DNA from: Butyricicoccus sp. OM04-18BH
GTDB lineage: Bacteria > Bacillota > Clostridia > Oscillospirales > Butyricicoccaceae
Length of the DNA: 64,000 nucleotides
NCBI RefSeq assembly: GCF_003481705.1
Contig: NZ_QULN01000003.1
Location: forward strand, 186,001-250,000
Direction: 5' to 3'
Below the pieces are notes generated by a model. That model saw only the letters and a program-made list of their open reading frames with translations, was not told the DNA's origin and searched no databases. This document shows, piece after piece, positions 1-64,000 of this stretch (position 1 is its first letter; the number at the start of each line of letters is the position of its first letter). Position numbers and translations under genes: made by a program.

Positions 1-36
1 GGCAGGCGCGTGATATAAGGAGGAAATTAAACAACT

Positions 37-1245
37 ATGAGTCTTATTGTGCAAAAGTTCGGCGGCACCTCGGTCGCCAACACCGAACGACTGAAGAATG
101 TCGCTGACATCGTCACCAGCACCGCTAAGGCCGGCAATCAGGTCGTTGTCGTCGTTTCCGCTCAGGGCGACACCACCGATGACCTCATCGAAAAGGCTGC
201 CGAGCTGAACGAGCGTCCGTCCAGACGCGAGATGGATGTGCTGCTCAACACCGGCGAGATGATCTCGATGTCCCTGCTCGCCATGGCCATCCAGAAGCTC
301 GGCTTCCCGGTCGTTTCCCTGACCGGCTGGCAGATCGGCATGGAGACCAACAGCAACTACTCGGACGCGCGCATCAAGCGCATCTCCGGCGACCGCCTCA
401 AGGCAGAGCTGGACAACGGCCGCATCGTTATCGTTGCCGGCTTCCAGGGCATCAACAAGATGGGCGACGTGACCACCCTCGGCCGCGGCGGCTCGGACAC
501 GACCGCTGTCGCCATCGCCGCAACGCTCGGCGCTGACCTGTGCCAGATCTACACCGACGTTGACGGCGTCTACACCGCCGACCCGCGCATCGTCAAGAAT
601 GCGCACAAGCTCGACGCCATCACCTATGATGAAATGCTCGAGCTGGCGTCGCTCGGCGCTCAGGTACTGCACAACCGCTCGGTTGAAATGGCAAAGAAGT
701 ACAATGTCGATCTCGAGGTCGTTTCGAGCTTTACCCGCAATCCGGGTACGAAAGTCAAGGAGGGTTCTAACATGGAAAAACTGAACGTTTCGGGTGTAGC
801 CCGTGATAATAACTGCGCGCGCGTCGCGATCATCAATCTGAACGATACCCCGGGCACCGCCTTCAAGGTATTCTCGCTCATGGCCAAGCACAATGTCAAC
901 ATCGACATCATTCTCCAGTCCGTCGGCCGCGACAACAAGAAGTCCATCTCCTTCACCATCCGTCAGGACGATGCAGAGCGCGTTGCAGGTATCCTGCGCG
1001 ACGCAAAGGAAATGCTCGACTACGAGGATGTCTCCATCAACACCAAGGTCGCAAAGGTCTCCATCGTCGGCGCCGGCATGGCGTCCGCCGCAGGCGTCGC
1101 TTCCAAGATGTTCGAGGCTCTGGCAGGCGCCGGCATCAACATCCGCATGATCTCCACCTCTGAGATCAAGATCTCCGTCCTCATCAACGAGGAGGACAGC
1201 GAGAAGGCAGTCAAGGCCATCCACGACCAGTTCTTCGGCGACTGA
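37..1245 (+). CDS. lysC: Aspartate kinase, alpha subunit
   Basis: Phosphorylates L-aspartate with ATP, the first step towards lysine, diaminopimelate, threonine and methionine. The 402-residue protein starts with the KFGGTS nucleotide/aspartate motif (residues 7-12), has an amino-acid kinase domain to about residue 230 (including GRGGSDTTA), and ends in two ACT regulatory domains. An AAGGAGG ribosome site at about 18-24 precedes the ATG. Length and layout match the monofunctional Bacillus-type aspartokinase II (about 408 residues). The gene appears monocistronic here, closed by a terminator at 1308-1342; its promoter lies outside the window. It also carries an internal translation start (separate entry). 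Confidence 0.96.
   Translation: MSLIVQKFGGTSVANTERLKNVADIVTSTAKAGNQVVVVVSAQGDTTDDLIEKAAELNERPSRREMDVLLNTGEMISMSLLAMAIQKLGFPVVSLTGWQIGMETNSNYSDARIKRISGDRLKAELDNGRIVIVAGFQGINKMGDVTTLGRGGSDTTAVAIAATLGADLCQIYTDVDGVYTADPRIVKNAHKLDAITYDEMLELASLGAQVLHNRSVEMAKKYNVDLEVVSSFTRNPGTKVKEGSNMEKLNVSGVARDNNCARVAIINLNDTPGTAFKVFSLMAKHNVNIDIILQSVGRDNKKSISFTIRQDDAERVAGILRDAKEMLDYEDVSINTKVAKVSIVGAGMASAAGVASKMFEALAGAGINIRMISTSEIKISVLINEEDSEKAVKAIHDQFFGD
772..1245 (+). CDS. Aspartate kinase beta subunit from an in-frame internal start
   Basis: Inside lysC, AAGGAGGG at 757-764 lies 7 nt before an in-frame ATG at 772, which is Met246 of the alpha chain. Translation from it gives a 157-residue protein consisting of the two ACT domains only. 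In Bacillus subtilis aspartokinase II the beta subunit is known to be made from an internal start at the equivalent place. The strong internal ribosome site is seen directly; expression of the product is inferred. Confidence 0.7.
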   Translation: MEKLNVSGVARDNNCARVAIINLNDTPGTAFKVFSLMAKHNVNIDIILQSVGRDNKKSISFTIRQDDAERVAGILRDAKEMLDYEDVSINTKVAKVSIVGAGMASAAGVASKMFEALAGAGINIRMISTSEIKISVLINEEDSEKAVKAIHDQFFGD

Positions 1246-1268
1246 TTTTCTCCGTACCCCAATCCCAA

Positions 1269-1305
1269 GGCAACACCGCACAATGAAAGCTGCGGCGGTA
1301 TTGCC
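1269..1305. repeat. Mini palindromic element related to the MITE at 54178
   Basis: A 37-bp imperfect palindrome running from GGCAACACCGC to GCGGCGGTATTGCC. Its core ACCGCACAATGAAAGCTGCGG recurs, inverted, in the right end of the element at 54178-54346 and, slightly altered, at 52811-52842. It sits between the lysC stop and the lysC terminator. No clear target-site duplication is visible. Confidence 0.6.
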
Positions 1306-1307
1306 TG

Positions 1308-1342
1308 AAAGAGCCTCGAAGCGCCGTGTTCGGGGCTCTTTT
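1308..1342 (+). terminator. lysC rho-independent terminator
   Basis: AAAGAGCC pairs with GGCTCTTT across an 18-nt loop and a run of four T follows. It lies 63 nt after the lysC stop. Confidence 0.75.
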
Positions 1343-1447
1343 GCTACCGTTTTTCTCGCCGCAACCTGCGGTTGACACGAGGAAACGCAAGGTTGGTGGC
1401 GAAATAACGGGTTTTCGGATAGAGTGAGCTTACAGGAGGTGAGCACG

Positions 1448-2524
1448 ATGACAACAGGTGAAAAAATCGCAGCTCTGCGGCGCGACCATAAGCTCAGCCA
1501 GGAAGCGCTCGGCGAAAAGCTCGGCCTCTCCCGGCAGGCAGTGAGCAAATGGGAGGCCGACCAGGCCGTCCCGACGATGGACAACCTGATGGAGCTGAGC
1601 CGGCTGTTCGGCGTGCCGGTCGACACGCTGCTGCGGCCGGACGCGCCCTTCCCTGCTCCCCCGGCGGAGGAAAACAGCACAGACGCTCCTGCGGCCTCTG
1701 AGACGCCGCACAAAGGCGTTTCTCTCTCTCGCGGGAAAATACTCGCCATCGGCGGCGCGGCGCTGCTGTGCGTGTCTCTCGCGCTGAATGCGGTATGTCT
1801 GTATCAAATCGCGCAGCTGAAAGGCGAAGTGCAGGCGCTGCGCGTGCAGGCCGGAAATGTCAATACGGTCTACTACCCGGGCACCGACGCGGATACCGGC
1901 GACTTCGCGGAGTCGAGCGAGCACATGACGCTCGACCCGGAGAACACCGAGCAGCTTATCGTGACGTTCTCCGCCGTGCCGCGCGTGGCAAGCGACGGTG
2001 AAACCGCGAAATTCCTGCTCCGAGGCGGCGAGCAGTCGTGGGAATGCGAGGCGGAAGGCGACGCCGGAGGCGGCTATCGCGGCAGTCTGACAATCCCGAT
2101 GGTGGACGAATACTCGGTTTATCTCGTTCTCACCGACCGGAACGGCGGCACGCGCAATCTGCTCATCGCAAGCGAATCCGACATCGAAAACCGCTTCTCG
2201 ATTGACGTTCATGCTTACTGGTCGAGCGGCGGCCCGACGTTCAGCTTTGGCAAGAACACGTTCACGGGAAGGATTTCCACCTATGTGGATGCCCATGACG
2301 CGCTGGAGGACACTTCGTTCACCGGGCGCATCATTCTCTATCAGAACGGCAAGGAAATCGCGGAACAGCCGCTCGAATACCGCAGCCAGGGCGGCGAGTA
2401 CGGCGCCAACATTTACGATACCGAAGTACGCCTTGGCACGTTCGAGGGACGCATGAGCGACTTTACCGTAACGGTTGAAATCACGGACGCCTATGGCCGC
2501 GTTTTCACGGCATCCCCCGATTAA
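1448..2524 (+). CDS. XRE-family HTH regulator with membrane anchor and external domain
   Basis: Residues 1-60 form a typical Cro/C1 helix-turn-helix (KIAALRRDHKLSQEALGEKL, then SRQAVSKWE). A proline-rich linker and one transmembrane helix (about residues 93-115, rich in A, L and C) follow, then some 240 residues predicted outside the cell with no motif I recognise. The ATG at 1448 is preceded by AGGAGGT at 1434-1440, so an upstream in-frame GTG at 1424 was not used as start. The layout suggests a membrane-tethered DNA-binding protein that senses something outside. It is a single gene between two terminators; ligand and targets are unknown. Confidence 0.8.
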   Translation: MTTGEKIAALRRDHKLSQEALGEKLGLSRQAVSKWEADQAVPTMDNLMELSRLFGVPVDTLLRPDAPFPAPPAEENSTDAPAASETPHKGVSLSRGKILAIGGAALLCVSLALNAVCLYQIAQLKGEVQALRVQAGNVNTVYYPGTDADTGDFAESSEHMTLDPENTEQLIVTFSAVPRVASDGETAKFLLRGGEQSWECEAEGDAGGGYRGSLTIPMVDEYSVYLVLTDRNGGTRNLLIASESDIENRFSIDVHAYWSSGGPTFSFGKNTFTGRISTYVDAHDALEDTSFTGRIILYQNGKEIAEQPLEYRSQGGEYGANIYDTEVRLGTFEGRMSDFTVTVEITDAYGRVFTASPD

Positions 2525-2530
2525 ACAGGC

Positions 2531-2580
2531 AAAAAAATCCCACAGGGAGCAAAGCTGCTTTCCCTGTGGGATAATTTTTT
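2531..2580. terminator. Bidirectional terminator between XRE gene and ftsH
   Basis: The stem AATCCCACAGGGA / TCCCTGTGGGAT is flanked by A7 on the left and T6 on the right, so it can stop transcription of both convergent genes. Confidence 0.85.
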
Positions 2581-4507
2581 ACTTATTTTCGGACTGCTCG
2601 GGTTCAGCAGACTCAGCCTTTGCTGGCTCGCCGATCTTCTCGTTCAGATCCTTCTGGAGCTCGCTCATGAGATCCGCGCCGACCACCTTGTCGGGGACCT
2701 CCTCGCCGTTAAAGACCTTCTTGAATGTTTCGCCGTCCATGGTCTCGTTGCGGATGAGGTACTCCGCGACGCGCGTCATCGCGTCCATGTGCTCGCTCAG
2801 CAGCTTCTCGCACTGATGGTAAGCGGTCTCGATGATGCGGTGGATCTCATCGTCGATCTCCGCCGCCTTGACCTCGGAGTAGCCCTTGCCTGCGGCGAAG
2901 TCGCGGCCGAGGAAGATCTCGCCGCCCTCGGAACCGTAGTCAATCGGGCCGATCTTGTCGCTCATGCCGTAGCTCGTGACCATCGCGCGCGCCATCTGGG
3001 TGGCCTGCTTGATGTCGCCGTAAGCGCCGGTCGAAATATCCTCCATCGTCAGCTTCTCAGCCACACGGCCGCCGAGGCAGACGACGATGTATTCCTCCAT
3101 ATACTTCTTGGTGCGGTACGCCTGATCCTCCTCGGGCAGCGGCATGGTGAAGCCGCCTGCGCCCGACGAGCGCGGGATGATGGTAACGTGGTGTACCGGG
3201 TCCTGCGTCGGCAGCACCTCGAAGCAGATCGCGTGACCGGCCTCATGGTAGGCGGTCAAACGCTTGTCGTGCTCGGTGATGATGTGGCTCTTCTTCTCCA
3301 CGCCCATGACGACCTTGAGCAGCGACTCCTCAATCTCCTCCTGCGAGATCAGCTTCTTGTTGCGGCGCGCCGCAAGCAGAGCCGCCTCGTTGAGCAGGTT
3401 TTCGAGGTCTGCGCCGGTGAAGCCGGCGGTCGTTTTCGCAATGTCGGAGAACTTGACATCCGGGTCAAACTGCTTGTTGCGCGCATGGACCTTGAGGATC
3501 GCCTCGCGGCCCTTGACATCCGGCGCGCCGACATAGACCTGACGGTCGAAGCGGCCCGGACGCAGCAGCGCATTGTCCAGGATATCCTTGCGGTTGGTCG
3601 CGGCGATGACGATAACGCCCTCGTTCGCGCCGAAGCCGTCCATCTCGACGAGCAGCTGGTTGAGCGTCTGCTCGCGCTCATCATGACCGCCGCCGAGGCC
3701 TGCGCCGCGCTGACGGCCGACCGCATCGATCTCGTCGATGAACACGATGGCCGGCGCGTTCTTCTTGGCCTGCTCGAACAGGTCGCGCACGCGCGATGCG
3801 CCGACGCCGACATACAGCTCAACGAAGTCCGAGCCGGAGATGGACAGGAACGGAACGCCTGCCTCGCCTGCGACCGCCTTCGCGATCAGCGTTTTACCGG
3901 TGCCCGGAGGGCCGACGAGCAGCACGCCCTTGGGGATGCGCGCGCCGATCTGCACGAACTTCTGCGGATTTTTCAGGAACTCAACGATTTCCTGCAGCTC
4001 GGCCTTTTCCTCGTCCGCGCCTGCGACATCGTTGAACGTCACCTTGTTCTTGCCGTCCTGCGCCAGCTTTGCACGCGCCTTGCCGAACTGCATCGGACCC
4101 GCGCCGCCGCCGGACTGCTTGTTCATCATGAAATACCAGAACGCGCCGATCAGCACCACGAGGATGAGATACGGCAGGAACTGCGCCCACCACGGGATCG
4201 TTGTGGTGATGTAGTCTACCTTGGTCAGCGTACCGTCCTTCATCTGCTGGTCGATGACCGAGCCGAGCTGCGACCACCATACCGAGGTATAGTCGCCGAT
4301 CTCGTAGCTGACCGCGCGGTTTTCGTTCTTCAGATGCATGGTCAGCGTGCCGCCCTCGAGAGTGTAGCGGTCTACGTCGCCCTGCTCAAAGTAGCTGTAC
4401 ACATCCGAGTAGGAGATCGACTCGGTTTTCTGCGTCTGACTGACGACGTAGCTTACGCCGGCGAGCAGGCAGACCAGTATGAGCAGGTAAAGGCCGAAGC
4501 CCTTCAT
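2579..4507 (-). CDS. ftsH: ATP-dependent zinc metalloprotease FtsH
   Basis: Membrane-bound AAA+ protease that degrades misfolded membrane proteins and regulators. An N-terminal transmembrane helix, a short extracytoplasmic domain and a second helix (about residues 113-132) precede the AAA module with Walker A GPPGTGKT (about residue 200), Walker B VFIDEID and the SRH region. The HEAGH zinc site marks the M41 peptidase domain. The acidic tail is typical of Firmicutes FtsH. The start could be the ATG at 4507 or a TTG at 4519; the ATG follows GAAAGG. It is last in the dnaB-tilS-hpt-ftsH run, an order widely conserved in Firmicutes. Confidence 0.96.
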
Positions 4508-4552
4508 TTTGCCTTTCAAATTGGTTTAACGCCCCTTTCCGTATGGGAGAAA

Positions 4553-5113
4553 TTATTCGCCCTCGCCGCCGTAAACGTGCGGCTTGAGAATACCGATGTA
4601 CGGCAGATTGCGGTACTTTTCCGCGTAGTCCAGACCGTAGCCAACAACGAACTCGTCCGGGATCTCAAAGCCCAGATAATCGACGTTGACGTCGATCTTG
4701 CGGCGCTCCGGCTTGGACAGGAGCGTGCACAGACGGATGGAGTTCGCGCCGCGTGCGGCGAGGATCTGCATGAGGTAGTGCAGCGTTACGCCTGAGTCGA
4801 GGATGTCCTCGACGATCAGCAGGTCGCGTCCGTCGATCGGCTGCGCGATGTCCTTGATGATCTGGACCTCGCCCGAGGTCTTGGTGCCGTTGCCGTAGCT
4901 GGACACGACCATGAAATCCACGTTGCACGGCGTATCGATCGCACGGGTCAGGTCGGACATGAAGATGTACGAGCCCTTGAGGACGCTGACGATCAGCGGA
5001 TTCTTGCCGCGGTAATCTTCAGTGATGCGCGCGCCAAGCTCGCGGACCTTGTCTCGCAGCTGCTCTTCGGTGAAATATACTTCCTTAATATCGTCTCGCA
5101 TGTTATAAGCCAT
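4553..5113 (-). CDS. hpt: Hypoxanthine phosphoribosyltransferase
   Basis: Salvages hypoxanthine (and usually guanine) to IMP/GMP with PRPP. The PRPP-binding loop reads LIVEDILDSGVTL, close to the family form, and the protein has the usual 180-190 residues. An in-frame TTG at 5131 overlaps the end of tilS, but the ATG at 5113 has GAGAGGA about 9 nt upstream and gives the expected N-terminus MAYNMRDD. It lies 4 nt after tilS and 45 nt before ftsH, so it is presumably co-transcribed with both. Confidence 0.95.
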   Translation of the reverse strand: MAYNMRDDIKEVYFTEEQLRDKVRELGARITEDYRGKNPLIVSVLKGSYIFMSDLTRAIDTPCNVDFMVVSSYGNGTKTSGEVQIIKDIAQPIDGRDLLIVEDILDSGVTLHYLMQILAARGANSIRLCTLLSKPERRKIDVNVDYLGFEIPDEFVVGYGLDYAEKYRNLPYIGILKPHVYGGEGE

Positions 5114-5117
5114 TTCG

Positions 5118-6461
5118 TCAGTTCCTCTCAATCTTTATTTCCAGCCGCGCGCCGTTTCCCGGCCTTCGGCTGAGATCCATGCCGATATCCTGCACCGCGA
5201 TGACGCCGGACCGGTCTGCGATGACGGCGAGGGTGTCTCGCTCCGCCGCCGGGATTTTCCGGTCGATCATCAGCTTTTTCAGCGTCCGGCTGCCCCCCTT
5301 TTCGGTCAGGCGCAGACGGTCTCCCGTCTGCCGCGCGCGAACACACAGCGATGCAAAATCTATTGTACCACAATCTGCGCAAAAAGTATTGACTGTTTTG
5401 TAAAAAACTTCGGATTTTTCTAATTTTCTGAGTTTGACTCTCGTTCCGTCCGTCCACAGGCCGTCAAACGGAACGGTGAGCGGCAGCGTCTCCGGCTGCA
5501 CCCCGCGCGCACGCGGCGCGATGCGGAAGGCCTCGTACTCGCGTCGTGCCGTAAAGCCGTGCGGCAGGTCGAGCTGCGCGGACGGGTCTGCACTCGAAAG
5601 CAGGCGCTCCAGCGCCTCGATGTGCGTCTGCGCAAGGTCGCGCATGGGCATTCCGGCGCGTCTCGCCGCCTCGCGGAGTGCCCTTCCCTGCACGGCAGGA
5701 TGGCACGCGAGAAACGGCGCGGTCAGATAGGCACCGTCCGCACGAAGTGCAATTTGCAGACAGTGCTCCGCCTGCCCGCCGAGGCAGGCCTCATCCTGCC
5801 GCAGCTGCTCGCCGAGCCGGAGCGCCGCCTGTGCGGCCTGCTCGTTAATGCCGCGCAGCACGGGCAGCACGCTGTGCCGCAGACGGTTTCGCGTGTAATC
5901 GTCGCTGAGGTTGGAGCTGTCCGTGACGTAATCCTGCCCATTTTCGCGCAGGAACGCCTCGATCTCGCGCCGCTCTGCGAACAGGAGCGGCCGGATGACC
6001 GCGCCGCGCACAGGCGGAATGCCGGAAACACCCTTCGCGCCGCTGCCGCGCACCAGATGGAACAGCACGGTCTCCAGATTGTCGTCCGCGGTGTGCGCGG
6101 TCGCGACCTTATCCCCCTCCGCCGCCCGCTCGAGCAGGCGGTAGCGCTCGCGCCGTGCGGTCTCCTCGACCGCCTTTCCCTGCGAGAGGGCGGCAATGTC
6201 GCAGCGCCCGACATGCAGCGGCACGCCGCGCTCAGCGCACAGCGCACGGCAGAATGCCTCGTCCCTGTCGGACTCCGCGCCGCGCAGGCAGTGGTTCAGA
6301 TGAAACGCGCGCACCTCGTACCCGAGCGCCTGCAGTACGAGCAGGAGCGACACCGAGTCCGCGCCGCCCGACAGGGCGACGAGCACGCGCTCCCCCGGCC
6401 TCAGCATGTCATACCGGCGAATGGTGTCGGCCGCCGACCGAAGAAGCCCGTTATTCCTCAT
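5118..6461 (-). CDS. tilS: tRNA(Ile) lysidine synthetase
   Basis: Converts C34 of the CAU anticodon of tRNA-Ile2 to lysidine using ATP and lysine, so that AUA is read as isoleucine. The P-loop signature LVALSGGADSVSLLL lies near residue 30, followed by the PP-loop ATPase domain and a C-terminal TilS domain; 447 residues is a normal length. The ATG at 6461 overlaps the last codons of dnaB by 11 nt (ATGAGGAATAA), which indicates translational coupling. An open frame continues upstream of this ATG but is an antisense-type shadow inside dnaB. Confidence 0.95.
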   Translation of the reverse strand: MRNNGLLRSAADTIRRYDMLRPGERVLVALSGGADSVSLLLVLQALGYEVRAFHLNHCLRGAESDRDEAFCRALCAERGVPLHVGRCDIAALSQGKAVEETARRERYRLLERAAEGDKVATAHTADDNLETVLFHLVRGSGAKGVSGIPPVRGAVIRPLLFAERREIEAFLRENGQDYVTDSSNLSDDYTRNRLRHSVLPVLRGINEQAAQAALRLGEQLRQDEACLGGQAEHCLQIALRADGAYLTAPFLACHPAVQGRALREAARRAGMPMRDLAQTHIEALERLLSSADPSAQLDLPHGFTARREYEAFRIAPRARGVQPETLPLTVPFDGLWTDGTRVKLRKLEKSEVFYKTVNTFCADCGTIDFASLCVRARQTGDRLRLTEKGGSRTLKKLMIDRKIPAAERDTLAVIADRSGVIAVQDIGMDLSRRPGNGARLEIKIERN

Positions 6462-7815
6462 GGATGCGGTCCGGGTTGGAGAAGGTCGTGTACTGACCGA
6501 CCCACTGAAGCTCGACGGTTCCCGTCGCGCCGTGGCGGTTTTTCGCGATGATGATCTCCGCGATATTTTTGTTCTCGCTCTCCTCATCATAATAATCGTC
6601 GCGGTAAATGAACATGACGATGTCCGCGTCCTGCTCGATCGCGCCCGACTCACGCAGGTCGCTCAGCATCGGACGCTTGTCCGAGCGCTGCTCGGACGCA
6701 CGGGAAAGCTGCGATAGACACACGACCGGCACATTGAGCTCCTTCGCCATGATCTTGAGCGAACGCGAGATCTCCGCGACCTCCTGCACACGGTTGTCCA
6801 TGTGCCGTCCGCCGACGTGCATCAGCTGAAGATAGTCGATGACGATCAGACCGAGCTCATCGCCCAGACGGCGGCATTTCGCCTTGATCTCGGGCACGGT
6901 GATGGCCGGGTTGTCGTCAACATAAATATCCAGACTCGACAGCACGCCCGCGCCGCGCGCGATCTTGTCCCAGTCGTCCATCGTCAGATCGCCGGTCTTG
7001 AGCTTCTGCGACTCGAGCAGCGCCTGACTGGACAGAAAGCGGCTTGCAAGCTGTTCCTTGCCCATCTCGAGCTGGAACACGCACACGCCCGTGCCCTTCT
7101 TGTAGCCCTTCGGCTTGTTCTGGATACTCGCCTTGGCCGCGTTCAGCGCAATATTGAGCGCGAAGGCGGTCTTGCCCATGCCGGGTCGGGCCGCGATCAG
7201 GATCAGGTCGGACTTGTTCAGACCGGTCAGCGCCTTGTCGAGCGCGTGGAAGCCGGTGGACATACCCGGGATGTCGCTATCCGACTGCATGCGCTCGTTC
7301 AGCTCGGTATAGAGATCCGCGATGACGTTTTCGAGCTTGGAAAGGCCCTTGATCTCGCGTCCCTGCCGGATGTTGTAGATACGCTGCTCGGCAAGCTCAG
7401 CAATGCCCGAGGCATCGCCCTGCCCGGAAATGGCGTTCTGCTGGATTTCGCTTCCGGCGTCCGCCAGCTGCCGCAGCAGGCTCTTGTCGCGCACGATGCG
7501 CACATATTCCGCCACGTTCCGCGAGCCGGGCGTGATGTCCATGAGCTGAAACAGATAGGCGCGGCCGCCGGCCTCGTCGTAATAGCCCGCGCTCGTCAGC
7601 TCGTCGAGCACGGTTACCGGGTCGATGCGCTTCGCGCCGTTGAACATCGAATAAATGACCTCAAAGATCCGCTTGTTCTCATCGGCGTAGAAGTCATCCG
7701 AGCGCACCTGCTCGATGACCTCCGGGATACAGTTCGGATCGACCAGCATCGCGCCGAGAAGCGACTGCTCCGCAGTCAGATCCTGCGGCACCTGCCGCAT
7801 TAAAAGCTCATCCAA
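6451..7815 (-). CDS. dnaB: Replicative DNA helicase DnaB
   Basis: Hexameric 5'-3' helicase of the replication fork. An N-terminal domain (QDLTAEQSLLGAMLVDP) is followed by the RecA-like domain with Walker A ARPGMGKTAFAL and Walker B IDYLQLM; the family fingerprint LSQLSRASEQR is present. The likely start is TTG at 7815, six bases after GAGGTG; the alternative ATG at 7800 has no good ribosome site. It is separated from rplI by a gap of about 320 bp packed with hairpins. Confidence 0.94.
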   Translation of the reverse strand: MDELLMRQVPQDLTAEQSLLGAMLVDPNCIPEVIEQVRSDDFYADENKRIFEVIYSMFNGAKRIDPVTVLDELTSAGYYDEAGGRAYLFQLMDITPGSRNVAEYVRIVRDKSLLRQLADAGSEIQQNAISGQGDASGIAELAEQRIYNIRQGREIKGLSKLENVIADLYTELNERMQSDSDIPGMSTGFHALDKALTGLNKSDLILIAARPGMGKTAFALNIALNAAKASIQNKPKGYKKGTGVCVFQLEMGKEQLASRFLSSQALLESQKLKTGDLTMDDWDKIARGAGVLSSLDIYVDDNPAITVPEIKAKCRRLGDELGLIVIDYLQLMHVGGRHMDNRVQEVAEISRSLKIMAKELNVPVVCLSQLSRASEQRSDKRPMLSDLRESGAIEQDADIVMFIYRDDYYDEESENKNIAEIIIAKNRHGATGTVELQWVGQYTTFSNPDRIHEE

Positions 7816-7834
7816 CAAATACACCTCGATACTT

Positions 7835-8137
7835 GCGGACTTACGTCCGCCATAATAATGATGCCGCTGCTTGCAGCGGCCAACCTTAGATGCAGCCGCG
7901 CCGTAAAGGCGTCGGCGAGCATCTCGGCCCGCCCGCAGGCGACCGTGCGCGAAAGCGCACGGCATGCAATCGTGCTGCTTCGCAGCACACAAAAAGGCCC
8001 AGCTCTGCCGGGTCTTTTTGTACCCCGACCCAGCGCCCGTGGGGCGCGACATTCGGGTATCGAAGGGCGGTTTCAAGGGAACCGTCCTTCGTATATAGGG
8101 GGCTTCTGAAGCCCCCTATAAGCCGCGCAAGCGGCTT
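7835..8137. repeat. Hairpin array A (dnaB-rplI gap)
   Basis: The gap holds consecutive inverted repeats and no gene: 7835-7850 (6 bp, loop TTAC), 7863-7880 (8 bp, loop TT), 7943-7962 (8 bp, loop GAAA), 7972-7988 (7 bp, loop TTC), 7989-8021 (ACAAAAAGG arm around CCCAGCTCTGCCGGG), 8033-8047 (6 bp, loop GTG), 8061-8091 (12-bp arms, one mismatch), 8094-8120 (13 bp perfect, loop of one T) and 8120-8137 (7 bp, loop GCAA). Hardly any unpaired sequence separates the last four. Function is unknown. Confidence 0.8.
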
Positions 8138-8583
8138 TAGGCCTCTACTACCTGTACGAGGATCTCGCCTGCGATGTCCTGATACAGCTTCGCCTTGACG
8201 CGATGTACGCCGAAGGTCTTGATCGGCTCCTCGAGCACGATCTTCTGCTTCGGAACGCTCAGACCGTACTGGCGGTTGAGCTCCTCCGCGATCTCCTTGG
8301 AGGTGACTGCGCCGAACAGACGGCCGCCTGCACCGCCCTTGGCCGGAACCTTGACCGGGCTCTCCTTGAGCTTTTCCGCCGCATCGCGCGCTGCCTGCTG
8401 CTCGAGGGCAACCTTGCGTGCGTGCGCCTCGTCCTGCGCCTTCTTTACGTTGAGGTTGTCGGCGGTAGCCAGCTCTGCCAGACCGCGCGGCATGAGGAAG
8501 TTGCGGCCGTAGCCCTCGCTGACCTCGATGAGATCGCCCTTCTTGCCCTTGCCCTTTACGTCTGCTGTCAGAATTACTTTCAT
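8137..8583 (-). CDS. rplI: 50S ribosomal protein L9
   Basis: Binds 23S rRNA on the large subunit. The N-terminal domain [21 protein letters not shown] and the [13 protein letters not shown] segment are diagnostic, and 148 residues is the normal length. AAGGAGAG precedes the ATG by 7 nt. It lies 72 nt after gdpP and before dnaB; gdpP-rplI-dnaB is a common Firmicutes order. Confidence 0.97.
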
Positions 8584-8655
8584 GATAAGTCTCTCCTTAA
8601 TTTTATATTGCTTGTTTTATGCCCGTTCTGCCCGTTTTCCGGCAGCGAAATGTGC

Positions 8656-10656
8656 TCAGTGTTCGTTCTGCTTCTCCGCGCGCTGATCTTCGAGATAACC
8701 GCGGATCGCTTCGGTGATCAGTCGGTCCGCCTCCTCAGGCGTTGTATTCCTGAGCTGCGCACCCGCCGCAGAATGATTGCCGCCGCCGCCCAGACGCTCC
8801 ATGAGCAGCTGAACGTTGACCTGGCCTGCCGCGCGTGCGGAGACCGCCATATCGTTCTCGCCGCTGCGGAAGGCAACGACGGACGCCGTGGTGCCGATGA
8901 TGGAAAGCAGCTCGTCGGCAGCCTGCGCCGCCGCGATGCGGTCCACCTGCTCGGCGGTGATGGCGAAGATCACGCCCTGGCCGCAGTTGCGCGCGGAAGA
9001 AATGATCTTCTGGCGCTCCATATACTGATCGAAGCTCGACTGGAACAGGCGCTTGACGTCGCTCGCCTCCGCGCCCGCGCGGCGAAGATACGCCGCCGCC
9101 TCAAACGTGCGCACGCCGGTGCGCGTGGAAAAGCCCTTGGTATCGAGATAGACGCCCGCGAGCATCGCCTCCGCCTCGGCGGTCAGGATGCTGCTCGTCG
9201 GAACGAGGTACTGAAGCAGCTCGCTGACAAGCTCGGACGCGGAGGACGCATACGGCTCGTGCAGGCTGACGACAGCGTTTTCGATATAGTCCGCCGCACG
9301 GCGGTGGTGGTCGATGACCGCGATTTTGTTGATGGACTGGAGCAGTGCCTCGCTCTCGACATAGCCCGGACGGTTGACGTCCACGACGATGAGAAGCGTG
9401 TTGAAGTCGCACATGATCATGGCGTCCTCGGCGCTGACGAACACGCCCTTGTACTCGCTCTGCGTCTCCAGACGCTCGATCAAATCGCTCGCCATGGTGT
9501 GCTCACGGTCTACAACGATATGTACCGGCTTGTTCTTGACGCGCGCGGCGCAGACCATGCCTGCCGCAGCGCCGATGGCGTCCATGTCGCTGTTCTTGTG
9601 ACCCATGACGAGCACCTGCGACGAATCGCGGATCAGCTGGCTGAGCGCATTGGCGACTACGCGGCTCTTGACCTTGGTGCGCTTTTCGACCTCCTCGCTC
9701 AGACCGCCGAAAAACTCGAAGCTGTAACGGTTCTTGATGACGGCCTGATCGCCGCCGCGCGAGAGCGCCATGTCGATGGCAAGACCGGCGTACTTGTAGC
9801 TCTCCGCGAGCGTCTCGCCGTCGCGGCCGATACCGATGGAAAGCGTCGCAACAACGCCCTCATGGTTCTGAATATCGCGCACTTCCTGAAGCACCGAGAA
9901 CTTTTTCGCCGCCAGCTTGTCCAGCTCGGCGTTCTCGATGATAAAGATGTACTTGTCGCGGTCATATTTTCGCATGACGGCACTCGAATCCTTGACCCAC
10001 GAGGACAGACGCCTGTCGATGCCGGCGAGGATGCTGGACTTCTCCGAGTCGGTCGTATTCTTGACGAGCTCCTCATAGTTGTCGATGGCGATCACCGCAA
10101 TGGCCGGCCGGCGCGTCTCGGAATCATCGCGCAGATGAACAAATTCCGTGCAGTCGATGAAATGGAGCATCATCATCTGACCTGCGCCCGACTGGATCAT
10201 GCTGCCGAACACATGGTAGATGCCGCGTCCCATGCGCAGCTCGCCCGGGAAGGCGGTCTTGCCCTCGATGAGCCAGCGCGTCTCGAACGTCGGCGCGAGC
10301 TCGGTCAGACGCATGTGCGGCGCATGTGCGAAATGGCCGGTCATGTCCGCGAAGGCCTCGTTCGCCCAGATGATCTGTCCGGTCGTCGCGAGCGCGACAA
10401 CGGTCGGCAGCGGCGATTTCGTGACCGCCGGGCGGATTTCTCCGCCCTCGATCTCGATATTTTCCATCAGATCATACACCCGCTGCCGCCGCTCCGCGTC
10501 GCTGCGGATCGCGACCATGCGCAGAATGATGACGATGGCCATGCCGATGAAGCCATACGGCTTTGAAAAATACAGGCCGCAGGCTGCAAACAGTAAAAAC
10601 AGCACATAAAATGCCGCTCGGCCGGGTCGAAGAGCCGTCTGAATTTTCTTTTTCAA
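8656..10656 (-). CDS. gdpP: Cyclic-di-AMP phosphodiesterase GdpP
   Basis: Hydrolyses c-di-AMP and so controls wall stress and potassium/osmotic responses. Two N-terminal membrane helices are followed by a PAS-like region, a degenerate GGDEF domain (YDRDKYIFIIE), and a DHH/DHHA1 phosphoesterase with AVIDHHRRA and DMDAIGAAAG. From the TTG at 10656 (upstream GGGGGA) the protein is 666 residues, close to the usual 650-660. A longer frame extends upstream, but it would begin before the promoter at 10694-10722, so the TTG is preferred. Confidence 0.93.
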   Translation of the reverse strand: MKKKIQTALRPGRAAFYVLFLLFAACGLYFSKPYGFIGMAIVIILRMVAIRSDAERRQRVYDLMENIEIEGGEIRPAVTKSPLPTVVALATTGQIIWANEAFADMTGHFAHAPHMRLTELAPTFETRWLIEGKTAFPGELRMGRGIYHVFGSMIQSGAGQMMMLHFIDCTEFVHLRDDSETRRPAIAVIAIDNYEELVKNTTDSEKSSILAGIDRRLSSWVKDSSAVMRKYDRDKYIFIIENAELDKLAAKKFSVLQEVRDIQNHEGVVATLSIGIGRDGETLAESYKYAGLAIDMALSRGGDQAVIKNRYSFEFFGGLSEEVEKRTKVKSRVVANALSQLIRDSSQVLVMGHKNSDMDAIGAAAGMVCAARVKNKPVHIVVDREHTMASDLIERLETQSEYKGVFVSAEDAMIMCDFNTLLIVVDVNRPGYVESEALLQSINKIAVIDHHRRAADYIENAVVSLHEPYASSASELVSELLQYLVPTSSILTAEAEAMLAGVYLDTKGFSTRTGVRTFEAAAYLRRAGAEASDVKRLFQSSFDQYMERQKIISSARNCGQGVIFAITAEQVDRIAAAQAADELLSIIGTTASVVAFRSGENDMAVSARAAGQVNVQLLMERLGGGGNHSAAGAQLRNTTPEEADRLITEAIRGYLEDQRAEKQNEH

Positions 10657-10693
10657 ATTCCCGTCCCCCTTTTGGACGCAAATATACAGCATG

Positions 10694-10722
10694 ATTATAG
10701 CATTTTCCAGCCGCAATGTAAA
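10694..10722 (-). promoter_or_regulatory. gdpP promoter
   Basis: On the minus strand, -35 TTTACA (10717-10722) and -10 TATAAT (10694-10699) are separated by 17 bp. It lies 38 bp upstream of the gdpP start and presumably also serves rplI. Confidence 0.75.
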
Positions 10723-10775
10723 GATAAACCGTTCTCTTCTTTCTTTTTTTACCGTCTGCTGACGGTATCGTAAGC

Positions 10776-10802
10776 AAAAAGAGAGCCTTTCGGCTCTCTT
10801 TA
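10776..10802 (-). terminator. chrA operon terminator
   Basis: On the minus strand, AAAGAGAGCC pairs with GGCTCTCTTT over a GAAA loop, followed by T5. It begins at the stop of the second chrA gene. Confidence 0.85.
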
Positions 10803-11366
10803 GAACTGGAATACGATGCCCACGAGGGCGCCCACACCGATGAACACGATAGGATGCACCTTCGGCAGCTTCCGGATCGCGACCGAAAGCACAAGGAACA
10901 GCAAAATCGCGCGGTAATTCAGTACGGAAAGCAGGCTCTCCGGACCGCTCCACAGGTCAAGATGCAGCAGCGAACCGGCAAACACCGTGAACATCGCGCC
11001 GAAGATCAGACCGGCGGACGCCGGTCGCAGACCGTAAAAACCGTTCTGCACGAGCGAGGACGAGCGGAAGCGGTCAAGCGCACGCGAGACCAGAATGATG
11101 ATGATGACCGACGGCAGCACGAGCGAAAACGTCGCCGTGAGCGCGCCGGGCAGCCCGGCGGCATGGAAGCCTGCGTAGGTCGCGGAATTGACACCCATCG
11201 GGCCGGGCGTGGACTCGGAGACCGCGATCATATCCATCAGATCGTTCGCCGTGAACCACGGGTACTTGTGTGTGATCGCCTTGAGGAAGGGAAGCGTTGC
11301 CAGACCGCCGCCGACTGCGAACAGACCGGTCTTGAGGAACTCCCAGAACAGCTGTAGAAAGATCAT
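10800..11366 (-). CDS. chrA: Chromate transporter, CHR domain protein (second half)
   Basis: A 188-residue membrane protein of the short CHR family. In such split systems two half-size proteins of opposite topology form one transporter. The CHR signature region FAVGGGLATLPFL and the ESTPGPMGVNSATYAG loop are present, with about six hydrophobic segments. Its ATG overlaps the stop of the preceding chrA gene (ATGA), so the pair is co-translated. The substrate may be chromate or a native oxyanion; this is family knowledge, not shown here. Confidence 0.88.
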   Translation of the reverse strand: MIFLQLFWEFLKTGLFAVGGGLATLPFLKAITHKYPWFTANDLMDMIAVSESTPGPMGVNSATYAGFHAAGLPGALTATFSLVLPSVIIIILVSRALDRFRSSSLVQNGFYGLRPASAGLIFGAMFTVFAGSLLHLDLWSGPESLLSVLNYRAILLFLVLSVAIRKLPKVHPIVFIGVGALVGIVFQF

Positions 11367-11905
11367 GCTCTCCTCCCCCTCACAACATTGATGAGAATGC
11401 CTGCGGCGGTCGCGATAACGACCATGAGGACGGGAGAAACGCCGAAAAAGGCGACAGCGGCGAAGGTTACGACCAGAATCACACCGGTCGGGAGGTCAAC
11501 GACACCCTTTTTCGCCATTTTCCACACGCTTTGCAGCACGAGCGCGCAGACCGCGACGCGGATGCCGGCAAAGGCGTGCTGCACCACGGCGAGATGCGCG
11601 AACTGCTGAATGAACGCAGCGATGATCGTAATGATGACGAGCGAAGGAAAAACCATGCCTGCGGTCGCGACGATCGCGCCGGGAACGCCGCGCAGGCGGT
11701 AGCCGATGAACGTCGAGGTATTGACTGCGATGACGCCCGGCGTGCACTGGCCGATGGCGTAGTAGTCCATCAGCTCGTTTTCGGTCGCCCAGCCGCGCTT
11801 TTCTACGACCTCGCGCTGCAGGATCGGCAGCATGGCGTAGCCGCCGCCGAAGGTGCACACGCCCATCTGTGCAAAGGTCAGGAACAGATCGAGATAAGGA
11901 TTCAA
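11363..11905 (-). CDS. chrA: Chromate transporter, CHR domain protein (first half)
   Basis: The partner half of the split CHR transporter, with FTFAQMGVCTFGGGYAMLP-like signature near the N-terminus and GQCTPGVIAVNTSTFIGYR in the conserved loop. The best start is the TTG at 11905, nine bases after AAGGAG; a GTG at 11929 overlapping the upstream VOC stop (GTGA) is the alternative. It is encoded in one transcription unit with the VOC gene and the second CHR gene. Confidence 0.87.
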   Translation of the reverse strand: MNPYLDLFLTFAQMGVCTFGGGYAMLPILQREVVEKRGWATENELMDYYAIGQCTPGVIAVNTSTFIGYRLRGVPGAIVATAGMVFPSLVIITIIAAFIQQFAHLAVVQHAFAGIRVAVCALVLQSVWKMAKKGVVDLPTGVILVVTFAAVAFFGVSPVLMVVIATAAGILINVVRGRRA

Positions 11906-11925
11906 GTGTATGATCTCCTTTCCCG

Positions 11926-12297
11926 TCACATTTTAGACGGAATGATCTCGACCCAGTAGCCGTCCGGATCGGAGATAAAATAGATGCCCATTGCCGGATT
12001 TTCAAAGCAGATGCAGCCCATCTGCTGATGCCTGTGATGCGCCGCGCCGAAATCGTCGACCGAAAGGGCAAGATGGAACTCATTGTCGCCGAGATTGTAC
12101 GGCTTGTCCCAGTCGCGCAGCCAGGTCAGCTCGAGCTGGTGCGGCGTCGAACCGTCCGACAAATAGACGATGATGAAGCTGCCGTCCTTGGCGCCTATGC
12201 GGCGGACCTCCTTGAGGCCGAGTGCCTCATCATAAAATTTGAGCGAACGCTCAAGGTCGCGGACGTTGAAGTTATTGTGCGCAAAACGGAACTGCAT
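11926..12297 (-). CDS. VOC-family protein, glyoxalase I-like
   Basis: A 123-residue vicinal-oxygen-chelate protein resembling lactoylglutathione lyase: FAHNNFNVRDLERSLKFYDE at the start, LELTWLRDWD in the middle and the C-terminal ISDPDGYWVEIIP. Candidate metal ligands H, E, H and E are all visible. The ATG at 12297 follows GGAGGT by 7 nt; a longer reading from 12324 lacks a ribosome site. It is first in a unit with the chrA pair. Methylglyoxal detoxification is likely but not proven. Confidence 0.85.
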   Translation of the reverse strand: MQFRFAHNNFNVRDLERSLKFYDEALGLKEVRRIGAKDGSFIIVYLSDGSTPHQLELTWLRDWDKPYNLGDNEFHLALSVDDFGAAHHRHQQMGCICFENPAMGIYFISDPDGYWVEIIPSKM

Positions 12298-12328
12298 AAT
12301 AGTTACCTCCGATGTATTTTTCACCTTT

Positions 12329-12357
12329 ATATTATCATTTTTCGCTCAAGAAAACAA
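12329..12357 (-). promoter_or_regulatory. Promoter of the VOC-chrA unit
   Basis: Minus strand -35 TTGTTT (12352-12357), 17-bp spacer, -10 TAATAT (12329-12334). It is the best match upstream of the VOC gene; boxes are only moderately close to consensus. Confidence 0.5.
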
Positions 12358-12434
12358 TACTCATCTTCAAGCATCCTGCGTTCCTCTCTCCCCTGCGCTT
12401 ATATTACAGTTGTGCGTCATTCCGCCGCAAAGCA

Positions 12435-12463
12435 TTGAAATCCGCCCTTTATCGTGCTATTAT
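12435..12463 (+). promoter_or_regulatory. Promoter of the amidase gene
   Basis: -35 TTGAAA (12435-12440), 17-bp spacer and -10 TATTAT (12458-12463), about 80 bp before the amidase ATG. A short palindrome GAACGGA-CGT-TCCGTTC follows in the leader at about 12494-12510. Confidence 0.65.
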
Positions 12464-12544
12464 GACTATATATTTGATTTGACATTTCGTGCAGAACGGA
12501 CGTTCCGTTCGTTTTTTCCCCTGTATGCGGAAACGGAGGTTTTT

Positions 12545-14242
12545 ATGCATTTTCGCAAAATCGCTGCGGCTCTGTGCGCCGTGCTGAGCGTCACGCTCGC
12601 CAGCGCGGCAGCCGCTTCCCCCAAGGTCGCGGTCTCCGACCATAAATTCATGGTAAACGGCAAGGCTGTCACGCCGCAGGCCTATAATGTTGACGGCTAT
12701 AACTACTTCAAACTGCGCGACGTCGCGTATCTTCTCAGCGACACCACCGCGCCCTTCAATGTCACCTGGACTCCCAGCCAGAGCTCGGTCATCAACTTGA
12801 TCTCCGGTCAGAAATACCAGAAGGTCGGCGGCGAGCTTTCCGCCTCGACCCTCTCCTCGCTCAAGGTCTCCGCGTCCACCTTCAAGGTCCTGCTCAACGG
12901 CAGTGCGGTCTCCTTCCGCGGCTACCTGATCAACGACAACAACTATTACAGCATCGCGGATATCGCGGACGCGATCGGCTTTGAGGCCGGATGGGACAAT
13001 GCCACGCGCACCGTCAAGCTCACGACGCCCGCCCCGGACCCCGAGCAGCCGGATAACAATAACAGCAGCAACAATAATAACAGCAATAACAACGGCAGCA
13101 CGACGCCGGCCACGCCGACGCCCGCCCCGACGCCGGAACCTGTTTTTACGACCGGTCTGTACGAGGTGAATGTTTCGTCCTCGCTCACCGTGCGCTCCGG
13201 ACCGGCTACCACCTATCCGTCCGTCGGCCAGCTGTCGAAGGGCGACAAGGTCGTCGTAGACAGCCTTGCGAACGGCTGGGCGCATCTGATGGACACCTCG
13301 GCGGGCACGAGCCGCTATGTCAGCGCGGCTTATCTCAAGCGTCTGAGCGATTATGACGGCAAGACCGAGCCAGACGAGCCGTTCACGACCGGCTGGTACC
13401 GCGTAAACGTCGAGAGCAAGCTCGCGGTGCGCGCTTCCGCGTCCTCGACCGCGAAAAAGGTCGGTCAGCTCTCCGCGAACGCAGAGGTCGTCGTGGACAG
13501 CCTTGCGAACGGCTGGGCGCACCTCATGGACACCTCCAAGGGAACCGGCCGCTACGTCAGCGCGAACTATCTCGTCCGCGTGCGTGACTACTCCGCATCC
13601 GAGGGCGAGCCGGACGATCCGGTCGAGCCGCCCCGCACCTCGCAGATCGACGGCAGGATGACGGTCATCATCGACCCCGGTCACGGCGGCAGCGACGTCG
13701 GCGCGACGAGCGTCGACAAGGTATACGATGAGAAGCACATCAACCTTTCAGTTGCGAAATATCTGCAAAGCTATCTGGAGAGCGCCGGTGTGAACGTAAT
13801 CATGGTGCGCGATACGCTCGAGGAGGGCAGCGATCTGACGCTGCGCGGCGAGGTCATGGAGCGTTATCAGGACACCGCCGACCTGTTCTTCAGCGTCCAT
13901 CACAACGCCGCGAACACGACGGCGCGCGGTGCGGAAGCGCTCGCGCAGGTAGCCGACAAAAACGGCGGCCCGACGAAGCTCCTTGCGGAAAAGCTGCTCG
14001 AGGAATACAGGGCGCTCGGCGTGCCGATCCGTTCGGTCGTGTTCCGCGAGGGCAGCCACGGCGACTACTACTACACCAACCGCGCGGCAGCTTCGCTTTA
14101 CATCCCGGCGCTCACGAGCGAATTCTGCTTTATTGACAACGCAGAGGATCAGCAGTTCATCGACAGCGAGGAGGACCTTCAGGCCGAGGCGCGCGCACAG
14201 TACAACGCGATCATGTACTACTTCACACAGGTGGAGTATTGA
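12545..14242 (+). CDS. Secreted N-acetylmuramoyl-L-alanine amidase with two SH3b domains
   Basis: Cleaves the bond between MurNAc and L-Ala in peptidoglycan. A signal peptide (residues 1-25, ending ASAAAAS) is followed by a copper-amine-oxidase-N-like stalk domain (about 28-165), an Asn/Thr/Pro-rich linker, two bacterial SH3 domains (about 200-275 and 280-355) and a C-terminal Amidase_3 domain. Zinc ligands and catalytic Glu are visible in IIDPGHGG, EKHINL, SVHHNA and TSEFCFI. The ATG at 12545 follows GGAGGT; the in-frame region before it contains the promoter. At DNA level part of the two SH3 domains is almost identical. Confidence 0.92.
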   Translation: MHFRKIAAALCAVLSVTLASAAAASPKVAVSDHKFMVNGKAVTPQAYNVDGYNYFKLRDVAYLLSDTTAPFNVTWTPSQSSVINLISGQKYQKVGGELSASTLSSLKVSASTFKVLLNGSAVSFRGYLINDNNYYSIADIADAIGFEAGWDNATRTVKLTTPAPDPEQPDNNNSSNNNNSNNNGSTTPATPTPAPTPEPVFTTGLYEVNVSSSLTVRSGPATTYPSVGQLSKGDKVVVDSLANGWAHLMDTSAGTSRYVSAAYLKRLSDYDGKTEPDEPFTTGWYRVNVESKLAVRASASSTAKKVGQLSANAEVVVDSLANGWAHLMDTSKGTGRYVSANYLVRVRDYSASEGEPDDPVEPPRTSQIDGRMTVIIDPGHGGSDVGATSVDKVYDEKHINLSVAKYLQSYLESAGVNVIMVRDTLEEGSDLTLRGEVMERYQDTADLFFSVHHNAANTTARGAEALAQVADKNGGPTKLLAEKLLEEYRALGVPIRSVVFREGSHGDYYYTNRAAASLYIPALTSEFCFIDNAEDQQFIDSEEDLQAEARAQYNAIMYYFTQVEY

Positions 14243-14269
14243 TCGACACAGCATAAGGAGGAATTTGTT

Positions 14270-14674
14270 ATGACAGAAAGACAGCAGCGTGCACAGGAAC
14301 TGCACGGGAAGGGTTACAACTGTGCGCAGTCGGTCGTCTGCGCCTACTGCGACCTCGTCGGTCTCGACGAGCAGACCGCCTATAAGATGGCCGAGGGCTT
14401 CGGCCTCGGCATGGGCGTGATGGATATGTGCGGTGCGCTGAGCGGCGCGTTCATGCTCGCCGGCGTCAAGGGCTCGGCCGGCATCAAAGCGCCCGGCACG
14501 ACCAAGGCGCAGACCTATCAGCAGACCCGCGAGATGGCGAATGCCTTCAAGGAGAAGAACGGTACCTACCTCTGCTGCGAGCTCAAGGGTGTCGCCGACG
14601 GCAATGTCCGCCGCTCCTGCCCCGGCTGCATCGAGGATGCGTGCGCGCTGGTCGAGAAGATGCTCGACCGGTAA
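14270..14674 (+). CDS. C_GCAxxG_C_C family protein
   Basis: A 134-residue protein with the conserved cysteine pattern of this family: NCAQSV, MCGALSGAF (the GCAxxG-like core), YLCCEL and SCPGCIEDA. Members are thought to be redox or metal-binding proteins; the actual role is unknown. It starts 27 nt after the amidase gene with AAGGAGG, so it may share its transcript, and it ends at a strong bidirectional terminator. Confidence 0.85.
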   Translation: MTERQQRAQELHGKGYNCAQSVVCAYCDLVGLDEQTAYKMAEGFGLGMGVMDMCGALSGAFMLAGVKGSAGIKAPGTTKAQTYQQTREMANAFKEKNGTYLCCELKGVADGNVRRSCPGCIEDACALVEKMLDR

Positions 14675-14693
14675 AAAGCAGAACAGGTAAAAC

Positions 14694-14728
14694 AAAACCG
14701 CTGTATTTGTTCCGATACAGCGGTTTTT
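14694..14728. terminator. Bidirectional terminator
   Basis: AAAACCGCTGTAT pairs with ATACAGCGGTTTT across an 8-nt loop, with T5 after it and A4 before it. It separates the convergent C_GCAxxG gene and glucokinase gene. Confidence 0.88.
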
Positions 14729-14740
14729 CTTATTGTATAT

Positions 14741-15658
14741 TCAGAGCATCGCAGCGCCGACCAGACCGGCATCATTGCCGAGCGAGGCCAGGACCAGCTC
14801 GGTATTCGTGTCGCCGCGGAAGGTCTCCTTCTCGATGCGCTTGCGCAGCGGCGCGAGCAACTTTTCGCCATAGCCTGCAAGACCGCCGCCGAGCACGATG
14901 CACTCCGGCTGAAAGATATTGATAAAGCTCGAAAGACCGCACGCGAGATCGTCGCAGTAGGTTTCGAACAGCTCGCACGCGAGAGCGTCGCCGGCGTCTA
15001 CCGCGTCGCAGATGTGCTTCGCGTTGAGGCCAGAGCCGTTTTCGCGCAGGCTGCTCTCCCGTCCGGCATCGAGTGCCCGGTGCGCGAACTTCACGAGCGC
15101 CGCTGCCGAGCTGTAGGCCTCCAGACAGCCGCGCCGGCCGCAGCCGCACGGCTCGCCGCCCTGCCGGATGACGATATGTCCCAGCTCGCCCGCAAGGCTG
15201 TTGCAGCCGGTATACAGCTTTCCGTCGATGATAATGCCGCCGCCGACGCCCGTTCCGAGCGTGATCATCAGCATATTCTTCACGTTTTTGCCTGCTCCTG
15301 CGGTCGCCTCGCCGAGCGCCGCACAGTTCGCGTCGTTGTCGAGCTGCACCGCGCAGCCGAACTCCGGCTGAAAGGTCTCTGCAAAGCAGACGTCGTTCAT
15401 GCCGAGGTTCGTGCCGAATCTGAGCGTGCAGGAGGGCTTGTCATACGAGCCGGGCACGCCGATGCCGATGCTCTCGACCTCGTCCGGCTGTACGCCACCC
15501 GAGACGCACAGCGCGAGCGCAAGCTGCTTCATGTCCGCGCGCAGACCGTCCGGGTCTCCCGTTTTCGTCGGTACGCTCTGCTTGATGAGAATTGCGCCGT
15601 CATCCGCGCAGAGCGCCGCCTTGACGCTCGTTCCGCCTAAATCAATACCGATCCGCAT
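14741..15658 (-). CDS. ROK-family glucokinase
   Basis: Phosphorylates glucose (ROK kinases may use other hexoses) with ATP. MRIGIDLGGTSVKAAL gives the phosphate-binding motif, GTGVGGGIIIDG the second glycine motif, and GHIVIRQGGEPCGCGRRGCL the zinc-binding ROK signature. 305 residues is normal. The ATG at 15658 has GAGGGG upstream; a longer frame to 15865 overlaps the preceding gene and lacks homologous sequence. It follows the PHP gene by 11 nt. Confidence 0.88.
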   Translation of the reverse strand: MRIGIDLGGTSVKAALCADDGAILIKQSVPTKTGDPDGLRADMKQLALALCVSGGVQPDEVESIGIGVPGSYDKPSCTLRFGTNLGMNDVCFAETFQPEFGCAVQLDNDANCAALGEATAGAGKNVKNMLMITLGTGVGGGIIIDGKLYTGCNSLAGELGHIVIRQGGEPCGCGRRGCLEAYSSAAALVKFAHRALDAGRESSLRENGSGLNAKHICDAVDAGDALACELFETYCDDLACGLSSFINIFQPECIVLGGGLAGYGEKLLAPLRKRIEKETFRGDTNTELVLASLGNDAGLVGAAML

Positions 15659-15669
15659 AAGTACCCCTC

Positions 15670-16404
15670 TTATTCTTCGCCGCTGAACAGATCCATGCCG
15701 CGGCCCTTGAAGTAAGCGTCCAGACGCGCCATGCTGCTGTTGATGATGAGCTCCTCGGGGAATCCGATCTCCTCGAGCATTTCGAGCGCACCCTCGACAT
15801 GGCCGACGCGGAAGCAGATGTGGCTGTCGCTGTCCACAACGATCGGCACCTCGTATTTCATGCACATGCGCGCGATGTCCGCGCAGTTCTTTTTGCTTCC
15901 GGCGCGCACGTTCAGCGAGGCGTTGTTGATCTCGACGACCTTGCCGCGCTCGTTGCAGCGGCTGATGATGTATTCATGGTCGAAATCAAAATTCGGGTTG
16001 CCGAGGTGGCCGAAGGCGTTGACATACGGGTTGTAGAGGATGGACTCGAGCGCCGCCGTGTGGATGCTCCTGTCCGCTGGCGGGAACAGGCATTCATGGA
16101 AGGAGGCGAGCGCCCAGTCGATGTGCTTCAGACTCTTGTTCGCCATGACGTTGATGCCGCCCGAAGGGGCGGTGATGTCGAACTCGATGCCGCGGATGAC
16201 GGTCACGCCGTTCATCTTTCGCGGGACGAGATTCAGATTGGAAAAATGCCATTCATGCGGGCCGTCCGGGTTGGTGGGGCCGTGGTTGGTGATCGCGATG
16301 GCCTTGAGGCCCATGTCATGTGCCGCCTGCACCATTTCGGTCAGCGTGCTGAACGCATGGTCGGTGACGTTGGTATGTGTATGAAGATCCGCAATGATTT
16401 GCAT
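15670..16404 (-). CDS. PHP-domain phosphoesterase, YcdX-like
   Basis: The N-terminal DLHTHTNVTDHAFST carries the HxH metal motif of PHP phosphoesterases, with further metal ligands in TNHGP, EINNASL and DSDSHICFRVG. The 244-residue length and sequence resemble YcdX-type phosphatases; the substrate is unknown. A candidate ribosome site AGGAGG lies upstream. It lies between hprK and the ROK kinase on one strand; transcription with hprK is possible but the 300-bp hairpin-filled gap may interrupt it. Confidence 0.85.
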   Translation of the reverse strand: MQIIADLHTHTNVTDHAFSTLTEMVQAAHDMGLKAIAITNHGPTNPDGPHEWHFSNLNLVPRKMNGVTVIRGIEFDITAPSGGINVMANKSLKHIDWALASFHECLFPPADRSIHTAALESILYNPYVNAFGHLGNPNFDFDHEYIISRCNERGKVVEINNASLNVRAGSKKNCADIARMCMKYEVPIVVDSDSHICFRVGHVEGALEMLEEIGFPEELIINSSMARLDAYFKGRGMDLFSGEE

Positions 16405-16540
16405 TTTACCTCTGTTCCTCCTGTGCAGTCTGTGATGCTGCCATATAATTTATCTGTTATCTGTCGTGTGCACTGCTTATCTGTCCGGAAATTCGTAAGC
16501 AAGATTTCCCGCACCCCCGCGCGGCAGCGTGCATATAATA

Positions 16541-16703
16541 GAACCTGCGGAGCAGGTTCATAAAAAGTCGGGGCGTGTACCTGACTTTTTATCCCTTGAG
16601 AGAGAAAAAAGTTTCTGAACAGGAACTTTTTTTCCGTCCGTGTTTTGCGGCGCCCCGCGCTGTCAGAACACCGCTTGTCGGCCAAACGAAGTTTGGCGAC
16701 AGC
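16541..16703. repeat. Hairpin array B (hprK-PHP gap)
   Basis: Consecutive inverted repeats: 16541-16559 (GAACCTGC, loop GGA), 16560-16592 (ATAAAAAGTC arms, 13-nt loop), 16605-16632 (AAAAAAGTT arms) and 16681-16697 (GCCAAAC-GAA-GTTTGGC), the last enclosed by GCTGTC/GACAGC. The end touches the hprK stop. The rest of the gap, 16405-16540, holds no gene I can see; it must contain any PHP promoter, but none stands out. Confidence 0.7.
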
Positions 16704-17636
16704 TTAGTTGCCGTACTGCTTGAGCATGCGCTCCTGCAGCTCCTTGGCCGCGTTGAAGCCCATCTTCTTCTGGCGGTCGTTCATCGCTGCGACCTCGATG
16801 ATAACGGCGAGGTTACGGCCGGGCTTTACCGGGATGGTAAGGCTCGGGACTGCGATGTCGAGGATGGAGGTCGTCTGACCGTCCATGCCCAGACGGTCGT
16901 ACTGCTTGCCGTCCTCCCACGGCTCGAGGTTGATGACCAGCTCGACCTTCTCGGTCATCTTGATCGCGCCGACGCCGAAGATGCGGCGGACGTCGACGAT
17001 GCCGATGCCGCGCAGCTCGATAAAGTGGCGGATGACCTCCGGCGCAGTACCGACGAGAGTCTTGTCGGATACGCGCTTGATCTCGACCGCGTCGTCCGCG
17101 ATCAGGCGATGACCGCGCTTGACCAGCTCGATCGCGGTCTCAGACTTGCCGACGCCCGAGTCACCGAGCAAGAGAACGCCCTCGCCGTAGATCTCGATGA
17201 GAACGCCGTGGAGCGTGACGCGCGGCGCGAGCTGCACGCGCAGGGACGCAACGAGGGCGTTAATGGTCGTGGAGGTGAAGTCGTTCGTGCGCAGGATGGG
17301 CACGCCGTACTGCTGCGCCGCCGCGACGCACTCCGGGAACAGCTCGATGTTGCGCGTGATGAGCAGCACCGGGATGCGCGTTTCAAACAGCCGGTCGAAG
17401 CAGGCGCGCCGCTCCTCCGACTCCATCTGTTCCACATAGCTCGATTCGACCTTGCCCATCACCTGAATGCGGTTGGGGTCAAAATAATCAAAAAAGCCGG
17501 CAAGCTGAAGACCGGGACGGTTTACGTCGTCCTTTGTGATTTCGATCTTTTCAAAGCCCTCCGGGCCGTATACTACCTCAAAATTAAATTCGTGGATCAA
17601 GTCTCCCAGGCTCACGCCAAATTCTTTAAGCTGCAT
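16704..17636 (-). CDS. hprK: HPr kinase/phosphorylase
   Basis: Phosphorylates HPr (or Crh) on Ser46 using ATP and reverses it, setting up CcpA-dependent catabolite repression. Walker A GDSGVGKSE lies near residue 155 and the family signature region with MGFNAAKELQERM closes the protein; 310 residues is typical. Its promoter is at 17669-17697. A cre-like site near iolB at 60310 fits a working HPrK/CcpA circuit in this organism. Confidence 0.96.
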   Translation of the reverse strand: MQLKEFGVSLGDLIHEFNFEVVYGPEGFEKIEITKDDVNRPGLQLAGFFDYFDPNRIQVMGKVESSYVEQMESEERRACFDRLFETRIPVLLITRNIELFPECVAAAQQYGVPILRTNDFTSTTINALVASLRVQLAPRVTLHGVLIEIYGEGVLLLGDSGVGKSETAIELVKRGHRLIADDAVEIKRVSDKTLVGTAPEVIRHFIELRGIGIVDVRRIFGVGAIKMTEKVELVINLEPWEDGKQYDRLGMDGQTTSILDIAVPSLTIPVKPGRNLAVIIEVAAMNDRQKKMGFNAAKELQERMLKQYGN

Positions 17637-17668
17637 ATGGGTTCTCCCTTCCGCAATATTTCTTACTT

Positions 17669-17697
17669 ATTATACCCCTTTTTATGCAGAATTTCAA
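17669..17697 (-). promoter_or_regulatory. hprK promoter
   Basis: Minus strand -35 TTGAAA (17692-17697), 17-bp spacer, consensus -10 TATAAT (17669-17674), 32 bp before the hprK ATG. Confidence 0.8.
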
Positions 17698-17756
17698 CTT
17701 ATTCCCGACTCGCCTCCGGCAAAACTTAAATTATCGAAAAAATTTCAAAAAAAATC

Positions 17757-17785
17757 TTGCATTTTCTCCTATGCTGTGGTAATAT
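17757..17785 (+). promoter_or_regulatory. rpmB promoter
   Basis: -35 TTGCAT (17757-17762), 17-bp spacer, -10 TAATAT (17780-17785), about 43 bp before the rpmB ATG. It is divergent from the hprK promoter. Confidence 0.7.
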
Positions 17786-17827
17786 AATATCTGCTATGCA
17801 AGAAACAAAGAAGGAGGTGCAGGAAAA

Positions 17828-18016
17828 ATGGCAAAGTGCGATATTTGCGGCAAGGGCGTGACCTTTGGTATTCAGGTCTCTCACTCTCATCGTCGTTCCA
17901 ATCGAACCTGGAAGCCGAATGTACGTCGTGTAAAGGCTCTGGTCGAAGGTACTCCCCGCCATATCAACGTATGTACTCGGTGCCTCCGTTCCGGCAAGGT
18001 AACCCGCGCTATCTGA
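17828..18016 (+). CDS. rpmB: 50S ribosomal protein L28
   Basis: The 62-residue protein starts MAKCDICGKGVTFGIQVSHS and ends in CTRCLRSGKVTRA. It keeps two zinc-ribbon cysteine pairs (CDIC and CTRC), so this is the zinc-binding (C+) form of L28. AAGGAGGTG lies upstream. Monocistronic, with its own promoter and terminator. Confidence 0.97.
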   Translation: MAKCDICGKGVTFGIQVSHSHRRSNRTWKPNVRRVKALVEGTPRHINVCTRCLRSGKVTRAI

Positions 18017-18042
18017 TTTTCGGCGTGACGTTGAATATGCTG

Positions 18043-18073
18043 AAAGCACTCTGCACGTCAGGGTGCTTTTTTT
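18043..18073 (+). terminator. rpmB terminator
   Basis: AAAGCACTCTG pairs with CAGGGTGCTTT (one mismatch) over a 5-nt loop, followed by T7. Confidence 0.85.
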
Positions 18074-18111
18074 CTGCCCATTATTTCTGTAGTATGTTAA
18101 GGTGATTTTCC

Positions 18112-18798
18112 ATGCGCAAGGCATTACGTCCCGCATTCACGGCGACTATTCCCGTGCTCTGCGGCTATCTGTTCATCGGTTTCGCGTTCGGCGTCATGCT
18201 GCGCGACATCGGCTTCACCACCCCGTGGGCGTTTCTGTGCAGTCTGACCATCTACGCCGGCTCGGGACAGTACCTGCTCGTCTCGCTGCTCGCGGCGAAG
18301 GCGTCGCTCGTGACGGTCGCGGTGATGACGCTGCTGCTCAACTGCCGTCACATTTTCTACGGTCTGTCCTTTCTCGAGACATTCCACAGCATGGGCGCGC
18401 GCAAGTGGTACATGATCTTCTCGCTGACCGATGAGACCTACTCGCTGCTCTGCTCGTTGAAAACGCCCTCTGACGTCGACCCGGACGCGATGCGCTTTCT
18501 GGTCGCCATTCTCGACCACGCCTACTGGATCATCGGCTCGATCATCGGCGCGTTCATCGGCGGTGTGCTGCCGTTCGACACGACGGGCATCGACTTTGCA
18601 ATGACCAGCATGTTCACGGTCATTTTCGTCGAGCAGTGGCAGGCGTCGAAAAGCCATGTCCCGGCGTTCCTCGGTCTCGGCGCGGCGGCACTCTCGCTCG
18701 CACTTCTCGGCCCTCAGAATTTCATCCTGCCCGCCATGCTTGCCATCTGCGTGATGCTCGTGGCACTGCGCCGGCAGCTTGCAAAGGAGGCGGCATAA
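18112..18798 (+). CDS. azlC: Branched-chain amino acid exporter, large subunit (AzlC family)
   Basis: A 228-residue polytopic membrane protein with the AzlC signature near the N-terminus (FTATIPVLCGYLFIGFAFGV) and LNCRHIFYGLS. AzlC with AzlD forms a two-subunit exporter for branched-chain amino acids (and azaleucine in Bacillus). AAGGTG lies before the ATG. azlD starts one base after its stop codon, so they form one operon. Confidence 0.9.
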   Translation: MRKALRPAFTATIPVLCGYLFIGFAFGVMLRDIGFTTPWAFLCSLTIYAGSGQYLLVSLLAAKASLVTVAVMTLLLNCRHIFYGLSFLETFHSMGARKWYMIFSLTDETYSLLCSLKTPSDVDPDAMRFLVAILDHAYWIIGSIIGAFIGGVLPFDTTGIDFAMTSMFTVIFVEQWQASKSHVPAFLGLGAAALSLALLGPQNFILPAMLAICVMLVALRRQLAKEAA

Positions 18799-19128
18799 AT
18801 GTCGATCGGATATGCTCTCGCGATGATCGCAGTCGCGGCGGTGTGCACGTTTGCCACCCGTGTTGCACCATTTCTGCTTTTTAACGGCAAAAAGCCGATT
18901 CCGCCGATCATCCGTTATCTGGGTGCGACGCTGCCTCCGGCGGTCATCGCGCTGCTCGTGGTGTACTGTCTCAAGAATGTCGGCTGGGTGACCGACACGC
19001 ACGGTGTTCCCGAGCTGCTGTGCATCGTGCTGACCGCAGTGCTGCACGTCTGGAAGCACAACAACCTGCTCTCCATCGGCGTCGCCACGGCGGCCTATAT
19101 GGTCCTGATTCAAACGGTGTTTGCGTAA
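18799..19128 (+). CDS. azlD: Branched-chain amino acid exporter, small subunit (AzlD family)
   Basis: A 109-residue protein with about four hydrophobic segments and the AzlD pattern TRVAPFLLF and RYLGATLPPAVIALLVVY. It begins immediately after azlC and is followed by a strong terminator. It is the expected partner of AzlC. Confidence 0.9.
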   Translation: MSIGYALAMIAVAAVCTFATRVAPFLLFNGKKPIPPIIRYLGATLPPAVIALLVVYCLKNVGWVTDTHGVPELLCIVLTAVLHVWKHNNLLSIGVATAAYMVLIQTVFA

Positions 19129-19137
19129 CACCGCTCC

Positions 19138-19167
19138 GCACCGGCGAAAGCCGGTGCTTTTTCTTTT
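19138..19167 (+). terminator. azlCD terminator
   Basis: Perfect stem GCACCGGC / GCCGGTGC with GAAA loop, followed by TTTTTCTTTTT. Confidence 0.9.
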
Positions 19168-19500
19168 TACCGTCAGTGGACGGCAAGCCTTCCGCAGATG
19201 CAGCGGTGCGTTCTTTTTTCTTTACCCTCAGCAGAGGGTTGATTTCCGCCGATACAGCGGTGCGCCGCTGGAGGCGAGACTGACTGCCGATGGGCAGGCC
19301 GGGCATTGCCGCCGCCCGGCGGCGGGGATTGCCGGGGTCTCCCGGCGGAGAAGGAGAACGCCGTACCCACGGCGGAGAGGGATGCCGCCGCCCGGCGGCG
19401 GGGGCAAGAGGGGGATAAGACACCGAATGGTTTCTTATCCCCCTCTTAACTCCCCCTCATCTTCCTTTGGACGCGACTCCCTCCGGTCGCGCGTCTAAAT
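19164..19500. repeat. Long intergenic repeat, left copy
   Basis: This copy corresponds, in inverted orientation, to 19690-19985. Matching blocks include GCCGATACAGCGGTGCGCC (19248 onward) with its reverse complement near 19863-19894, and CGCGACTCCC...GGTCGCGCGTC (19472 onward) with 19697-19724, the latter with one internal difference over 28 bp. It is G/C-rich and contains several small hairpins. No convincing gene lies in it; open frames here show no family sequence. Confidence 0.75.
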
Positions 19501-19689
19501 GCGAGGGGCCCACAGGGGCGTCTAGTGCTCCAAGGTATCATCATTGATTGAAGCGGAGCTTTTCGCAGCAGAACGCTGCCGCCCTGCACCGGATGGCCGC
19601 GCACTGTTATGCGCGGCAAACCACGTAAGGTAAACTCAGGGCAGCTCAGCTGCATATAAGCTGAAAGACGCACGGAACCGAGCCCCCGT
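19501..19689. other. Central non-coding spacer between the inverted repeats
   Basis: About 190 bp between the two repeat copies. I see no gene, RNA family or promoter I can name; there are small palindromes such as CAGCTCAGCTG-type stretches near 19641. Confidence 0.4.
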
Positions 19690-19985
19690 ACCCCCGTTTA
19701 GACGCGCGACCGCAGGGAGTCGCGGCTTAAAGGAGGGTTTGGGGGAGTCAAGAGGGGGCAAGGGAACCATACGGTGCCCTTGCCCCCTTTTGCCCCCGCC
19801 GTGGGCACGGCGTCCCCCGGCCGCCGAAGACGGCCACTGTGCATGCTCACTTTGAGCGTGAATCTCGCCTCCAGCGGCGCGCCGCTGTATCGGCGCAAGG
19901 TCTGCCATCAGCAGACGGTAAAAAAACGGCACGGCCGACGGAACAGCGGAAAGGCTTACCCTCTGCTGAGGGATATAAAGTAAAA
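19690..19985. repeat. Long intergenic repeat, right copy (inverted)
   Basis: The reverse complement of this segment aligns along its length to 19164-19500: both begin with a T-run and an ACCGTC/CCCTCAGCAGAGGG motif, continue through the GCCGATACAGCGG block, and end with the CGCGACTCCC...CGCGTCTAAA block. Together with the left copy it forms an 820-bp inverted-repeat structure between azlD and the cobalamin operon end. Confidence 0.75.
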
Positions 19986-20006
19986 AGGCTGCCAAATGGC
20001 AGCCTT
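19982..20006 (-). terminator. Terminator of the cobalamin operon
   Basis: Minus strand stem AGGCTGCC / GGCAGCCT with ATTT loop, followed by TTTT. It starts at the cbiC stop codon. Confidence 0.85.
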
Positions 20007-20640
20007 AAAAGCCCTCCCGGCGGATCAGCTGGTACAGCAGCGCATTGACAATCGCCGCCGCGACATTCGAGCCGCCCTTGCGCCCCCGCGCAATGATATA
20101 CGGCGTTTTTCCGCCGATAAACAGCTCCTTCGCCTCGACAACATTGACAAAACCTACCGGCACGCCGATGACGAGCGCCGGCTTCACCTCGTCCCTCCCG
20201 ATCAGCTCGTGCAGTCGGATGAGCGCTGTCGGCGCGTTGCCGACCGCGAAGATCAGCGGCCCGTCCAGTCTGGCGGCATGCTCCATCGAGACCACCGCCC
20301 GCGTCACGCCGCGCTCCTTTGCCTCGTGCGCGATGTCCGGGTCCGCCATGAGACAAAGCGCCTTCGCGCCGAGCTTCGTGAGCGACGGCTTGCTGATGCC
20401 TGAGAGCGCCATGTTTGTATCCGTGACAATGGTCGCGCCGCTGCACAGAGCGGCCTTAGCTTGCTCGATCACGTCCGGCGAAAACGCGAGATTGTCCGCA
20501 TAATCAAAATCCGCCGTCGTGTGGATGACGCGCTTGACGACCTCGGCGATGCCGTCCGGAAACGCGCGCGTGCCCAGCTCCTCCGTGATGATCTCGAACG
20601 AGCGCTTTTCAATGTCCTGCGGCTTCATGTATCCGTTCAA
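20005..20640 (-). CDS. cbiC: Precorrin-8X / cobalt-precorrin-8 methylmutase
   Basis: Moves the C11 methyl group to C12, giving cobyrinic acid. The 211-residue protein contains ATIVTDTNMALSGI, AVVSMEHAARLDG and PVGFVNVVEAKE, all conserved in CobH/CbiC. The start is a TTG at 20640 with GGGAGGGG eight bases upstream, overlapping the cobO stop; an in-frame ATG at 20628 is the alternative. Last gene of the cobalamin run, ending in the operon terminator. Confidence 0.93.
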   Translation of the reverse strand: MNGYMKPQDIEKRSFEIITEELGTRAFPDGIAEVVKRVIHTTADFDYADNLAFSPDVIEQAKAALCSGATIVTDTNMALSGISKPSLTKLGAKALCLMADPDIAHEAKERGVTRAVVSMEHAARLDGPLIFAVGNAPTALIRLHELIGRDEVKPALVIGVPVGFVNVVEAKELFIGGKTPYIIARGRKGGSNVAAAIVNALLYQLIRREGF

Positions 20641-21164
20641 AATTCAATCCCCTCCCGTGCGGCGACGCCCTTTTCATAGGGGTGCCGCCGTTTCTGCATT
20701 TCCGTGATGTAATCCGCGTGCGCCGTCAGTCCCGCCGACGGGCTGCGGCCTGTGAGCACGACCTCGAGCATGTCCGGACGGTTTTCGAGAAAGCCCGTCA
20801 CCGTCTTTTCGGGCAGAAAGCCGCCGTTTACTGCCGCGCATACCTCGTCGAGCACGAGCAGCGTCGCGCCCTTCCGCACCGCATAGCCGGCCGCGGCATC
20901 GAACGTGCGGACGAGCGCGGCGGCGGTCTCTGCCTTCTCCTCGTCCGTCATGCGGAAGGTGAACTTGCCGGCCGGGTTCGCCGCGAGCACGGTCACGCCA
21001 AGCTTCGCGAGCACGCGGCACTCCCCCGATGAGCCGTCCTTGAGAAACTGTGCAAAAACGACCTTTCCGCCGTGTCCGGCGTGGCGCACCGCAAGGCCAA
21101 CGGCCGCTGTCGTTTTGCCCTTGCCGTCGCCGCAGTAGAGATGGACCAGTCCGCTGGTTTTCAT
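20637..21164 (-). CDS. cobO: Cob(I)yrinic acid a,c-diamide adenosyltransferase (CobA/CobO/BtuR type)
   Basis: Attaches the 5'-deoxyadenosyl group to Co(I). The P-loop GDGKGKTTAAVGLAVRHAG (residues 11-29) and the ATLLVLDEVCAAVNGG segment define the BtuR family; 175 residues is normal. Its ATG overlaps the cbiP stop by 4 nt (ATGA). Confidence 0.94.
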   Translation of the reverse strand: MKTSGLVHLYCGDGKGKTTAAVGLAVRHAGHGGKVVFAQFLKDGSSGECRVLAKLGVTVLAANPAGKFTFRMTDEEKAETAAALVRTFDAAAGYAVRKGATLLVLDEVCAAVNGGFLPEKTVTGFLENRPDMLEVVLTGRSPSAGLTAHADYITEMQKRRHPYEKGVAAREGIEF

Positions 21165-22660
21165 GCTTTTCCCTCCATGATGTCGTAGATCCGCTGCATA
21201 TCCAGACTGCGCCGCACGGTATCCGCGAGCAGGTCATACTGCCGCTCCCGGTAGACTGCCGGGTCCTCTGCCGCGCCCTCGAGCGTCACGCCCTTCCGCT
21301 CTGCGAGCGCCTGCGCAAGCCGCTGCGCGGCCTCCGGTGCGTCAAACACGCCGTGCAGGTAGGTACCGCAGGCGTTTTCCGTCACGCAGCCGTCCGGTAC
21401 TTCGTGTTCGCCGTGCTTCAGCGTGACAAACGGCTGCGCGTCCGCGTCGCGCACGGTCTCTCCCATGTGGATCTCATAGCCCTCGACTGCAAGTCCGGAC
21501 AGACCATGCAGCACGCCCGCAGCGTCCGCGACCGTACCGTGCGTCTGAACCGTGGTCTTTGCCGTGCGGAACACGGTCTCGACCGGAAGCAGGCCGATGC
21601 CGCGCAGACTGCCGCCGCCCTCGGTGTTTTCGGGGTCGGACACCGTCCGCCCCATCATCTGATAGCCGCCGCAGATGCCGAAAACCGGCGTTCCTGCCGC
21701 GTGCGCCTTGAGCAGCGCCGCCTCCATGCCGCTCTCGCGCAGCCAGCGGAGATCCGCGATCGTGGACTTGGTGCCGGGCAGGATGATGAGGTCCGCACCC
21801 TCCAGCTGTGCCGGGCGGTCCGCATAGCGGACACTAACGCCCGGAACACGCGAAAGTGCAGAAAAATCGGTAAAATTGGACAGACGCGGCAGCTTGACCA
21901 CCGCAATATTCACGAGCGCAGGTGCGCTTTTCGTTTCCAGACGCTCGGAAAGGCTGTCCTCGTCGTCAATGTCGAAATGGCCGTAAGGTACCACGCCGAG
22001 CACAGGCTTGCCGGTCAGCTCCTCGAGCTGCGTCAGACCCGGCCGGAGGATTTCCACGTCGCCGCGGAATTTGTTGATGACAAGGCCGCGGATGCGCGCC
22101 TGCTCGTCCTCGTCGAGCAGCTTGACCGTGCCGTAGAGCGAAGCGAACACGCCGCCGCGGTCGATGTCCCCGACGAGCAGCACCGGTGCGTCCACGAGCT
22201 TCGCAAGTCCCATGTTCACGATGTCGTCCTGCTTGAGATTGATCTCGGCCGGACTGCCGGCGCCCTCGATGACAATGATGTCGTTCTCGGCGGCGAGGCT
22301 GTCGAACGCCTCCTTAATAACCGGCAGGAGCGCCTTTTTGTGCCCCCAGTATTCGCGCGCTGTGCGGTTTCCGTGCGCCTCGCCCATGATGATCACCTGT
22401 GAGCCGACGTCGCTCGTCGGCTTGAGCAGGATCGGGTTCATGCGCACATCGGGCGCGATGCCTGCCGCCTCAGCCTGAACGACCTGTGCACGGCCCATTT
22501 CCCTGCCGTCTGCCGTGATGAACGAGTTGAGCGCCATGTTCTGCGACTTGAACGGCGCGACCCGGTAGCCGTCCTGTCTGAAAATGCGGCACAGCGCCGC
22601 GCAAAGCAGACTTTTTCCGGCGTTCGAGCACGTGCCCTGAACCATGATGAGTTTTGCCAT
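21161..22660 (-). CDS. cbiP: Cobyric acid synthase
   Basis: Amidates four side chains of adenosylcobyrinate a,c-diamide with glutamine and ATP. The dethiobiotin-synthetase-like N-terminus (MVQGTCSNAGKSLLCAAL) and the class I glutamine amidotransferase domain with nucleophile motif FGICGGYQMMG are both complete; 499 residues is typical. It lies 15 nt after cobD. Confidence 0.95.
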   Translation of the reverse strand: MAKLIMVQGTCSNAGKSLLCAALCRIFRQDGYRVAPFKSQNMALNSFITADGREMGRAQVVQAEAAGIAPDVRMNPILLKPTSDVGSQVIIMGEAHGNRTAREYWGHKKALLPVIKEAFDSLAAENDIIVIEGAGSPAEINLKQDDIVNMGLAKLVDAPVLLVGDIDRGGVFASLYGTVKLLDEDEQARIRGLVINKFRGDVEILRPGLTQLEELTGKPVLGVVPYGHFDIDDEDSLSERLETKSAPALVNIAVVKLPRLSNFTDFSALSRVPGVSVRYADRPAQLEGADLIILPGTKSTIADLRWLRESGMEAALLKAHAAGTPVFGICGGYQMMGRTVSDPENTEGGGSLRGIGLLPVETVFRTAKTTVQTHGTVADAAGVLHGLSGLAVEGYEIHMGETVRDADAQPFVTLKHGEHEVPDGCVTENACGTYLHGVFDAPEAAQRLAQALAERKGVTLEGAAEDPAVYRERQYDLLADTVRRSLDMQRIYDIMEGKA

Positions 22661-22675
22661 GACAGCCGTCCTTCC

Positions 22676-23734
22676 CTATATTTCCTGTATCTGCCGCAGA
22701 GCGTGCAGCAGTTTTTCGCTCGCGTCTCTCGTTTTGACCGCCGTCCGGTAAAAGCCGGGGCCGAGTCCGCGGTAATTTGAGCAGTTTCGTATCATGATAC
22801 CCTGTTTTCTCAGTTTTTCATCGAGTTTTTCGTCTGAAGAACGAAAAAGCAGAAAGTTCGCCTCACCCGGATAGACCCTGACGCCGCACGAGCGCAGACC
22901 GTCCGTGAGATAGGCGCGTTCCTCCGCGATGCGGCGTGCCGTCTGCTCACGCCAGCCGATCTGCTTCGCAGCAGCCTCCGCGCACGCCTGCGCGATGACC
23001 GACACGTTCCACGGCTGCCCGGCGCGGTAAAGTCCATCAATGACCGTCCTGTCTGCGGTCATGCACCAGCCGAACCGCACGCCTGGGACGGCGAACATTT
23101 TCGTGTAGGCGCGGAGCAGGATGAGACAGGGAAATGCTTCGAGCAGTCCGGAGAGGGAATGCTGCTCTGCATCGAGCAGAAAATCGTTAAAACATTCGTC
23201 TGCGACCAGATAAACACTGTTTTCTGCACATTTTTGAACTATTTTGCGCATCAGTTCCGGTTCTGCCGTGCGGCCGGTCGGATTGTTGGGATTGCACAAA
23301 TATATTGCGTCATATTTAGACGAAATGTCAGAGAGCAGCCGCTCCGTGACCGCAAAATCCTCACTCTCGCGCAGCATATGAAAGTCGATTTCCGCGCCTG
23401 TGAGCGTTCTTTCGTATTCCGCGAAGGTCGGTGCGGTGAGCAGCACGCGCTTCGGCCTGAGCACCGCTGCGAGGCGGTCGAGCACATCTGCCGCGCCGTT
23501 TCCGCAGTAAACCATGTCCGCCGGAATCCCCTCCGCTTCCGCAACAGCCTGCCGCGCCGCGCGGCAGAACGGGTCGGGATAATGCGTGCATTCATCCACA
23601 GCCCTGTGCATTGCCTTGCGGACCGCCTCAGGTACGCCGAACGGATTGATATTTGCGGAAAGGTCGATCGGCTGCGCACCGAATTCGCTCACAAAAGTTT
23701 CTATATCTCCGCCGTGGCAGTAGGAATAAGCCAT
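22676..23734 (-). CDS. cobD: Threonine-phosphate decarboxylase, CobD-like
   Basis: PLP enzyme that makes (R)-1-amino-2-propanol phosphate, the linker between corrin ring and nucleotide loop. A class I aminotransferase fold is shown by DLSANINPFG, CNPNNPTG and the lysine motif RAYTKMFAVPGVRFG. 352 residues. It sits 4 nt after cbiB, whose product uses its product, which supports CobD over a histidinol-phosphate aminotransferase. Confidence 0.92.
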   Translation of the reverse strand: MAYSYCHGGDIETFVSEFGAQPIDLSANINPFGVPEAVRKAMHRAVDECTHYPDPFCRAARQAVAEAEGIPADMVYCGNGAADVLDRLAAVLRPKRVLLTAPTFAEYERTLTGAEIDFHMLRESEDFAVTERLLSDISSKYDAIYLCNPNNPTGRTAEPELMRKIVQKCAENSVYLVADECFNDFLLDAEQHSLSGLLEAFPCLILLRAYTKMFAVPGVRFGWCMTADRTVIDGLYRAGQPWNVSVIAQACAEAAAKQIGWREQTARRIAEERAYLTDGLRSCGVRVYPGEANFLLFRSSDEKLDEKLRKQGIMIRNCSNYRGLGPGFYRTAVKTRDASEKLLHALRQIQEI

Positions 23735-23738
23735 TATA

Positions 23739-24695
23739 TCACCTCTGAAGTGTCAGTCTGACCGCGCAGCACAGCGCAAGCGCGAGCACGCTCGCGGCGT
23801 TCATCAGGTCGATCGTCGCGAGGATATCCGTGCGGTTCACACGGCGCAGCGGGTCTCCGAACGCCGCCTTTCTGACGGTTTTCCCGAAGTAGCTCGCGTC
23901 GCCGCCGAGCTGGATGTGCAGCGCCCCGGCACACGCGGACTCGGTCTGGCCGGCGTTCGGGCTCTTGTGCAGATTGCGGTCGCGGCGGTAGATACGCAGC
24001 GCGCTGCGGTTGTCGAGCCGCAGCATGCCCGCGCCGGCGATGATGCAGAGCGCAGACAGCCGTGCCGGGATGAAGTTAAAAATATCGTCCATTTTCGCAG
24101 AAAACTTGCCTAAATACTCGTATTTTTCGTTGTGATATCCGACCATCGAGTCAAGCGTATTGACCGCCTTGTAGAGCATTCCGAGCGGCGCACCGCCGAT
24201 AAGCATATAGATGAGCGGCGAAACGACACCGTCAGTCAGGTTCTCTGCGATGGTCTCTACGGCGGCCTTGATGACGCCTTCTTCGGAAAGCGCAGCAGTG
24301 TCGCGGCCGACATACCACGCGACGGCCTTTCGGCCTTCCTCGACCGACTCCTTCACAGCACGGTAAACATGCTGCCCGGCTTCAGACAAGCTTTTTCGTG
24401 CAAAAATCAGCCAGCAAAGGATTGAATTCGCGGCAAATCCAAGCCAGAAATTGATTCTGGCGAGAAATCGAAGGACGAGGAACGGAACCGCGAAGCTGAC
24501 GCCGCAGACAACGATCCAAAGCACGACACCTGCGAATATCATTGCACCTTTTCGGGGCGGAAAAAGCCGTCTAAGCAGTTTTTCCATGCAGGAAATCAAC
24601 TTTCCTACGGCACAGACTGGGTGCGGGAGCCACTTTGGATCACCGAGCAGCGCGTCGAGCGCAAAGCCGAGCATGACGGCACAGGTTACAGCCAT
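23739..24695 (-). CDS. cbiB: Adenosylcobinamide-phosphate synthase (membrane)
   Basis: Condenses adenosylcobyric acid with aminopropanol phosphate. The family motifs ALLGDPKWLPHPVCAVGK near the N-terminus, AETIAENLTDGVVSPL-like segment and the C-terminal RRDRNLHKSPNAGQTES are present, with several membrane helices; 318 residues. Directly follows the small CobU-like gene. Confidence 0.94.
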   Translation of the reverse strand: MAVTCAVMLGFALDALLGDPKWLPHPVCAVGKLISCMEKLLRRLFPPRKGAMIFAGVVLWIVVCGVSFAVPFLVLRFLARINFWLGFAANSILCWLIFARKSLSEAGQHVYRAVKESVEEGRKAVAWYVGRDTAALSEEGVIKAAVETIAENLTDGVVSPLIYMLIGGAPLGMLYKAVNTLDSMVGYHNEKYEYLGKFSAKMDDIFNFIPARLSALCIIAGAGMLRLDNRSALRIYRRDRNLHKSPNAGQTESACAGALHIQLGGDASYFGKTVRKAAFGDPLRRVNRTDILATIDLMNAASVLALALCCAVRLTLQR

Positions 24696-25025
24696 TTATT
24701 TCAACTCTCCTTTAATAAACTGCGGCACGCCGGCCCAGACACGGATGACCGCGTCCGCCTCCGATGCGAGCGCACAGCACAGCCGTCCAACGGCTTCGCG
24801 CCAGTTTTCGTCATTTGGTTCGATCGGAACCACGCCGCAGCCAATTTCATCGCAAGTGATCACATGGCCGCGCAGCGTTGCAGAAAGTTCCAGCGGGTCC
24901 TGCTCTTTTTGCAGCATTTCACGCACTTTTTCATGAAGATTATAGATTTTCGGTTCATCAGGATACAGCTTTTCTGCAATTTCGCGTTTTCCCTGAAACG
25001 AACCGCCTATGATAAGTACAGTCAT
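24696..25025 (-). CDS. Short CobU-like P-loop protein
   Basis: A 109-residue protein starting VLIIGGSFQGKREIAEKL, a P-loop variant of the CobU GGxxSGKS motif, and ending with CDEIGCGVVPIEPNDENWRE and VWAGVPQFIKG, which match the CobU C-terminal region. It lacks much of the CobU middle. Its ATG overlaps the cobS stop (ATGA). A full-length cobU is present three genes upstream, so this may be a specialised or auxiliary paralogue; function is uncertain. Confidence 0.75.
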   Translation of the reverse strand: MTVLIIGGSFQGKREIAEKLYPDEPKIYNLHEKVREMLQKEQDPLELSATLRGHVITCDEIGCGVVPIEPNDENWREAVGRLCCALASEADAVIRVWAGVPQFIKGELK

Positions 25026-25810
25026 AACACAAGTCCTCCGAACGCTGCAACAGCTAGGCATAAAAGTTCTGAAATCGAGATACAAAAGCCTGCCAGATCA
25101 CCGGTTATCCCTCCAAAAGTTCGTTTTGAAAGTTTTTCGTGAAAGGCATACCACAGCATGAGGAGCACGGTCAGAATCAGCGCTGCCGTCGTACCGTGCG
25201 GAACGCCGAAAAGAAGCACTCCGGAAATCAGCAAATATACCATTGTTTCCAGCAATAAAACGACCGAAACCGCACGTTTATCACTGTTTTCCGCAAAAAT
25301 ATGTGCGAGTCCGCTGTCCTTCGCACAGGGAGAAGCTACCACCTTGCGTCCGCCTATTGCGCGCGCGGCCGGAAATGCGACAAGAACAAGAGGAAACAGT
25401 TCGGAATATTCAAAAATCTGTGAAAAGCAGGCACATTCAGCAAGTAAAAATGCACAAATCCACATCGGACCAAATGCACCGACGTGAGGGTCTTTTAGAA
25501 TAGCGAGCCGCTTTTCACGATCTCCGAAAGAACAAAGCGCATCGCAGGTATCGCACAGGCCGTCAAGATGAATGCCGCCCGAAATGCACAGCGGTATCAG
25601 TGTCGCTCCAACCGCATAAAACAGCGAATTCGCACGAAAAAAGCTGCAAAAAGCAAACCAGATCCAGGATACCGTGCTAATGATGACTCCGACAAACGGG
25701 AGAAAAATGAGCGCCCAGCGCATCGTCTTTTTTTCCCAGTTCACCTGCGGAACAGGGATAGCAGAATACATCGAAAACGCTACAAAAATACCGCTGATTA
25801 CGCTTTTCAC
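25022..25810 (-). CDS. cobS: Adenosylcobinamide-GDP ribazoletransferase (cobalamin synthase)
   Basis: Membrane enzyme that joins adenosylcobinamide-GDP to alpha-ribazole (phosphate). FSMYSAIPVPQVNW at the N-terminus and GGIHLDGLCDTCDALCS, the metal-binding motif, are diagnostic; about six hydrophobic helices. The GTG at 25810 overlaps the cobU stop as GTGA with GGAAGTG upstream; an earlier ATG at 25849 would lie inside cobU. AT-richer than most genes of the run. Confidence 0.93.
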   Translation of the reverse strand: MKSVISGIFVAFSMYSAIPVPQVNWEKKTMRWALIFLPFVGVIISTVSWIWFAFCSFFRANSLFYAVGATLIPLCISGGIHLDGLCDTCDALCSFGDREKRLAILKDPHVGAFGPMWICAFLLAECACFSQIFEYSELFPLVLVAFPAARAIGGRKVVASPCAKDSGLAHIFAENSDKRAVSVVLLLETMVYLLISGVLLFGVPHGTTAALILTVLLMLWYAFHEKLSKRTFGGITGDLAGFCISISELLCLAVAAFGGLVL

Positions 25811-26334
25811 CTTGTTTTCACTTCCTTTATCGGCAATAAAATTCCGCAAACGCTTTCGTAAACTGCATCTGCATCCCGTGTAATTTTTTCATGAAGCTCC
25901 GCAAGTTTTTGCAGATAATTTTCCGTTTCCGGCGGATAACTTCCTCCATCCGAAAAGATTTCATTGGAAACGATCACCAGCGTATCACAATATGATTTCA
26001 ATTTTTCTACGCCATCAAGTATGGATTTTACACAGTTTTGTGCCGTGCCATCCGGAGAGAAAATTTCATTAGCGAGCAGATTGCCCAAATCCTCAAGTAA
26101 AATCCCGTCATAATGACGATCAATTTGCAGACCTTTCAAATCGAGTGAACGTTCTACAGTATGAAAACCTTTTCCGTCTCGCAGCTTACGATGCCGCGCG
26201 ATTCGTGCCCTGGCGCTTTTACCAAACGGCTGCATCGTCGCAAGGTACAGTTTGCTGTGTGCTCGCGCACATATGATTTTTTCAGCATGTTCCGATTTTC
26301 CGGAGGCTGCTCCTCCTGTCACCAAAACGAGCAT
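25807..26334 (-). CDS. cobU: Adenosylcobinamide kinase / guanylyltransferase
   Basis: Phosphorylates adenosylcobinamide and transfers GMP to it. P-loop VTGGAASGKSEHAE at residues 5-18, then ARHRKLRDGKGFHTVE containing the region of the guanylylated histidine, and LLEDLGNLLANE. 175 residues. AAGGAGG lies before the ATG. It follows cobT after a 58-bp AT-rich gap. Confidence 0.92.
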   Translation of the reverse strand: MLVLVTGGAASGKSEHAEKIICARAHSKLYLATMQPFGKSARARIARHRKLRDGKGFHTVERSLDLKGLQIDRHYDGILLEDLGNLLANEIFSPDGTAQNCVKSILDGVEKLKSYCDTLVIVSNEIFSDGGSYPPETENYLQKLAELHEKITRDADAVYESVCGILLPIKEVKTR

Positions 26335-26392
26335 ATTCTCGCCTCCTTCGCCGTTTTAATTATTGAAATCATATTGTTAATTTGTTCAAGCA

Positions 26393-27451
26393 TCACTTCA
26401 ATGGTTTATATGCCTCAACGCCGATTTCGTCGAATGTAGGCATTGCTCTATATGGTGCGAGCGCAAGATCAAGCAGTGCAATACCTGCCGCAGCGCCGGT
26501 TCCTTCCCCCAGGTGCATGCCCGCTGTTATAAATGCCTTTTTCCCAAGTTCTTGAAGCAGCAAAGCGCTTGCAGGCTCTTCCGAGCAATGTGCTGCAATC
26601 AAATAGTCCGCGACAAGGGGACACAAGCGCACTGCGGCCAGCGCAGCAGTGCAGGAAATCACGCCGTCAAGCACAATCGGCAGACCACATGCCGCCGCAC
26701 CGAGATAAAAGCCTGTCAGTCCAGCAATATCCAGTCCACCCACCTTGCTGATCACATCGATCGGGTCGTCAGGATTCGCGCGATTTATTGCAAGAGCCTT
26801 TTCAACAACCTGCATTTTTTTGTGGAGGCCTTCAGAAGAGAGTCCGGCGCCCCGTCCGGTAACGTGCGATGCCGGTGCACCTGTGAGCGCTGCTGTGACT
26901 GTCGCGCTGGTTGTAGTATTACCGATTCCCATTTCACCACCACAGACCAGACGGAAGCCCTGCTGCGCGCACTTCCCCGCAAGCTCAATCCCGGTTTTCA
27001 CCGCTGCAATAGCTTCAGCCCTTGTCATGGCGGCGTTTTTTGCAATATTTTCTGTCCCTTTGCGTATTTTTTTATCAATAACTCCCTTAAACGAGAATTT
27101 TTCGGCTACTCCGATATCCACCGGGAACACATCCATATCAATCGATTTCGCCATCATGCACATGGTGGATCTTCCCTGTCCCATGTTTCGGGTGACTGTT
27201 GCCGTGACGTCCTGCCCGCACTGCGTCACCCCCTCTGCTACGACTCCGTTATCCGCACAGAAAATAACCGCAGCCCGCGGTCGAATAATCGGTATTGGTT
27301 CGCGCTGGATTCCTGCAAGCTGAATAATCGCGTCCTGCAGCAATCCGAGTCCGCCAAGCGGCATCGCAATATCAGAAAAACGTTTTTCTGCTGCCCTCAT
27401 TGCTGCTGCATCCAGCGGTCTGACGCGCGATACAGCCTCCTTGATCGTCAT
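26393..27451 (-). CDS. cobT: Nicotinate-nucleotide--dimethylbenzimidazole phosphoribosyltransferase
   Basis: Makes alpha-ribazole phosphate, the precursor of the lower ligand nucleotide. PLGGLGLLQDAIIQLAGIQ, CADNGVVAEGVTQ, GEMGIGNTTTSA and the C-terminal HLGEGTGAAAG with the catalytic glutamate are all present; 352 residues is normal. Its ATG overlaps the cbiA stop by 4 nt. Confidence 0.95.
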   Translation of the reverse strand: MTIKEAVSRVRPLDAAAMRAAEKRFSDIAMPLGGLGLLQDAIIQLAGIQREPIPIIRPRAAVIFCADNGVVAEGVTQCGQDVTATVTRNMGQGRSTMCMMAKSIDMDVFPVDIGVAEKFSFKGVIDKKIRKGTENIAKNAAMTRAEAIAAVKTGIELAGKCAQQGFRLVCGGEMGIGNTTTSATVTAALTGAPASHVTGRGAGLSSEGLHKKMQVVEKALAINRANPDDPIDVISKVGGLDIAGLTGFYLGAAACGLPIVLDGVISCTAALAAVRLCPLVADYLIAAHCSEEPASALLLQELGKKAFITAGMHLGEGTGAAAGIALLDLALAPYRAMPTFDEIGVEAYKPLK

Positions 27452-28800
27452 TTTCTTCTCTCACTCCATTCCATGCATGTACGAACAAATTTTTCGGAGA
27501 AATCAATGTTTGCCCGAAAAAATAAATGCGGAAATCCAGCATAAAGTGACTTCGTAGCGTGCACGCAAGGCCATTTTCTCCCGTTTGGTTTTTCTGCTAC
27601 AAAATCATGTCCAGCATTCTCAGATTTGGCATAATGAAACTCATGCGCACGGATTTGTCCTCTACATGCGGACAGCATATTGTCATCCTGTGCAGTCAGT
27701 GTCACATACCCAAACGGCTGTAGTTTTTTAGTCAAAACTGCGTTTCCGCGAACAACGCCGACCATCTCCGCACCTTCCAGATGCTCATGAAGATAGAGAA
27801 ATCCACCACACTCCGCAATCGTCGGAAGTCCCTTTTTGATTGCATTTTTGATCGTTTTTCTCATGTTTGCATTGTTTGACAGCTCAGTAATATGCAATTC
27901 CGGATAGCCGCCGCCAAGGTACAGGCCGTCAGTATTTTCAGGAATGCAGCTGTCGGAAATCGGAGAAAATTCAACCAGTTCAGCGCCTAAATCGCGCAAT
28001 ACCTCAAAATTATCCTCATAATAGAAACAAAATGCCTTATCCCGCGCAACGGCAATACGTACCGGTTTTTTCGTCACCGGGCTGATCTTTTTCGTATCAT
28101 CCGACAGCTGTAATGCGGTGCGTGATATTTTTAATATTTCTTCAATATCAATTCTATTATCAGCCGCATCTGCAAGCAGATCCAGTCTGTAATTCAAATC
28201 CTTTAATTCATCTGCGGTTACAAGTCCCAAATGTCTGTCCGGAATTTCCGCCTCTGGTACCGACGGAAGATAGCCCAGAACCTTCAATCCGGATTTCTGC
28301 ACAATATCACGATAAAAAGGATACATTGCATCCGAAATCCCATTCAAAACCACACCGCACAGCGTGTTTTCTGTGAAATTACGAAACCCCGAAAGCATAG
28401 CTGCCAGAGAAAGTGACTGTCCCTTCGGACGCACAACCAGTATCGCAGGCGTACCTGTTTCGCGCGCCAGATGCGCGGCGGAGGCCGTGTCGGTCGTGCC
28501 GGAAACGCCATCATAGAAGCCCATTACGCCTTCGATTACGCCGAGACCATTTTGCGGAATGCTGCGCACGATCTGACCGCGTACTTCACGCTCACTGATG
28601 AAAAAAAGGTCAAGGTTTCGGCTTGGAATGCCGAGGACTGCCTTGTGAAACATGGGATCGATATAATCCGGTCCGCACTTGAATGCTGCAAGCGGAATAT
28701 TTTTTCGCTGCATCGCACGCAGAACAGCAAGCGTGACCGTTGTTTTTCCGCAGCCGCTGCCCGTTCCGGCAATCATGATCCTCGGTGCATTACTCGCCAT
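27448..28800 (-). CDS. cbiA: Cobyrinate a,c-diamide synthase
   Basis: Glutamine- and ATP-dependent amidation of the a and c side chains. The N-terminal P-loop IAGTGSGCGKTTVTLA, LAAFKCGPDYIDPMFH and the amidotransferase motif TIAECGGFLYLHE are present; 450 residues. The start overlaps the end of cbiET by 11 nt. Codon use is AT-richer than in hem genes upstream. Confidence 0.95.
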   Translation of the reverse strand: MASNAPRIMIAGTGSGCGKTTVTLAVLRAMQRKNIPLAAFKCGPDYIDPMFHKAVLGIPSRNLDLFFISEREVRGQIVRSIPQNGLGVIEGVMGFYDGVSGTTDTASAAHLARETGTPAILVVRPKGQSLSLAAMLSGFRNFTENTLCGVVLNGISDAMYPFYRDIVQKSGLKVLGYLPSVPEAEIPDRHLGLVTADELKDLNYRLDLLADAADNRIDIEEILKISRTALQLSDDTKKISPVTKKPVRIAVARDKAFCFYYEDNFEVLRDLGAELVEFSPISDSCIPENTDGLYLGGGYPELHITELSNNANMRKTIKNAIKKGLPTIAECGGFLYLHEHLEGAEMVGVVRGNAVLTKKLQPFGYVTLTAQDDNMLSACRGQIRAHEFHYAKSENAGHDFVAEKPNGRKWPCVHATKSLYAGFPHLFFRANIDFSEKFVRTCMEWSERRK

Positions 28801-29983
28801 ATTTATCCCCTTTTCCCGACAGGATAAACACCGGATTGTTTGCTGTCATCATCGTGTAGCACCCGATGCTTTTTCCCCTCGCCGCAGAAAGCTGCGTGAT
28901 TTCGACCTGCTGCAGACCGAATTCTGCAAACAGCCTTTGCGTTTCCTGCAAAGTCTCCAGTGCGATCGCATTCACAACAATTCGTGCCTTCGGATTTTTT
29001 ATCAATGCGGTTTCAATAATTTTACGCATATTTCCGCCGCTTCCACCGACAAAAACACAGTCCGGTTTGGGAAGATCTGCAAGCACTTCGGGCGCATGGC
29101 CTGGGACGATATGCACATTAAAGCCTCCGAGTTTTTGTCTATTCTGCGCAATAAGCTCGACTGCTTCCGCATTGCGTTCGACCGCAAAGACAGCTCCGTC
29201 CATCGCTTTCCGCGCGAGCTCAAACGTCACCGCGCCTGTGCCCGCGCCGATGTCCCAGACGGTATCCCCCGGCTGTACGCCGAGACGCGCGACCGACACC
29301 CATCGCACTTCCTCTTTGGTCATCGGAACCTTCGCGCGCATCAGCATTTCGTCCCGAACAGGCTCAAACGGATTTACAGAATTCGGATTGAGGACAAGCA
29401 TCACGGCAAGACCTGCGCAGGGGATTTCTGCAAGCTCCGATGCCGTTCCCTTCAACACTCTTTCTCCGGGTGAGCCGAGATTTTCTCCAATGTATACCTG
29501 CACGCCGCCGAGTCCGGCGTCTGCCAGCGAACGGCAGACGAACTGTACGTTGTTGTCACCGCCTGCCAGCGCGAACGTTTTCTCATGGTAGCTGACCGCG
29601 CCGAGCAGGTCTCCTTTTCTGCCGTGAAGGCTGCGAATGCACGCATTTTCATAGCTGATTCCGATTTTTGCACACAGATACTGCATACTTGACAGGCCGC
29701 AGAACAGCCGCACTTCGCCATGCGCGAGCAGCTTTTCCCGCAGTTTTCCGGCGGCGCTGAAAAATCCAACATCGCCCGAAACCAGCAGTGCAGCTCTGTC
29801 TGCTCCGCACGCGATCGCCCGTTCCGCAAGCTCGGAAAACAGACAGATCTGCGCATTCTCGCAGATTTCTGCAAGGCGCTCCGTCGCAAACACCATTTCT
29901 GCCGATACAAGCGCCTGCGCGGCCTCGCCGGTCAGCGTTTCCCGTGTGCCCATTCCGGCGCCTATGATATCGAACTGGCGCAT
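28790..29983 (-). CDS. cbiE: Bifunctional precorrin-6Y C5,15-methyltransferase (CbiE-CbiT fusion)
   Basis: Methylates C5 and C15 and decarboxylates the C12 acetate. Residues 1-200 are a CbiE tetrapyrrole methylase (FDIIGAGMGTRETLT, LVSGDVGFFS); about 210-397 are the CbiT SAM domain with VSVARLGVQPGDTVWDIGAG and VFVGGSGGNMRKII. The fusion corresponds to CobL of the aerobic pathway. It lies 15 nt after hemL. Confidence 0.94.
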   Translation of the reverse strand: MRQFDIIGAGMGTRETLTGEAAQALVSAEMVFATERLAEICENAQICLFSELAERAIACGADRAALLVSGDVGFFSAAGKLREKLLAHGEVRLFCGLSSMQYLCAKIGISYENACIRSLHGRKGDLLGAVSYHEKTFALAGGDNNVQFVCRSLADAGLGGVQVYIGENLGSPGERVLKGTASELAEIPCAGLAVMLVLNPNSVNPFEPVRDEMLMRAKVPMTKEEVRWVSVARLGVQPGDTVWDIGAGTGAVTFELARKAMDGAVFAVERNAEAVELIAQNRQKLGGFNVHIVPGHAPEVLADLPKPDCVFVGGSGGNMRKIIETALIKNPKARIVVNAIALETLQETQRLFAEFGLQQVEITQLSAARGKSIGCYTMMTANNPVFILSGKGDKYGE

Positions 29984-29998
29984 CCGCGTCCCTCCTTT

Positions 29999-31282
29999 TT
30001 ATGCCATCTCGCTGAGTGTTTCTTCCGCCGCCTGCACCGTGCAGGCGAGATCGTTCTGCGTATGCACGGACGAAACGAACATCGCCTCAAACTGACTCGG
30101 CGCGAGATAAATCCCCCGCTTCAGCATCCCGTTAAAGTATGCCGCATATCGTTTTGTGTCACTTTTCTTCGCCGCAGCATAGCAGTTTACCGGCGTTCCC
30201 GTGAAATACGGACACAGCAGCGAGCCGATCTGGTTGACCTGCATCGCGATGCCGTGCTTTTCCGCGCTTGCACGCAGATGGTTTGCGATATAGCTCGCAG
30301 AGGTCGCCATGACCGTGTAGATTTCCGGGTGATCGGTGATAATATTCAGCTGGGCAAGACCTGCCGCCATTGCGACCGGATTGCCCGACAGCGTGCCGGC
30401 CTGATAAACCGGTCCGGTCGGTGCGACCTGCTCCATGAGGGCGCGGCTGCCGGCATAAGCGCCGACCGGCATACCGCCGCCGATGATCTTGCCGTAGGTC
30501 ACAAGATCGGCCTGCACGCCGAAATATTCCTGTGCGCCGCCTGCCGCGAGACGGAAGCCCGTGATGACCTCATCGAAAATGAGCAGCGCGCCATGCCTGT
30601 CGCAGAGCGTGCGCAGGCCCTGTAAAAAGCCGTCCTCAGGCGGCACAACACCCATGTTCGCTGCAACCGGCTCGACGATGACCGCTGCGACCGCGCCGTC
30701 ATTCGCCTCGAGCAGGCGCTCGACCGATGCGAGGTCGTTGTACTGCGCCATCAGCGTGTCCTGCGCTGCGCCCTTCGTCACGCCCTTGGAGTCCGGTTCG
30801 CCCTGCGTGAGCGCGCCGCTTCCTGCGCCGACGAGCATCGCGTCTGAATGACCGTGATAGCAGCCCTCGAACTTGATGATCTTGTCTCGTCCGGTCGCGC
30901 CGCGTGCCAGACGGACCGCGCTCATGACCGCCTCCGTTCCCGAATTGACCATGCGGACCATCTCGACGCCGGGCAGCATGGAGACCATCTTCTCCGCCAT
31001 TTCGACCTCAAGACCGGTCGGCGCGCCGAAGGAAAGGCCGCAGACCATGCGGTCATACACCGCCTTGAGGATATCGGGGTGGCTGTGCCCGAGGATCATC
31101 GGCCCCCACGAGCCGACATAGTCGATATATTCCAGTCCGTCAGCATCCAGAATGTGGCTGCCGAGCCCCTTTACGATAAAGCGAGGCGTACCGCCAACCG
31201 CACGGAACGCGCGGACAGGCGAGTTGACGCCGCCGGGCAGCACCCTGCACCCCCGCTCAAACAGCTTTTCCGAGTTCGTCAT
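29999..31282 (-). CDS. hemL: Glutamate-1-semialdehyde 2,1-aminomutase
   Basis: PLP enzyme that makes 5-aminolevulinate in the C5 pathway. VLPGGVNSPVRAFRAVGG, the catalytic lysine segment DLVTYGKIIGGGMPVGAY and EPVAANMGVV are conserved; 427 residues. The ATG at 31282 is one base after the hemB stop, and a longer frame upstream overlaps hemB. Its place in the run links haem-precursor supply to cobalamin synthesis. Confidence 0.95.
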   Translation of the reverse strand: MTNSEKLFERGCRVLPGGVNSPVRAFRAVGGTPRFIVKGLGSHILDADGLEYIDYVGSWGPMILGHSHPDILKAVYDRMVCGLSFGAPTGLEVEMAEKMVSMLPGVEMVRMVNSGTEAVMSAVRLARGATGRDKIIKFEGCYHGHSDAMLVGAGSGALTQGEPDSKGVTKGAAQDTLMAQYNDLASVERLLEANDGAVAAVIVEPVAANMGVVPPEDGFLQGLRTLCDRHGALLIFDEVITGFRLAAGGAQEYFGVQADLVTYGKIIGGGMPVGAYAGSRALMEQVAPTGPVYQAGTLSGNPVAMAAGLAQLNIITDHPEIYTVMATSASYIANHLRASAEKHGIAMQVNQIGSLLCPYFTGTPVNCYAAAKKSDTKRYAAYFNGMLKRGIYLAPSQFEAMFVSSVHTQNDLACTVQAAEETLSEMA

Positions 31283-31283
31283 A

Positions 31284-32270
31284 TCAGCCGATGTCTCCCT
31301 TCCGAATGGCATCCGCCAGCTCGCACGCAAAATAAGTGATCAGAATATCCGCTCCGGCGCGGAAGATCGAGACCGCGCTCTCGCACATCACGCCGTATTC
31401 ATCGATCAGACCGGCCTTCGCCGCCGCCTTGATCATCGCGTACTCGCCGGACACCTGATAAGCCGCGACGGGCAGGTCAAATCTGTCCCTGCACGCGCGC
31501 ACGAGGTCGAGATACGGCATCGCAGGCTTGATCATCAGAATGTCCGCGCCCTCCTGCACATCGAGCTCGCATTCGCGCATAGCCTCACGGCCGTTATGGG
31601 GGTCCATCTGATACGAACGGCGGTCGCCGAACGCCGGAGCAGAGCCTGCGGCGTCGCGGAACGGGCCGTAGAAGGTAGACGCGAATTTCGCGGAATACGC
31701 CATGACCGGCGTGTTGACAAAGCCGTTTTCGTCGAGCGCGGCGCGAATCGCCGCCACACGGCCGTCCATCATGTCGCTCGGCGCGACCATGTCCGCACCG
31801 GCGCGCGCATGGCTGACCGCAGTCCTTGCCAGCACCTCGAGCGTCCTGTCGTTGTCGACATAGTGACCGCACAGGATGCCGCAGTGGCCGTGCGAGGTGT
31901 ACTCGCACATGCAGACGTCCGTGATGATATACAGCTCGGGCGCGATGGCGCGGAGCGCACGGATGCCCTGCTGCACAACGCCGTTCGAGTCCCATGCGGA
32001 CGAGCCGTTCTCGTCCTTGTGCTTCGGCAGACCGAACAGCAGTACACGCGACACGCCGTGTGCGCGCATGCGCTCGACCGCCCGGCCGAGCATATCGGGC
32101 GAATAGTGATACTGTCCGGGCAGCGACGGAATTTCGTCGCAGATGCCCTCGCCCTCGATGATGAAGATCGGCCAGATCAAGCTGTCCGCAGAAATGCGCG
32201 TCTCGCGCACCATGCGGCGCAGCGTATCCGACGTCCGCAGCCGCCGCGGCCGGAAATCCTTGTTGAACAT
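31284..32270 (-). CDS. hemB: Porphobilinogen synthase (5-aminolevulinate dehydratase)
   Basis: Condenses two 5-aminolevulinates to porphobilinogen. RPRRLRTSDTLRRMVRET at the N-terminus, the Schiff-base lysine region YSAKFASTFYGPFRDA, and the second lysine in ADILMIKPAMPYLD are present; 328 residues. The Cys residues MCEYTSHGHCG suggest a zinc-type active site. The ATG at 32270 is 8 nt after the cobA-hemD stop. Confidence 0.95.
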   Translation of the reverse strand: MFNKDFRPRRLRTSDTLRRMVRETRISADSLIWPIFIIEGEGICDEIPSLPGQYHYSPDMLGRAVERMRAHGVSRVLLFGLPKHKDENGSSAWDSNGVVQQGIRALRAIAPELYIITDVCMCEYTSHGHCGILCGHYVDNDRTLEVLARTAVSHARAGADMVAPSDMMDGRVAAIRAALDENGFVNTPVMAYSAKFASTFYGPFRDAAGSAPAFGDRRSYQMDPHNGREAMRECELDVQEGADILMIKPAMPYLDLVRACRDRFDLPVAAYQVSGEYAMIKAAAKAGLIDEYGVMCESAVSIFRAGADILITYFACELADAIRKGDIG

Positions 32271-32278
32271 TGGTATTG

Positions 32279-33772
32279 TCACCCTTCCAGAACAGTTTTG
32301 CAAAGCGCGAGAAGGGCGGTCTCGGTCGCCTCCTGCGCGATAAATGGTTTCATTTCATAGCTTTTCGCAGCTTCGGCCGTGACCGGGCCGATGCAGAGCG
32401 CGGCAAGTCCGCGCAGGTTTTCCCGCCCCGCGGCCTCCGCGAAGCTGTGCACGGTGGACGCGCTCGTAAAGGTCACGCCGTCGAGCGCCCGATTCCGGAT
32501 GCGCTCACGCAGCTCATCCGCCTTCGCGCAGCACCGTACGGTATCGTAAAGCGGTACATCCGTGACACGGATGCCGCTGTTTTTCAGTTTTTCGGGGAGA
32601 ATGCGGCTGCCCTCGGCCGCACGCAGCAGGAGCGCCGCGCCGCCGCCCTGCATTTTCCGGCAGAGCGCGTCCGCGAGGTGTTCGCTGTCGTAAGTCTCGG
32701 GCACGAGGTCGGCGCTGATGCCGCAGGAAGCGAGCGCCTCCGCCGTTGCGCTGCCGATGCAGGCGAATTTCATCCCGTACAGCGCGCGCAGATCGCGTCC
32801 TGCGCGAAACAGTGCGCGTACCGCCGCCTGTACGCCTGCCGGCGAGGTGAACACCGCCCAGTCATGCTTTTCCTCGAGCGCCCCTGTGAGCGAAGCCGTG
32901 TCCCCGCGCTCATGCAGCTCGATGCAGGGCGCGGCGATGACCTCCGCGCCGAGCGCACGCAGACCGTCCACCAGTCCCGCGTTCCGCCCCTCCGGGCGCG
33001 TTACGGCCAGTGTCTTTCCGTGAAGCGGCAGCGCCGTCCACCAGTCGAGCGTACCGCTCAGCGCACAGACGCGCCCGACCACGATGAGCGCCGGGCTGTG
33101 CACCCCGGCCTTTTCCGCCGCGTCCGCCAGCTCCCCCACGGTCGAAACGACCTTGCGCTGTGTGCCGCGCGCGCCGTTTTCGATGACCGCCGCCGGCATA
33201 TCCGGCGGCATTCCTGCCGCCGTGAGGCCGTCCGTCACCTGCCGGAGCGCGGTCAGCCCCATGAGGAACACGAGCGTTCCGCCTGTGCGCACGAGCGCTT
33301 CAAAGTCGATGCAAAGCGGCTTCCCCGCCCGTGCGTGCGCGGTCACAATGTGCACCGACGAGCAGAAATCGCGGTGCGTCACCGGGATACCGGCGAACGC
33401 CGGTGCGGCGAGCGCACTCGTCACGCCCGGCAGCACGCGGAACGGCACGCCGTGCGCCTTCAGATATTCACACTCCTCACCGCCGCGCCCAAACAGATAG
33501 CAGTCGCCGCCCTTGAGGCGGACGGTGCGCTTTCCCTGCCGCGCAAGGCGCACCAACAGGGCGTTGATCTCGTCCTGCGGCACGGGGTGATGCCCCATTT
33601 TCTTGCCGACGCAGATGCGCTCCGCGCCCTTCGGGATGAGGTCGAGGATGCTCTCGTCCACCAGACGGTCATATACGACCGCGTCCGCCTGTCTGAGTGC
33701 CGCGCCGCCGCCGCACGTTAAAAGCTCCGCGCCGCCCGGCCCTGCACCGACCAGAGTTACCGTTTCCGTCAT
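32279..33772 (-). CDS. cobA: Fused uroporphyrinogen-III C-methyltransferase and uroporphyrinogen-III synthase
   Basis: Two domains in 497 residues. Residues 1-245 are a SUMT (VTLVGAGPGGAELLT, VRLKGGDCYLFGRGGEE, VLPGVTSALAAPAFAGIP) that makes precorrin-2. About 250-497 are HemD (KTLAVTRPEGRN, VFTSPAGVQAAVRALF, VTFTSASTVHSFAE) that cyclises hydroxymethylbilane. One protein thus makes uroporphyrinogen III and methylates it, which could favour the cobalamin/sirohaem branch. The ATG overlaps the hemC stop. Confidence 0.95.
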   Translation of the reverse strand: MTETVTLVGAGPGGAELLTCGGGAALRQADAVVYDRLVDESILDLIPKGAERICVGKKMGHHPVPQDEINALLVRLARQGKRTVRLKGGDCYLFGRGGEECEYLKAHGVPFRVLPGVTSALAAPAFAGIPVTHRDFCSSVHIVTAHARAGKPLCIDFEALVRTGGTLVFLMGLTALRQVTDGLTAAGMPPDMPAAVIENGARGTQRKVVSTVGELADAAEKAGVHSPALIVVGRVCALSGTLDWWTALPLHGKTLAVTRPEGRNAGLVDGLRALGAEVIAAPCIELHERGDTASLTGALEEKHDWAVFTSPAGVQAAVRALFRAGRDLRALYGMKFACIGSATAEALASCGISADLVPETYDSEHLADALCRKMQGGGAALLLRAAEGSRILPEKLKNSGIRVTDVPLYDTVRCCAKADELRERIRNRALDGVTFTSASTVHSFAEAAGRENLRGLAALCIGPVTAEAAKSYEMKPFIAQEATETALLALCKTVLEG

Positions 33773-34632
33773 GTTTCCTCCTCCGCCTGTCTGCGCAGGC
33801 GTTCCGCGAGCATGCAGCCGAGCCGCTCGCCCGTCTCCGGTGCGCCTGTCAGCTCTCCCCGGATCAGGCTCCGCTCATCCGCGCTGACGTACAGTCCACG
33901 CAGGCGCAGCGTCCCGTTTTCTAGCACGGCATACGCCGCCGCCGGGGAAAAGCAGCCGCCGCCGAGCGCCCGGATGAACGCCCGTTCCGCCAGAGCGCAG
34001 GCGCGCGTCTCCGCGTCATCGAGCAGCTGCGCCGCCGCGCGGCACTCGCCCTCCCGCGCCTGCACGGCAAGGATGCCCTGCCCGGCCGCCGGAAGCATTT
34101 CCTCCGGCGAAAAATACCGGCTGATGCGGTTTTCCAGTCCCAGACGGTGCAGTCCGGCCGCCGCGAGCACCAGTGCGCCGTATTCGCCGCTGTCGAGCCT
34201 GCGCAGCCGGGTCTGCACGTTTCCGCGCACCGGTTTTACCTCGATACCCGGAAACAGCCGTGATAGCTGCACGCGCCGCCGCGCGGACGAGCAGCCGATC
34301 GGCTTTTCCCTGTCCCAGTTACCGTTCTCCGGCAGCACGAGTGCGTCTCTCGCGTCCGCCCGCTTCGGGAACGCGATGAGCGGCAGACCGTCCGGCTGCT
34401 CCATCGGCACATCCTTCAGGCTGTGCACCGTGAGGTCGACTTCGCCTGCGGCGAGCGCGCGGTCGAGCTCCTTGACGAACAGTCCCTTGCCACCGACCTT
34501 GTCCAGCGTGCGGTCAAGGATCTTATCGCCCGTCGTTTTCATCGTCACGAGCTCGCACTCGCCCAGACGGCGCATGACCTCCTCCGCCTGCACGACCGCA
34601 AGGCGGCTGTCTCTGCTGCCAACTTTTATCAT
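33769..34632 (-). CDS. hemC: Hydroxymethylbilane synthase (porphobilinogen deaminase)
   Basis: Polymerises four porphobilinogens. IKVGSRDSRLAVVQAEEV at the start, VHSLKDVPMEQPDGL, SARRRVQLSRLFP and the cofactor cysteine segment ALGGGCFSPAAAYA (usually GGCQVPIGAYA) are seen. 287 residues, slightly short of the usual 300-310. The cofactor-site cysteine is kept although the neighbouring residues are unusual. ATGA overlap with the cobK-dehydrogenase gene upstream. Confidence 0.94.
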   Translation of the reverse strand: MIKVGSRDSRLAVVQAEEVMRRLGECELVTMKTTGDKILDRTLDKVGGKGLFVKELDRALAAGEVDLTVHSLKDVPMEQPDGLPLIAFPKRADARDALVLPENGNWDREKPIGCSSARRRVQLSRLFPGIEVKPVRGNVQTRLRRLDSGEYGALVLAAAGLHRLGLENRISRYFSPEEMLPAAGQGILAVQAREGECRAAAQLLDDAETRACALAERAFIRALGGGCFSPAAAYAVLENGTLRLRGLYVSADERSLIRGELTGAPETGERLGCMLAERLRRQAEEET

Positions 34633-35828
34633 GTCATTTCCTCCAGTACCCGTCGGATGCGCCGCGCCGCCTCGGCAGTCTTCGCGTGCGAGGTGCCGCG
34701 CGAGACCACGCCGGCCGTCAGCTCCGCGCCCTCACAGACCGCCGGGAAAAAGAACGTCGACTCCGATGCGCTGTCCGCGACGCTCACCGGAATGCCGAGA
34801 GACGCGCAGTCCTCCGCGATGCGGTGGTTGACCGCGCGGTCATCGGTCGCCGCGACTGCCAGAAAAGCCCCCGAAAGATCGCTTTTCTCGTAGCCGCGAC
34901 ACAGATTTATCTCGATTTCCGCGCGTTTTTCCGGTGCTGTGACCGTGACGCACGCGCCGAAGCGCCGCAGCACAGCAGCACGCCGCGCCGCGATTTTTCC
35001 TGCGCCGAACACCGCGCACCGCCTGCCCTCGAGCGGCACGAACAGCGGAAAGCGCAGCGGCGCCGTCTGCCTTCTTTCCTCCGCAAGACCGAGCTCTTCG
35101 CGCAGGAACGCCTGCATTTCTGCAAGGCTGCGGCCGCTCTCCTCGCGCGGACGGGCAATGATGAGCGTTTTTATCCCGGTCTCGCGCGCGGCCGCGAGTT
35201 TTTCCGCAAAGCCGCCCGTTGCGCCCGTGTCCTTGGTGACAAGGATCTCCGCGCCGGTCTGACGGATGAGCGCAGCGTTCATCCCGGCAGAAAACGGCCC
35301 CTGCATCGCGATGATGTGCGAGCCGGGAAAACCGAGGGACGCGCATTTCTGTATCACGCCGACGCTCGGCAGCACGCGCGGATACAGCCGTTCCGCAAAG
35401 TTCTCGACCGCCGTATACGCCTCAAGCTCCTTGCTCCCGGTCGTCAGCAGCACCTTTCCGGGGTGTCTGCTGAGCCACGCGACAGCGGCCTCCGTGTCGG
35501 GTACGGTCTCCCCCTCGCCGTGCCGCAGCGCCGGACGGAGCAGCCGCTCGTACCGCGCCCCCGTTTTCGCGCACGCCGTGCGCAGATTGTCGGTCACGAG
35601 CGCGGCATAGGGGTGCGTCGCGTCGATGAGCAGCGTGTCCGCATCGAGCCGCGCCGCGATCTCGTTTTCGTCCAGACGCCCCTCATGCACCGTGATGCCG
35701 GGCATCGGCTCCATGACCGCCGCGCCGTACTCGGTCGCGACAAAAACCTCCGCCGGAACGCCGTTCGCGGCGAGAAAGCGGCTGAGCTCGTGCCCCTCGG
35801 TCGTGCCCGAAAAAACGCAGATCCTCAT
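34629..35828 (-). CDS. cobK: Fused precorrin-6A reductase and precorrin-2 dehydrogenase (sirohaem-synthase N-domain)
   Basis: Residues 1-245 are CobK/CbiJ (VFSGTTEGHELSRFLAANG, DATHPYAALVT, GPFSAGMNAALI, LVTKDTGATGGFAEK), reducing cobalt-precorrin-6A. About 255-399 are a CysG-N/SirC/Met8-type domain with NAD site RRCAVFGAGKIAARRA and LAVAATDDRAVNHRI, which oxidises precorrin-2 to sirohydrochlorin. The second domain keeps the Asp-containing AATDD segment used by CysG/Met8 for both oxidation and metal insertion. The two reactions are not consecutive, so the fusion is notable. ATGA overlap with cobJ. Confidence 0.9.
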   Translation of the reverse strand: MRICVFSGTTEGHELSRFLAANGVPAEVFVATEYGAAVMEPMPGITVHEGRLDENEIAARLDADTLLIDATHPYAALVTDNLRTACAKTGARYERLLRPALRHGEGETVPDTEAAVAWLSRHPGKVLLTTGSKELEAYTAVENFAERLYPRVLPSVGVIQKCASLGFPGSHIIAMQGPFSAGMNAALIRQTGAEILVTKDTGATGGFAEKLAAARETGIKTLIIARPREESGRSLAEMQAFLREELGLAEERRQTAPLRFPLFVPLEGRRCAVFGAGKIAARRAAVLRRFGACVTVTAPEKRAEIEINLCRGYEKSDLSGAFLAVAATDDRAVNHRIAEDCASLGIPVSVADSASESTFFFPAVCEGAELTAGVVSRGTSHAKTAEAARRIRRVLEEMT

Positions 35829-36550
35829 ACGCCGCGGTACCCCCGGGGCGTTACCATGCGGCCATCGATGACGACCGTGCGGCTGTTGCCGATAAAGACC
35901 GTCGTGAGCATATCGACCGGCGTGTCGCGCAGCGCACCGAGCGTCGTGAGCGAAAAATGCTCGCCCTCACGGCCGATGCTGCGCACTGTGCCGCACACGG
36001 TCTCGGGCGGCACGGTCTCGAGCAGAATATCACACGCACGCGCGAGATGGTCCGCACGCCTGCGGCTGGAGGGATTGTAGAGCGCGATGCAGAAATCCCC
36101 TGCGGCCGCGCCGCGCAGACGCTGCTCGATCTTGTCCCACGGTGTCAGCAGGTCGGACAGGCTGATGCACGCGAAATCGCAGGTCAGCGGCGAGCCGAGC
36201 ACCGCGCCGCCCGAGCAGGCCGCCGTGATGCCGGGGATGACCTCGACCTCGACGCCCGTTCCGGCTGCCAGCTCGATGAGCAGTCCGGCCATGCCGTACA
36301 CACCGGCGTCACCCGACGAGACCACCGCGACCGTTCTGCCCTGCTTCGCGCGCTCGAGCGCCGCCGCACAGCGGTCCACCTCGCGCGTCATGCCGGTCTG
36401 GATGCGCTCCTTTCCCTCGATGAGGCCGTCGATGAGGTCGAGGTACAGACCGTAGCCGGCCACGCAGTCGCATGCTTCGAGCGCACGCACCGCGCGCAGC
36501 GTCATCTGCTCCTCTCCGCCCGGGCCGATACCGATACAGTAAATTTTCAT
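35825..36550 (-). CDS. cobJ: Precorrin-3B / cobalt-precorrin-3 C17-methyltransferase
   Basis: SAM-dependent ring-contracting methyltransferase (CobJ/CbiH). The tetrapyrrole-methylase pattern IGIGPGGEEQMTLRA, VAVVSSGDAGVYGMAGL, EVIPGITAACSGGAVLGSPL and FCIALYNPSSRRRADHL is complete; 241 residues. It overlaps hemA by 4 nt (ATGA). Confidence 0.95.
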   Translation of the reverse strand: MKIYCIGIGPGGEEQMTLRAVRALEACDCVAGYGLYLDLIDGLIEGKERIQTGMTREVDRCAAALERAKQGRTVAVVSSGDAGVYGMAGLLIELAAGTGVEVEVIPGITAACSGGAVLGSPLTCDFACISLSDLLTPWDKIEQRLRGAAAGDFCIALYNPSSRRRADHLARACDILLETVPPETVCGTVRSIGREGEHFSLTTLGALRDTPVDMLTTVFIGNSRTVVIDGRMVTPRGYRGV

Positions 36551-37740
36551 CTCCCGCTCCCCTTTCCGATGTGTTCGAGACAGGCTTTCATGGTTTCTAC
36601 GTCGATCTTTTCCTTCATGCCGCCGAGGACAAGCTCCACCGCGCGGTTTGCGGCCAGCTCCGCGAGCGTTTCCGCGTCCCCGTCCGCAACGAGCGCATCA
36701 TAATCCCGAATGCGGCGCACACGAGCTGCGACCGCACGCTTGAGCTGCGCGATGAGCGGCAGGGCGGCGCGATAGTTGAGCCACGCGAAAAACTCGCGCG
36801 TCTCCTCGTCGAGAATGCGCAGCGCGGTCTCCCGCGCGGCGTTATCCGCGTCACCAAGCTCACCGAGGTCATCCAGATTGAACAGCGCCGTGTGTCCGCT
36901 CGCCGCCGCGCTCTCGATGTCGCGCGGCATGGCCAGATCGAGCAGCAGCCGCGGCGGATGGCTGAGCGCAGCGGTCTGCTCTGCCGTCAGGGTGAAATGC
37001 GGACTGGTCGTGGCGCTGACGACGAGATCCGCGCCCTCGATGCGCTCCATGCGCCGGTCATACGGCACGGTGGCGCAGCCCTGCGGCACGACGGTCTCGC
37101 CGTGGCGGTAGGTACGGAGCGTGACCGTGACCGCGCAGCCAGCCTCCACGAGCGTACGCGCCGCGAGCCGCCCCATCTCGCCGTTGCCGATCACGACCGC
37201 GCGTTTTCCTGCGAGCGTGCCGAAAAAGCGTTCCGCCCTGCGCACGCCGGCCTGCGCCGCCGAGGTCGGCACCCCGGTCAGCCGTGTCTCGGTGCGCACG
37301 CGCTTGCCTGCGGTGATGGCACGGCGGAACAGCGTATCGAGCACCGCATCCGTCGTTTTCAGCTCGCGCGCGAGTGCGGCAGCATCCTTGACCTGCGAAA
37401 CGATCTGGTCGTCCCCGAAGATCTGCGACTGCATCCCGGCCGAGACCTGCATCAGATGACGCACCGCTTCGCCGCCTGTGCGCTGCACGAGGAACGGACG
37501 GCACGCCGACGCTCCGGCTGCTTCGCACAGCACCTCCGCCGCGTCAGGCAGCACGCGCTCCCCCTCTGCGTGCAGGTACAGCTCAGTGCGGCTGCATGTC
37601 GCGAGCAGCACCGCCGCGCAGCCGGTCCGCTCTGCGATGCGCGGCAGAACCGCCTGCACCTGTCCTCGCACCAGAGACAGCTTTTCGCGCTGCTCAAGTG
37701 CTGCGCTCACATGGTCAATGCCTGCCATACAGAGTTTCAC
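36547..37740 (-). CDS. hemA: Glutamyl-tRNA reductase
   Basis: NADPH-dependent reduction of glutamyl-tRNA to glutamate-1-semialdehyde, the first committed step of tetrapyrrole synthesis. The catalytic cysteine is in LLATCSRTELYL; FGDDQIVSQVKDA and the NAD-binding KRAVVIGNGEMGRLAARTL are conserved. 397 residues from the GTG at 37740, which has GAGGAGG seven bases upstream; an earlier in-frame start lies within cbiG. Confidence 0.93.
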   Translation of the reverse strand: MKLCMAGIDHVSAALEQREKLSLVRGQVQAVLPRIAERTGCAAVLLATCSRTELYLHAEGERVLPDAAEVLCEAAGASACRPFLVQRTGGEAVRHLMQVSAGMQSQIFGDDQIVSQVKDAAALARELKTTDAVLDTLFRRAITAGKRVRTETRLTGVPTSAAQAGVRRAERFFGTLAGKRAVVIGNGEMGRLAARTLVEAGCAVTVTLRTYRHGETVVPQGCATVPYDRRMERIEGADLVVSATTSPHFTLTAEQTAALSHPPRLLLDLAMPRDIESAAASGHTALFNLDDLGELGDADNAARETALRILDEETREFFAWLNYRAALPLIAQLKRAVAARVRRIRDYDALVADGDAETLAELAANRAVELVLGGMKEKIDVETMKACLEHIGKGSGR

Positions 37741-37756
37741 GTTTGTTCCTCCTCGG

Positions 37757-38782
37757 TCATTCTTCCAGGCAGACGCGGTATCCGCCTGCCGCAAACGCGG
37801 CTGTTACGCCGTTTTTCGCGTATTTCCGCGCGATGATCGTGCCGTTCCCGGCATTTACGACGGCAGCGCGCTCGCATACGCTGTCGACGCCCACCGTGTC
37901 TTTCACGAACTCCGACGCCGTAAATTCGCCGGGCGCGGCGTTCAGTTCTTCTGCCGAATACACGGCAAACGGCAGCCCGTGTGCGGCGCAGAAGGACACA
38001 AGGCCCGGCTCGTCCTTCTTGATGTCGATGCTCGCGACAGCCTTCACCGCCGCAAGCGGCAGACCTGCCCGGTCGAGCGCCTCGCGCACGGTCTGCTCGA
38101 CCGCGCCTGCCGATACGCCCTTCCGGCAGCCGATGCCGAGGCTGATCACGCGCGGCACCAGATGCAGCGTATGCGGGAACGGCTGCACTTCGGTGTCAAA
38201 ACCGATGACAAAACCGCTTTCCGCTGCTGTTTTCGTGTTGATATGCGCCGGGAGCAGGCCGTCGACCGGAAACGCCGACCGCAGGCCGACCGTGTCGCCG
38301 CGCAGCAGCGCACCCGAAATGTATTTGATGTTTTCCGGGTCGAAGACCACGCATTCATGCGATTTCGCCCAGCTGTCGACCGCAAAAACCGCGCGGCCGT
38401 CGGTCGCCGTCGTGATGATTGCCGTCGCGCCCAGCCCCTCCGCCAGCCGTTCGGCAAGCTCGTTCGCGCCGCCGAGATGGCCGGAGAGCAGCGGGATGAC
38501 AAACCGTCCCTGCTCGTCGATCACAACGACCGCCGGGTCATACGCCTTTCCGGCGAGATACGGCGCGGCCGCGCGGACCGCGATGCCTGCCGCACCCACG
38601 AAAACGATCAGGTCGCAGTCCACCATCGCCTGCTGTGCAAACCGCGGGAGCGAGGTGTTCGAGAGCGACAGATCGACCGCGCGCGCGTAGCGCTCACACA
38701 GAAAATCCGGCAGCAGCCGGGCAGCTTTCGCGGCCGTCTGTGCACCGACTTCGGTAAAGGAGACGAATTTCGCGTGCTTCAT
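37757..38782 (-). CDS. cbiG: Cobalt-precorrin-5A hydrolase
   Basis: Opens the delta-lactone of cobalt-precorrin-5A and releases acetaldehyde; specific to the anaerobic route. The IPLLSGHLGGANELA motif of the CbiG core and the C-terminal CbiG domain (LGIGCRKGVSAGAVEQ, VASIDIKKDEPGL) are present; 341 residues. Its ATG overlaps the cobM stop. Confidence 0.94.
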   Translation of the reverse strand: MKHAKFVSFTEVGAQTAAKAARLLPDFLCERYARAVDLSLSNTSLPRFAQQAMVDCDLIVFVGAAGIAVRAAAPYLAGKAYDPAVVVIDEQGRFVIPLLSGHLGGANELAERLAEGLGATAIITTATDGRAVFAVDSWAKSHECVVFDPENIKYISGALLRGDTVGLRSAFPVDGLLPAHINTKTAAESGFVIGFDTEVQPFPHTLHLVPRVISLGIGCRKGVSAGAVEQTVREALDRAGLPLAAVKAVASIDIKKDEPGLVSFCAAHGLPFAVYSAEELNAAPGEFTASEFVKDTVGVDSVCERAAVVNAGNGTIIARKYAKNGVTAAFAAGGYRVCLEE

Positions 38783-39534
38783 CGGCTTGCCTCACGGAAA
38801 CCGGTGGTGAACGCCGGGTCATACAGCTTAGAGCGGTCGTAGCTGTCGCCAAGGAAGCCGCCGACCGTGATGAGCGCGGTTTTGGTGATGCCCTCTCGCG
38901 CGCCTGCCGCCGCAAGCTCGCCCACGGTCGTGCGCACGACCTTTTCGTCCGGCCACGTTGCCTTGTAGACGATGGCCGCAGGCGTTTCCGGCGCGCAGCC
39001 GCCCTCGATGAGCCGCGCGGACAGCTTTTCGAGCTGTCCAGCCGACAGAAAAATGACCATGGTCGCGCCGTGCGCGGCAAGACTCTCGATCTGCTCGCGC
39101 TCGGGGACGGGTGTGCGCCCCTCCATGCGCGTCAGGATGACCGTCTGGCTGACGTTCGGCAGGGTATATTCTGCCTTGAGCGCCGCCGCCGCGCCGCAGA
39201 ACGACGAAACGCCCGGGCAGACCTCGTATGCAAGCCCCAGTCTGTCGAGCGCGTCCATCTGCTCGCGATGCGCGCCGTAAACGCAGGGGTCTCCGGTGTG
39301 CAGGCGCACGACTGTCTTTCCCGCACGCGCCGCAGGCGCCATGACCGCGATGACCTCCTCGAGCGTCATTTTGGCGCTGTCGTAGATCGCACAGTCTCCT
39401 TTTGCGTAGTCCAGCAGCGCCGGATTAACGAGCGAACCGGCGTAAACGATGACATCCGCCTCGCCGAGCAGCTTCGCGCCGCGCACAGTGATGAGGTCGG
39501 GCGCGCCTGAGCCGGCGCCGACAAAGTAGATCAT
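38779..39534 (-). CDS. cobM: Precorrin-4 / cobalt-precorrin-4 C11-methyltransferase
   Basis: SAM-dependent methyltransferase (CobM/CbiF). YFVGAGSGAPDLITVRG, VVRLHTGDPCVYGAHREQ and YEVCPGVSSFCGAAAAL are diagnostic; 251 residues. The ATG at 39534 overlaps the cobI stop by 4 nt; a longer frame to 39603 lies inside cobI. Confidence 0.95.
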   Translation of the reverse strand: MIYFVGAGSGAPDLITVRGAKLLGEADVIVYAGSLVNPALLDYAKGDCAIYDSAKMTLEEVIAVMAPAARAGKTVVRLHTGDPCVYGAHREQMDALDRLGLAYEVCPGVSSFCGAAAALKAEYTLPNVSQTVILTRMEGRTPVPEREQIESLAAHGATMVIFLSAGQLEKLSARLIEGGCAPETPAAIVYKATWPDEKVVRTTVGELAAAGAREGITKTALITVGGFLGDSYDRSKLYDPAFTTGFREASR

Positions 39535-40223
39535 TTGCGCTCCTCCTTTACCAGAATGATGGAAAAATAACCGGAAGGCTCGTCGAGCTCGTCCAGATCG
39601 CATATCACGCGCTCGCCCTCCATGCCGCAGCGCTCAACGAGCGCCGCCTGTTCGAGCTGGCCGCTCTCACGCAGCTCATCGCGCACGCGCAGCACACCGC
39701 GGCCTGCCTTCATGAGCACCTTGCTGCCCGGCAGGGCGAGGCCCTCGCGCTCTCTGCCGTGCGAAGCCGGGATGATGTGCAGCATTTCGCCGTCCTCGCA
39801 CAGGGCGCGGCCGAGCTTGGCCGCCGCCGCACAGAACGACGGTACGCCGGGGATAAGCTCCGCCTCACAGCCGCGTGCGGCCACGCGCTTATGCACATAC
39901 CACGCGGTCGAATAGACCGTCGGGTCGCCGAGTGTGAGGAACGCGACCGTCTTTCCCTTGTCGATGAGCGCACAGATGGCGTCCGCCGCCGCATCATGGC
40001 TCGCGTTCCGCGCCGTCCTGTCGTGCGTCATAGGCATGGCGAACGAGCGGATTTCCTTACCTTTCATATACTGCGCGGCAATATCGAGCGCGGTCTGGCC
40101 GCCGCCGTCCGATTGCGGCACCGCGACGATGTCGCACTCAGACAGGATGCGGATGGCCTTTGCGGTCAGCAGCTCCGGGTCACCCGGACCAACGCCGACG
40201 CTGTATAACTTTCCCTTTTTCAT
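39531..40223 (-). CDS. cobI: Precorrin-2 / cobalt-factor-II C20-methyltransferase
   Basis: SAM-dependent methyltransferase (CobI/CbiL) that makes cobalt-factor III in the anaerobic route. LYSVGVGPGDPELLTAKA, VAFLTLGDPTVYSTAWYVH and LIPGVPSFCAAAAKLGRAL are present; 230 residues. The ATG at 40223 overlaps the cbiD stop (ATGA). An upstream open frame to 40658 is an antisense-type shadow of cbiD. Confidence 0.95.
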   Translation of the reverse strand: MKKGKLYSVGVGPGDPELLTAKAIRILSECDIVAVPQSDGGGQTALDIAAQYMKGKEIRSFAMPMTHDRTARNASHDAAADAICALIDKGKTVAFLTLGDPTVYSTAWYVHKRVAARGCEAELIPGVPSFCAAAAKLGRALCEDGEMLHIIPASHGREREGLALPGSKVLMKAGRGVLRVRDELRESGQLEQAALVERCGMEGERVICDLDELDEPSGYFSIILVKEERK

Positions 40224-41356
40224 AAATTCTTCCTCAGTTTTTCGCAAAGCCGCGCCGCGCCTGCCGACTGCGCAAGCACGCCGTATTTTGTCGTAAACAT
40301 AATAAATTCCGCTGCTGCACGCCCCTTGAGGCGTCTCGCAATGCGTTTTTCCATTTCGTCCTGAATGCGCGCCATCACGCTCTCGCGCACGCCCTCCCGG
40401 TCGAGCAGCTCGATGCACGCATCGACCGAGACCGCCTGCATGAGCAGCTCGAGCGTCTCGCGGCCAGCCCCGCACAGCGCCGCATGCGCGGTGAAGATCT
40501 CCTGCCGCGCGTCCGCGACCGAGGAATGCGTGTTCATCACGCCTGCGGCGAGCTTGACGAGCTTTCCGGCGTGGCCGACAAGCAGGATCTCCGGATAGCC
40601 GCAAACGACCGCATGATCGAAGGCTTCTCCGATATAATTGGAGCACTTGACCGCGCATTCCAGATCGAGTTCGAGCGTTTCGCGCGCGAAATCCGCGCCG
40701 TAGTTGCCCGGACAGAGGAACGCGACGCGCTGTCCGGCGGCGTACAGACTGTCCATTTCCAGACAGATCGTGTCCACGAGCGCTTTCTCGCTCATCGGCT
40801 CTACGATGCCGCTGGTACCGAGAATCGAGATGCCGCCGATGATGCCAAGGTGACTGTTATAGGTCTGGAGCGCGAGTTCTTCGCCGTTTTCGACCGAGAT
40901 CACAACCGAAAATCCGCCTTCATAGCCATTTTCCTGTGCCGCACGCCCGAGCGCCGCCTTGATCTGCGCACGCGGGCCGGGATTGATGGCGGCTTCGCCG
41001 ACCGGCTCCGCGAGTCCCGGACGGGTCACACGGCCGACGCCGCTGCCGCCGTCGATGACGATTCCGCTGTCCGCGCGCCGGACGGCCGACGAAATGAGCA
41101 CGCCGTTCGTGATGTCCGGGTCGTCGCCCGCATCCTTGCGCACCACACAGACCGCCTCGCCGTCATGCAGGCTCGCCTGCTCGACCGGCAGGTTGAACGT
41201 CACGCCCCCCGGTGTGAGCAACCGGATTTCCGCCGGTGCACTCCCCGTCAGCAGCAGGATCGCCGCCGCCTGCGATGCCGCCGCAGCGCACGAACCTGTT
41301 GTCCAGCCGCGCCGCAGCGTTTCCGTGCCGCGGTAAACCGTGAGCGGACCCGTCAT
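40220..41356 (-). CDS. cbiD: Cobalt-precorrin-5B C1-methyltransferase
   Basis: SAM-dependent methylation at C1, an anaerobic-pathway marker. RRGWTTGSCAAAASQAAAILL at the N-terminus is the CbiD signature, with GSGVGRVTRPGL and GGISILGTSGIVEPMSEKAL following; 378 residues. AAGGAGG lies seven bases before the ATG. First gene of the run, directly behind the promoter at 41393-41421. Confidence 0.95.
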   Translation of the reverse strand: MTGPLTVYRGTETLRRGWTTGSCAAAASQAAAILLLTGSAPAEIRLLTPGGVTFNLPVEQASLHDGEAVCVVRKDAGDDPDITNGVLISSAVRRADSGIVIDGGSGVGRVTRPGLAEPVGEAAINPGPRAQIKAALGRAAQENGYEGGFSVVISVENGEELALQTYNSHLGIIGGISILGTSGIVEPMSEKALVDTICLEMDSLYAAGQRVAFLCPGNYGADFARETLELDLECAVKCSNYIGEAFDHAVVCGYPEILLVGHAGKLVKLAAGVMNTHSSVADARQEIFTAHAALCGAGRETLELLMQAVSVDACIELLDREGVRESVMARIQDEMEKRIARRLKGRAAAEFIMFTTKYGVLAQSAGAARLCEKLRKNL

Positions 41357-41392
41357 CGCGCTCCCTCCTTTTTCGATAGAAATGCAGTTTAT

Positions 41393-41421
41393 ATTATAGC
41401 ACAGAGATGGATTTTTTTGAA
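41393..41421 (-). promoter_or_regulatory. Promoter of the cobalamin operon
   Basis: Minus strand -35 TTCAAA (41416-41421), 17-bp spacer, consensus -10 TATAAT (41393-41398). Transcription would begin near 41385, leaving an untranslated leader of about 30 nt before the cbiD ATG. Confidence 0.8.
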
Positions 41422-41484
41422 TACCGTTCGGCAGTTTTCGGACGATTTTGATAATTTGACAGATGACAAAGACAGGACACGAAA

Positions 41485-41514
41485 AAATCCCCCATCCAAA
41501 CGGACAGGGGATTT
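41485..41514 (-). terminator. bcd-etfBA terminator
   Basis: Minus strand stem AAATCCCC / GGGGGATTT (13-nt loop) followed by T-rich sequence, 157 nt after the etfA stop. Confidence 0.75.
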
Positions 41515-41671
41515 ACATTCATATCATGTGCTTTCGAGCGGGTCAACCCCGGTCGAAGGCACCTTTTTGACAGGAAGGACCAGACAGATCGAGGAAGGCG
41601 GCGAGGCCGCGTACATGTGTACGCAACGAACCGCTTGACGACGAGCTGCGCCGGTATTTCGCAGTCAAAGA

Positions 41672-42787
41672 TTACTTAGCTTCCTTAGCAGCCTTGATCG
41701 CGTCGATCATCATCGGAACAACCTTGAACAGGTCGCCGCAGATGCCGTAGTCAGCTACGTCGAAGATCGGAGCGGAGTCAGACTTGTTGACTGCTACGAT
41801 GCACTCGGAATCCTGCATGCCAGCCTTGTGCTGGATCGCGCCGGAAATGCCCAGAGCAACGTACAGCTTCGGATGTACGGTCTTGCCGGTCTGACCAACC
41901 TGATGGTCAGCAGACAGCCAGCCGGAGTCGATAGCAGCACGGGAACCGCCAACAACGCCGCCGAACAGGCCAGCCAGCTCTTCAGCCAGCTTGATGCCGG
42001 TGTCAACGTCCTTGGAGATACCACGGCCTACGGATACGACTACCTCAGCGCCGGTCAGGTCGACCAGCTCCTTAGCTTCCTTGACGACCTCGAGAACCTT
42101 GGTCTTGATGTCAGCGTCGGACAGCTCGAAAGCTACCGGCTCAACGACTACTGCGTTAGCCTTAGCCTCGTTGTACTCGCCCTTCTTCAGAACGCCCGGA
42201 CGAACGGTCGCCATCTGCGGACGGAAGCGCGGGCAGATGATGGTAGCCATCAGATGGCCGCCGAATGCCGGACGGGTCATCTTCAGGTTGCGATCCTCAC
42301 GGTTGAGCGCGTCCAGCTGTGCCTGCGGCAGGGTGGAAGCTTCCTGGAGGAATGCTGCATACTTCTCAACGTCAACGTCGAGGTGGGTGCAGTCTGCGGT
42401 CAGACCGGTGTGCAGACGAGCTGCGCAGCGCGGGCCGAGGTCACGGCCAATGTTGGTAGCGGCGATCAGCAGGATCTCCGGCTTCTTAGCCATAACGGTG
42501 TCGCAGATAACCTTTGCGTAAGCATCGGTGGTGTAGGTGTCGAGCAGATCGGACTCGCAGACGAGAACCTTGTCAGCGCCGTAAGCGCCCAGCTCCTTCG
42601 CCATGGAATCAGCTACGCCCTTGCCGCCGAGCAGCAGGCCGCAAACCTCGGTGCCCATGTCGTCAGCCAGCTTGCGTGCCTCGGAGATCAGCTCGAGTAC
42701 GGTCGGCTGCAGCTTGCCCTGACGCTGCTCACAGAATACCCATACGCCAGAAAAATCGGCGAGGTTGGTGTTATTGAAATCAGCCAT
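41672..42787 (-). CDS. etfA: Electron transfer flavoprotein, alpha subunit
   Basis: FAD-binding subunit of the ETF heterodimer. The C-terminal FAD domain shows [48 protein letters not shown] and [11 protein letters not shown]; 371 residues. Together with EtfB and Bcd it forms the complex that, in butyrate-forming Clostridia, couples crotonyl-CoA reduction to ferredoxin reduction. It lies 20 nt after etfB. Confidence 0.96.
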
Positions 42788-42807
42788 TGTAAGTGTTCTC
42801 CTTTCGA

Positions 42808-43608
42808 TCAGATAATGTGCTTCTTCAGCAGTTCAGCTGCGAGAGTCTCGCAGGTAGCCTTGTCAGCGCCCTCGAGCATCTTGCCCTGACCCTTCTGGGG
42901 AGGAGTGAACGACTTGAAGATGTTGGTCGGAGAACCCTTCAGACCGATGGTGGTCGGGTCGATCAGCGGATCGTCCTTGAGTGCGTTGTAGTCGAGTACG
43001 GAAACCGGCTTGGAGTAGCAGTCCATGATGCCGCCGAGAGACATATAACGCGGCGTGTTGAGCTCCTTGATGCAGGTCAGCAGGCACGGGGTCTGGGTCT
43101 CGATGGTCATATGGCCGTCCTCGAGCATACGCTTAACGGTAACGGTGGTGCCGTCGACCTTGACGTCTGCTGCGTAGGAAATCTGCGGGATGTTCAGCTT
43201 CTCAGCGATCTGAGAACCAACCTGAGCGGTATCGCCGTCGATTGCCTGACGGCCGCAGAATACGATGTCATCAGCGTCTACGCCGATGTTCTTGATCGCA
43301 GCTGCGAGGATCTGAGAGGTTGCGAAGGTATCGGAACCGCCGAACTCACGGCCGGAAACCAGAACGCCTTCGTCAGCGCCCATAGCGATCAGCTCACGCA
43401 GCATGCCCTCTGCCGGGGGAGGACCCATGGTAACGACAACGACCTTGCAGCCGCTTGCGTCCTTGAGCTTGAGAGCGGCCTCAACAGCGTTAAGGTCGTC
43501 CGGGTTGATAATGGTTGCCATAGATGCACGGTTCAGGGTGCCGTCGGGATTGACTGCTACCTTGCCGGAGGTATCCGGAACCTGCTTTACACAAACAATT
43601 GCCTTCAT
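42808..43608 (-). CDS. etfB: Electron transfer flavoprotein, beta subunit
   Basis: A 266-residue ETF beta chain: MKAIVCVKQVPDTSGKVAVN, VVTMGPPPAEGMLRELIAMG, FCGRQAIDGDTAQVG and IAEKLNIPQISYA are all conserved, including the AMP/FAD-binding loop DGDTAQVG seen in bifurcating ETFs. It follows bcd by 21 nt. Confidence 0.96.
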   Translation of the reverse strand: MKAIVCVKQVPDTSGKVAVNPDGTLNRASMATIINPDDLNAVEAALKLKDASGCKVVVVTMGPPPAEGMLRELIAMGADEGVLVSGREFGGSDTFATSQILAAAIKNIGVDADDIVFCGRQAIDGDTAQVGSQIAEKLNIPQISYAADVKVDGTTVTVKRMLEDGHMTIETQTPCLLTCIKELNTPRYMSLGGIMDCYSKPVSVLDYNALKDDPLIDPTTIGLKGSPTNIFKSFTPPQKGQGKMLEGADKATCETLAAELLKKHII

Positions 43609-43629
43609 AGTTCAGTTTTCCTCCTTTTC

Positions 43630-44781
43630 TTAGCGCAGTACCTGACCGGCGATGACCATTCTCTGAACCTGAGAAGTGCCCTCGTAGATCTCGGTGATCT
43701 TAGCGTCGCGCATCATGCGCTCCATCGGGTACTCACGGATGTAGCCGTAGCCGCCGTAGATCTGTACGCACTTGGTGGTGACGTCCATTGCGACCTCGGA
43801 AGCGTACAGCTTGGCCATAGCAGCTTCCTTGGTGAACGGCAGGCCAACGTCGTGGTTGAATGCAGCGCGGCGAACGAGCAGGCGTGCTGCGTCGATCTGG
43901 GTAGCCATGTCTGCTACCATCCACTGCAGGCCCTGGAACTTGTCGAGGGTCTTGCCGAACTGTACGCGCTCCTTCATGTACTGAACAGCCTTGTCCAGTG
44001 CGCCCTGCGCGATGCCGAGTGCCTGAGCAGCGATGCCGATACGGCCGCCGTCCAGGGTCATCATAGCGATCTTGAAGCCGCCGTTCTCCTTGCCGAGCAG
44101 GCGGTCTGCCGGAAGATGTACGTCCTCGAAGATCAGCTCAGAGGTCTGAGAACCGCGGATGCCCATCTTGTGCTCGATCTTGCCGATGGAGAAGCCCGGA
44201 TCGTCCTTGTCGACGATGAAGGCGGAAATGCCGTGGTTGCCCTTGCTCTTGTCGGTCATAGCGAATACGACATAGGTATCAGCGCGGCCGCCGCCGGTGA
44301 TGAATACCTTGGAGCCGTTCATGATGTAGGAGCCGTCCTCCTGCTTGACAGCAACGGTCTGCTGTGCAGCGGAGTCGGTGCCTGCGTTCGGCTCGGTCAG
44401 ACCGAATGCGCCGAGCTTAGCGCCTTCCTTGGCGGTGATCAGCGGACGCAGCCACTTTTCCTTCTGCTCCGGGGTACCGAACGCGTAGATCGGCCAAGCG
44501 CCCAGAGTGCCGTGTGCGGAAATGATCGCGCCGGTGGTCGCACATACGCGGCTCATCTCTTCGATCGCGATGGTGTAGCAGACGTAGTTGCCGCCCGAGC
44601 CGCCGACTTCCTTCGGGAACTGAATGCCCATCAGACCGTACTTCATCAGCTTCTGAACGGTCTCTTCCGGATAACGCTCCTGCTCGTCGATCTCTGCCGC
44701 GATCGGCTCTACTTCATTCAGAGCGAACTGACGGCACATCTTCTGGAACAGTGCTTCTTCTTTTGTAAGCCTAAAATCCAT
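43630..44781 (-). CDS. bcd: Acyl-CoA dehydrogenase, probably butyryl-CoA dehydrogenase
   Basis: 383 residues with the complete acyl-CoA dehydrogenase fold: FGLTEPNAGTDSAAQQT, VFITGGGRADTYVVFAM, GGRIGIAAQALGIAQGAL, and the C-terminal catalytic Glu region QIYGGYGYIREYPMERMMRDAKI (split here as QIYGGYGYIREYP and MERMMRDAKI). Genetic linkage to etfBA indicates butyryl-CoA dehydrogenase. The ATG at 44781 follows GGGAGG. crt, hbd and thl are not in the window. Confidence 0.93.
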   Translation of the reverse strand: MDFRLTKEEALFQKMCRQFALNEVEPIAAEIDEQERYPEETVQKLMKYGLMGIQFPKEVGGSGGNYVCYTIAIEEMSRVCATTGAIISAHGTLGAWPIYAFGTPEQKEKWLRPLITAKEGAKLGAFGLTEPNAGTDSAAQQTVAVKQEDGSYIMNGSKVFITGGGRADTYVVFAMTDKSKGNHGISAFIVDKDDPGFSIGKIEHKMGIRGSQTSELIFEDVHLPADRLLGKENGGFKIAMMTLDGGRIGIAAQALGIAQGALDKAVQYMKERVQFGKTLDKFQGLQWMVADMATQIDAARLLVRRAAFNHDVGLPFTKEAAMAKLYASEVAMDVTTKCVQIYGGYGYIREYPMERMMRDAKITEIYEGTSQVQRMVIAGQVLR

Positions 44782-44903
44782 GCCATAAACCTCCCAAAAA
44801 TATAAATCGTGGGTAAAACACAAAAATACAGTGTCCATCAGCCTCTCTGCCGCAGGACACTTTTCAGGTGCTGACACCCTACTTTGGAGCATGTCTATTC
44901 TCT

Positions 44904-44931
44904 ATTATACTGTCCGGAAGTCATTTGTCAA
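44904..44931 (-). promoter_or_regulatory. bcd-etfBA promoter
   Basis: Minus strand consensus -35 TTGACA (44926-44931) and consensus -10 TATAAT (44904-44909) with a 16-bp spacer. The leader of about 115 nt contains two possible hairpins, GGTGTCAGCACC and AGTGTCC...GGACACT. Confidence 0.88.
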
Positions 44932-44942
44932 GGATTTAACAT
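44925..44942 (-). promoter_or_regulatory. Candidate Rex operator
   Basis: Reads TTGTCAA-GGAT-TTAACAT, two mismatches from the clostridial Rex consensus TTGTTAANNNNTTAACAA, and overlaps the bcd -35 box. Rex is the NADH/NAD+-sensing repressor known to act on bcd operons in Clostridia. The match is seen directly; binding is inferred. Confidence 0.65.
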
Positions 44943-44993
44943 TCTTTTTTTCCATAAAAACCTCCCCCCATTTTTATGCATATCTTCTATAAA

Positions 44994-45026
44994 AATGTGC
45001 GTGCGCTATATATAAATGCACGCATT
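44994..45026. repeat. Inverted repeat upstream of asnB
   Basis: GCGTGC (44999-45004) and GCACGC (45018-45023) flank a 13-bp AT-rich centre; the outer bases AATG/CATT extend the symmetry with one mismatch. It could be an operator for asnB or a small hairpin. The remainder of the 44943-45142 gap is AT-rich with no promoter I can name confidently. Confidence 0.4.
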
Positions 45027-45142
45027 TGTTGCATTTGTGATTTTTTTGGCAAACTCTTGGTGAACTCTTTGCATATTACTGGTTGCTTTGGAATACAAAT
45101 GTTAAGTCCCGGCAAAATAAATTTTACAGGAGGAAATTTTTC

Positions 45143-46972
45143 ATGTGCGGAATTGGAGGCTTTGTCGATTTCGACCGCGACGCGCGGCGCGGCGGCCCGG
45201 TGCTCAGCGCGATGGACCGCAGGCTCCGGCCGCGCGGGCCGGATGCGTCCGGCGTCTATACCGACCCCGACGCGGCGCTCGTGCACCGCAGGCTGATCGT
45301 CATCGACCCCGAGGGCGGCGCGCAGCCCATGCTCTCGCCCGACGGGAACACCGTGCTCGTCTACAACGGCGAGCTGTACAACACAGACGAGGTGCGGGAT
45401 TCGCTCGCCGCCCTCGGCCATGTTTTCCGCAGCCGCTCGGATACCGAGGTCGTGCTGCACGCCTTTCTCGAATGGGATACGGACGCCTTCGCGCGGCTCG
45501 ACGGCATTTTTGCCTTCGCGCTCTGGCAGAAGGCCGAGCGGCGGCTCGTCCTCGTGCGCGACCGTCTGGGCGTCAAGCCGCTGTTCTGCTGTCCGACGCG
45601 CAGCGGCCTTGTGTTCGGCTCGACCATCGACACCGTGCTCTGCCACCCGGAAGCCGAGCCGGTGCTCGATGAGGACGGTCTGCGCACCGTGCTGCTGCTC
45701 GGCCCTGCGCGGCCGCCCGAAAGCGGCGTATTCCGCGGCATATCCTCGCTCCTGCCCGGCAGCTTTGCCGTGCTGACACCCGAAGGCTTCCGCAGGACCG
45801 CCTACTGGCGTCTGGAGGCGCACGAGCATGAGGACGACCTCGACGCGACCGTTCAGCGCACCCACGACCTCATCACCGATGCTGCGCAGCGGCAACTCGT
45901 CAGCGACGTCCCGCTCGCCTGCTTTCTGTCGGGCGGCCTCGACTCGTCCATCCTGTCCGCCGTCGCCGCACGCGCTTATGCGGCCCGAAATGAGACGCTT
46001 CACACCTGGTCGGTCGATTACCGCGAAAACCAGCGGTATTTCGTCAAAAATAGCTTCCAGCCGACCGATGACCGCGATTTTGCGGCGCTGATGACGGATT
46101 TTCTCGGCACGCATCATCACCGCGTCGTACTCGACCCGGAGGCGGTCTGCGCTGCGCTCCGCCCTGCCGCCGAGGCACGCGGACTGCCCGGCATGGCGGA
46201 CGTTGACTCCTCTCTGCTGCTGTTCTGTGCAGCCGTCAAGCAGGGCGGCACGACGGTCTGCCTGTCGGGCGAATGCGCGGATGAACTGTTCGGCGGATAT
46301 CCCTGGTACCACCGCGAGGAGATCCTGTTCGAGGACACCTTTCCGTGGTCGCGGTCGGTCTCGCTGCGGCTCGGCCTGCTGCGCGAGGGCGTCGTGAAAA
46401 ACGGCGCGGAATTCGTCCGCGAGCACTATCTTTCGACCTGCCGCCGTGCGCCCAGGCTCCCCTCGGACAGTCCGAAGGACGCGCGCATGCGCGAAATGTT
46501 CGTGCTCAACCTCGACTGGTTCATGGCGACCCTTCTCGACCGCAAGGACCGCATGAGCATGTATTCCGGACTCGAGGTCCGCGTGCCGTTCTGCGACCAC
46601 CGCATCGTCGAGTACGCCTACAATATGCCGTGGGCGTTCAAGGCGCTGGACGGCCGCGAAAAGGGCATCGTCCGCCGCGCGTTTGCCGATGAGCTGCCCG
46701 AAGCGATCATTTCCCGCCGGAAAAGTCCCTATCCGAAAACCTTTCACCCGGTTTACGCCCGTCTTTGCGCCGAGGGCGCGCGCCGCATCCTTGCGGACAG
46801 GAATTCGTTCGCCGCCGCTCTGTTCGACCGCGAAGCCGTCGAGCGGCTCATCCTTGATCCCGACAGCCTGCCTGAGCCGTGGTTCGGTCAGCTGATGCGC
46901 GTGCCGCAGATCTGCGCCTATATCATCCAGCTCGAGCACTGGGCGCAGCGTTTCCGGGTCCGGCTGGCATAA
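45143..46972 (+). CDS. asnB: Asparagine synthetase (glutamine-hydrolysing)
   Basis: Makes asparagine from aspartate, glutamine and ATP. The protein starts MCGIGGFVDF, so Cys2 is the glutaminase nucleophile, followed by the NTN glutaminase domain (LVYNGELYN, RSRSDTEVVLHAF, DGIFAFALW) and the synthetase domain with PPi-loop CFLSGGLDSSILSA and CLSGECADELFGGY. 609 residues. CAGGAGG at 45127-45133 fixes the ATG at 45143. Single gene transcribed away from bcd. Confidence 0.94.
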   Translation: MCGIGGFVDFDRDARRGGPVLSAMDRRLRPRGPDASGVYTDPDAALVHRRLIVIDPEGGAQPMLSPDGNTVLVYNGELYNTDEVRDSLAALGHVFRSRSDTEVVLHAFLEWDTDAFARLDGIFAFALWQKAERRLVLVRDRLGVKPLFCCPTRSGLVFGSTIDTVLCHPEAEPVLDEDGLRTVLLLGPARPPESGVFRGISSLLPGSFAVLTPEGFRRTAYWRLEAHEHEDDLDATVQRTHDLITDAAQRQLVSDVPLACFLSGGLDSSILSAVAARAYAARNETLHTWSVDYRENQRYFVKNSFQPTDDRDFAALMTDFLGTHHHRVVLDPEAVCAALRPAAEARGLPGMADVDSSLLLFCAAVKQGGTTVCLSGECADELFGGYPWYHREEILFEDTFPWSRSVSLRLGLLREGVVKNGAEFVREHYLSTCRRAPRLPSDSPKDARMREMFVLNLDWFMATLLDRKDRMSMYSGLEVRVPFCDHRIVEYAYNMPWAFKALDGREKGIVRRAFADELPEAIISRRKSPYPKTFHPVYARLCAEGARRILADRNSFAAALFDREAVERLILDPDSLPEPWFGQLMRVPQICAYIIQLEHWAQRFRVRLA

Positions 46973-47004
46973 AAAAAGAGCCGGAGATTTCTCTCCGACT
47001 CTCG
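46973..47004 (-). terminator. Terminator of the UPF0303 gene
   Basis: Minus strand stem AGAGTCGGAGA / TCTCCGGCTCT (one mismatch) with GAAA loop and T7. It abuts the asnB stop and may also slow asnB transcription. Confidence 0.8.
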
Positions 47005-47018
47005 GTTTCGCGACAGTC

Positions 47019-47483
47019 TCACGCGAGATACTCTGCGAGCGTATTGATCACGAGCTGATGATCGTCGAGATGGTCATCAAAGCCGGAAACGCAGATCGAG
47101 CCGATCGCGCCCGTGCCGCGCAGCGCGATCGGGAAGCCGCCGCCCGCCGCATAGTCGTCGCCGCACAGCTTGCGGTCTGCGAACGTCTGACCGGCGGCCT
47201 CCATCTCCGCGAACATGCGGAGCGACGAGCCCTCGGTCAGCTCGACCGCGTTGCGCTTGCGCGCGAGCCACAGCTCGCTCTCCGGCTTGGAGCCTTCCAT
47301 GAAATAACGGAACACGACAAGGCCGTTCACCGTGATCTCGACCGCGACCGGCTGCGCCTGCTTCTCTGCATTTTCGATCAGCTTGAGTCCGATATTCAGC
47401 GCATCCCGGCGCGAAAAGCGCTCGAACTGAAACTTTTCTTCCTGCTCTGCGCACATATCGCGCATGGTCTTGAAATCCTGCAT
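47019..47483 (-). CDS. UPF0303 / haem-degrading-domain family protein
   Basis: A 154-residue protein resembling the UPF0303 (GlcG/HbpS-like) family: FSRRDALNIGLKLIENA, ITVNGLVVFRYFMEGS, ERKRNAVELTEGSSL-like segment and GGGFPIALRGTGAIGSICVSG. The family fold is known but the biochemical role is unclear. Single gene with its own promoter and terminator, convergent with asnB. Confidence 0.82.
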   Translation of the reverse strand: MQDFKTMRDMCAEQEEKFQFERFSRRDALNIGLKLIENAEKQAQPVAVEITVNGLVVFRYFMEGSKPESELWLARKRNAVELTEGSSLRMFAEMEAAGQTFADRKLCGDDYAAGGGFPIALRGTGAIGSICVSGFDDHLDDHQLVINTLAEYLA

Positions 47484-47530
47484 TCTGTTTTCCTTCCTTC
47501 CGCAATGTCAAAACGAAATCCTGTGCTTTT

Positions 47531-47559
47531 ATTATACTTTCATCCGTTCCATTTGGCAA
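47531..47559 (-). promoter_or_regulatory. Promoter of the UPF0303 gene
   Basis: Minus strand -35 TTGCCA (47554-47559), 17-bp spacer, -10 TATAAT (47531-47536). It overlaps the ribosome site of the divergent gene at 47572. Confidence 0.75.
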
Positions 47560-47571
47560 GGAGGTCTTTCT

Positions 47572-47988
47572 TTGGCAGTTTCATCGGATACCGCCGTGCT
47601 GCGCGTCGCGGTCACAACCGCGCTCGGCGCACAGCCGCTCGAAAACGCCCTCGTCACGGTTTCGACCGCGCCCGACGAGAGCGGCTCGCGTCAGCTGCTC
47701 TACTCGGTCCGCACCGACAGCGGCGGCATGACGCCGCCCATGACGTTTTCCACGCCGCCGCGCGAAAACTCGCTCTCTCCCGACAGCGGCGTTCCCTATG
47801 CGCTCTACACGGTCGAGGCCGCGCTCGATGGCTACGTTCCGCTCACAGCCCTGCACATCGCGCTGTTTTCCGGCGTGCCGGCCCTGCTCCCCGTCGCGCT
47901 CACGCCGCTGCCCGAATACGAGAGCACCGCGCCTGCCGAGCTGACCTCGGATGGGCAGACGCAGGTGCTGAGCAGTGAAAGGGAGTGA
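47572..47988 (+). CDS. Small beta-sandwich (carboxypeptidase-regulatory-like) protein
   Basis: 138 residues, beginning LAVSSDTAVLRVAVTTALG and with PLENALVTVSTAPDESG and PYALYTVEAALDGYVPLTA, the pattern of prealbumin/CarboxypepD_reg-like domains. No signal peptide or catalytic motif is seen. The start is TTG at 47572 behind AAGGAGG. It precedes two peptidoglycan-binding genes and spoIIE on the same strand, which suggests a role in the spore envelope; this is inference. Confidence 0.7.
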   Translation: MAVSSDTAVLRVAVTTALGAQPLENALVTVSTAPDESGSRQLLYSVRTDSGGMTPPMTFSTPPRENSLSPDSGVPYALYTVEAALDGYVPLTALHIALFSGVPALLPVALTPLPEYESTAPAELTSDGQTQVLSSERE

Positions 47989-47992
47989 TCTT

Positions 47993-49405
47993 TTGCCCGT
48001 TTCCATCCCCGAGAACATCACCGTGCATCTGGGCGCGCCGTCCTCAAACGCCCCGAACATCACCGTGCCGTTCGCAGATTACGTGAAAAATGTCGCGTCC
48101 TCGGAAATCTACCCGACGTGGCCCGAGGCCGCCATCCGTGCGAATATCTATGCGCAGATGTCCTATGTGCTCAACCGCATCTTCACCGAGTGGTACCGCT
48201 CGCAGGGCTACGACTTCGACATCACCAATTCCACGCGCTATGACCAGTCCTTTGTCCCCGGGCGCGACATTTTCGAGAACATTTCGACCATTGTGGACGA
48301 CATGATCGGCAGCTATCTGACGCGCGGCGATGCGGTCGAGCCGCTGTTCGCGCAGTACTGTAACGGCACGACCGTCACCTGTCCCGGCGGCCTGAGCCAG
48401 TGGGGCACGGTCCCGCTCGCCGAGCAGGGACTTTCCGCCGAGGAGATCGTACGCTCCTTTTATGGCGACGACATCAATTTTTCCGCCGACGCGCCCCTCT
48501 CCCCCTCGCTCGGCGAGTCCTTCCCCGGCATCACGCTGCGGCTTGGCGAGAACGGCGAGGATGTGCGCACCATCCAGAACCGCCTCAACCGCATCTCGAC
48601 CAACTACCCGAACATTCCGAAGATCTACCCCGCCGACGGCGTGTTCGACGCCGACACCGAGGCCGCTGTCCGTGCGTTCCAGCGCCAGTTCAACCTGACG
48701 CCCGACGGTCTGGTCGGGCGCGCGACATGGTACCGGATCGCCTTTGTATATAATAATGTAAAGCGGCTGAGTGAACTGAACAGCGAGGGGCTGACCCTCG
48801 AGGAGATCTCGCGCCAGTATCCCGAGCTGCTCTCCGAGGGCATGAGCGGCGTTTCCGTCCGGCTTCTCCAGTATTTTCTCGCCATCGCGGGCGAGTACTA
48901 TGACGCCCTGCCCCGCTGGAGCGCGGCACAGCTCGACGGCATTTTCGGTCCGCAGACCCGCTCGGCCGTCGAGGCATATCAGCGCATGCTCGGCCTGCCC
49001 GTGACCGGCGCGGTGGACCGCGCGACATGGAACGCGCTGGTCTCTACCTACCGCTCCGTGCTGCTCGTGCAGCCCGAACAGGAGTGGCTCGGCCTGTTCA
49101 TCGGCCTGCCCGAGGTATTCCTCGTCACCGGCATGCGCGGCGACGCCGTGCGGCGGGCGCAGGAGCTCATCAACATCATCGCGCGCGGCTATCCCGAGGT
49201 GCCTGCGGTCGCGGTGGACGGCATTTTCGGCAGCGCGACCGAGAGTGCGGTCTCGGTCATCCAGACGCTGCTCGGTCTGCCCGCGACCGGCGCGGTCGGT
49301 CCGCTGACCTGGGAGGGGATGGCGCGGCTGGCCGCCGATGTCGAGGCGTCCTCCCGTTCTGCCGAAGGGCAGTATCCCGGCTACGTGCTCAGTGAGGAGG
49401 AATGA
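47993..49405 (+). CDS. Peptidoglycan-binding protein with SpoIID-like N-terminal region
   Basis: About 470 residues. The N-terminal 170 residues include [39 protein letters not shown] and [18 protein letters not shown], which resemble the SpoIID/LytB glycan-hydrolase region. Three PG_binding_1 repeats follow ([60 protein letters not shown]), each ending in a [12 protein letters not shown] or [12 protein letters not shown] turn. Start TTG at 47993 has GGGAG upstream; a GTG at 47975 is possible. No signal peptide is visible, so it may act inside the mother cell on the forespore coat/cortex. Confidence 0.8.
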
Positions 49406-49947
49406 AAGTGTACACAGACGAACAGAAGCGCCGCCATATCTACGATCTTCAGGTATGTCTGCGGCGTATCCAGCAGGAAAACGACCACCCGCAGCCGCTC
49501 GTGCCGGACGGCATCTTCGGCGCGGAGACCGCCGAAGCGGTCCGTGCGCATCAGCGGCAGAACGGACTTCCGGTCTCCGGGCAGGTTGACCGCGCGACCT
49601 GGGACAGCATCTTTGGCGCATACGAGCATCTGACCGCGCTCGATGCTCTGCCTGCCGCTGTCCGCTTTTTTCCGGCGGAGGGCGGCGTGCTCTCGCCCGG
49701 CGACAGGGGCGCGGCGGTGTTTGTCCTTCAGCTCCTGCTCGGCAGCGGCGCGCCGCACTTCGCAAATCTCGCTCCCGTCCCCCTCACCGGCGAATATGAC
49801 GCGGAGACTGAGACCGCTGTGCGCGTCATGCAGGGCATTTTCGGCCTGCCTCAGACCGGCGTCGCGGACTGCGCGACCTGGGATATGCTCGCAGGTCTGC
49901 ACAACGCGCTCTACGAGCGCGCGCCCCTCGCGTGGGCGCTGCCCTGA
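49402..49947 (+). CDS. Peptidoglycan-binding protein with two PG_binding_1 repeats
   Basis: 181 residues with two PG_binding_1 modules: [20 protein letters not shown] ending [12 protein letters not shown], and [20 protein letters not shown] ending [11 protein letters not shown]. It overlaps the preceding gene by 4 nt (ATGA), so the two are translationally coupled. No catalytic domain or signal peptide is visible. Confidence 0.82.
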
Positions 49948-50002
49948 GCGGGTATAAAACGGCGACAGACCGGAAATCCTTACCGTGAAAGGGGTGTTTT
50001 TC

Positions 50003-50260
50003 ATGGTAAAGGGTATCAGCCGGCGCGTTGTGGTGGTGCGGCCGGAGAGCGGCGGCCCGTTCGAGCAGGCCATTTTCCTCGTGCGCGATCCGGCCTTTCC
50101 GCGCGGTGACGCCGTGCGCGAGGCCTGCCGCATCGCGGAGGGCTGTCTCGGCTCGAGACGGCGCAGACCGAGGCGCGTGTCCGCCCGTCTGCTCCCTGCC
50201 GCCTTCGCGCTCGGCGCTCTCACCGCGAGCCTCGTGCACCTGCTCGCCTCGCTCTTCTGA
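50003..50260 (+). CDS. Small membrane protein upstream of spoIIE
   Basis: 85 residues: a basic, soluble N-terminal part (VKGISRRVVVVRPESGGPFE, then FPRGDAVREACRIAEG), an arginine-rich stretch and one C-terminal transmembrane helix (about 65-85). The ATG at 50003 follows GAAAGGGG by 7 nt. I do not recognise the family. It has its own terminator and lies between the peptidoglycan-binding genes and spoIIE. Confidence 0.65.
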   Translation: MVKGISRRVVVVRPESGGPFEQAIFLVRDPAFPRGDAVREACRIAEGCLGSRRRRPRRVSARLLPAAFALGALTASLVHLLASLF

Positions 50261-50261
50261 A

Positions 50262-50309
50262 CAAACGGCGGCGCAGGAAATGTCCGGTCTCCTGCATCGC
50301 CGTTTTTCG
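50262..50309 (+). terminator. Terminator after the small membrane protein gene
   Basis: AAACGGCG...GCAGGA pairs with TCCTGC...CGCCGTTT, followed by T5. It separates the upstream cluster from spoIIE. Confidence 0.75.
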
Positions 50310-50377
50310 CACATCAAAACCGGTATTGCCTTTATTTCCGCCTGTATTTTCCGCCAACTCCTGCAAAAAGTCTGCGG

Positions 50378-50383
50378 TATACT
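50378..50383 (+). promoter_or_regulatory. Possible spoIIE -10 box
   Basis: TATACT about 28 bp before the spoIIE ATG, with no recognisable -35 box at normal spacing. In Bacillus spoIIE is a Spo0A-activated sigma-A promoter with non-standard spacing, so a lone -10 is expected; no clear Spo0A box was found here. Confidence 0.35.
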
Positions 50384-50411
50384 GAATGGGCAGTGAAGGA
50401 GGCTTTTCAAA

Positions 50412-52760
50412 ATGGACAAGCAAAAAGTGAGGCGTGCGCCGCGGCTGCTCGGAAGGGCAGCGAGCATCGCGGTCCGCCTGTGGAACGAGGAACATCTGCA
50501 TCGTCTGCTCGTCGGGACGCGGCGGTTCGTGTTGTGTGCGCTGCTCATGCAGGCGAACGTTTTCGACAGCTATGCGCCCTTCGGACTCGCGATGGCGAGC
50601 GCCATGATGGCGCACGGCGCCGGACTTTCCGCCGTCGGCGGCGTGGTCTGCGGCGCGATGCTCATCGACGACGGTCTGCTCGGCGGCGTTTACGTCGCCG
50701 CGACGCTCATCGTGCTGTGCGTCATGAGCGTGTGCACCGGTCTGCGCGTCGTACAGCGCCCGTGGTTCGCCCCGGCCGTCGCCGCAGCGGCAGGCGCCGC
50801 CTGTACATTCATCTTTCTGCCGGCCGGGGACGAGCTGCGCGCCCCGGCCGTGATGACCTTTCTCGCCGTGCAGGGACTGACGTTCGGCGTGTGCCGCATT
50901 TACGGCGCGGCGCTCGCTCCGCCGCGTGAGGAAGGCGACTGGCGCAGACCGGTCACGCTGCTCGCTGTGACCGCGACCGTGCTGCTGAGCCTCGCGCACG
51001 TCAGTCTGTTCGGTCTGTTCGCCCCGGCGAGGGCGGCGGCGCTGCTGCTCGTGCTCGGTACAGCCTATCTCGGCGGACCGGCGGTCGGTGCGGCGGCAGG
51101 CGTCGCCTTCGGCGCGGTGATGGATCTCGGCGTGGGCTCAGGAGCGCTGTTCACCTGCTGTTACGGCCTTTGCGCACTCGCGGCCGGGCTGTTCCGCGAC
51201 GGCGGACGCGCAAGGTTCGCCGTCTGCGCGTTCACCTCCGGCCTGTGCGCCTCCATGCTCGGCACGGGGAGCGACCTGTTCATTCCGCTCCTGTCCGAGC
51301 TGACGGCGGCGGTGCTGCTGTTCGCGTCGCTGCCCGAGGCGGTCTGGAATGCGCTACGGCGCACGCTGCTGCCCGAAACGCTCGTCGGTGAAAAAACGCG
51401 CCTCAAGCTGCGCCGGGCGGCCGGTCACTGCGCGACCGAGGCCGCGCAGGCGTTCTACGAGCTCTATCTCGCCATGCTGAGCGGCGCGGCCGAAGGCCGT
51501 GCGGCAGGAGACGAAAACCTGCGCGTTGTATTCGACCGGGCGAGCGACCGGGTGTGCAAGAGCTGCGTGCTGTGCGCACAGTGCTGGCAGAAGGACTACG
51601 TGACCACGCTCGCGGCGCTGAACGACGTCACGCAGCCCATGCTCGCGCGCGGCCGCGCGGAAATGCAGGATTTTCCCTATCATTTCTCCTCGCGCTGCGT
51701 ACATCTGCCCGAGCTCATCCGCGCCATCAACAGCGCACTCTTCGCGCTGCGCGAGCGGCAGAGCCTGCGGCGGCAGCAGGAGGAAAACCGCAGCCTGCTC
51801 GCGCGGCAGTATGCCGGCATCACCGACATCCTCCGCCAGCTCGGCGCGGAGGTGACGCAGGACGTGACCGCGCAGCCGATGATGGAAAAGCAGATCCGCC
51901 GCTATGCGGCGGCCTTCGGATGGATCGACCGGGTGTGCGCGGTGCGCGACGCGCAGGGGCGGCTGATCGTCGAGCTGTACGGCGACGGCATCGCGGACAT
52001 CCTGCGGCAGGGCGAAGGCTTTTCCGCCGGACTGAGCGCCCTGCTCGACGTTGCGCTGACCGAGCCGCGCGAGATGGAGAACGAGTTCGGCACCTGCCTT
52101 GAAATGCACGAGCGCGCGCCGTTCCGCGCGGTCGTCGGCATCGGCAGACAGCAGCGCTCGGGCGTTTCGGTCTCGGGCGACAGCGGCTGCTGGTTCCTGA
52201 CCGACGCCGGCGTTGCCTGTCTGCTGCTCGCAGACGGCATGGGCTCGGGCGCGGCCGCCGCACAGGACAGCCGCATGCTCGTCAGCTCGATGGAGCGCTT
52301 TCTCCGCGCCGGAATCCCGCTCGGCGATGCGCTCGGCGCGGTCTCTCCGGCGCTGCGGCTTCGCTCGGACGGCACGCGCTTCGTCACCCTCGACGCGCTC
52401 ACGCTCGACCTGTTCACCGGGCAGGCGGAGAGCCTGAAATGCGGCGCGGCGCCCTCTTATGTGCGCACGGATGGGCGCTGGAGCGTGCTCGCCGGGAAAT
52501 CGCTTCCCGTCGGCCTTTCCGATGAGAAAAACCAGAGTCAGTCGGTACCGCTGCGGCTTTCGCACGGCGACCTGTTCATCATGGTGTCGGACGGCGTGTC
52601 CGACGGGCTGGATGATGCGTGGGTGCGTGAGCTGCTGCGCGAGCACGGCGGCGAAGGGCCGAAGGAGCTCGCGGCGCGGCTTGTCACCGAGGCCCGGGGC
52701 CGCGGCAGCGACGACGACCGCACCGCCATCGTCATGCGCGTAGAAAAGACTCAATTTTAG
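50412..52760 (+). CDS. spoIIE: Stage II sporulation protein E (membrane PP2C phosphatase)
   Basis: 782 residues. The N-terminal third carries about ten transmembrane helices, a central region follows with conserved cysteines (CKSCVLCAQCW), and the C-terminal 200 residues are a PP2C-type phosphatase with LLLADGMGSGAAAAQDS and MVSDGVSDGLDD as metal-binding motifs. SpoIIE dephosphorylates SpoIIAA to release sigma F in the forespore and acts at the polar septum. Its presence indicates an endospore-forming host. Confidence 0.95.
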   Translation: MDKQKVRRAPRLLGRAASIAVRLWNEEHLHRLLVGTRRFVLCALLMQANVFDSYAPFGLAMASAMMAHGAGLSAVGGVVCGAMLIDDGLLGGVYVAATLIVLCVMSVCTGLRVVQRPWFAPAVAAAAGAACTFIFLPAGDELRAPAVMTFLAVQGLTFGVCRIYGAALAPPREEGDWRRPVTLLAVTATVLLSLAHVSLFGLFAPARAAALLLVLGTAYLGGPAVGAAAGVAFGAVMDLGVGSGALFTCCYGLCALAAGLFRDGGRARFAVCAFTSGLCASMLGTGSDLFIPLLSELTAAVLLFASLPEAVWNALRRTLLPETLVGEKTRLKLRRAAGHCATEAAQAFYELYLAMLSGAAEGRAAGDENLRVVFDRASDRVCKSCVLCAQCWQKDYVTTLAALNDVTQPMLARGRAEMQDFPYHFSSRCVHLPELIRAINSALFALRERQSLRRQQEENRSLLARQYAGITDILRQLGAEVTQDVTAQPMMEKQIRRYAAAFGWIDRVCAVRDAQGRLIVELYGDGIADILRQGEGFSAGLSALLDVALTEPREMENEFGTCLEMHERAPFRAVVGIGRQQRSGVSVSGDSGCWFLTDAGVACLLLADGMGSGAAAAQDSRMLVSSMERFLRAGIPLGDALGAVSPALRLRSDGTRFVTLDALTLDLFTGQAESLKCGAAPSYVRTDGRWSVLAGKSLPVGLSDEKNQSQSVPLRLSHGDLFIMVSDGVSDGLDDAWVRELLREHGGEGPKELAARLVTEARGRGSDDDRTAIVMRVEKTQF

Positions 52761-52807
52761 AAAAACCGCCTGCTTTCGATCGAAATCCGTGAAAGCAGGC
52801 GGTTTTT
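52761..52807. terminator. Bidirectional terminator after spoIIE
   Basis: Perfect 17-bp stem AAAAACCGCCTGCTTTC / GAAAGCAGGCGGTTTTT with a 13-nt loop, serving the convergent spoIIE and deacetylase-like genes. Confidence 0.92.
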
Positions 52808-52810
52808 GAT

Positions 52811-52842
52811 GCAATACCGCATAATGGAAGCTGCGGTGCTGC
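52811..52842. repeat. Second mini palindromic element of the MITE family
   Basis: GCAATACCGCATAATGGAAG followed by CTGCGGTGCTGC: the ends pair and the core matches the elements at 1269 and 54178. It lies between the spoIIE terminator and the end of the deacetylase-like gene. Confidence 0.55.
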
Positions 52843-52847
52843 CCGTA

Positions 52848-54047
52848 TTATCTTGTCTCGTTTGCGCCGTTGATGGGCGTGAGGGCGAGCGAGATCGTCC
52901 CGGACGGGATGCCCTGGCGCGACATATAGGCGGAGATCAGCTCGACCGCTTCGGCGGTTTCCTTGCTGTGGTGCAGGCTGAGCACGACTGTGGCGTTCGT
53001 TTCGGAAAAGCGCTGCGCAGTCTCGGCGTAAGCGCGGGCCGCCGTGCCCTTTTCGTCCCCGGCGTCCAGCGTCGCGTCCCACAGGCGGTAGCCTGCGGCG
53101 ATCAGCGCGTCGCGCTGCGTCCGGGAAAGCTGTGCACAGCCTGTGGATACCGAGACGATGCGCGTCTGTACGCCGGTCAGCAGGCGCAGCCGCTCGTTTG
53201 CGAGCGTCAGCTGCTCGACGAGCGCGTCCCCGGAGGCTTTTTCGTCCGCATCGAGCAGCAGCGCGAGCGTATGTCCCTCGGCCGCAATGCGGCGCACGGT
53301 GTCATCCGTCCAGTCCGCCGACTTGACCGGCAGAAAAAACGCCGCCGTGCGCCCGCTCCCACGCAGCGTATCCAGAACAGCCGCCGTATTTTTGTCCGGC
53401 GCACCGTAGAACGTCAGGTACACCCGTGCCGGCTTGCGCGCTGGCTTTTCCTCAACCTTCGGAATGGAAGTCTCGTCCGGCTTCGCTGCCGTGCCGCCAT
53501 TTGACGAAGCGCCGTTCGAGGATGAGCCGTTCGCGGACGAAATGCCCTTGTAACTGTTGATCGTGTTTTCGATCGTACCGGATTTTGCGGCGGCAAACGC
53601 GGAGTCGCTCGACGCCGAGCCGTCGGTCACGCGCAGCACGCTCTCCCCCGCGACCGCGAGCGTCGAATAGCTCAGACCGAACTTGCCGCAGCACAGCTTG
53701 ACCGGAACATAGGTCGTGCCGTTCATCGAATAGGCCGGTGTGGAATAGCTGTTGAGGTTCTGGTCATAGACATAGCCCTCCGCCGGGGAAAAGCTGAGCG
53801 TCTCGCCGTTTGCGGACAGGTCGAGCACGCCGTCCGAGCTGGAGGCGGACACGCCGAGCTGCGAAAATACGCTGTACGGCACATAGACTTCGCCGCCGAG
53901 GCGCGCCGGCATGGTGCTGTCCGAAAGCGGCAGGATGCTGTCGTTGACCGCCGTCAGCGTCAGCGCACGCGAGGGCGCAGGAATGCCGAGCGCCAGAACG
54001 CCTGCGCAGAGCAGCCCGCTCAGGATGCGTCTGATGCTCTTTTTCAT
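52848..54047 (-). CDS. Polysaccharide-deacetylase-like protein, catalytically degenerate
   Basis: 399 residues: signal peptide (1-28), copper-amine-oxidase-N-like stalk domain (about 30-145), Ser/Asn/Gly-rich linker, and a C-terminal NodB-fold domain (about 205-399). The family motif 1 TFDDGP is replaced by TFYGAP, so the catalytic and metal-binding aspartates are missing, and the metal HxxxH motif is reduced to GHTLALLLD. Overall fold is still recognisable from YLTFYGAPDKNTAAVLDTL and RTAAFFLPV. Probably secreted and non-enzymatic, perhaps wall-binding. Promoter at 54092-54120. Confidence 0.8.
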   Translation of the reverse strand: MKKSIRRILSGLLCAGVLALGIPAPSRALTLTAVNDSILPLSDSTMPARLGGEVYVPYSVFSQLGVSASSSDGVLDLSANGETLSFSPAEGYVYDQNLNSYSTPAYSMNGTTYVPVKLCCGKFGLSYSTLAVAGESVLRVTDGSASSDSAFAAAKSGTIENTINSYKGISSANGSSSNGASSNGGTAAKPDETSIPKVEEKPARKPARVYLTFYGAPDKNTAAVLDTLRGSGRTAAFFLPVKSADWTDDTVRRIAAEGHTLALLLDADEKASGDALVEQLTLANERLRLLTGVQTRIVSVSTGCAQLSRTQRDALIAAGYRLWDATLDAGDEKGTAARAYAETAQRFSETNATVVLSLHHSKETAEAVELISAYMSRQGIPSGTISLALTPINGANETR

Positions 54048-54091
54048 CTGCCCTCACCTCATCTTTGCGCATATAATTTCAGTATATTCCT

Positions 54092-54120
54092 ATTATACCA
54101 GACCTCCGGCGGTTTGTCAC
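54092..54120 (-). promoter_or_regulatory. Promoter of the deacetylase-like gene
   Basis: Minus strand -35 GTGACA (54115-54120), 17-bp spacer, -10 TATAAT (54092-54097), 45 bp before the start. Confidence 0.75.
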
Positions 54121-54177
54121 GATGCCGTTTTGCGGAAACCGCCTGCACCCGGCGCAGAATGTGCCGAAGCACAGCCG

Positions 54178-54346
54178 CTATGGCAATACCGCATAATTGA
54201 ACAAGAGCGATTTGCGAGCAAATTTTGCGTGCTGACAAGGCGCGGTTTTGCGGTAATACTTGATGTATTACCGTGAAATTGCAACGAAGTCAGGGCACAA
54301 AATTTCCGCAAAGCGCCGCAGCTTTCATTGTGCGGTGTTGCCCTAT
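54178..54346. mobile_element. MITE-like palindromic element with target-site duplication
   Basis: A 161-bp non-coding element (54182-54342) begins GGCAATACCGCATAATTGAA and ends with TTCATTGTGCGGTGTTGCC, which is the near-complement of the beginning. Direct repeats CTAT at 54178-54181 and 54343-54346 flank it. The interior is itself symmetrical: AAATTTTGCGTGCTGAC against GTCAGGGCACAAAATTT, and CGGTAATAC-TTGAT-GTATTACCG in the centre, so the whole can fold into one long hairpin. No transposase is present in the window. Confidence 0.75.
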
Positions 54347-54434
54347 GTATTTTCATGCCGTTTATTCACCGATATTCGCAAAATTTGTATAAATATATCC
54401 CCACTGTTTCCATCTGAATTATGCGCTATTGCTC

Positions 54435-54462
54435 TTGCTTTATCAGAACAGAGTGCTATAAT
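54435..54462 (+). promoter_or_regulatory. ilvE promoter
   Basis: -35 TTGCTT (54435-54440), 16-bp spacer, consensus -10 TATAAT (54457-54462), 40 bp before the ilvE ATG. Confidence 0.75.
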
Positions 54463-54502
54463 AATGTTTGAAACTAAACCACAACAGAAAGAGTGACAAA
54501 CC

Positions 54503-55567
54503 ATGCTGCAGATCACAACACAACGTACCACTACTCCTAAGGCTAAGCCGGACGAGGGCAATCTCGGTTTCGGCGTGCATTATACCGATCATATGCTGAT
54601 CATCGACCACGATGAGGAAAAGGGCTGGCACGACGCCCGCATCGTACCGTATCAGCCGCTCGAGCTCGATCCTGCAGCGATGGTTTTCCATTACGCAATG
54701 GAGTCCTTTGAGGGTCTGAAGGCCTACCGCACCCCGGACGGCTCCATCCAGCTGTTCCGTCCCGACAAGAACGCACAGCGCATGATCAACACCAACCATC
54801 GTATGTGCCTGCCGAGCCTGCCGGTAGAGGATTTCGTTCAGGCAGTCAAGGCGATCGTCGAGTTCGATCAGGACTGGGTTCCGCACGCTGAGGGCACCAG
54901 CCTTTACATCCGTCCGTTCGTCATCGCGACCGAGCCGCATCTGGGCGTTCGCACCTCCCGCACCCACAAGTTCATCATCGTATGCTCTCCGGTCGGCGCT
55001 TACTACTCCACCGGCATCAATCCGGTAAAGATCTTCGTCGAGGACGAGTACACCCGTGCATGCCCGGGCGGCACCGGCTTCACCAAGTGCGGCGGCAACT
55101 ACGCGGCATCCCTGATCTCTCAGGTCAAGGCACACGATCTCGGCTACGAGCAGACCCTGTGGCTCGACGGCGTTGAGCACAAGTATGTCGAGGAAGTCGG
55201 CTCCATGAACTGCTTCTTCAAGATCGACGGCACGGTCTACACCGCTCCGACCGTCGGCACCGTTCTGCCGGGCGTTACCCGCATGAGCTGCATCGAGCTG
55301 CTCAAGAAGTGGGGCATTCCGGTATCCGAGGAGCGTCTGCCGATCGCTGACGTCATGAAGGCTTCGCACGACGGCAAGCTGGAAGAGGTATTCGGCACCG
55401 GTACCGCAGCAGTCATCTCCCCGGTCGGCGAACTGCGCTACGAGGGCGATGTTGCTCACATCAATGGCGGCGAGATCGGCGAGATCACCCACAAGCTGTA
55501 CAACACCCTGACCGGCATTCAGTGGGGCAAGCTGCCCGACGATATGGGCTGGACGGTAAAGATTTAA
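54503..55567 (+). CDS. ilvE: Branched-chain amino acid aminotransferase
   Basis: Fold-type IV PLP enzyme that interconverts leucine, isoleucine and valine with their 2-oxo acids. AMESFEGLKAYRTPDG, LYIRPFVIATEPHLGVR, the catalytic lysine segment GFTKCGGNYAASLISQ and GTGTAAVISPVGEL are typical of the eukaryote-like BCAT subgroup; 354 residues. AGAG upstream is a modest ribosome site. It could work with the AzlCD exporter encoded elsewhere in the window. Confidence 0.94.
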   Translation: MLQITTQRTTTPKAKPDEGNLGFGVHYTDHMLIIDHDEEKGWHDARIVPYQPLELDPAAMVFHYAMESFEGLKAYRTPDGSIQLFRPDKNAQRMINTNHRMCLPSLPVEDFVQAVKAIVEFDQDWVPHAEGTSLYIRPFVIATEPHLGVRTSRTHKFIIVCSPVGAYYSTGINPVKIFVEDEYTRACPGGTGFTKCGGNYAASLISQVKAHDLGYEQTLWLDGVEHKYVEEVGSMNCFFKIDGTVYTAPTVGTVLPGVTRMSCIELLKKWGIPVSEERLPIADVMKASHDGKLEEVFGTGTAAVISPVGELRYEGDVAHINGGEIGEITHKLYNTLTGIQWGKLPDDMGWTVKI

Positions 55568-55572
55568 GACTT

Positions 55573-56141
55573 CGATTCAAAGGCAAAGCCTTTGAATCGA
55601 GAAGGCTGTGCCGAACGAAGTTTGGACACAGCCTAACGCCCCTCAGCGCGTCGATAAATCGGCACACTGAGGGGCGTCTTATCCTGTCGAAAAGCTAACG
55701 CTTTTCCGACAAGATGTGTTTTGACTTCGCAAAACACAGACGTCCGAAAGTTCCCATTCGGAAACTTTCTCCCTCTGGGAGTATAAAAACCGAGGTACAC
55801 GCCCCCGGTTTTTATGAATTTGCAAGCAAATTCTATTTAATACGTGCGCGAAGCGCACGGGAAAGGCACGCCGACGGCGTGCCTTTTCGCGCCCCTTTGG
55901 GGCGCTTTCCCCTGCCGTATTTCGGCAAAGCCGAAACAGGCAGGACAGGCGCTCCGCAGAGCGCCGCATCAAATTCCCCATAAAAGTCCAGCTCTGCCGG
56001 ACTTTTATTCCACTGCCCGCGCCGCGGCGGCGCGGCCGCCCCTGCCGTGCAGGGGCGAGGGGGGTATCCCCTCCGGTTTCTCCGGAACCGGAGGGGTATC
56101 CAGGGGGGACAGAGTCCCCCCTGGAATTCGCGTCAGCGAAT
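55573..56141. repeat. Hairpin array C (ilvE to flavodoxin-like gene)
   Basis: The longest array: about 18 hairpins in 570 bp with almost no unpaired sequence. Examples: 55573-55599 (12 bp, loop AAA), 55603-55634, 55636-55677 (11 bp), 55685-55711, 55715-55738 (9 bp), 55746-55769, 55785-55813, 55816-55833 (8 bp, loop AA), 55844-55858 (6 bp, loop GAA), 55862-55886 (11 bp, loop GAC), 55889-55905 (7 bp, loop TTT), 55948-55965 (7 bp), 55980-56008 (10 bp) and 56100-56124 (11 bp, loop AGA). The last, 56126-56141, overlaps the end of the next gene. No coding capacity. Confidence 0.85.
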
Positions 56142-56759
56142 AAAGTTTGTCATCGTGCGGTGTCCGGTTTCGGGCGGCTCAATGCCTGCCTTGTCGATGA
56201 CCTTGAGCATCCATGCAATGTTGCGGCCGAGCTTTTCGATGACCTCGACACCCTCGGTGTCCTGCATGACTTCGCCCTTTTCCGCACCGTGAACCGCATT
56301 CCAGTAGTCCGACGTCACGAGCACCATCTCCATCGTGTTGATCGTGCCGAGCAGCTGCTGATAGGTCTCCATGCCGCCCGAACGGCGCAGCGTGCACAGC
56401 GCCGCACCTACCTTGTGATGCAGCCTGTTCTCACCGCAGCCTGCCGCGAGGATCAGACGGTCGAGCACGCACTTCATGCCGCCCGCAATTCCGCCATGGT
56501 ATACCGGCGAGGCCAGCACGATGCCGTCTGCCTCAATACACTTCTCGATGATCGCATTCACGCCGTCGTCATCCTGCACGCAGCGCAGCGTGCCGTTGTC
56601 AAGGCAGTGATAGCATGCCATACACGGATGTACCTTCGCGCCCGGCTGGCAGACCTCGAACTCGATGCCCTCGCTTTCGAGCACCTTGCCCAGTACGTCC
56701 AGCATCTGTGCGCAGTTTCCGCCCTTTCGCGGCGAACCATTGATCGCTACAACCTTCAT
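56133..56759 (-). CDS. Flavodoxin-family NAD(P)H-dependent reductase
   Basis: 208 residues beginning VVAINGSPRKGGNCAQML, the FMN phosphate-binding loop of iron-sulfur flavoproteins and FMN reductases. CMACYHCLDNGTLRC gives a cysteine cluster like that of the ISF family, and LASPVYHGGIAGGMKCVLDR is the FMN ring loop. Substrate unknown. Its stop codon is inside the last hairpin of array C. Confidence 0.85.
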   Translation of the reverse strand: MKVVAINGSPRKGGNCAQMLDVLGKVLESEGIEFEVCQPGAKVHPCMACYHCLDNGTLRCVQDDDGVNAIIEKCIEADGIVLASPVYHGGIAGGMKCVLDRLILAAGCGENRLHHKVGAALCTLRRSGGMETYQQLLGTINTMEMVLVTSDYWNAVHGAEKGEVMQDTEGVEVIEKLGRNIAWMLKVIDKAGIEPPETGHRTMTNFIR

Positions 56760-56807
56760 TTTTTCTTGTCCTCCTGTTTTTACCCGGCGCGTCCGCCGGT
56801 TTCTCTG

Positions 56808-57659
56808 TTATTTCAAATGCGCCGTCTGCTCCATGCGGTACAGCCGCATGACGACAAGCGTGTGATTGAGCTGCGGCCCCATCAGCAGGATGATGCTGAC
56901 GAGATACAGCCAGATCATGAGCACGATGACCGTCGCGAGCGAGCCGTAAAGCACGGAATACCGCGCCATATTGTCCACATAGAACGAAAAGCACCACGAC
57001 ACGAGCACCCATGCCACCAGCGAAAACAGCGCCCCCGGCCAGACCTCGCGGAACCCGAGATGCAGGTTCGGGACGATGCGGTTGAACAACATGAGGAACG
57101 CGAATACGATGGCGATCATCATCCAGAAGCCCGTGCCGCGCGCCGCCTCAAGGATCGGTGCAGGGATCGGCAGCGCCTGCGGCAGCAGACGCAGCAGCAT
57201 GCGTCCGGCGACGGCAAGCACAAAGCTGCACACGACGGTCAGCAGAAAGCCGGCCGTCATCGCGAACGACAGCAGAATATCGAGCACCGCGCGGCGGTGT
57301 ACCTCGACGCGGTAGATGCCGTCTACCGTGCGCATGATCGAACGCACTGCCCGCGACAGAAAATACAGCGTCAGCAGCGTCCCGATGAGCAGCGGACTGA
57401 ACGATGGCGTCGCCGTGATCTGCTCAAAGTACGACAGGATGAGCTCCTGCAGGCTTTTCGGCATCAGCTCGAACACCGGCCGAAAATCCTCGATCGAAAT
57501 GCCGAGCCGCGCGACGAGCGCATTGACAAACATCAGAAGCGGGAGCAGGGAAAACAGCAGAAAATACGACAAGGCCGCCGCCGCCTGCGGAATGCCGTCC
57601 GAAAAAAAGCGGAGTACCATGCGCCGCACCAGATAGACCAGCCGATTCTGTCCGTTCAA
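56808..57659 (-). CDS. YihY/BrkB-family membrane protein
   Basis: 283 residues with six hydrophobic segments and the family pattern AAALSYFLLFSLLPLLMFVNA near the N-terminus (split AAALSYFLLFSL / LPLLMFV) and LWLYLVSIILLMGPQLN near the end. Once called ribonuclease BN; the current view is a transporter-like membrane protein of unknown function. The start is TTG at 57659 with GGGGGAG upstream. Confidence 0.87.
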   Translation of the reverse strand: MNGQNRLVYLVRRMVLRFFSDGIPQAAAALSYFLLFSLLPLLMFVNALVARLGISIEDFRPVFELMPKSLQELILSYFEQITATPSFSPLLIGTLLTLYFLSRAVRSIMRTVDGIYRVEVHRRAVLDILLSFAMTAGFLLTVVCSFVLAVAGRMLLRLLPQALPIPAPILEAARGTGFWMMIAIVFAFLMLFNRIVPNLHLGFREVWPGALFSLVAWVLVSWCFSFYVDNMARYSVLYGSLATVIVLMIWLYLVSIILLMGPQLNHTLVVMRLYRMEQTAHLK

Positions 57660-57691
57660 GCCGGCTCCCCCTTTCCTTTAATGTTTTATTT

Positions 57692-57720
57692 ATTGTATCA
57701 GTTTTTGTACGGTTTTACAA
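57692..57720 (-). promoter_or_regulatory. Promoter of the YihY-like gene
   Basis: Minus strand -35 TTGTAA (57715-57720), 17-bp spacer, -10 TACAAT (57692-57697), 32 bp before the TTG start. Confidence 0.72.
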
Positions 57721-57765
57721 CCGTCCGTACGAAAACGTTTTTCGTACATTTGTTCGTATTCGCTC

Positions 57766-57794
57766 TTGTGTTTTCTCTGCCTCTGGTGTATACT
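57766..57794 (+). promoter_or_regulatory. Promoter of the YpsA-like gene
   Basis: -35 TTGTGT (57766-57771), 17-bp spacer, -10 TATACT (57789-57794). A 21-bp palindrome GTACGAAAACGTTTTTCGTAC (57727-57747, written here as arms GTACGAAAA and TTTTCGTAC) lies upstream. Confidence 0.65.
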
Positions 57795-57844
57795 TAAGGC
57801 AATAGATGCCATTCCTGCGACTATTCTGCCTCGGAGGTGGAGAT

Positions 57845-58369
57845 ATGCAAGATCCGCGCAGCCATACCTGTTGTTTTTCCGGGTATCGTCCCGAAAAGAT
57901 GCCCTTCCGCACATACGACCCGGATGCCGTGCAGGCGCTCGAGGCGGCGCTCGACCGCGCGGTCGAATACGCCGTTTCGCAGGGCTATCACACCTTTCTC
58001 TCCGGCATGGCAGCCGGATTCGATATCTGGGCGGCCGAGGCCGTCATCCGCGCGCGCGCGCATCATGACATCCGTCTGCTGTGCGCCGTTCCGCACGACC
58101 ATCAGTCCGACCGCTTTGCTCCCTCGTGGAAAAAGCGCTATAATGTCTGTCTGGTCAATTCGGACGCCGTGCGCGTATTCGCGTCGAATTATTTCTCCGG
58201 CTGTTTTTCCGTGCGCAACCGCTTCATGGTCGACTCTTCCTCCCTGCTCATCTGCTACTTCGACGGGCAGGCCGGCGGCACGGCGCAGACCGTTCACTAC
58301 GCGCAGAGCAGCGGCCTGCACATCATCAATCTCTCCCCTCGCACATACGATCAGCTTTCTCTGCTCTGA
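57845..58369 (+). CDS. YpsA-like SLOG-family protein (DUF1273)
   Basis: 174 residues with the SLOG/Rossmann-like pattern CCFSGYRPEKMPF at the N-terminus, FLSGMAAGFDIWAAEAVI in the middle and YFDGQAGGTAQTVHYAQ near the end, the layout of DUF1273 proteins. YpsA affects cell division in Bacillus and Staphylococcus; SLOG proteins are thought to bind nucleotide-derived ligands. The ATG at 57845 follows GGAGG. Confidence 0.83.
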   Translation: MQDPRSHTCCFSGYRPEKMPFRTYDPDAVQALEAALDRAVEYAVSQGYHTFLSGMAAGFDIWAAEAVIRARAHHDIRLLCAVPHDHQSDRFAPSWKKRYNVCLVNSDAVRVFASNYFSGCFSVRNRFMVDSSSLLICYFDGQAGGTAQTVHYAQSSGLHIINLSPRTYDQLSLL

Positions 58370-58609
58370 GCCTTCGCGTCGCAGAAACGGACTTTATTGC
58401 CGGACCGTTCCGTCTCTCCGGTGCAGATCTCCCGCCGATTTGTAAACAGTTTTCGAACTTTTCCCTTTTCCGCCCCTCCTGCGATTGCATTCCTGCTTCA
58501 GAATGTGTATACTTAGTCAGAGATTGAATTTTGCTTCAATCCATTATTTCTACACGAAACATCCACAATACTGCTTCATGATATCAGTGCCGAAAGGAGT
58601 GAACAGAAT

Positions 58610-59287
58610 ATGCGTATTCTGCTGATTGAAGAATTTGACAACGCGCCTGTGCCGCAGGCGCTCCGGTGCGAGAACATTGCCTTCGATATGGTGCCGCCGC
58701 CGGAGGAGGACGAGCCGTTCGTTTTCCCGGAAGGCGTGTATGACGCCGCCATACTGACCACGTCCGACCTTTCCTACGGCCGCAGCGTAAAGACCTGCGC
58801 GCGTCTGTCGCTCATCCGCGAGGAGGGCATGCAGATCCCCATTCTTATCGTGCTTCCCCATCCCTCGGCGCGCGACCGAGCACGTCTGCTCGATGCCGGT
58901 GCGGATTATGTGCTCGCGGAGCCGTTCGTCTCGGATGAGCTTGCCGCTGTCCTGCGCGCGCTCGCACGCCGCAGCCCGGCCATCAAGAGCGAGATCCTCA
59001 CCGCGGGCGATCTGACCTTTGACCGCGGCCGCTGCACCGTAAAGAGCCGCTCGGGCGAGATTCGTCTGTCGGGCAAGGAAACGCTGCTGATCGACATTTT
59101 CCTTTCCAATCCCGGTCAGGTCGTTTCGCGCGAGACCATTCAGGCCAGGGTCTGGGGCTCGGACAGTCAGTCCACCTACAACTCTATCGAGGTCTACCTC
59201 ACACTGCTGCGCCGCAAGCTCCGTTCCATCGGCTCGGAGGCACAGATCTGCGCCGAGCGCGGTCTGGGCTACTACCTCGCGGAATAA
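58610..59287 (+). CDS. OmpR-type response regulator with atypical receiver
   Basis: 225 residues. The C-terminal winged helix is clear (RLSGKETLLIDIFLSNPGQV, VSRETIQARVWG, IEVYLTLLRRKL). The N-terminal receiver keeps acidic residues (LLIEEFDN) but the phospho-acceptor position reads YDAAILTTSD, with no Asp at the end of beta-3, and the conserved Lys in the KPF motif is Glu (AEPF). It is therefore probably not controlled by classical phosphorylation. No histidine kinase gene adjoins it. Confidence 0.85.
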   Translation: MRILLIEEFDNAPVPQALRCENIAFDMVPPPEEDEPFVFPEGVYDAAILTTSDLSYGRSVKTCARLSLIREEGMQIPILIVLPHPSARDRARLLDAGADYVLAEPFVSDELAAVLRALARRSPAIKSEILTAGDLTFDRGRCTVKSRSGEIRLSGKETLLIDIFLSNPGQVVSRETIQARVWGSDSQSTYNSIEVYLTLLRRKLRSIGSEAQICAERGLGYYLAE

Positions 59288-59292
59288 GCACG

Positions 59293-59339
59293 AAAACACA
59301 CCCGGAGCGTCTTTTATCTGGCCGTTCCGGGTGTTTTTC
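59293..59339. terminator. Bidirectional terminator
   Basis: ACACCCGGA pairs with TCCGGGTGT, flanked by A4 on the left and T5 on the right; it closes the convergent response-regulator and AraC genes. Confidence 0.8.
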
Positions 59340-59356
59340 TATCTTTTTCGTGCCTG

Positions 59357-60229
59357 TTATCCCTTGCGGTAGTGTGAGGGCGAAACGCCGTATACGCTGC
59401 GGAAGCGCTTGATGAAGTAGCTGAAGTTGTCGAAGCCGACGCTGAAGCCGACCTCCATGACCGGAAGATCGGTCTCGCGCAGCAGACGCGCCGCCTGCTC
59501 GATGCGCAGAGAGTTGATGTGCTGCGTAAAGGTGCGGCCGAAGTTTTCCCGGAAAAACGTGCTGAAATACTGCGGCGACAGGCCGAAATGCGACGCAACC
59601 TCGGGCAGCGAGAGCGGCTCGGTGAAGTGCTCGCCGAGGTAGCCGACGATCTCGCGCAGCTGCCGCGCCCTGTAGTCCGCACCGGGACGCACGGGCCTCC
59701 CCTCCAGCCGGCCGTACTGCGCGCAGACCGCGACGATGCCGAGCAGCGCCGCCTTGACGGCGAGCTGACAGCCGGGCGCCTGCTGCTGCCATGTGCGGAC
59801 GATCTGCGCGAGCAGCGTGCGCACCTCGCTCTGCCCCGGCTCGCCCGACCGCAGACAGGTCGCGAACCGCAGCCGTCCCTCCGCGAGCGGCTCGAGCAGG
59901 GCGAACTCGGTCTCGTCGGCACGGGCGAACTGCAAAAAATCCGCCGCAAAGACGAACGAGCGGAACTGGTTTTCTCGTCCGGCGGCGCGTATCTCATGCA
60001 GCTCCTCGGACGCCGCGAAGAATACGTCTCCCCGGGCGCCCTCGTACATCCGGTCCGCGATCGTCAGCGAGACGCGGCCGCAGTCCACCGTGATGATCTC
60101 CAGCTCGGGATGCCAGTGATACGGGATGAAATCGCTGTCATCCGCCTCGCTCCCGTCGAGCGCCGGATAGATCTGAAACGGAAAGGAAAGCGTGCCGTGC
60201 TCCTTCTTTTCGCGTCTTGCCGCATCCAT
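59357..60229 (-). CDS. AraC-family transcriptional regulator
   Basis: 290 residues: an N-terminal cupin-like sensor region (PYHWHPELEIITVDCG, AARGDVFFAASEELHEI-like) and a C-terminal double helix-turn-helix (SLPEVASHFGLSPQYFSTFF, MEVGFSVGFDNFSYFIKRFR). GAGGAGGAG lies before the ATG. It is divergent from iolB across 370 bp, so regulation of the inositol genes is a reasonable guess; the ligand is unknown. Confidence 0.87.
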   Translation of the reverse strand: MDAARREKKEHGTLSFPFQIYPALDGSEADDSDFIPYHWHPELEIITVDCGRVSLTIADRMYEGARGDVFFAASEELHEIRAAGRENQFRSFVFAADFLQFARADETEFALLEPLAEGRLRFATCLRSGEPGQSEVRTLLAQIVRTWQQQAPGCQLAVKAALLGIVAVCAQYGRLEGRPVRPGADYRARQLREIVGYLGEHFTEPLSLPEVASHFGLSPQYFSTFFRENFGRTFTQHINSLRIEQAARLLRETDLPVMEVGFSVGFDNFSYFIKRFRSVYGVSPSHYRKG

Positions 60230-60309
60230 CGCGTCTCCTCCTCTCGTTCCGGGACAGTTTTTCCTCGCCGCAGAACTCCTTAAAATTGTGTTATTCGTTC
60301 TGAATTTAT

Positions 60310-60323
60310 TGCAAGCGTTTTCG
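60310..60323 (+). promoter_or_regulatory. Candidate cre (CcpA) site
   Basis: TGCAAGCGTTTTCG matches the degenerate cre pattern TGNAANCGNNNNCA except for the last base. It lies just upstream of the -10 box at 60335-60340 and between the AraC gene and iolB. CcpA control is inferred; HPr kinase is encoded in the window. Confidence 0.5.
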
Positions 60324-60331
60324 CGTCAATC

Positions 60332-60340
60332 TGCTATAAT
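60332..60340 (+). promoter_or_regulatory. Extended -10 promoter element
   Basis: TGCTATAAT, an extended -10 form, with TTGCAA 20 bp upstream; a second TATAAT follows at 60341-60346. It could drive iolB with a leader of about 250 nt. Confidence 0.45.
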
Positions 60341-60470
60341 TATAATCGTAAAAGGAACTGCGCGCAAGAGTGCGGCAAAATTAAATCGTATTTTTGTTGT
60401 ATCATATGTCAAAAGAGGCTTCTGACTTTTTGTGACAAATGACGAAGTGGTTCCGACAGCACGCAAGAGG

Positions 60471-60500
60471 TTGCGCAGGAGCGTGCTCTCGTGCTATAAT
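60471..60500 (+). promoter_or_regulatory. Proximal iolB promoter
   Basis: -35 TTGCGC (60471-60476), 18-bp spacer, consensus -10 TATAAT (60495-60500), 100 bp before the iolB ATG. The inverted repeat AGCACGC (60458-60464) / GCGTGCT (60481-60487) spans the -35 box and could be an operator. Confidence 0.6.
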
Positions 60501-60537
60501 GGAAGGTGGACAGGTCTGATTACGGCCGGTCTGCCGG

Positions 60538-60593
60538 GCGCAGAGCAGGAATGCTCTGTGCACCGAACCAAAAAAATATTTTTTTGGAGGGAG
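60538..60593 (+). promoter_or_regulatory. iolB leader hairpin and palindrome
   Basis: GCGCAGAGCA-GGAA-TGCTCTGTGC (60538-60561) is followed by the perfect 20-bp palindrome CCAAAAAAATATTTTTTTGG (60568-60587), whose last bases begin the ribosome site GGAGGGAG. Folding could influence iolB translation or transcript stability. Confidence 0.45.
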
Positions 60594-60600
60594 ATTTACT

Positions 60601-61407
60601 ATGTACATGGATAAGCAGGTCAAGCGCGGATACAACGAGTATATCCGTCTTGACGAGGGCATCGGCAAGGATGCCATGATGGACGTTGCTCTCCTCGTTA
60701 TGGAGGATGGCGACACCTGGAGCTGCGAGGAGCCGGAAAAGGAAGTTGCAGCGCTCGTATTCGACGGCAAGTGCACGATCAAGTGGGAGGATCAGTCCTA
60801 CGACGTTGACCGTCCGAACCCGTTCGACTACAATCCGTCCTGCCTGCACGTATGCAAGGGCGTCAAGTTCGAGATCATCGCACACGGCCCGTGCAACATC
60901 TACATTCAGAAGACGCTGAACGAAAAGACCTTCCCGAGCAAGATGTACAAGCCGGAAGACACCGACACCTGGGCTCGCGGCAACAAGGGCGAGCTGATGG
61001 GCTGCATCAAGCGCGACGTTCGCACCTGCTTCGACCTTGACAACGCACCGTACTCCAACATGGTACTGGGCGAGGTCGTCAACCTGCCGGGCAAGTGGTC
61101 CTCTTACCCGCCGCATCATCATCCGCAGCCGGAGTGCTACTTCTACCGCTTCGACAAGCCGATGGGCTTCGGCGCAGGCTGGGGCAACGGCGAGATCTAC
61201 GAGACCCATCACAACGGCCTTGCGATCATCACCGACAAGATGCACTCTCAGGTAACCGCTCCGGGTTACTCCTGCTGCTACGCATGGGGCATCCGTCATC
61301 TGCCGGGCGACCCGTGGGACAAGACCCGCATCGACGACGAGGAGCATCTGTGGCTGCTTGAGGACGATGCAAACGACCACATCTGGCACTGCCCGAGCGG
61401 CAACTAA
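60601..61407 (+). CDS. iolB: 5-deoxy-glucuronate isomerase
   Basis: Isomerises 5-deoxy-D-glucuronate to 2-deoxy-5-keto-D-gluconate in myo-inositol catabolism. 268 residues with two cupin halves; metal-binding histidines in SSYPPHHHPQPECYFYRF and YETHHNGLAII, and CCYAWGIRHLPGDPW near the end. GGAGGGAG precedes the ATG. Codon use is strongly biased (C/T-ending), like etf and iolD, suggesting high expression. iolD is 305 bp downstream. Confidence 0.93.
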   Translation: MYMDKQVKRGYNEYIRLDEGIGKDAMMDVALLVMEDGDTWSCEEPEKEVAALVFDGKCTIKWEDQSYDVDRPNPFDYNPSCLHVCKGVKFEIIAHGPCNIYIQKTLNEKTFPSKMYKPEDTDTWARGNKGELMGCIKRDVRTCFDLDNAPYSNMVLGEVVNLPGKWSSYPPHHHPQPECYFYRFDKPMGFGAGWGNGEIYETHHNGLAIITDKMHSQVTAPGYSCCYAWGIRHLPGDPWDKTRIDDEEHLWLLEDDANDHIWHCPSGN

Positions 61408-61421
61408 ATCGCTGTCGCTCG

Positions 61422-61643
61422 TATAGGGGGGACGCTGTCCCCCCTATATACCGAACAAGTTCCCATGGAAACTTGTTCGGATACCCCCCTCTCGTTCGCA
61501 CGGCGAACGAGGCTGCGCCGCCACGGCGCAGGCAGTGGTAACAAAGTCCGGCAAAGCTGGACTTTGTTAGAGAACTGCATCTGCCGCGTGCGCGCGGCAG
61601 GCAGGGGCTTGCCCCTGCACCTCTGGGGGAACCAAGGTTCCCC
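61422..61643. repeat. Hairpin array D (iolB-iolD gap)
   Basis: Nine consecutive inverted repeats: 61422-61448 (12 bp, loop GCT), 61451-61480 (14-bp arms with one mismatch), 61491-61511 (9 bp, loop ACG), 61514-61530 (7 bp, loop CCA), 61540-61568 (10 bp plus inner GC pair), 61582-61599 (7 bp, loop TGCG), 61601-61618 (8 bp, loop TT) and 61626-61643 (8 bp, loop AA), then a weaker CCCCTCC/GGGGAG. The gap contains no gene; iolD has its own ribosome site after it. Confidence 0.85.
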
Positions 61644-61712
61644 TTGCCCCCTCCTTTTTGGGGAGCGGAGGCATTGCTACCTTTGTAAAATATTTATAGG
61701 AGGATTTCCACG

Positions 61713-63683
61713 ATGATTCATATGGAAACCGTTCGTCTGACTGCGTCTCAGGCACTCGTTCGCTTCCTCGAGAACCAGTATATCAGCTACATTGATATGG
61801 ATGGCAACGAGCAGGAGCACAAGTTCGTTAAGGGCATCTTCATGCTCCCGGGCCACGGCAACGTAGTTGGCTTCGCTAACGGCGTTGAGCAGGAGCTCAA
61901 GGACATGATCGTTTACCAGGGCAAGAACGAGCAGGGCATGGCTCTGGCCGCTGTCGGCTACGCTAAGCAGATGCGCCGCAAGTCCATCTTCGCCTGCACC
62001 TCTTCCGTAGGCCCCGGCGCCTGCAACATGGTTACCGCTGCTGCAACCGCTACCGCTAACAACATTCCGGTCCTGATCCTGCCGGGCGACATCTACGCTT
62101 CCCGTCAGCCGGACCCGGTTCTCCAGCAGATGGAGCAGCCGCAGAACCTGTCTATCTCCGCTCATGATGCTTTCCAGGCTGTTACCAAGTACTGGGGCCG
62201 CATCAACCGTCCGGAGCAGGTCATGACCGACATGATCTCTGCTATGCGCGTTCTGACCGACACCGCCAACACCGGCGCTGTTGCAATTTCTCTGCCGCAG
62301 GACGTTCAGGCGGAAGCATACGATTACCCGGTTGACTTCTTCAAGAAGCGCGTATGGCGTATCGACCGCCGTCCGATTACCAAGTATGCTCTGGACAAGG
62401 CTGTTGAGGTCATCAAGAACGCAAAGAAGCCGCTCCTGATCTGCGGCGGCGGCGTTCGCTACGCTGAGGCACACAAGGTATTCAAGAAGTTCGCTGAAGA
62501 CTTCGGCATCGCATTCGGCGAGACCCAGGCGGGCAAGTCCGCTGTTGTCTGGGATCACGAGCTGAACCTCGGCGGTCTGGGCACCACCGGCGGCATCGCT
62601 GCCAACAAGCTGGCACATGAGGCTGACGTTGTCATCGGCGTTGGCACCCGTTACACCGACTTCACCACCGCTTCCAAGTGGCTGTACCGCACCGACGCAA
62701 AGTTCGTCAACATCAACCCGTCTGAGTTCCAGGCTTACAAGATGGACGCTACTCCGGTCGTTGCTGACGCGAACGAAGCTCTGACCGCAATCGGCGAGGA
62801 GCTGGCTAAGATCGGCTACCACACTGACAAGGCTTACGCTGAGGAAGTTGCTGCTCTGCGCAAGGAGTGGTGGACTGAGGTTGAGCGTCTGGACGCTGTT
62901 GAATACACCGACAAGGAGCACTTCACCCCGGAGATCAACGACGCAAACCGCGAGTGCGTTGAGAAGTACATCGAGGATACCGGCTGCAAGCTGTGCCAGA
63001 CCACCGTTCTGGGCACCATCAACCACATGATCGATGATAACGCTATCGTATGTGCAGCAGCAGGCTCTCTGCCGGGCGATATGCAGGGTCTGTGGCGTGC
63101 CCGCAAGGAGAACACCTACCACATGGAGTACGGTTACTCCTGCATGGGTTACGAGGTTGCCTCCGCTCTGGGCGCTAAGATCGCCTGCCCGGATCAGGAA
63201 GTTTACGCTATGTGCGGCGACGGCTCGTTCGATATGCTGCACTCCGAGCTGATTACCTCTGTTCAGACCGGCCACAAGATCAACGTTATGCTGTTCGATA
63301 ACGCTTCCTTCGGTTGCATCAACAACCTCGAGGTAGGTCAGGGCAATGCGTCCATCTGCACCGAGAAGAATATGCTCGAGCCGGGCGTTACCAACGGTAT
63401 CCACAAGGGCAAGGTAATCCAGGTAGATTACGCTGCAATCGGCGCTGCTTACGGCTGCAAGACCTACACCGTCAAGACCCTTGACGAGCTGAAGGCTGCG
63501 ATCGAGGACGCTAAGAAGCAGACCGTTTCCACCCTGATCGACATGAAGGTTCTGCCGAAGACCATGTCCGCAGGCTACGAGAACTGGTGGCGTGTAGGTG
63601 TTGCTGAAGTTTCCACCAAGCCGGAAGTTCAGGCTGCACGCAAGGCAATCGAGGATCACCTCTACGTGGCTCGCCACTATTAA
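61713..63683 (+). CDS. iolD: 3D-(3,5/4)-trihydroxycyclohexane-1,2-dione acylhydrolase (decyclising)
   Basis: Thiamine-diphosphate enzyme that opens the ring of diketo-inositol to 5-deoxy-glucuronate, the substrate of IolB. 656 residues with the ThDP fold: GIFMLPGHGNVVGFANGVEQ, the catalytic Glu region KNEQGMALAAVGYAKQM, and the ThDP-binding motif MCGDGSFDMLHSEL with NASFGC. AGGAGG lies before the ATG. Ends in a strong terminator. iolC, iolE and iolG are not in the window. Confidence 0.96.
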   Translation: MIHMETVRLTASQALVRFLENQYISYIDMDGNEQEHKFVKGIFMLPGHGNVVGFANGVEQELKDMIVYQGKNEQGMALAAVGYAKQMRRKSIFACTSSVGPGACNMVTAAATATANNIPVLILPGDIYASRQPDPVLQQMEQPQNLSISAHDAFQAVTKYWGRINRPEQVMTDMISAMRVLTDTANTGAVAISLPQDVQAEAYDYPVDFFKKRVWRIDRRPITKYALDKAVEVIKNAKKPLLICGGGVRYAEAHKVFKKFAEDFGIAFGETQAGKSAVVWDHELNLGGLGTTGGIAANKLAHEADVVIGVGTRYTDFTTASKWLYRTDAKFVNINPSEFQAYKMDATPVVADANEALTAIGEELAKIGYHTDKAYAEEVAALRKEWWTEVERLDAVEYTDKEHFTPEINDANRECVEKYIEDTGCKLCQTTVLGTINHMIDDNAIVCAAAGSLPGDMQGLWRARKENTYHMEYGYSCMGYEVASALGAKIACPDQEVYAMCGDGSFDMLHSELITSVQTGHKINVMLFDNASFGCINNLEVGQGNASICTEKNMLEPGVTNGIHKGKVIQVDYAAIGAAYGCKTYTVKTLDELKAAIEDAKKQTVSTLIDMKVLPKTMSAGYENWWRVGVAEVSTKPEVQAARKAIEDHLYVARHY

Positions 63684-63716
63684 TAGCGCGCGATAAACTC
63701 GCTTTAGGTTTACGAA

Positions 63717-63746
63717 AGCTCCCAACCGTGAGGTTGGGAGCTTTTT
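63717..63746 (+). terminator. iolD terminator
   Basis: Perfect 11-bp stem AGCTCCCAACC / GGTTGGGAGCT with GTGA loop, followed by T5. Confidence 0.92.
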
Positions 63747-63814
63747 GCGGTTTCAGGTATGCTGAATGGAGAATGACGCTATCCTTACGCTCAGCCTGCC
63801 CTGCGGTACGGTAT

Positions 63815-63850
63815 AAAAACACCTCCCATCGATACAGACGGGAGGTGTTC
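63815..63850 (-). terminator. Terminator of the VOC gene at the window end
   Basis: Minus strand stem ACACCTCCC / GGGAGGTGT with a 12-nt loop, followed by T5; immediately downstream of the partial gene's stop. Confidence 0.85.
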
Positions 63851-63855
63851 GTTTT

Positions 63856-64000
63856 TTAGAGCATTTGCAGCAGCTCGATCTGCTCGCCGGACGGGCCGGT
63901 GAAGAACCAGTTCTGCAGGCCGCCGAAGGTGTTCGGCAGAACCTTCTTCTCCGGTGCAGTGAAGCTGATGACACCGGCTGCCTTGAGGTCGGCTGCGGTC
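63856..64000 (-). CDS. VOC-family protein, C-terminal part
   Basis: Only the last 48 codons are in the window. They encode LKAAGVISFTAPEKKVLPN and NWFFTGPSGEQIELLQML, the typical C-terminal strand of a glyoxalase/bleomycin-resistance (VOC) protein with a Glu metal ligand. The gene continues beyond position 64000. Proximity to iolB and iolD suggests a link to inositol breakdown, but this is not shown. Confidence 0.75.
   Translation of the reverse strand, partial: TAADLKAAGVISFTAPEKKVLPNTFGGLQNWFFTGPSGEQIELLQML

What the first reader, a model, noticed from the sequence alone, without database searches (positions are those of the whole stretch)
55573..56141. Intergenic space built almost wholly of short perfect hairpins (array C)
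About 18 inverted repeats stand end to end between ilvE and the flavodoxin-like gene, many perfect, with 2-4 nt loops such as AAA, GAA, GAC and AGA. Arms differ in sequence, so this is not a tandem repeat or CRISPR array, and only a few hairpins look like terminators. The chance of so many adjacent perfect hairpins is very low. Possible roles are an RNA processing or stability scaffold, supercoil absorption, nucleoid-protein binding, or a site where palindromes are actively generated.
Basis: seen in the sequence. Interest (0 to 1): 0.8.

Follow-up and report, generated by a model that had tools for sequence, protein, structure and literature searches.

The report
Hairpin arrays from terminator-targeting miniature transposons
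The gap full of hairpins is largely a pile-up of two kinds of small repeated elements found throughout the gut-bacterial genus Agathobaculum; close relatives of these elements jump into the hairpins that end transcription and leave a copy of the whole hairpin on each side, which is a way for a genome to keep making hairpins.

Summary
In detail: 17 non-overlapping hairpins cover 70% of window 55572-56140, against 1.8% on average in shuffles; fold z = -17.6. It is not unique. Array C contains two dispersed multi-hairpin elements: alpha (about 55684-55860, +), downstream of ilvE, and beta (55972-56128, -), just after the stop codon of the flavodoxin-like gene. Beta occurs in 25 of 25 searched genomes of the genus of A. 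butyriciproducens, 3-29 matches each. In two nearly identical genomes (G018, G019), alpha and short-beta elements (about 212-225 nt) differ in presence and sit at terminators, with the whole 24-42 nt hairpin on both sides in 18 of the 19 alpha copies (30 fetched) whose right end was recognised. Their ends match the end of one partial IS1182-family transposase gene, which also abuts a hairpin. The likely origin is structure-targeted miniature transposition that duplicates hairpins. Beta stems change in matched pairs with G-T about as rare as A-C once conserved mismatch columns are set aside (48 vs 52), and four loops are exactly inverted between G018 and G019, as template switching predicts. 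How array C itself was assembled is inferred, not shown.

The parts
54503..55567 (+). ilvE-like aminotransferase gene (upstream gene of the alpha side)
   Evidence: Pfam Aminotran_4
55572..56125 (.). array C: 17 non-overlapping hairpins plus one long imperfect one
55572..55634 (+). two hairpins directly after the ilvE stop; the second (AGGCTGTG...CACAGCCT) resembles the terminal hairpin of alpha elements; probably element debris
   Evidence: resemblance read by eye; one search gives only weak blast pieces
55636..55677 (.). long imperfect hairpin, unassigned
   Evidence: I1, 85% complementary
55684..55860 (+). alpha element (diverged): terminal-type hairpin CTGTCGAAAAG...CTTTTCCGACAAG, GTTCC/GGAAAC hairpin, TACACGC-loop hairpin (55783-55815), TTTGC/GCAAA hairpin (55816-55833)
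   Evidence: nhmmer 55685-55856, 152 bits, this copy seeded the profile; blast to two G002 copies at 85 and 87% over 55684-55847
55862..55947 (.). further hairpins (55862-55886, 55889-55905, 55920-55936) between alpha and beta; 55920-55936 with its outer CTGCC arms resembles the tail seen in L102
   Evidence: resemblance read by eye
55972..56128 (-). beta element, five hairpins H1-H5, reading away from the stop codon of the FMN-reductase gene
   Evidence: covariance model R1, 175.6 bits, E 4.8e-41 (this copy was one of the 20 in the model)
56099..56125 (-). beta H1 (TCCAGGGGGGAC-TCT-GTCCCCCCTGGA)
56068..56096 (-). beta H2, apical GTTCC..GAAAC conserved, outer stem variable
56037..56057 (-). 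beta H3, apical GCACGGC conserved
56017..56035 (-). beta H4
55980..56008 (-). beta H5, terminator-like AAAA..TTTT hairpin with GGC-RRA-GCT apex
56133..56759 (-). NADPH-dependent FMN reductase / flavodoxin-like gene (flv)
   Evidence: Pfam FMN_red
61419..61576 (+). second full beta element, after the KduI/IolB-like gene
   Evidence: R1 173.7 bits (also one of the 20 in the model)
7983..8123 (-). short-type beta (beta2) element
   Evidence: R1 61.6 bits
16526..16701 (-). second alpha element
   Evidence: nhmmer 111 bits

Best explanation
Array C is a cluster of old miniature inverted-repeat elements, chiefly one alpha and one beta element lying tail to tail in the joined 3' regions of two convergent genes. 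The family spreads by structure-targeted transposition: the element inserts at the foot of a palindromic hairpin, usually the intrinsic terminator just after a gene, and the whole hairpin is left on both sides of it (shown for recent alpha and beta2 insertions in G018/G019 and for some alpha copies in A. butyriciproducens). The elements are themselves made of hairpins, so each insertion adds its own hairpins, a copy of the target hairpin and further targets; arrays can grow this way (inferred). A transposase of the IS1182 family is the likely enzyme (matching end and target in one partial copy; inferred). Once in place, stems change in matched pairs and loops flip, most simply by template switching or recombination between copies (pattern shown, mechanism inferred). 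In the window beta lies where the flv terminator lies in relatives, so it may have replaced the terminator (inferred).
For: Array C matches dispersed repeats in 15 of 15 first-searched genomes, and beta in 25 of 25 genus genomes. Of 30 dense arrays in genus sequence not fetched for its arrays (flv loci of relatives, window, 400 kb of G002), 24 overlap or lie within 60 nt of alpha or beta hits (my count; one of the 24 rests on a weak hit, L102:4129). Empty versus occupied sites: at sites 3 and 4 the terminator is single in G018 and stands on both sides of the element in G019; site 1 is alike with one decayed copy. Of 30 fetched TIR copies (58 matches), 29 abut a hairpin on the left; the right end was recognised in 19, and 18 of those have the same hairpin there; random positions 8 of 400. 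Over 74 alpha copies tested, 29 have a repeated flank segment against 1 of 300 random places; a crude symmetry index passes only 14 of the 29, most others are hairpins by eye, L070 is not. These include G002 copies and the flv 3' locus of L002. Beta2: the 4 copies with the ...AGTCTG end recognised have the same hairpin on the other side (ratios 0.82-0.97). Same locus after flv: 11 of 20 relatives have a single-terminator type start 2-15 nt after the stop, L002 has alpha between two terminator copies, L004/L005/L007 have dense arrays, the window has beta. IS1182-family C-terminus in L259 ends in TTCTTTGACAGTCTG followed by a hairpin. Exact loop inversions at 4 orthologous places, control 0 of 2164.
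Against: Array C itself shows no clean duplicated terminator; only its membership in the families is shown. The IS1182 transposase is a 123-aa fragment at a contig edge in G018; none was found in G019, PF13751 was found in 4 of 11 genomes and DUF772 in 12 of 25. Beta1 is oriented and placed too regularly (76 of 88 sense copies start -8 to +13 nt from a stop codon) to be explained by free insertion alone, and its apical sequences are conserved across paralogues, which suggests a function or strong target constraint. Six of 30 dense arrays have no alpha or beta. No same-species relative of the window was available.
Confidence: 0.75

Rival explanations
1. A structured 3'-UTR RNA element: the hairpins act in the mRNA (termination, protection from 3' exonucleases, or slowing ribosome release at the stop codon, as I recall being proposed for E. 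coli REPs), and selection on RNA pairing maintains them.
For: Beta is sense to the upstream gene in 88 of 109 matches (the rest include weak antisense partial hits and probably gene-caller errors) and starts within -8 to +13 nt of the stop in 76 of the 88. Strong covariation: 94.2% of cells paired, 35 of 54 pairs changed on both sides, score 0.429 vs 0.142 shuffled. Apical sequences conserved. Almost no copies in divergent intergenic regions (1 of 109 beta, 1 of 34 alpha, against 126 of 462 intergenic regions of 100 nt or more).
Against: G-T is hardly favoured over A-C in the sense strand: 97 vs 75 of 5,159 cells, and 48 vs 52 of 4,856 after setting aside three more columns with conserved mismatch or doubtful alignment. 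Array hairpins counted directly give 23 vs 27, simple terminators 50 vs 30 (small numbers). Orthologous stems differ mostly by both-sided changes, 240 transition-type and 330 others at 88-93% gene identity. Alpha lies antisense to both neighbours in 9 of 34.
Confidence: 0.35
2. Hairpins are created and kept perfect chiefly by replication template switching (quasipalindrome correction), with transposition a minor contributor.
For: Four exact loop inversions between G018 and G019, one of them in the beta H3 loop in a 3.2-kb stretch with only 10 mismatches; matched-pair stem changes outnumber one-sided mismatches, 570 to 131. Mechanism described in PMC8794818 (abstract and start of introduction seen) and PMC8604942 (listing only).
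Against: Does not explain dispersed copies, shared order of hairpins, terminal repeats, or duplicated terminators. Whole-hairpin swaps (L153/L154) fit recombination between copies better. A strict scan of 322 hairpins found only 2 loop inversions and no compensated arm change.
Confidence: 0.3
3. REP/BIME-like palindromes spread by a RAYT (Y1 HUH) transposase.
For: Dispersed, intergenic, palindromic, mosaic, next to stop codons, like REP/BIME.
Against: PF01797 found in only 2 of 15 genomes and not in G002, which has the most array C hits; recent elements have inverted terminal repeats and lie between copies of the target hairpin.
Confidence: 0.05
4. Chance or assembly artefact.
For: Two contigs end in or beside the hairpin region after flv (L007, L008), so assembly may be difficult there.
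Against: Shuffle tests, recurrence in 25 of 25 genus genomes including G019, whose matches lie on one 4.0-Mb contig.
Confidence: 0.01

Closest known systems
IS1272 / TnSha1 (IS1182 family) of staphylococci: 'stem-loop replacing' transposition (PMC5678879: abstract, passages and part 1 of the Discussion read; PMC4923244: passages read)
   Same: Targets hairpins without sequence consensus, in several cases terminator hairpins; IS1182-family transposase
   Different: IS1272 and TnSha1 remove all or part of the target hairpin and make no target duplication; here the whole hairpin is found on both sides, an outcome (pathway b) that PMC5678879 drew as a possibility. Here the elements are about 212-225 nt without a gene and are made of hairpins
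REP / BIME / REPIN elements (search listings PMC12306157, PMC3733652, PMC2817692; otherwise recalled)
   Same: Dispersed intergenic palindromes in mosaics
   Different: No RAYT in 13 of 15 genomes, terminal inverted repeats, hairpin-length target duplication, conserved apices with changing stems
Pneumococcal BOX / RUP / SPRITE clusters (PMC10969869, passages read)
   Same: Small elements that cluster and insert into one another; SPRITE is terminator-like
   Different: Sequences and target duplications not compared here; recalled as short duplications
Template-switch maintained hairpins (PMC8794818, abstract and start of introduction read)
   Same: Matched-pair stem changes
   Different: Described for RNA genes, not for mobile hairpin arrays

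Membership tests
MITE (miniature inverted-repeat transposable element) | Short, no coding capacity, terminal inverted repeats | tested here: met
   G019 alpha is 212 nt from CAGACTGTCAAA to TTTGACACGCTG; beta2 copies L202, L206, L213 are 225 nt. Met for these copies; coding capacity was not tested beyond their length. In the window copies the ends are decayed: not met cleanly there
MITE (miniature inverted-repeat transposable element) | Target site duplication and empty sites | tested here: met
   Whole terminator hairpin on both sides in 18 of 19 copies with recognised right end; single-terminator sites in G018. Not seen for array C or beta1
IS1182-family derived element | Ends shared with an IS1182-family transposase gene | tested here: inconclusive
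   One partial transposase in G018 (L259; NF033551 positions 394-488, 91 bits, below its cut-off of 270) ends with TTTGACAGTCTG, as the elements do, and abuts a hairpin; no intact copy found in G018 or G019
IS1182-family derived element | Palindromic target (said of some family members in PMC5678879 and PMC4923244) | tested here: met
   29 of 30 copies abut a hairpin; random 8 of 400
IS1272-type stem-loop replacement | Target hairpin removed, no duplication | tested here: not met
   Hairpin on both sides for alpha and beta2; for beta1 replacement of the terminator is possible but no empty/occupied pair was found
REP/BIME with RAYT | Y1 (PF01797) transposase in the genome | tested here: not met
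   Not found in 13 of 15 genomes
Known Rfam RNA family | Match at gathering score | tested here: not met
   0 in the window; best sub-threshold in array C 30.3 bits vs gathering 34.9, L17 leader
Structured RNA under selection for pairing | Covariation with wobble tolerance on the sense strand | tested here: inconclusive
   Covariation strong; little or no G-T excess
CRISPR or tandem repeat array | Identical repeats at regular spacing | tested here: not met

The most novel reading that the evidence does not exclude
A self-feeding palindrome generator: hairpin-made mobile elements that choose DNA hairpins by shape, duplicate the whole target hairpin at each landing, and thereby build intergenic hairpin arrays which are then kept perfectly paired, not by RNA selection but by hairpin-specific template switching and exchange between copies. 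The beta form has become a fixed 3'-end module abutting stop codons across a bacterial genus.
Probability: 0.3. Interest if true: 0.88.

Novelty: new variant of a known kind. Interest (0 to 1): 0.72.

Why it matters
It gives natural evidence, with empty and occupied sites, for whole-hairpin duplication by a structure-targeted transposon, a route that PMC5678879 drew as a possibility. It suggests where dense hairpin arrays come from, shows mobile elements rewriting the 3' ends of genes in a gut genus, and offers a fast-changing set in which selection on RNA pairing can be separated from hairpin-specific DNA mutation, a long-standing question in RNA evolution.

Tried and rejected
Rfam scan at gathering and at relaxed thresholds: nothing useful. 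RAYT search: rejected. First thought that beta was a vertically inherited structured RNA: covariation is strong, but wobble counts and wholesale stem changes between orthologues turned the reading towards DNA-level events. A strict loop-inversion scan found 2 of 322 hairpins and no compensated arm change; the relaxed scan gave 9 exact and 1 near case, of which 4 are distinct orthologous places and the rest repeats of these or matches between paralogous copies (its control tested a slightly different window). IS1182-family genes in G002 (L258, L262) and the transposase-like gene in G016 (L260) have other ends and no flanking hairpin that I could see. Beta2 right-end detection worked in few copies: of 15 loci given, 14 started, 6 right ends were found, 4 of these have the ...AGTCTG end and show the same hairpin (0.82-0.97; three at 0.85 or more), the other two look like false ends without it; in 6 of the 14 the left hairpin picked was the element's own terminal hairpin. 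Literature: no paper with all of hairpin, intergenic and Agathobaculum; no account of whole-hairpin duplication by an IS1182-type MITE in the listings; a search for the REP and stop-codon work I recalled did not list it. The held library lacks most subscription papers.

Full report
Observation. The gap between ilvE (54503-55567, +) and an FMN-reductase/flavodoxin-like gene (56133-56759, -; called flv here) holds 17 non-overlapping hairpins that cover 69.8% of 55572-56140. In 300 dinucleotide shuffles the mean is 1.8% and the maximum 13.4%. The RNA fold has z = -17.6. A long imperfect hairpin at 55636-55677 makes it about 18. No Rfam family matches at its gathering score.

Whose DNA. The flv protein is about 86-92% identical to those of contigs labelled Agathobaculum (and a few labelled Eubacteriales or Butyricicoccus), best 92% to A. 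butyriciproducens DSM 100391. No genome is held for the window, so the genus is inferred.

Not unique. Array C used as a DNA query hits 15 of 15 relative genomes, 2-44 places each. Two units recur: alpha (window 55684-55860, +) and beta (55972-56128, -). Profile searches find 37 alpha and 31 beta stretches in the loci held at that time, weak ones included. The window itself has a second alpha (16526-16701), a second beta (61419-61576) and a short beta, beta2 (7983-8123). A covariance model of beta from 20 copies finds it in 25 of 25 searched genomes of the genus, 3-29 matches each, and, with stricter filters, in 30 of 87 genomes of the family, these 25 and 5 others. Of 30 dense arrays in genus sequence not fetched for its arrays (flv loci of relatives, window, 400 kb of G002), 24 overlap or lie within 60 nt of alpha or beta hits (my count; one rests on a weak hit). 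The six without are L002:6913, L004:11189, L006:9281, L087:7418, L100:18939 and window:19749.

Anatomy of beta. It has five hairpins in fixed order. Apices are conserved (H1 GGGGGAC..GTCCCCC, H2 GTTCC..GAAAC with a conserved C-A mismatch, H3 GCACGGC, H5 GGC-RRA-GCY) while outer stems vary in matched pairs: 35 of 54 pairs with both sides changed, 94.2% of cells paired, covariation 0.429 against 0.142 shuffled and at most 0.114 when slid. Among 109 matches, 88 are sense to the gene before them, and 76 of these start between -8 and +13 nt from the stop codon; the other 12 lie at -49 and at 56-346. The 109 include weak antisense partial hits, and gene calls come from my own simple caller. Divergent intergenic regions hold 1 of 109 beta and 1 of 34 alpha, against 126 of 462 background regions.

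Which level is constrained. Over 5,159 stem cells, G-T mismatches number 97 and A-C 75. Leaving out three more columns with conserved mismatch or doubtful alignment, 48 and 52 of 4,856. In sense-context copies alone it is 40 and 46. Array hairpins counted directly give 23 and 27, simple terminators in the same loci 50 and 30. Many variable positions use all four Watson-Crick pairs. Between orthologous copies whose upstream genes are 88-93% identical (57 pairs of copies, not independent), 570 stem pairs changed on both sides (240 transition-type, 194 flips, 136 other), against 131 cells with a one-sided mismatch and 43 with other mismatches. At 93-97% identity (7 pairs of copies) 68 of 304 cells are already changed on both sides. 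This is not how RNA stems drift through wobble pairs. Some cases are swaps of whole hairpins: L153 and L154 differ almost only in H1-H2. The counts make this test suggestive, not final.

Mobility. Two genus genomes, G018 and G019, were aligned over 257 kb in 23 pieces with 1.25% substitutions. Several gaps in the alignment are element insertions. At site 4, G018 has one terminator (AAAAGCTGCTCAAAGGATTTTGAGCAGCTTTT). G019 has the same terminator, then a 212-nt alpha element from CAGACTGTCAAA to TTTGACACGCTG, then the terminator again. Site 3 is alike, with alpha in the other orientation. Site 1 is alike with one decayed terminator copy. At site 2 the G018 state looks like a deletion rather than an empty site. 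At site 7 a remnant in G018 stands where G019 has beta2. A search for the terminal motif finds 29 places in each of G018 and G019, none in G002, and none for the reversed string. Of the 58, 30 were fetched: 29 abut a hairpin; the right end was recognised in 19, and 18 of these have the same hairpin there, one of them (L278) with its loop inverted; random positions give 8 of 400. Some of the 30 are orthologous pairs (for example L275 and L276 look so), so they are not all independent. Across 74 alpha copies tested in the held loci, 29 have a repeated flank segment against 1 of 300 random places; a crude symmetry index passes 14 of the 29, most of the others are hairpins by eye, L070 is not. These include G002 copies and the flv locus of A. 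butyriciproducens (L002), where alpha sits between two copies of AGGCACAATGAGAAACTCATTGTGCCT. Beta2 behaves the same in the 4 copies with a clear ...AGTCTG end; three measured copies are 225 nt.

The same locus across the genus. After the flv stop, 11 of 20 relatives examined have a first hairpin that starts 2-15 nt downstream and looks like a plain terminator (L003, L009, L010, L011, L013, L015, L016, L024, L047, L051, L052). L002 has alpha between duplicated terminators; L004, L005 and L007 have dense arrays; L001, L006 and L014 have partial versions of these; L012 has no hairpin by the rule used, and L008 is cut by its contig end. Beta in the window thus stands where the terminator stands in most of the others. 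Replacement of the hairpin, as reported for IS1272, would explain this, but I have no empty/occupied pair for beta1.

Enzyme. G018 has a partial transposase at a contig edge (L259) that matches the IS1182 family (NF033551, positions 394-488, 91 bits, cut-off 270). Its right end reads TTCTTTGACAGTCTG and is followed by a hairpin, the same end and kind of target as the miniature elements. None was found in G019, so the activity may be past there or supplied from elsewhere. PF13751 was found in 4 of 11 genomes and DUF772 in 12 of 25. RAYT (PF01797) was not found in 13 of 15 genomes.

Loop flips. Between G018 and G019, four orthologous hairpins differ by exact inversion of the loop: two ordinary terminators, the H1 of a beta2 and the H3 of a beta1; control 0 of 2,164 windows (a stricter scan saw 2 of 322). 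Template switching in hairpins predicts arm correction and spacer inversion (PMC8794818, abstract and start of introduction read; PMC8604942, listing only). Flipping by cruciform processing or by the transposase is not excluded.

Comparison. IS1272 and TnSha1 (IS1182 family) choose hairpins, several of them terminators, and remove all or part of them (PMC5678879, PMC4923244; parts read). PMC5678879 drew a second route in which attack at the 5' feet duplicates the whole stem-loop. The elements here show that outcome. REP/BIME elements are alike in place and look but differ in enzyme and ends. An effect of E. coli REPs near stop codons on translation (Liang 2015) is recalled, not read.

What is shown and what is inferred. 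Shown: the array, its membership in two dispersed families, recent insertions with whole-hairpin duplication, matched-pair stem change, loop flips, and the stop-codon position of beta. Inferred: that array C grew by such insertions, that an IS1182 enzyme does it, that template switching keeps stems perfect, and any function of beta in the mRNA.

Noticed in passing
window 54503-57659; L001-L053: The convergent order ilvE-array-flv of the window is not seen in the 19 relative loci where tblastn found both genes: ilvE lies upstream of flv, on the same strand in 13 and on the opposite strand in 6, so this region has probably been inverted or rearranged more than once.
   Followed up: partly
G018 contig C56:65360-65600 (L242 and neighbour): A different miniature element (ends CCAATGTCATTAAGTTAAG) sits in a terminator with a direct repeat CCTTGGGG, at the place where G019 carries a beta2 (site 9).
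   Followed up: no
L087:7418-7551 (G002): A long perfect-stem hairpin (36 bp by my reading) with no alpha or beta match.
   Followed up: no
G018 C14:15560-15700 versus G019 C1:615870-616040: A GGAATTA tandem repeat differs in copy number between the two genomes (site 5).
   Followed up: no
L092, L087, L096 alpha copies; G018 C12:238750-238960: Some alpha elements carry an extra hairpin or other sequence inside or next to their GAGCATGTATC hairpin, as expected of nested insertions.
   Followed up: partly
L007, L008: Contigs of two assemblies end within or next to the hairpin region after flv, suggesting that such arrays can break assemblies.
   Followed up: no
L043:10766-10891, L049:3600-3808, L033:10642-10834: Dense hairpin stretches also lie after flv in genomes labelled Oscillibacter, Oscillospiraceae and Lachnospiraceae without an alpha or beta match.
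   Followed up: no
window 19749-19887: A dense hairpin stretch without an alpha or beta match.
   Followed up: no
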